From a bacterium (lineage in GTDB: Bacteria > B130-G9): DNA of 13,075 nt. The position numbers and the translations under genes were made by a program. Each line of letters starts with the position of its first letter. The stretch's first letter is position 1. Below the pieces are notes generated by a model, which searched no databases, was not told the DNA's origin, and worked only from the letters and a program-made list of their open reading frames with translations. This document shows positions 1 to 13,075 of this stretch, one piece after another. The stretch is from contig JAGHCW010000039.1 of the NCBI GenBank assembly GCA_021160245.1, forward strand, positions 1 to 13,075, given 5' to 3'.

Positions 1-476
1 ACGCTTCTTTTGCTAACGAATGTTGAGATTAAGCCGACGCTCAAGGGTGTTTTGTGGGTCGTGATGGCGTACGTTGCCAGATGGCGTGTTGAGGAAATGA
101 TACGTTTCATTAAACAGAGCTATAAGTTGGAGGATATTCGATTACGCAGTTACAATGGGCTTCGCAATATGACGGCTTTGGTGATGGCTTGCGCGAGTTT
201 CGTGAGCCTGCAACTCGGCCTTCAGGCGAAACTTCAGATTTTCATGCGGAAGTTGCTCAGCAAGCTGCAGGGAGCAAGGAGTTCGCCGTCATGCTCATCT
301 CCGAGGCGCCCCTTTGCCTCTTATCTAATGAGATACATTTAAGTCTCCCACATTTCACATCTGGTCAGGTTGATGAGCTCATTCGGCACTATCTAGGCTG
401 TGCGCTGCGGAGGGACGTATATTATCTCCCCCTGCCCGACACGGTTGAGGAGACTGAGAATCAGGCGAAACTCTGA
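1..476 (+). pseudogene. IS4-family transposase, 3' part, frameshifted
   Basis: This is the C-terminal part of a DDE transposase that would cut and join insertion-sequence ends. The reading frame is open from base 1, so the gene starts outside the window. The protein read from the TTG at base 10 shows the IS4-family YREK signature with exact spacing: Y21, two residues, R24, three residues, E28, six residues, K35. E28 would be the catalytic Glu of the DDE triad. Frame 1 continues in family-like fashion to about residue 85 (near base 265), then becomes Ser/Arg-rich and stops at 342. Frame 3 is open to 476, and from about base 265 it reads like the expected transposase C-terminus (KEFAVMLISEA, then LLSNEIHLSLPHF). 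I therefore infer a frameshift in the stretch around 255-275, leaving a decayed copy; a sequencing error cannot be excluded. No terminal inverted repeat was recognised downstream, so the IS boundary is undefined. Confidence 0.7.
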
Positions 477-743
477 CAGATCCCACCAAACGCCCGCTAA
501 CGCATACTCGCCTTCTTGTGATGTTCTGACACTACCCCGATGACAGCAAGCCGGCAGAACACCGCCATGGAATTATTCTGGGCAACCTGGGTGTTATCAC
601 CGAGTCATGGTGTGCCTTAAATCGCTTGGTATGCTGTCAGTATGCTATTTACCTGCGTAAGCATCAGTGAGTATCAGGCTATATAGGTAAAACCCTCTCG
701 AGGGGAATTTGAGGGCTGAGATCGTTCGGACCGCGGCTGTAGA

Positions 744-820
744 TGGTCGGGGCGGGCGGACTTGAACCGCCGACCCCCGGTTCCCAAAACCGGTGCGCTA
801 CCGGACTGCGCTACGCCCCG
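744..820 (-). tRNA. tRNA-Pro (anticodon UGG)
   Basis: On the minus strand this 77-nt stretch folds as a full cloverleaf. The acceptor arm is CGGGGCG paired with CGCCCCG, followed by discriminator A and an encoded CCA (744-746). The D stem is GCGC/GCGC. The anticodon stem is CCGGT/ACCGG around loop TTTGGGA, with anticodon TGG at 784-786. The variable loop has 5 nt, and the T stem GGCGG/CCGCC encloses TTCAAGT. A UGG anticodon decodes proline codons CCN/CCA. It lies 42 bp downstream of the beta-barrel gene on the same strand, so co-transcription is possible. Its 3' end points toward the transposase remnant. Confidence 0.97.
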
Positions 821-831
821 GAAATCATCCT

Positions 832-848
832 TAAGCCGTTAGGGCTTA
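832..848 (-). terminator. Short hairpin between beta-barrel gene and tRNA
   Basis: Bases 832-837 (TAAGCC) and 843-848 (GGCTTA) form a perfect 6-bp stem with a 5-nt loop. It sits 14 bp past the end of the beta-barrel gene and just before the tRNA. No T-tract follows in the minus-strand direction, so it is a weak terminator candidate. It could equally be a processing hairpin ahead of the tRNA, or chance. Confidence 0.25.
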
Positions 849-862
849 GAGAATACTATATA

Positions 863-1762
863 TCAGAAGGTGTAAACCAGGGAGAGAGCAACCCCATTCA
901 ATTTGTCGGTCCAGATAGGAGCCTCCTGTGTCCTGGTGTCGTCCGGTTTCGTTCGCTGCATCCACCAGCCGAGCTTTACGTCTAGGGGAGTGTTCTGAAT
1001 GGAATAGGCAATGCCAAGCTCCATCTTGTAGCTCTCCAGCCTGCCTGTGAGGCAGTAATGATCCTCAATGTCCGGTGGACCCGCGCCTTTGAACCTGAAC
1101 TCCCGCCTTTGGGCGTACTTTATGTTGAGGATAGGAAGCATCATACCATTGCCCCAAGCATAGAACCCCTGGATGTGCGGAGATTCAAGAGCCAACCCAA
1201 ATTGGAAGCCATGAATACGATTTCTCTCCGAATTGGTAGTCTCATATTCATAGGTGCCGACTGGCACTTCAAGCCCAAGATACTCTTGCCATATACCTTC
1301 GCCGCGCTTTTCAAAGTTGTAATGTTTCAGCCATTTGTATCCCATAATCAATGAGAAGTAGCGGCGCCAAGGGGTAAATCGGATGAAGGCCTCAATGTCT
1401 TCACGTCTGGCCCTGATGCTGCCGTCTTCCTTGGTCTGGCGCCATCCGATATCCCGACGATTCCTGACTTCGTATTCCCCATCAAAATGGCCGAGGAGAT
1501 AGTGGCCGCCGATGCCGATGTGACCTTCAGCGAAGGAGAGCTCGAACGTTGGTCCGGCAAGGCCCCATGTTGAGTCCATATCATACTTGCCAGTGATACC
1601 ATTGCTCCAAGCGTCACCGTGCTCAAAACTCCAGGTTCCTGCAAAATACGTGACACCGAGTGAGTAGCTGAACGCTGCCTCTTCTTCCTCGTCCTCCGCG
1701 AAGACGGAAGTGGCGAGAATCGCAGTCAACGCTAGAATGAGCAGAAGTGAGTATCGCCTCAT
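863..1762 (-). CDS. Exported protein, probable outer-membrane beta-barrel
   Basis: I do not recognise a named family. The 299-aa product starts with a clear signal peptide: MRRY, a hydrophobic run to about residue 20, then a likely cut after SVFA (A22). The mature N-terminus is strongly acidic (EDEEEE). The rest is rich in Gly, Tyr, Trp and Phe in alternating patterns, with short stretches such as FELSFAEGHIGIGGHYLLG and MELGIAYSIQ that fit amphipathic beta strands. The last residue is Phe, preceded by the alternating stretch VALSLVYTF, the classic recognition end for BAM-assembled outer-membrane proteins. The ATG at 1762 is preceded by AAAGGAG with a 6-nt spacer. No neighbour suggests a substrate. 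Role in transport, adhesion or structure is unknown; the barrel call is inference from composition and the two termini. Confidence 0.75.
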   Translation of the reverse strand: MRRYSLLLILALTAILATSVFAEDEEEEAAFSYSLGVTYFAGTWSFEHGDAWSNGITGKYDMDSTWGLAGPTFELSFAEGHIGIGGHYLLGHFDGEYEVRNRRDIGWRQTKEDGSIRARREDIEAFIRFTPWRRYFSLIMGYKWLKHYNFEKRGEGIWQEYLGLEVPVGTYEYETTNSERNRIHGFQFGLALESPHIQGFYAWGNGMMLPILNIKYAQRREFRFKGAGPPDIEDHYCLTGRLESYKMELGIAYSIQNTPLDVKLGWWMQRTKPDDTRTQEAPIWTDKLNGVALSLVYTF

Positions 1763-2102
1763 TACAATCTCCTTTTAGAATAAGCATATAGACGTCTTAT
1801 ATTTCGTGCGTCAAGATACTGGTCAGACCTAACTACTGTCAAGGATTTTCAGCGCCAAGTTCCCCCAAGTCAGAAGGTCATTATGAAATTCGCATATTCA
1901 CTGAGGGATTCTCTCACATTATGTAACGGGTGAAACAGGATGAATTGGCAGTCTGGGTTAGGGCGTGAAGACCTGCAATCTAAATACATGTAAAGCCCCG
2001 CCTGTTCATTCAAGTTGATTATGCGGTATGTGATGTTGACTTGGCGCGTGAACTGGTGGCAAGATCGAAGGCTATGTTATCAAATTTAATAGGGATTGCA
2101 GG
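1763..2102. other. Divergent intergenic region (340 bp)
   Basis: This spacer separates the beta-barrel gene (minus) from lon (plus). The left part holds the candidate promoters described separately. For lon I see TTGACT at about 2036-2041 but no convincing -10 at the right distance. I found no CIRCE (HrcA) inverted repeat, no CtsR-type direct repeats and no clear sigma32 promoter, so heat-shock control of lon is not visible here. No ORF or RNA gene is supported. Confidence 0.5.
1785..1842 (-). promoter_or_regulatory. Candidate tandem sigma70-type promoters for the beta-barrel gene
   Basis: Reading the minus strand toward the gene there are two candidates. The upstream one is TTGACA (1837-1842), 18 bp, then TATCTT (1813-1818). 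The downstream one is TTGACG (1809-1814), 18 bp, then TATATG (1785-1790). The second ends 22 bp before the start codon. The matches are good at -35 and moderate at -10; neither is proven. Confidence 0.4.
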
Positions 2103-4469
2103 ATGAGCGTGCAGAACAAGCAACAGGAGCAGGGCAAGCCCGAAATTCCCGAAGTTCTACCCGTCTTGACCGTGCGCGACCTTGTTATTCATCCCTCAAT
2201 GGTTGTGCCTCTTCTGGTTTCCAGGGCATTTTCGATAGGCGCAATTGACGCTGCGCTGGGCAGCCGCCGTTTCATTTTCGTGGTCGCTCAGAAGAACGCT
2301 CAGATTGAGGAACCCGGGCAGGACGACATTTTTGACGTAGGGACGGCCTGTCTGATTATCAGGATGTTGAAGCTGCCTGATCAGAGGGTTCGATTGCTTC
2401 TGCAGGGAGTGGACCGCGCCCGTATTGTGAATCTGCAAAAGACCTCACGTTGTTGGAAGGCGAACTTAGAGCGGTTCGGCTCTGCATCAGAGCCTAAAAG
2501 CCAGATTGTGGCAGAGGCGCTGATGCGCAACGTTAAGGAGAAGCTGGAGCGTAGTTTGTCGCTGGGAAGGGTTATGCCTGCAGAGGCTGCTATTGTTGCG
2601 ATGAACAGCAATGAGCCGGGACAGCTTGCTGATATGGTCGCCGGTGCTTTGGGTCTGAAGATTTCCGATTCGCAGTCGGTCTTGGAGATAGGGGAGCCGA
2701 TTGAGCGCCTCAAGCACGTCAACGAGTTGTTTTCAAAAGAGATGGAGATCATCGACGTCCAGGAGAAGATTCGGTCTGAGGCGCAGCACGGGATGCAGCA
2801 GGACCAGGAGGAGTATTTCCTGAGGCAGCAGATGAAGGCCATTCAGGAGAAGCTCGGCGGCCTCGACTCCCGATCGGGCGAGATAAATGAGCTTAGAGAG
2901 CGCCTTGATGCGATGACAATGCCTAAGGAGATCAAGGACGTATGTGAGCAGCAGATCAAGCGGCTTGAGATGAGCCATGCCGAGTCTGGAGAGGCTAGCG
3001 TTATACGGACGTACATCGACTGGCTCTTGAATTTGCCTTGGAATGTCCGAACAGAAGACACAATTGATCTAAACGCTGCGGAGCGGATACTTAACGAGGA
3101 CCATTATGATCTTGATGAGATCAAGGAGCGTGTCCTTGAGTTCTTGGCCGTTCGCCAGCTTACCGAGGCCAACAAGGGCCCGATGCTCTGCTTTGTCGGC
3201 CCCCCGGGCACGGGCAAGACGTCGCTTGGCCGTTCAATCGCAAGGGCCTTGGGCAGGAAGTTCATTCGGATATCGCTCGGCGGTGTGAGGGACGAGGCGG
3301 AGATACGCGGCCACCGCCGGACATACGTTGGCGCCCTTCCGGGTCGGATACTGCAGGAGCTGCGCAGCGCCGGCTCAGCGAATCCGGTCTTCATGATGGA
3401 CGAGGTTGACAAGATCGGGGCCGAATCCCGAGGCGATCCGAGTTCAGCATTGCTGGAGGTCTTGGACCCGGAGCAGAATTACGCATTCAAAGACCATTAT
3501 ATTGAGGTTCCATTTGACCTCTCGAAGGTGCTCTTCATCTGCACGGCAAATGTCCTGGACACAATTCAGCCGGCATTCAGAGACAGAATGGAGATATTGC
3601 GGCTCTCCGGCTACACGGAGTACGACAAGCTGAAGATCGCCCGGAAGTTTACCGTTCCAAAGCAGATCAAGGAGAACGGGCTGTCAGAATCGAACCTTCG
3701 AATAACCTCTCCTGCCATTCGCGCGATTATACTTCAATATACAAGAGAGGCTGGTCTGAGGGACCTTGAGCGCCATATCTCCCGGATATGCCGCAAAGTC
3801 GCGAGGCGCATAGCCAGTGGCGAGAAGGGTCCGTTCATGATTAAGGTTCGGGACCTGAGGAGTTACTTGGGCGTGGCGTCCTATCTGCTCAGTAGCGGCC
3901 TTGACCACGATCAGATTGGGGTCACCTCGGCACTTGCTTGGACTCCTACTGGTGGCGAGGTGCTCACAATCGAGGTGATCACTATGCCGGGCAAGGGTCA
4001 TCTAAAGCTGACAGGCAGCCTCGGCGATGTGATGAAGGAATCTGCCGAGGCGGCGGCAAGCTACGCTCGGTCAAGGGCATCCGATTTCGGGCTTCCAGGC
4101 GACTTCCATTCTAAGGTGGACATACACATCCACGTTCCATCGGGCGCAATCCCGAAGGATGGCCCGTCGGCTGGTATTACGATTGCGATCGCTCTTATAT
4201 CCGCGCTGACCAAGATACCGGCCAGAGCCTGCGTCGCCATGACGGGAGAGATCACATTACGTGGCAATATCCTGCCAATAGGCGGACTGAAGGAGAAGAT
4301 TCTGGCGGCCCAGCGCGCCGGAATAGGGGAATTGATTCTCCCTGCAAAAAACCAGAAGGAGTTCTCAGAGGTTGAGGAGCAAATAAGGAGAGGGATCACG
4401 TTCCATTTCGTCAATCATATTGATGAGGCGCTCAAGACGGCTCTTACAAGGAGCCCCAACTCTGGCTAG
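2103..4469 (+). CDS. lon: ATP-dependent protease LonA
   Basis: Lon is a cytoplasmic hexameric AAA+ serine protease that unfolds and degrades misfolded and short-lived regulatory proteins. The 788-aa product has the full LonA layout and normal length. The N-terminal substrate-binding domain covers about 15-210 (LPVLTVRDLVIHPSMVVPL) and a helical linker about 210-335. In the AAA+ module, Walker A is GPPGTGKT (366-373), Walker B ends in D433-E434, and the sensor region is CTANVLDTI followed by the DRME arginine segment. The protease domain starts near 600. The catalytic dyad is intact: Ser689 in DGPSAG and Lys732 in GGLKEK, with the same 43-residue separation as Ser679/Lys722 of E. coli Lon. The ATG at 2103 follows AGGG with an 8-nt gap, and the N-terminus aligns with family starts. 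nadA follows after 110 bp on the same strand. No missing residues were seen. Confidence 0.98.
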   Translation: MSVQNKQQEQGKPEIPEVLPVLTVRDLVIHPSMVVPLLVSRAFSIGAIDAALGSRRFIFVVAQKNAQIEEPGQDDIFDVGTACLIIRMLKLPDQRVRLLLQGVDRARIVNLQKTSRCWKANLERFGSASEPKSQIVAEALMRNVKEKLERSLSLGRVMPAEAAIVAMNSNEPGQLADMVAGALGLKISDSQSVLEIGEPIERLKHVNELFSKEMEIIDVQEKIRSEAQHGMQQDQEEYFLRQQMKAIQEKLGGLDSRSGEINELRERLDAMTMPKEIKDVCEQQIKRLEMSHAESGEASVIRTYIDWLLNLPWNVRTEDTIDLNAAERILNEDHYDLDEIKERVLEFLAVRQLTEANKGPMLCFVGPPGTGKTSLGRSIARALGRKFIRISLGGVRDEAEIRGHRRTYVGALPGRILQELRSAGSANPVFMMDEVDKIGAESRGDPSSALLEVLDPEQNYAFKDHYIEVPFDLSKVLFICTANVLDTIQPAFRDRMEILRLSGYTEYDKLKIARKFTVPKQIKENGLSESNLRITSPAIRAIILQYTREAGLRDLERHISRICRKVARRIASGEKGPFMIKVRDLRSYLGVASYLLSSGLDHDQIGVTSALAWTPTGGEVLTIEVITMPGKGHLKLTGSLGDVMKESAEAAASYARSRASDFGLPGDFHSKVDIHIHVPSGAIPKDGPSAGITIAIALISALTKIPARACVAMTGEITLRGNILPIGGLKEKILAAQRAGIGELILPAKNQKEFSEVEEQIRRGITFHFVNHIDEALKTALTRSPNSG

Positions 4470-4579
4470 GCATCAGGCACGGAGCCACAGTTGATTGCTC
4501 GGCTAGTGACGTTGAGCTGGCAAGGGATTGGGAAGACGCGAGCTCATCTCATCCCACAATCGCCACGAGGGGATTTTCG

Positions 4580-5506
4580 ATGACCAGGAAGCAAGATAGG
4601 CTAATAGATGAGATTGCGGCTCTTAAGCGGGCTCGCAACGCGATAATCCTGGGCCACAATTACCAGCCCGGCATCATCCAGGATATCTCAGACGTCGTGG
4701 GCGATTCGCTCGGATTATCCCGACAGGCCGCGGAGAGCGATGCTGATGTGATAGTCTTTTGCGGCGTGGACTTTATGGCAGAGACGGCCGCGATACTCGC
4801 GCCTGAAAAGCTCGTCCTCTTCCCAGACCGTCGCGCCTCGTGCCCGATGGCAAAGATGGCAACGGCGGAGGAGGTCCGGGGGAAGAAGGCTGAGTTCCCA
4901 GGCAGCGTCGTTGTGACGTACGTCAATTCATCGGCGGCGGTCAAGGCCGAGAGCGATATATGCTGCACTTCCGCTAATGCGGTGTCGGTTCTGCGCTCAA
5001 TTCCAGAGGACAAGCAGATTATTTTTGTTCCCGACATGCACTTGGGGGAATATGCTGCGAGGATAACTGGGCGAGATGTGATTCTGTGGGAGGGCTACTG
5101 CCCCGCTCATCACCATGTGACGCCTCTGGAGGTGGAGAGGGAGATGCTTCGGCGCCCAGGCGCACTAGTGCTTACGCACCCCGAATGTCCTTTGGATGTT
5201 ATTGAGATATCGGACGCGGCGCTCTCAACCTCGGGAATGCTTGATTATGCGCGGGAGTCGGACGCTTTGGATTTCATAATAGTAACAGAGGTCGGGATGC
5301 TTCATCCGCTGTCGAAGCAGAATCCTGGAAAGAGATTCTATTGCCCTTCCGCGTCACTAATCTGCCCGAATATGAAGCTGACGACATTAAGTTCGATCAA
5401 ACATGCGCTCGAGGGGAATTTGGGTGTCGTCAAAGTGGACAGCAAGACCGCGCAGCGCGCTCGATTGCCCATAGAGCGGATGCTCGCCGTCCCGAGGGAT
5501 AGCTAA
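4580..5506 (+). CDS. nadA: Quinolinate synthase A
   Basis: NadA condenses iminoaspartate with dihydroxyacetone phosphate to quinolinate, the second step of de novo NAD synthesis, using an oxygen-sensitive [4Fe-4S] cluster. The 308-aa length fits the short NadA type. The three expected cluster ligands are C88 (ASCPMA), C174 (GYCPAHH) and C262 (ICPNMK). Family motifs are present: GHNYQPGIIQDISDVVGDSL (25-44), the FCGVDFMAET segment, the SDICCTSANA segment and HPECP (C203). The ATG at 4580 is preceded by GAGGGG with 7 nt between, which supports this start. It probably shares a transcript with lon, as no promoter is visible in the 110-bp gap, though their functions are not directly linked. The partner genes nadB and nadC are not in the window, so iminoaspartate must come from an enzyme encoded elsewhere. 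Confidence 0.97.
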   Translation: MTRKQDRLIDEIAALKRARNAIILGHNYQPGIIQDISDVVGDSLGLSRQAAESDADVIVFCGVDFMAETAAILAPEKLVLFPDRRASCPMAKMATAEEVRGKKAEFPGSVVVTYVNSSAAVKAESDICCTSANAVSVLRSIPEDKQIIFVPDMHLGEYAARITGRDVILWEGYCPAHHHVTPLEVEREMLRRPGALVLTHPECPLDVIEISDAALSTSGMLDYARESDALDFIIVTEVGMLHPLSKQNPGKRFYCPSASLICPNMKLTTLSSIKHALEGNLGVVKVDSKTAQRARLPIERMLAVPRDS

Positions 5507-5629
5507 AGAACGCTTGCCCGGCCGGTTGGTTAGGTCTTAAGAACATGCAGATGATATTGCAGAGAGCGCAGGGCACTTCGACGATTGACTATATCGGGCA
5601 TCTTTCATCAGCTCCCGCCGGGTCTTCCA

Positions 5630-5971
5630 CTATTCTTCTTTGAAGCTCGCTATCGCCTCATCAATTGATGGATGCAATTGGAACACGCTTGATAGCCGAG
5701 TTATCCTGAAGACGTCCATTGCGAGCCCTTTTAGGCCAGAGAGTTTGAGGTCTCCCTTGCGGCTTCGGGCTGATTTCATCGTCGAAACGAGTATGCCCAG
5801 AGCCGCGCTGTTGAGATATGCTAATTCTGACAAGTCGGCGACAATCTTAAACTTGCCGCCATCCACCAACTCCTGAAATAGCTTCTGAAGCGTTCTGCTG
5901 TCCTGATTCTGGAAGTTACCCGAAATGGTCAAGACGGTAACCTCGCCTCTCTCTGAAGTCTCTATCTGCAT
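5630..5971 (-). CDS. STAS-domain protein, anti-sigma factor antagonist type
   Basis: This 113-aa protein is a single STAS domain of the SpoIIAA/RsbV type, which in known systems binds an anti-sigma kinase and is switched off by Ser phosphorylation. The pattern runs VTVLTISGNFQNQDSRTLQK, then FKIVADLSELAYLNSAALGI, then a C-terminal helix with LSSVFQLHPSIDEAIASF. The usual D-S-S-G-L phosphosite loop reads N54-S55-A56-A57-L58, so the acceptor Ser is kept while Asp, the second Ser and Gly are replaced. It is the last gene of the minus-strand cluster, 28 bp after apt, with a weak GAG Shine-Dalgarno. No kinase, phosphatase or sigma factor gene is in the window, so its partners are unknown. It could serve a chemotaxis-like, envelope-stress or other switch. 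Confidence 0.88.
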   Translation of the reverse strand: MQIETSERGEVTVLTISGNFQNQDSRTLQKLFQELVDGGKFKIVADLSELAYLNSAALGILVSTMKSARSRKGDLKLSGLKGLAMDVFRITRLSSVFQLHPSIDEAIASFKEE

Positions 5972-5999
5972 TTTATTTACTCATCGATTGAGAGTTTCG

Positions 6000-6512
6000 C
6001 TAAATTACCATCGTAGCTTGGACATCGTAGCCTTGTAGTTTATCTCTGCCATTAAGAAATCCGAGTTCGACCAGGAACCGAATTCCAATCACCTTTCCGC
6101 CTTGCTGCTCGACCAGATGTGCGGTCGCAGCAATTGTGCCCCCAGTCGCCAGGAGATCATCGATGAGAAGGAGTCTCATGCCCGGTCGCACCTGGTCCTT
6201 GTGAATTTCCAACGTGTCCGTCCCGTACTCAAGGTCATAGGTTTCTGATGCGGTTTTTGAAGGGAGCTTGCCGGGCTTACGCACAATCAAAAGGCCACAT
6301 CCTATCTTGTAGGCGGCGGCGGCGGCAAAAATAAAGCCCCGCGCCTCAACACCGACGATTGCGTCGATATTTGACTTATCATAACCCTTTACAACGCTAT
6401 CAACGGCCTGTTGGAAGGCGTTGCCGTCTGCGAGAATCGGCGTGATGTCCTTGTAGATTATACCCGGTTTAGGAAAGTCGGGCACGTCGCGCAAAAGATC
6501 GATGAGAGTCAT
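6000..6512 (-). CDS. apt: Adenine phosphoribosyltransferase
   Basis: Apt makes AMP from adenine and PRPP in the cytoplasm, the purine salvage step. The 170-aa protein matches the family throughout: the N-terminal DVPDFPKPGIIYKDITPIL (9-27), VEARGF (55-60), the flexible-loop region around RKPGKLP (78-84), and the PRPP-binding motif LLLIDDLLATGGT (114-126). I chose the ATG at 6512. A GAGGTGA Shine-Dalgarno ends 6 nt before it, whereas the TTG one codon upstream at 6515 would be only 3 nt away. It lies 82 bp after the acylphosphatase gene and 28 bp before the STAS gene, consistent with one operon. The LOG-like gene two positions upstream may also act on AMP or adenine. Confidence 0.97.
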   Translation of the reverse strand: MTLIDLLRDVPDFPKPGIIYKDITPILADGNAFQQAVDSVVKGYDKSNIDAIVGVEARGFIFAAAAAYKIGCGLLIVRKPGKLPSKTASETYDLEYGTDTLEIHKDQVRPGMRLLLIDDLLATGGTIAATAHLVEQQGGKVIGIRFLVELGFLNGRDKLQGYDVQATMVI

Positions 6513-6594
6513 CAATAATCACCTCATTCAAGCATCAATGGTACTGCTAGCTCATTTGGATTGTGAAAGAAAAACTCCGATTAATGTGCCGCGT

Positions 6595-6879
6595 TTACAT
6601 GTCGAAAAGAACGGTGAATTCCCGGTATTCACCCGTGTAAGCTTTCTGCTCAAGATGCAGGCTCCTGACCTTCGCCCCAGGAGGGCCTCTCCTGATCGCC
6701 GCGAGGAATCTGTCCATACAGCCCTGATCACCCTCTGCGAAAACTAGCACTCGGCCATCTCGGAGGTTGCGCACGAAGCCGTAAACGCCACACTCCTTTG
6801 ACTTTTGATATGCGAAGTGTCTGAAGCCGACGCCCTGGACAAAGCCATCAACATATATATCTGCAGCCACGTTCGCCAT
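6595..6879 (-). CDS. Acylphosphatase
   Basis: Acylphosphatases hydrolyse carboxyl-phosphate bonds such as those in acetyl phosphate or 1,3-bisphosphoglycerate; the physiological role in bacteria is unclear. The 94-aa length is typical. The diagnostic stretch is VDGFVQGVGFRHFAYQKSK, then GVYGFVRNLRDGRV. With the ATG at 6879 as residue 1, catalytic Arg is R20 and catalytic Asn is N38, with the same 18-residue spacing as in characterised acylphosphatases. I prefer ATG 6879 over the in-frame GTG at 6888, because AGGTGG lies 5 nt before the ATG and overlaps the GTG. It sits 51 bp after the LOG-like gene and 82 bp before apt on the same strand. Confidence 0.95.
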   Translation of the reverse strand: MANVAADIYVDGFVQGVGFRHFAYQKSKECGVYGFVRNLRDGRVLVFAEGDQGCMDRFLAAIRRGPPGAKVRSLHLEQKAYTGEYREFTVLFDM

Positions 6880-6930
6880 ACGGACCACCTTCTCTCGTCA
6901 TGCGACCACGATTATTGTGGATTATATTGA

Positions 6931-7386
6931 TCAAATACCCTTGCTCTCGCCCCCAAGTCTCATGCGAAGCTCCGAAACATCCCCCAACATCTCAATCTTG
7001 TCGGATACGCTCCAATCGGTTCTCAAGCCGAATATCCTCTTGCCGAACTGAAGGCCGTATGCAATTTCCGAGAGAGTGCCATAGCTCCCATCAATTGCAA
7101 CCAAGACGTCACCTGTAAGCGCTACGATCATATTTCTGGCTAGCCCAATGCCAGTTGGTATTGCGATGTCCACGAATGGGTTCGCATCGACTTTGTCTGG
7201 ACTGGGGAGAATGCCAATCGTGGTTCCGCCTGCCGACTTCGCTCCCTTGCACGCATGGAGCATGACGCCCGTGAGGCCCCCGCAGCAGAGATAATGCCCA
7301 TTCTCCGCGATTGACCGCCCCGCCTCGAATGCAATCTGCGCGATCTCGTCGGAACAGATATGACCACCTATGATACTAACGATCAT
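6931..7386 (-). CDS. TIGR00725/SLOG family protein, LOG-like
   Basis: This 151-aa protein has a Rossmann-like SLOG fold of the TIGR00725 type. It begins IVSIIGGHICSDEIAQIA, followed by CGGLTGVM (35-42), GILPSPDKVDANPFVDIAIP and GLARN (81-85), and then DGSYGTLSEIA (99-109). The last motif replaces the PGGxGTxxE of the LOG (LONELY GUY) nucleotide phosphoribohydrolases. R84 and E107 lie 23 residues apart, as do the catalytic Arg and Glu in the LOG motifs MHxRK and PGGxGTxxE. LOG enzymes split nucleoside monophosphates into base and ribose 5-phosphate; for TIGR00725 the reaction is not established as far as I know. Older annotations as lysine decarboxylase are misleading. It lies between engB (57 bp) and the acylphosphatase gene (51 bp). 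The Shine-Dalgarno is weak (GGGGAAA). Confidence 0.88.
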   Translation of the reverse strand: MIVSIIGGHICSDEIAQIAFEAGRSIAENGHYLCCGGLTGVMLHACKGAKSAGGTTIGILPSPDKVDANPFVDIAIPTGIGLARNMIVALTGDVLVAIDGSYGTLSEIAYGLQFGKRIFGLRTDWSVSDKIEMLGDVSELRMRLGGESKGI

Positions 7387-7443
7387 TCGGTCGTTTCCCC
7401 GATTTCCCAGTTGTTAAACTAATTATCAAATAATATGAACCAA

Positions 7444-8085
7444 CTAAATACAGATTTTGCCCAATGACGTCAAGTCCGGCGGAATGTCGCCTTCCGATGA
7501 CGAAGATGAGAGACTCGAGATAATGCGACCCCAAAGCTCTGATCTCCCTATCCTTGTCTTCGATGAGAAGGAGACGACATCAGAAGCCTCCATCTGCTCG
7601 AATGAATCCACAATATATGCAATTGCGCTCGCGCGCTTCGATCGGGGGATCTTGTCCATCTTTGTAGCCACGACGATGAATCGCATCTTGTGAGTGATCA
7701 GCCATTCCCAGAATGAGACGTCCAACTCCCCCGGTGGCCTCCGACTATCTACGATGGATATGATGAGCGAGGCGCGATTCAGAAGAAGATAACCCTCGAT
7801 TAGCGCTGCGAGCTCGGTCTGAAGGGACTTGGAGGCCTTCGAGTAGCCGTACCCCGGCAGGTCAACCAGGGCGAATTTCCGATTGACGTCGTAGAAGTTG
7901 ATTGACCTTGTTCGGCCCGGCTGGGAACTTGCGTGTGCCATCTTCTTTCTATGAACTAAGCAATTTATCAGAGATGACTTGCCGACATTCGATCTTCCGG
8001 CGAAGACGATTTCTGGCAGTTGTTGTGCAGGAAAGTACGAGAGTACTTGTGTGCTGGCTTTAAACTCAACTGATAAAACTCGCAT
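7444..8085 (-). CDS. engB: Ribosome biogenesis GTPase EngB/YsxC
   Basis: EngB is a TrmE-Era-type GTPase needed for assembly of the large ribosomal subunit. The GTPase motifs are complete, numbering from the ATG at 8085: G1 GRSNVGKS (30-37), G2 with T59 in PGRTRSINFY, G3 DLPGYGYS (75-82), G4 TKMDK (141-145) and a G5-like SFSSKT. The C-terminus has an unusual Ser run (SSLSSSSSE) and a tail of about 15 residues. A TTG at 8100 would add five residues. I prefer the ATG because G1 then falls at residue 30, as in B. subtilis YsxC; neither start has a clear Shine-Dalgarno. It is the first gene of the five-gene minus-strand cluster. Confidence 0.95.
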   Translation of the reverse strand: MRVLSVEFKASTQVLSYFPAQQLPEIVFAGRSNVGKSSLINCLVHRKKMAHASSQPGRTRSINFYDVNRKFALVDLPGYGYSKASKSLQTELAALIEGYLLLNRASLIISIVDSRRPPGELDVSFWEWLITHKMRFIVVATKMDKIPRSKRASAIAYIVDSFEQMEASDVVSFSSKTRIGRSELWGRIISSLSSSSSEGDIPPDLTSLGKICI

Positions 8086-8115
8086 TGCTGAAACAGACAA
8101 GGCTGAAATAGGACA

Positions 8116-8143
8116 TCAATACCTTAACAGAGCCCGTAATCAA
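8116..8143 (-). promoter_or_regulatory. Weak candidate promoter for the engB cluster
   Basis: On the minus strand TTGATT (8138-8143) is separated by 16 bp from TATTGA (8116-8121), about 30 bp before the engB ATG. The -10 matches consensus at only three of six positions. The location just after the hairpin at 8150-8179 fits a new transcription unit, but the evidence is thin. Confidence 0.22.
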
Positions 8144-8149
8144 GGTGGC

Positions 8150-8179
8150 GGAGGCTGCACATTGAGTCCGGCAGCCTCC
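8150..8179 (-). terminator. Perfect 9-bp hairpin after the large secreted-protein gene
   Basis: GGAGGCTGC (8150-8158) and GCAGCCTCC (8171-8179) are perfect inverted repeats with a 12-nt loop, 34 bp past the stop codon of the large gene. The stem is GC-rich, as in intrinsic terminators, but no T-tract follows in the minus direction. It probably ends or stabilises the long transcript and separates it from the engB cluster. Confidence 0.5.
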
Positions 8180-8213
8180 CTCGTGTGATCGTTATAGCTC
8201 TTTGGCAATCCTG

Positions 8214-11200
8214 TCAGTCCAGCCTCGTTCCCCAGGCCTCCGTTGCCGGAACAAGACAACCTTTGCCGGTTGCGGTGTCGAGAAGCATTCCCCAGACGAC
8301 AATCGGCTTAGGTGCGGCTTCTTTCGATACGATTGTGATGCTCCCCTCGCCGTGAACGTCAACTTCGCCGACAAAATGCTCAGCCATGCTGTTGGGGATC
8401 AGACCATCTATATCGATTTCGCCAATCGGATATCCATGCCGGTCATTGACGTACATTGTGGCGAATAACGGAGTGTCGTTGGTGTTACGGACGAATATCA
8501 TCGTCTCCTTGTTCTGAAGCTCGTCTCGTTCCCAATACGGTAGATAGATGGGTGGCTCGTGCATCCTTGCGGGTGGCACGGAGTAGAAAGTCATCGAGAT
8601 GTTGTTTAGCCATACCGCGAAGACGCCGATGTCATCCCCGAGTCCCCACGACGCCTCTGCAAAGCCACCATCGACCATGCCCTTTCTGCGAGTGCATCGG
8701 CTGGCTTGCACAAAGCCCAGGCCGCCTGGCGGAATCGACTTTAAGTCTGCGCCTCGCATTTGCCCGGCTTCGTTGTAGAACATGGTCTGGGGCGATGCGG
8801 GAGTCTCACCGTAGTTGTTGAAGACGATGAACGAGTCTATGCTTGGGATGGCCATATTCTTCCATGATGACACAAGATAAGGAGAGGGTTCCGACCTCTC
8901 AATGACCGGAATCTCAATGCCACCGCCAGTCTTGTAGTTGATCATGGCGGCCCAAACTCTGATTGGATCGCTTACTGTTATCTCTGCCGAGCCGAAATTC
9001 GGGCCTTCGAATATGGATTCCGACAGGTCCAAAACCTTGGTCGCCTTGCGGTCTAGTACAGGGTGAATCTCGGCGGACCTTGCCCCGAATTCGTCGAACA
9101 GGTCAATGGTTACATCGACATCGTTGTCATGCGGGTTGGCCAGAACGATTGTCGTATCGAATATCCGCCTGACCTCTGCGCCAACTCCCGCCTCAGTTGC
9201 AACCTGCCAGAAAGGCAGATGAAGCGGACCTGGCCTGGCTCCACTCAGAGTCACCGGAATACTGCCTCCGGCGTCTATCTTGCAATAGACCACCAGCTTG
9301 CCGGTCGGCCAAGTTGCAAATCCGGTTCCGTAGTCGTTCTGATTTTGGTGGACACCGTCAACCTGCGACAGCCTGAAAACCACCGTCGCTCCGGGCTCGA
9401 TAGCGAAGGGATATTTCGGAATCTCTTCGGCGTTGAATCTTGTGAGAGTCAGTGTTACCAAAGCTGGTTCCTCGCCCGGATTCGTTACTATAAGGCTCGT
9501 ATCGATCCCAAGATTCTTGTTGACCAACCAATAGGGGATCATGGCCTCCAGGGCATGTTCAATGACAGGCCCGATGAAGTAACCTGTTGTCGGGTATCTC
9601 GCCGTGCCTCCAAAGCCGTCATTGGCGAAGAAGTAGTAGTGATGATCACCAGTGGCAAGCGTTCCAGGAGAAGCAAAGTATGTGTAAGTGCCCTCGAAGT
9701 CAACCCCTGATGCTAGAGACATCTTATGCTCTTGATCATCCACCCAAACCGAGATTAGCTGAGGCGCATCCCCCTGTTCGTCATAGTAATCGACAGAGAA
9801 AGCATACATATCGAGGAATCCCCCACTATTCGGGGTAACGAGACCGCCTGCGAGCGTTGGAGGAACATTTGTCTTGCGAATGAATGGGCCTTCAAATTGG
9901 TCTCCGGGCGTCCGTGGTAATCTGGTCTGTGCGCCCAAATTGTCCGCAGCATAGAACCAATAGGAGTGAAGTCCCTCGCTCAGTCCGGAGACTACAGCCG
10001 AATAGACGCCGTTGAACGCGGCTCCATCTACAAGCCCCATAGTATGGACCTCATCATCGACGTAAAGCCAAACGTCCTGAGGAGGATTCGCATTCATATC
10101 GGCATAGCTCACAGCAAATACGAAGTCAGTGGAGGTGGTCCCTGAAGCCGGGTCAACAATCCCATTCGTTAGCACCGGCGGGATATTGGTGTCACTGATG
10201 TTTGGTCCACTTATCTCGCCTTTAAGAGGCAGCCTACCCGTTCCACCGGTCTCATCGACGAAATTGAAGTAATAGTGGTGGGTTCCTATGGAAAGGTCTG
10301 CCGTGGTGAAATAATATGTGGCCCCACTCGCGTAGTTGATGTTACCGAATTCATCGTAGAATGCGTCCAAGAACAACATGTCGTAGGGCGAGCCATCAAT
10401 TATCAAGTCTTTACTTATCGGCTCGTAGTTATGGGGACTCGTGTAGCGCGCGGTGAACGATACCGGTGAATTTACAAGCTGGTTTGCCGGCGTAACGATT
10501 CCATCCGAGAGCATGGGAACCTGGTCGCCGCCCAAGACGACGGGTCCGTTGATATGGCCGGCCAGAGGAACACGAGCGGCCTTGCCATAACCGTCCGTGA
10601 ACTCGAAGTAGTAGTCATGAGCTTCCTCGGTCAAGAACGTCTGATATTCATAGAGCCCGTCGGATGCAACGCCGGATACAAGAGTCATACTATGCGGCAC
10701 GTCGTCGATGAAGATGAATGGTGTGCTGGGCGCGTCGCCATCCGCATCGTAATAGTGCGCCGAATATGTAAAGAGCGTTATCCTCGAACCCGTCGAAGGC
10801 AGCAATTGGGAGGATGTCAGTTCGGGAGCGCTATTGTATTGGTCCCCAACTCTGAGATCGTAGTAGATACCCCCTCGGGCCGGTTGCCTTGCCGTTCCGC
10901 CATTGCCATCGTTGAAATAGAAGTAATACTGGTGGACGCCGGCCGTAAGCCTCAGTGTAGACTCGTAGTAACAATCAGAACGCTTAACATCGGGGAATGT
11001 CCCGATCATCGTCATTGGGTAGGCGACGCCGTCTAAGACGACCCAAGCCTCGCTAGGGCCGCTATCGCCGTCCCACATCCCATTGCAGTTCATATCGTCA
11101 AAACGTTCCGCTTCCCAATGGCCATTGTTGTTGACATCAATATAGGTATCGTAGTCCTTCGGATTATACGGCGCGTAGTCGGAGGACCACCAGTCGCTCA

Positions 11201-12821
11201 CATCTGGCCAAGGAGTACTGTCCGGATCGGCATACCACGTGTCGGAGGAGCATCTATCGCCCATGTCATTCCAGGGCTCAGCGTCGCAAATGCCGTTACC
11301 GGCAATCGGATCACCCTTATAGTCAAGCTGCGTTCCGCCGTAGCGCTGATCTGCCCAGTTTCCACCGTTGTCATCCCTAATGGTGTTGAAGGGCTCGAAA
11401 TTAGGCTCAAAATACGGGGGCAATGCAGTCTCTCGATAGAAGGTCGCCTCGTCCTCATCGTAGTAGTGAATGTGGAAATTGAAATTAGAGTCCGGTGGGC
11501 CTGAATGTGGCTCCACCGCCGGCTCGGACAGCACCGGTGGAGTGTTCTGGAAGCCAAGAGGAGACGCGATTATGATCTCCCAGTTCCCAAAAGATTCCAT
11601 TGCTGCGTGGAACTTGCCTCTACCCCAAGTATTGTGAGCGATGACCTCGTGAACGGCGCCGTGGTAACTGTACCCGACGCCCAAGACCGCGTGCGTGTTC
11701 CAACCGTTACCTGAACCGTCCTGCTGAATGCCGAAATAGACTGGATGATTCTTGTTTATCTCAATTTGTAGAGTTGTTATGATGTCCTGAGTAACACCGC
11801 CTGCGCTGGTTAGGGCATCTGTGCTGAAAGGGTACCTATAAAAGTCACCGGTAGCCTCAATGGCGTATCTGGCTACAGGCCTTGTTATCCCATACTGCAT
11901 GAGATCGCAGCCCTCATAGCCCGCGCCGCCCAGATCACCTTGCGATTGACCAAACTCCACGACTTTGTCATTTAGTTCCCGAATCGTATAGGGATTGCTC
12001 GTATTCGGGCACCATGCAAATGACTCCGGACCCTCACCCCAGAACCTACGGTAGCCCCAAGAACCGCCGTAATAGGAGAGCATCATTGTGATTGTCGTTG
12101 GTCCACAACCCTTATACCAAACATACTCGTAATCGTGGGCATCGCTGTTGTATATCTTGGCTACATAAACATCTCCGCCCTGCTTGACCTCCGGCGGAGG
12201 GCCGGCCAAGACGTTGTGGCGCCAAAAGCCGTTGATCTCGTCTGCCTCCCTAGCCACAGCGGAGTAATATGTGTCAATACGTCTAACCAGACTTTCGCGG
12301 GGAACTACTTGCATGTTGCCCAGGTGGACAACAAGCCCCTCTGCAGCGGCCTTGTTCTCTGCGCTCTTGGGTTTGATCCTCACCAAGTAGTCAAATGGCG
12401 GCGAGAAAATACGCTCCACATCGCCAGGCTCAACGCCAATCTCACGCGCAACATCAAGCGCCTCATCGAATCGCGCGTCGGGGCGCTGCGACTCTGAGTG
12501 CATGAAATACGGGAAGCAATCGTCACGAGCGCTTACCGTTAAGAACCCTAAGTAACGGCTGCCCTTCGTTATGGAATAGACGTAGGCGAGTGGAACACTC
12601 TCCGCATCGTAATAGGTTGCGGGGTTCGTAAGAGCCGCGCCTTCCCATGTTGAATGCGAGGAGGACGTTACTGCAAAGCAGTAATCAAGCGATTTTTGAA
12701 GCTTCTCCGGTGTTAGAACGTCGCTGAATGCAAAAACCCCGAAGCAAAATAACAATAGAGCGGACAAGATGAACGCCCCTGATGACAGTCTTGTGCCGAG
12801 TGAGAACCACCGATGAGTCAT
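8214..12821 (-). CDS. Giant secreted protein: papain-like peptidase plus Ig-like and C-terminal repeats
   Basis: The product is a 1535-aa secreted protein with no gene name I can give. Residues 1-31 form a signal peptide (hydrophobic 15-31, likely cut after GVFA). Residues 33-210 resemble a propeptide (LAYVYSITKGSRYLGFLTVS), similar in style to C10 peptidase prodomains. Residues 215-420 look like a papain-fold peptidase of the C39/C10 kind: Cys239 in KGCGPTTITMMLSYYG, His377 in NGWNTHAVLGVGY and Asn397 in IAHNTWGRG. The usual Gln six residues before the Cys is absent (Y233), so activity is uncertain. Five Ig-like repeats of about 100 aa follow (428-1088), the first split by an insertion, then four other beta repeats (1093-1527). 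I see no LPXTG, transmembrane anchor or recognised sorting domain at the C-terminus. The ATG is preceded by AGGAGGAG with 7 nt between. The repeats suggest cell-surface or extracellular binding; the substrate is unknown. Confidence 0.85.
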   Translation of the reverse strand: MTHRWFSLGTRLSSGAFILSALLLFCFGVFAFSDVLTPEKLQKSLDYCFAVTSSSHSTWEGAALTNPATYYDAESVPLAYVYSITKGSRYLGFLTVSARDDCFPYFMHSESQRPDARFDEALDVAREIGVEPGDVERIFSPPFDYLVRIKPKSAENKAAAEGLVVHLGNMQVVPRESLVRRIDTYYSAVAREADEINGFWRHNVLAGPPPEVKQGGDVYVAKIYNSDAHDYEYVWYKGCGPTTITMMLSYYGGSWGYRRFWGEGPESFAWCPNTSNPYTIRELNDKVVEFGQSQGDLGGAGYEGCDLMQYGITRPVARYAIEATGDFYRYPFSTDALTSAGGVTQDIITTLQIEINKNHPVYFGIQQDGSGNGWNTHAVLGVGYSYHGAVHEVIAHNTWGRGKFHAAMESFGNWEIIIASPLGFQNTPPVLSEPAVEPHSGPPDSNFNFHIHYYDEDEATFYRETALPPYFEPNFEPFNTIRDDNGGNWADQRYGGTQLDYKGDPIAGNGICDAEPWNDMGDRCSSDTWYADPDSTPWPDVSDWWSSDYAPYNPKDYDTYIDVNNNGHWEAERFDDMNCNGMWDGDSGPSEAWVVLDGVAYPMTMIGTFPDVKRSDCYYESTLRLTAGVHQYYFYFNDGNGGTARQPARGGIYYDLRVGDQYNSAPELTSSQLLPSTGSRITLFTYSAHYYDADGDAPSTPFIFIDDVPHSMTLVSGVASDGLYEYQTFLTEEAHDYYFEFTDGYGKAARVPLAGHINGPVVLGGDQVPMLSDGIVTPANQLVNSPVSFTARYTSPHNYEPISKDLIIDGSPYDMLFLDAFYDEFGNINYASGATYYFTTADLSIGTHHYYFNFVDETGGTGRLPLKGEISGPNISDTNIPPVLTNGIVDPASGTTSTDFVFAVSYADMNANPPQDVWLYVDDEVHTMGLVDGAAFNGVYSAVVSGLSEGLHSYWFYAADNLGAQTRLPRTPGDQFEGPFIRKTNVPPTLAGGLVTPNSGGFLDMYAFSVDYYDEQGDAPQLISVWVDDQEHKMSLASGVDFEGTYTYFASPGTLATGDHHYYFFANDGFGGTARYPTTGYFIGPVIEHALEAMIPYWLVNKNLGIDTSLIVTNPGEEPALVTLTLTRFNAEEIPKYPFAIEPGATVVFRLSQVDGVHQNQNDYGTGFATWPTGKLVVYCKIDAGGSIPVTLSGARPGPLHLPFWQVATEAGVGAEVRRIFDTTIVLANPHDNDVDVTIDLFDEFGARSAEIHPVLDRKATKVLDLSESIFEGPNFGSAEITVSDPIRVWAAMINYKTGGGIEIPVIERSEPSPYLVSSWKNMAIPSIDSFIVFNNYGETPASPQTMFYNEAGQMRGADLKSIPPGGLGFVQASRCTRRKGMVDGGFAEASWGLGDDIGVFAVWLNNISMTFYSVPPARMHEPPIYLPYWERDELQNKETMIFVRNTNDTPLFATMYVNDRHGYPIGEIDIDGLIPNSMAEHFVGEVDVHGEGSITIVSKEAAPKPIVVWGMLLDTATGKGCLVPATEAWGTRLD
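8241..9545 (-). repeat. Four C-terminal ~110-aa repeats in the giant protein
   Basis: Residues 1093-1527 hold four divergent copies starting near 1095, 1201, 1314 and 1425. Each opens with a Pro/aromatic segment (IPYW, HLPFW, YLVSSW, YLPYW). It then has a strand with T-x-I-V-x-N or similar (TSLIVTNP, TTIVLANP, DSFIVFNN, ETMIFVRNT), a middle D/N-x-x-G turn, and a late strand with PI-x-VW or similar (DPIRVWAAM, KPIVVWGML). The pattern predicts tandem beta sandwiches. I do not recognise the family. Confidence 0.65.
9558..11540 (-). repeat. Five Ig-like repeats in the giant protein
   Basis: Residues 428-1088 contain five copies beginning near 428, 665, 767, 880 and 986. Shared landmarks are PPxL near the start, then V-x-P-x-SG, a YYD-x-x-GDAP strand, a DD-x-x-H-x-M-x-L hairpin, G-x-H-x-YYF-x-F-x-DG-x-GGTAR-x-P, and a closing G-x-x-x-GP. 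The third copy is the most divergent (NYEPISKDLIIDG), and the first carries the insertion described separately. Such repeats are typical of surface or extracellular adhesion and spacer regions. Confidence 0.75.
11058..11435 (-). other. Asp/Cys-rich insertion with calcium-loop-like motifs
   Basis: This segment codes for residues 463-588 and sits inside the first Ig-like repeat, between its YYDEDEATFY strand and its SEAWVVLDGVAYPM strand. It is rich in Asp, Asn, Trp and Tyr. It has two loop motifs resembling calcium-binding D-x-N-x-N-G repeats: DVNNNGHWE (562-570) and DMNCNGMWD (576-584). Cysteines 512, 524 and 579 lie inside it. Calcium binding is inferred from pattern only. Confidence 0.55.
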
Positions 12822-12880
12822 AGCCAGACTCCTCCTTAGTGAAGTGTGCTAGTTATAGCGTTGCACGATAATCCACGTAT

Positions 12881-12910
12881 AATATAGCGATCTCTGGTCT
12901 TTTGTGTCAA
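12881..12910 (-). promoter_or_regulatory. Sigma70-type promoter of the giant secreted-protein gene
   Basis: On the minus strand a perfect TTGACA (12905-12910) is followed after 18 bp by TATATT (12881-12886), five of six consensus bases. Transcription would start near 12874, giving a leader of about 50 nt that ends in the strong AGGAGGAG Shine-Dalgarno before the ATG at 12821. Confidence 0.65.
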
Positions 12911-13029
12911 GCGCATCTTGCGAGGAGTTTTCGTATTCATCTCGTGGAGTTGCTGAAGGGCTTGGATTGTTGCGTTGAAGTCGATGGACATCCTCGCCCT
13001 GAAGAGGCGAAACAACAGTAGCCGTAGTC

Positions 13030-13046
13030 GCTCCCTTTCAGGGAGC
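13030..13046 (-). terminator. Perfect 7-bp hairpin upstream of the giant gene
   Basis: GCTCCCT (13030-13036) and AGGGAGC (13040-13046) form a perfect stem around a 3-nt loop. It lies about 120 bp before the promoter of the giant gene and could end transcription coming from beyond the window edge. It has no T-tract on either side. The rest of the 254-bp stretch from 12822 to the edge holds only the promoter and leader. Confidence 0.3.
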
Positions 13047-13075
13047 CAAAGCATGTAGCTTGTCAACCACCATTC

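Follow-up and report, generated by a model that had tools for sequence, protein, structure and literature searches.

A probable exported C39-like cysteine peptidase precursor with an unclassified N-terminal domain and two repeat arrays

What kind of protein does a single long open reading frame encode in a bacterial window of 13,075 nucleotides (the whole stretch of DNA analysed), which belongs to a draft genome of 3.43 Mb that is 94.8% complete? An earlier note, made from the letters alone, had read the product as a secreted protein whose papain-like peptidase was kept inactive by its N-terminal region and presented on repeats. We favor the reading, with a probability of roughly 0.6, that it is the precursor of an exported C39-like, papain-type cysteine peptidase, in which a front prodomain blocks the active site and a tail of two repeat arrays follows.

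The gene and its relatives

The open reading frame was intact on the minus strand, and the coordinates (8214-12821) and length (1535 amino acids) that the earlier note had given it were exact. The coding sequence and the signals at its 5' end are as follows.

8214..12821 (-) whole coding sequence, 1535 amino acids; ORF list and intact syntenic orthologs in three other genomes
12881..12910 (-) candidate promoter, sigma-70-like TTGACA-N18-TATATT (11/12); by consensus match
12830..12836 (-) Shine-Dalgarno-like AGGAGGA just 5' of the ATG; by sequence reading
12726..12821 (-) predicted Sec signal peptide, residues 1-32; hydrophobic stretch (residues ~14-31), by inspection, seen in the orthologs too

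This reading frame is a real gene. The three other genomes of the family, two of which are Candidatus Coatesbacteria by public record, each carry an ortholog in which the domain order is complete (51-57% identity across residues 33-424), and engB, a GTP-binding protein gene, lies directly after the gene on the same strand in 4/4 family genomes. Between the two closest orthologs, dN/dS was lowest in the peptidase domain (0.07), with values of 0.13 in the N-terminal domain and 0.08-0.20 in the repeats. The syntenic orthologs and low dN/dS indicate that the gene is old, has been inherited vertically in the family and evolves under purifying selection. A paralog of about 750 amino acids, which retains the N-terminal domain and the peptidase in front of a different tail, was also present in each of the four family genomes.

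Confirming searches found no viral or plasmid relatives, and viral contigs searched for a deeper alignment yielded only a compact C39_2 protein, L042. One DNA-pattern match, L041, was rejected as a chance match to a short, unrelated ORF. A scan of genome contigs added a metagenome-assembled genome labeled Nitrospira sp., which encodes (L029, 1041-8258) a protein of at least 2406 amino acids that combines the N-terminal domain with a C39-like domain scoring 22.7 bits, just below the Pfam cut-off for PF13529, and that has many Big_13 Ig-like domains.

Elsewhere in the window, a perfect 9-bp inverted repeat (GGAGGCTGC/GCAGCCTCC, 8150-8179) without a clear T run lies between the peptidase gene and engB. 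An ORF at 743-985 (+) beginning MVGAGGLEPPTPGSQNRC overlaps an opposite-strand tRNA gene at 747-820 and is almost certainly a phantom. The product of the frame at 863-1762 (-), 299 amino acids long, has a signal peptide and weakly matches an outer-membrane beta-barrel family (OMP_b-brl, E 0.3), and a transposase-like ORF at 1-342 (+) is, by inspection, a C-terminal fragment at the contig edge.

The peptidase domain and the domain in front of it

The N-terminal hydrophobic stretch reads by inspection as the signal peptide that had been proposed, one of Sec type, and the Sec route would carry the precursor out of the cytoplasm. Behind it lie the following features.

12207..12725 (-) N-terminal domain, residues 33-205, PepSY/cystatin-like in its model, probable propeptide; AlphaFold2 (AF2), VIA and co-occurrence
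11550..12206 (-) Peptidase_C39_2-like domain, residues 206-424; PF13529 match and a papain-like Foldseek list from a low-confidence model
12105..12107 (-) Cys239, predicted nucleophile (WYKGCGPT); invariant in all aligned homologs
11691..11693 (-) His377, predicted general base (NTHAVLGVGY); invariant in all aligned homologs
11631..11633 (-) Asn397, predicted third catalytic residue (HNTWG); N/D in most homologs

The protein matched PF13529 (Peptidase_C39_2) with 25.7 bits and an E value of 1.9e-5, above the Pfam gathering cut-off of 24 bits that we used as the threshold of membership, and six homologs (two scanned orthologs and the four paralogs) reached this cut-off as well, at 24.0-35.1 bits. 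C239, H377 and N397 stand at the residues named in the earlier note, in the order seen in Peptidase_C39_2: a Cys near the domain start, a His in the G-Y strand, and then Asn/Asp. That note had described their contexts as C39/C10-like, of which the first part holds and the second does not: C10 (SpeB/streptopain) membership was rejected, as a Pfam C10 match was absent up to E 1. Nor was there support for the part that classical C39 peptidases play with ABC exporters and double-glycine leaders, since no ABC transporter domain is fused to the protein and none occurs among the window ORFs.

Neither a PDB sequence match to the whole protein nor an NCBIfam match to it was found. The best PDB sequence match of the profile was the C39-like peptidase 3erv, with the Cys and His motifs in register and an E value of 0.64 that is not significant alone. 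In AlphaFold models of residues 33-424 and 206-426 (6-7 sequences), the peptidase block had a pLDDT of about 25-57, too poor for a claim that C239, H377 and N397 cluster. Foldseek searches with the second, template-free, low-pLDDT peptidase model returned mostly papain-like structures (staphopain, cathepsins, interpain A), all at E > 0.02, and in VIA-align the top rows went to ribosomal chains of no relation, while calpain, UfSP, staphopain, SpeB and PCAT1 came lower down; the papain-like fold matches of this low-confidence model are suggestive only.

Residues 33-205 are a discrete, unclassified domain. Its model had a pLDDT of ~75 (about 60-86 across most of its length), and its best VIA match was YpmB (2gu3; 123 residues aligned, rmsd 3.8) at a Z of 6.9, a value within the range of common arrangements; the next row stood at 3.7, and the lower rows included YpeB, prostaphopain B and a vibriolysin propeptide complex. 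None of the nine members matched a Pfam family up to E 10, the PepSY, FTP and Spi propeptides included, and the domain's profile matched in the four family genomes only, of 386 sampled. The domain was paired with a C39-like peptidase in 9/9 proteins, and this constant pairing argues for a shared function. PepSY-type domains are found in some peptidase propeptides. We consider it plausible that residues 33-205 are an inhibitory propeptide that is later removed: they would fold as a PepSY/cystatin-like prodomain, which would aid folding and block the active site and would then be cleaved off. The domain is a probable new prodomain; a literature search on Coatesbacteria peptidases or C39-like prodomains found nothing relevant.

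It is also conceivable, if rather improbable, that the C39-like domain is active without a zymogen stage and that the N-terminal domain stays in the mature enzyme to assist folding or to bind substrate. The model's best structural match, YpmB, is a PepSY-like protein and not a propeptide; no processing motif was seen in residues 180-230; and the domain evolves at a moderate rate (dN/dS 0.13 vs 0.07 for the peptidase). However, its place directly between the signal peptide and the peptidase and its pairing in every homolog are what one expects of a propeptide, and other peptidases of this genome that share the Ig-like repeat module described below have known propeptides (Propeptide_C25).

With the prodomain gone, the papain-type domain (C239, H377, N397) would hydrolyze peptide bonds. 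At position 397, most orthologs have Asn, the G002 ortholog has Thr, and the paralogs have Asp. In papain, the oxyanion Gln stands at C-6; here, that position is Tyr or Phe in 12/12 sequences checked. A parallel with the tyrosine that serves as the oxyanion residue in UfSP (PMC10952357) was considered, and Tyr as a conserved oxyanion residue at C-6 was ruled out, as two orthologs have Phe. The variable third catalytic residue and the lack of Gln at the papain oxyanion position, together with repeats that make up most of the protein, would suit a pseudopeptidase, in which the papain-like fold has lost cleavage and instead provides a large surface adhesin with a binding or structural unit. We regard this as unlikely: even distant homologs retain the Cys and His without exception, no other domain is as constrained as the peptidase, and the core is kept in standalone relatives such as L042. 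Least likely of all is a papain-fold enzyme of other chemistry (an amidase, transglutaminase-like enzyme or peptidoglycan hydrolase) that would work on the envelope after export, for although such enzymes exist within the fold class, and phytochelatin synthase and UfSP appear in the Foldseek and VIA lists, the sequence membership is specifically Peptidase_C39_2.

The repeat arrays and the possible location of the predicted enzyme

The rest of the favored peptidase precursor consists of two sets of repeats.

10836..11546 (-) R1, residues 426-662, Ig-like repeat with an Asp/Asn-rich insert; repeat comparison
11061-11453 (-) R1 insert, Asp/Asn/Trp-rich, about 130 amino acids, residues ~457-587
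10524..10835 (-) R2, residues 663-766, Ig-like repeat; repeat comparison
10188..10523 (-) R3, residues 767-878, Ig-like repeat; repeat comparison
9870..10187 (-) R4, residues 879-984, Ig-like repeat; repeat comparison
9555..9869 (-) R5, residues 985-1089, Ig-like repeat; repeat comparison
9225..9545 (-) C1, residues 1093-1199, C-terminal beta repeat; repeat comparison, weak sub-threshold DUF5719 match
8883..9224 (-) C2, residues 1200-1313, C-terminal beta repeat; repeat comparison
8550..8882 (-) C3, residues 1314-1424, C-terminal beta repeat, divergent; repeat comparison
8217..8549 (-) C4, residues 1425-1535, C-terminal beta repeat; repeat comparison

The claim of five Ig-like repeats followed by four unrelated ones was borne out by these comparisons: R1-R5 are mutually related (pairwise z of 8-30 against shuffles), as are the C-terminal repeats (z of 4-7.5 among C1, C2 and C4, and a weak 1.6-3.0 for C3), and no relation was seen between the two sets (z < 2). 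The R1 insert, which the earlier note had missed, is conserved in the orthologs and ends in DVNNNGHWEAERFDDMNCNGMWDGD, which by inspection looks like paired Ca-binding loops. The C repeats scored 12.9 bits for DUF5719 (PF18986) against a cut-off of 26.2, with the orthologs also below it, and occur in one other protein of the genome.

The R module, which had no Pfam match in the 1535-amino acid protein, is lineage-expanded. At least 52 copies were found in 20 large proteins of the same genome (G000); L050, L052, L053 and L074 are among the carriers, which include S8 peptidases, C25 peptidases that have Propeptide_C25, a beta-helix protein and beta-propellers. Each of the four family genomes had at least 30 matches, and matches were sporadic in 6 of 112 others sampled. 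Peptidase_C25 (gingipain-like) gave sixteen matches in this 3.4 Mb genome, which seems many.

By analogy with the genome's other R-module peptidases, the Ig-like modules and C repeats may serve as spacers and binding modules, keeping the enzyme at the envelope, the matrix or the substrate, and they could form the surface stalk that had been proposed. No anchor or sorting tag was recognized in the protein. The genome is probably diderm, because secretins are present; a search for the T9SS marker SprA gave no match in the four genomes, nor in the control genomes.

A broader reading, which we put forward tentatively and think doubtful, is that the N-terminal domain represents an undescribed PepSY-like inhibitor family controlling a C39-like zymogen, and that R is a lineage-specific targeting module of a common surface-proteolysis system, one that would cover three or more unrelated kinds of exported peptidase (C39-like, C25 and S8). 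By this analysis, a little-studied candidate phylum gains an exported cysteine peptidase with a probable new prodomain, and the sharing of the R module across peptidases and other large exported proteins suggests a protein-degrading lifestyle. If the N-terminal domain does inhibit the enzyme, it would constitute a new propeptide family.

Comparison with known systems

No named protein with this combination of domains was found, in agreement with the earlier note; the combination is new, while the kind of peptidase is already known and the parts are mostly familiar. With Peptidase_C39_2 (3erv), the protein shares the GC(G/S)PT nucleophile and H-x-V-x-x-x-G-Y His motifs in the same order, but differs in its ~170-amino acid N-terminal domain unknown to Pfam, its two repeat arrays, the aromatic residue at C-6, and a third catalytic residue that is N, D or T. 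The compact L042 has the same VPxYxWYxGCxPT-type core but lacks the N-terminal domain and the Ig-like array; its terminal PEP-CTERM tag is absent from the 1535-amino acid protein. In YpmB (2gu3) and related PepSY proteins, the N-terminal domain model found a partner over 123/128 residues at 14% identity, with no Pfam PepSY match, and YpmB, unlike this domain, is not attached to a peptidase. The zymogens of staphopain (C47) and SpeB/interpain (C10) are likewise exported papain-type peptidases behind an N-terminal domain; these appeared among the weak fold matches, whereas the present protein has no C10 or C47 sequence-family match and has different motifs and a repeat tail. Finally, the same genome encodes gingipain-like C25 peptidases with Propeptide_C25, which are also exported and have an Ig-like tail that shares the R module, but whose peptidase clan and propeptide differ from those of the 1535-amino acid protein.
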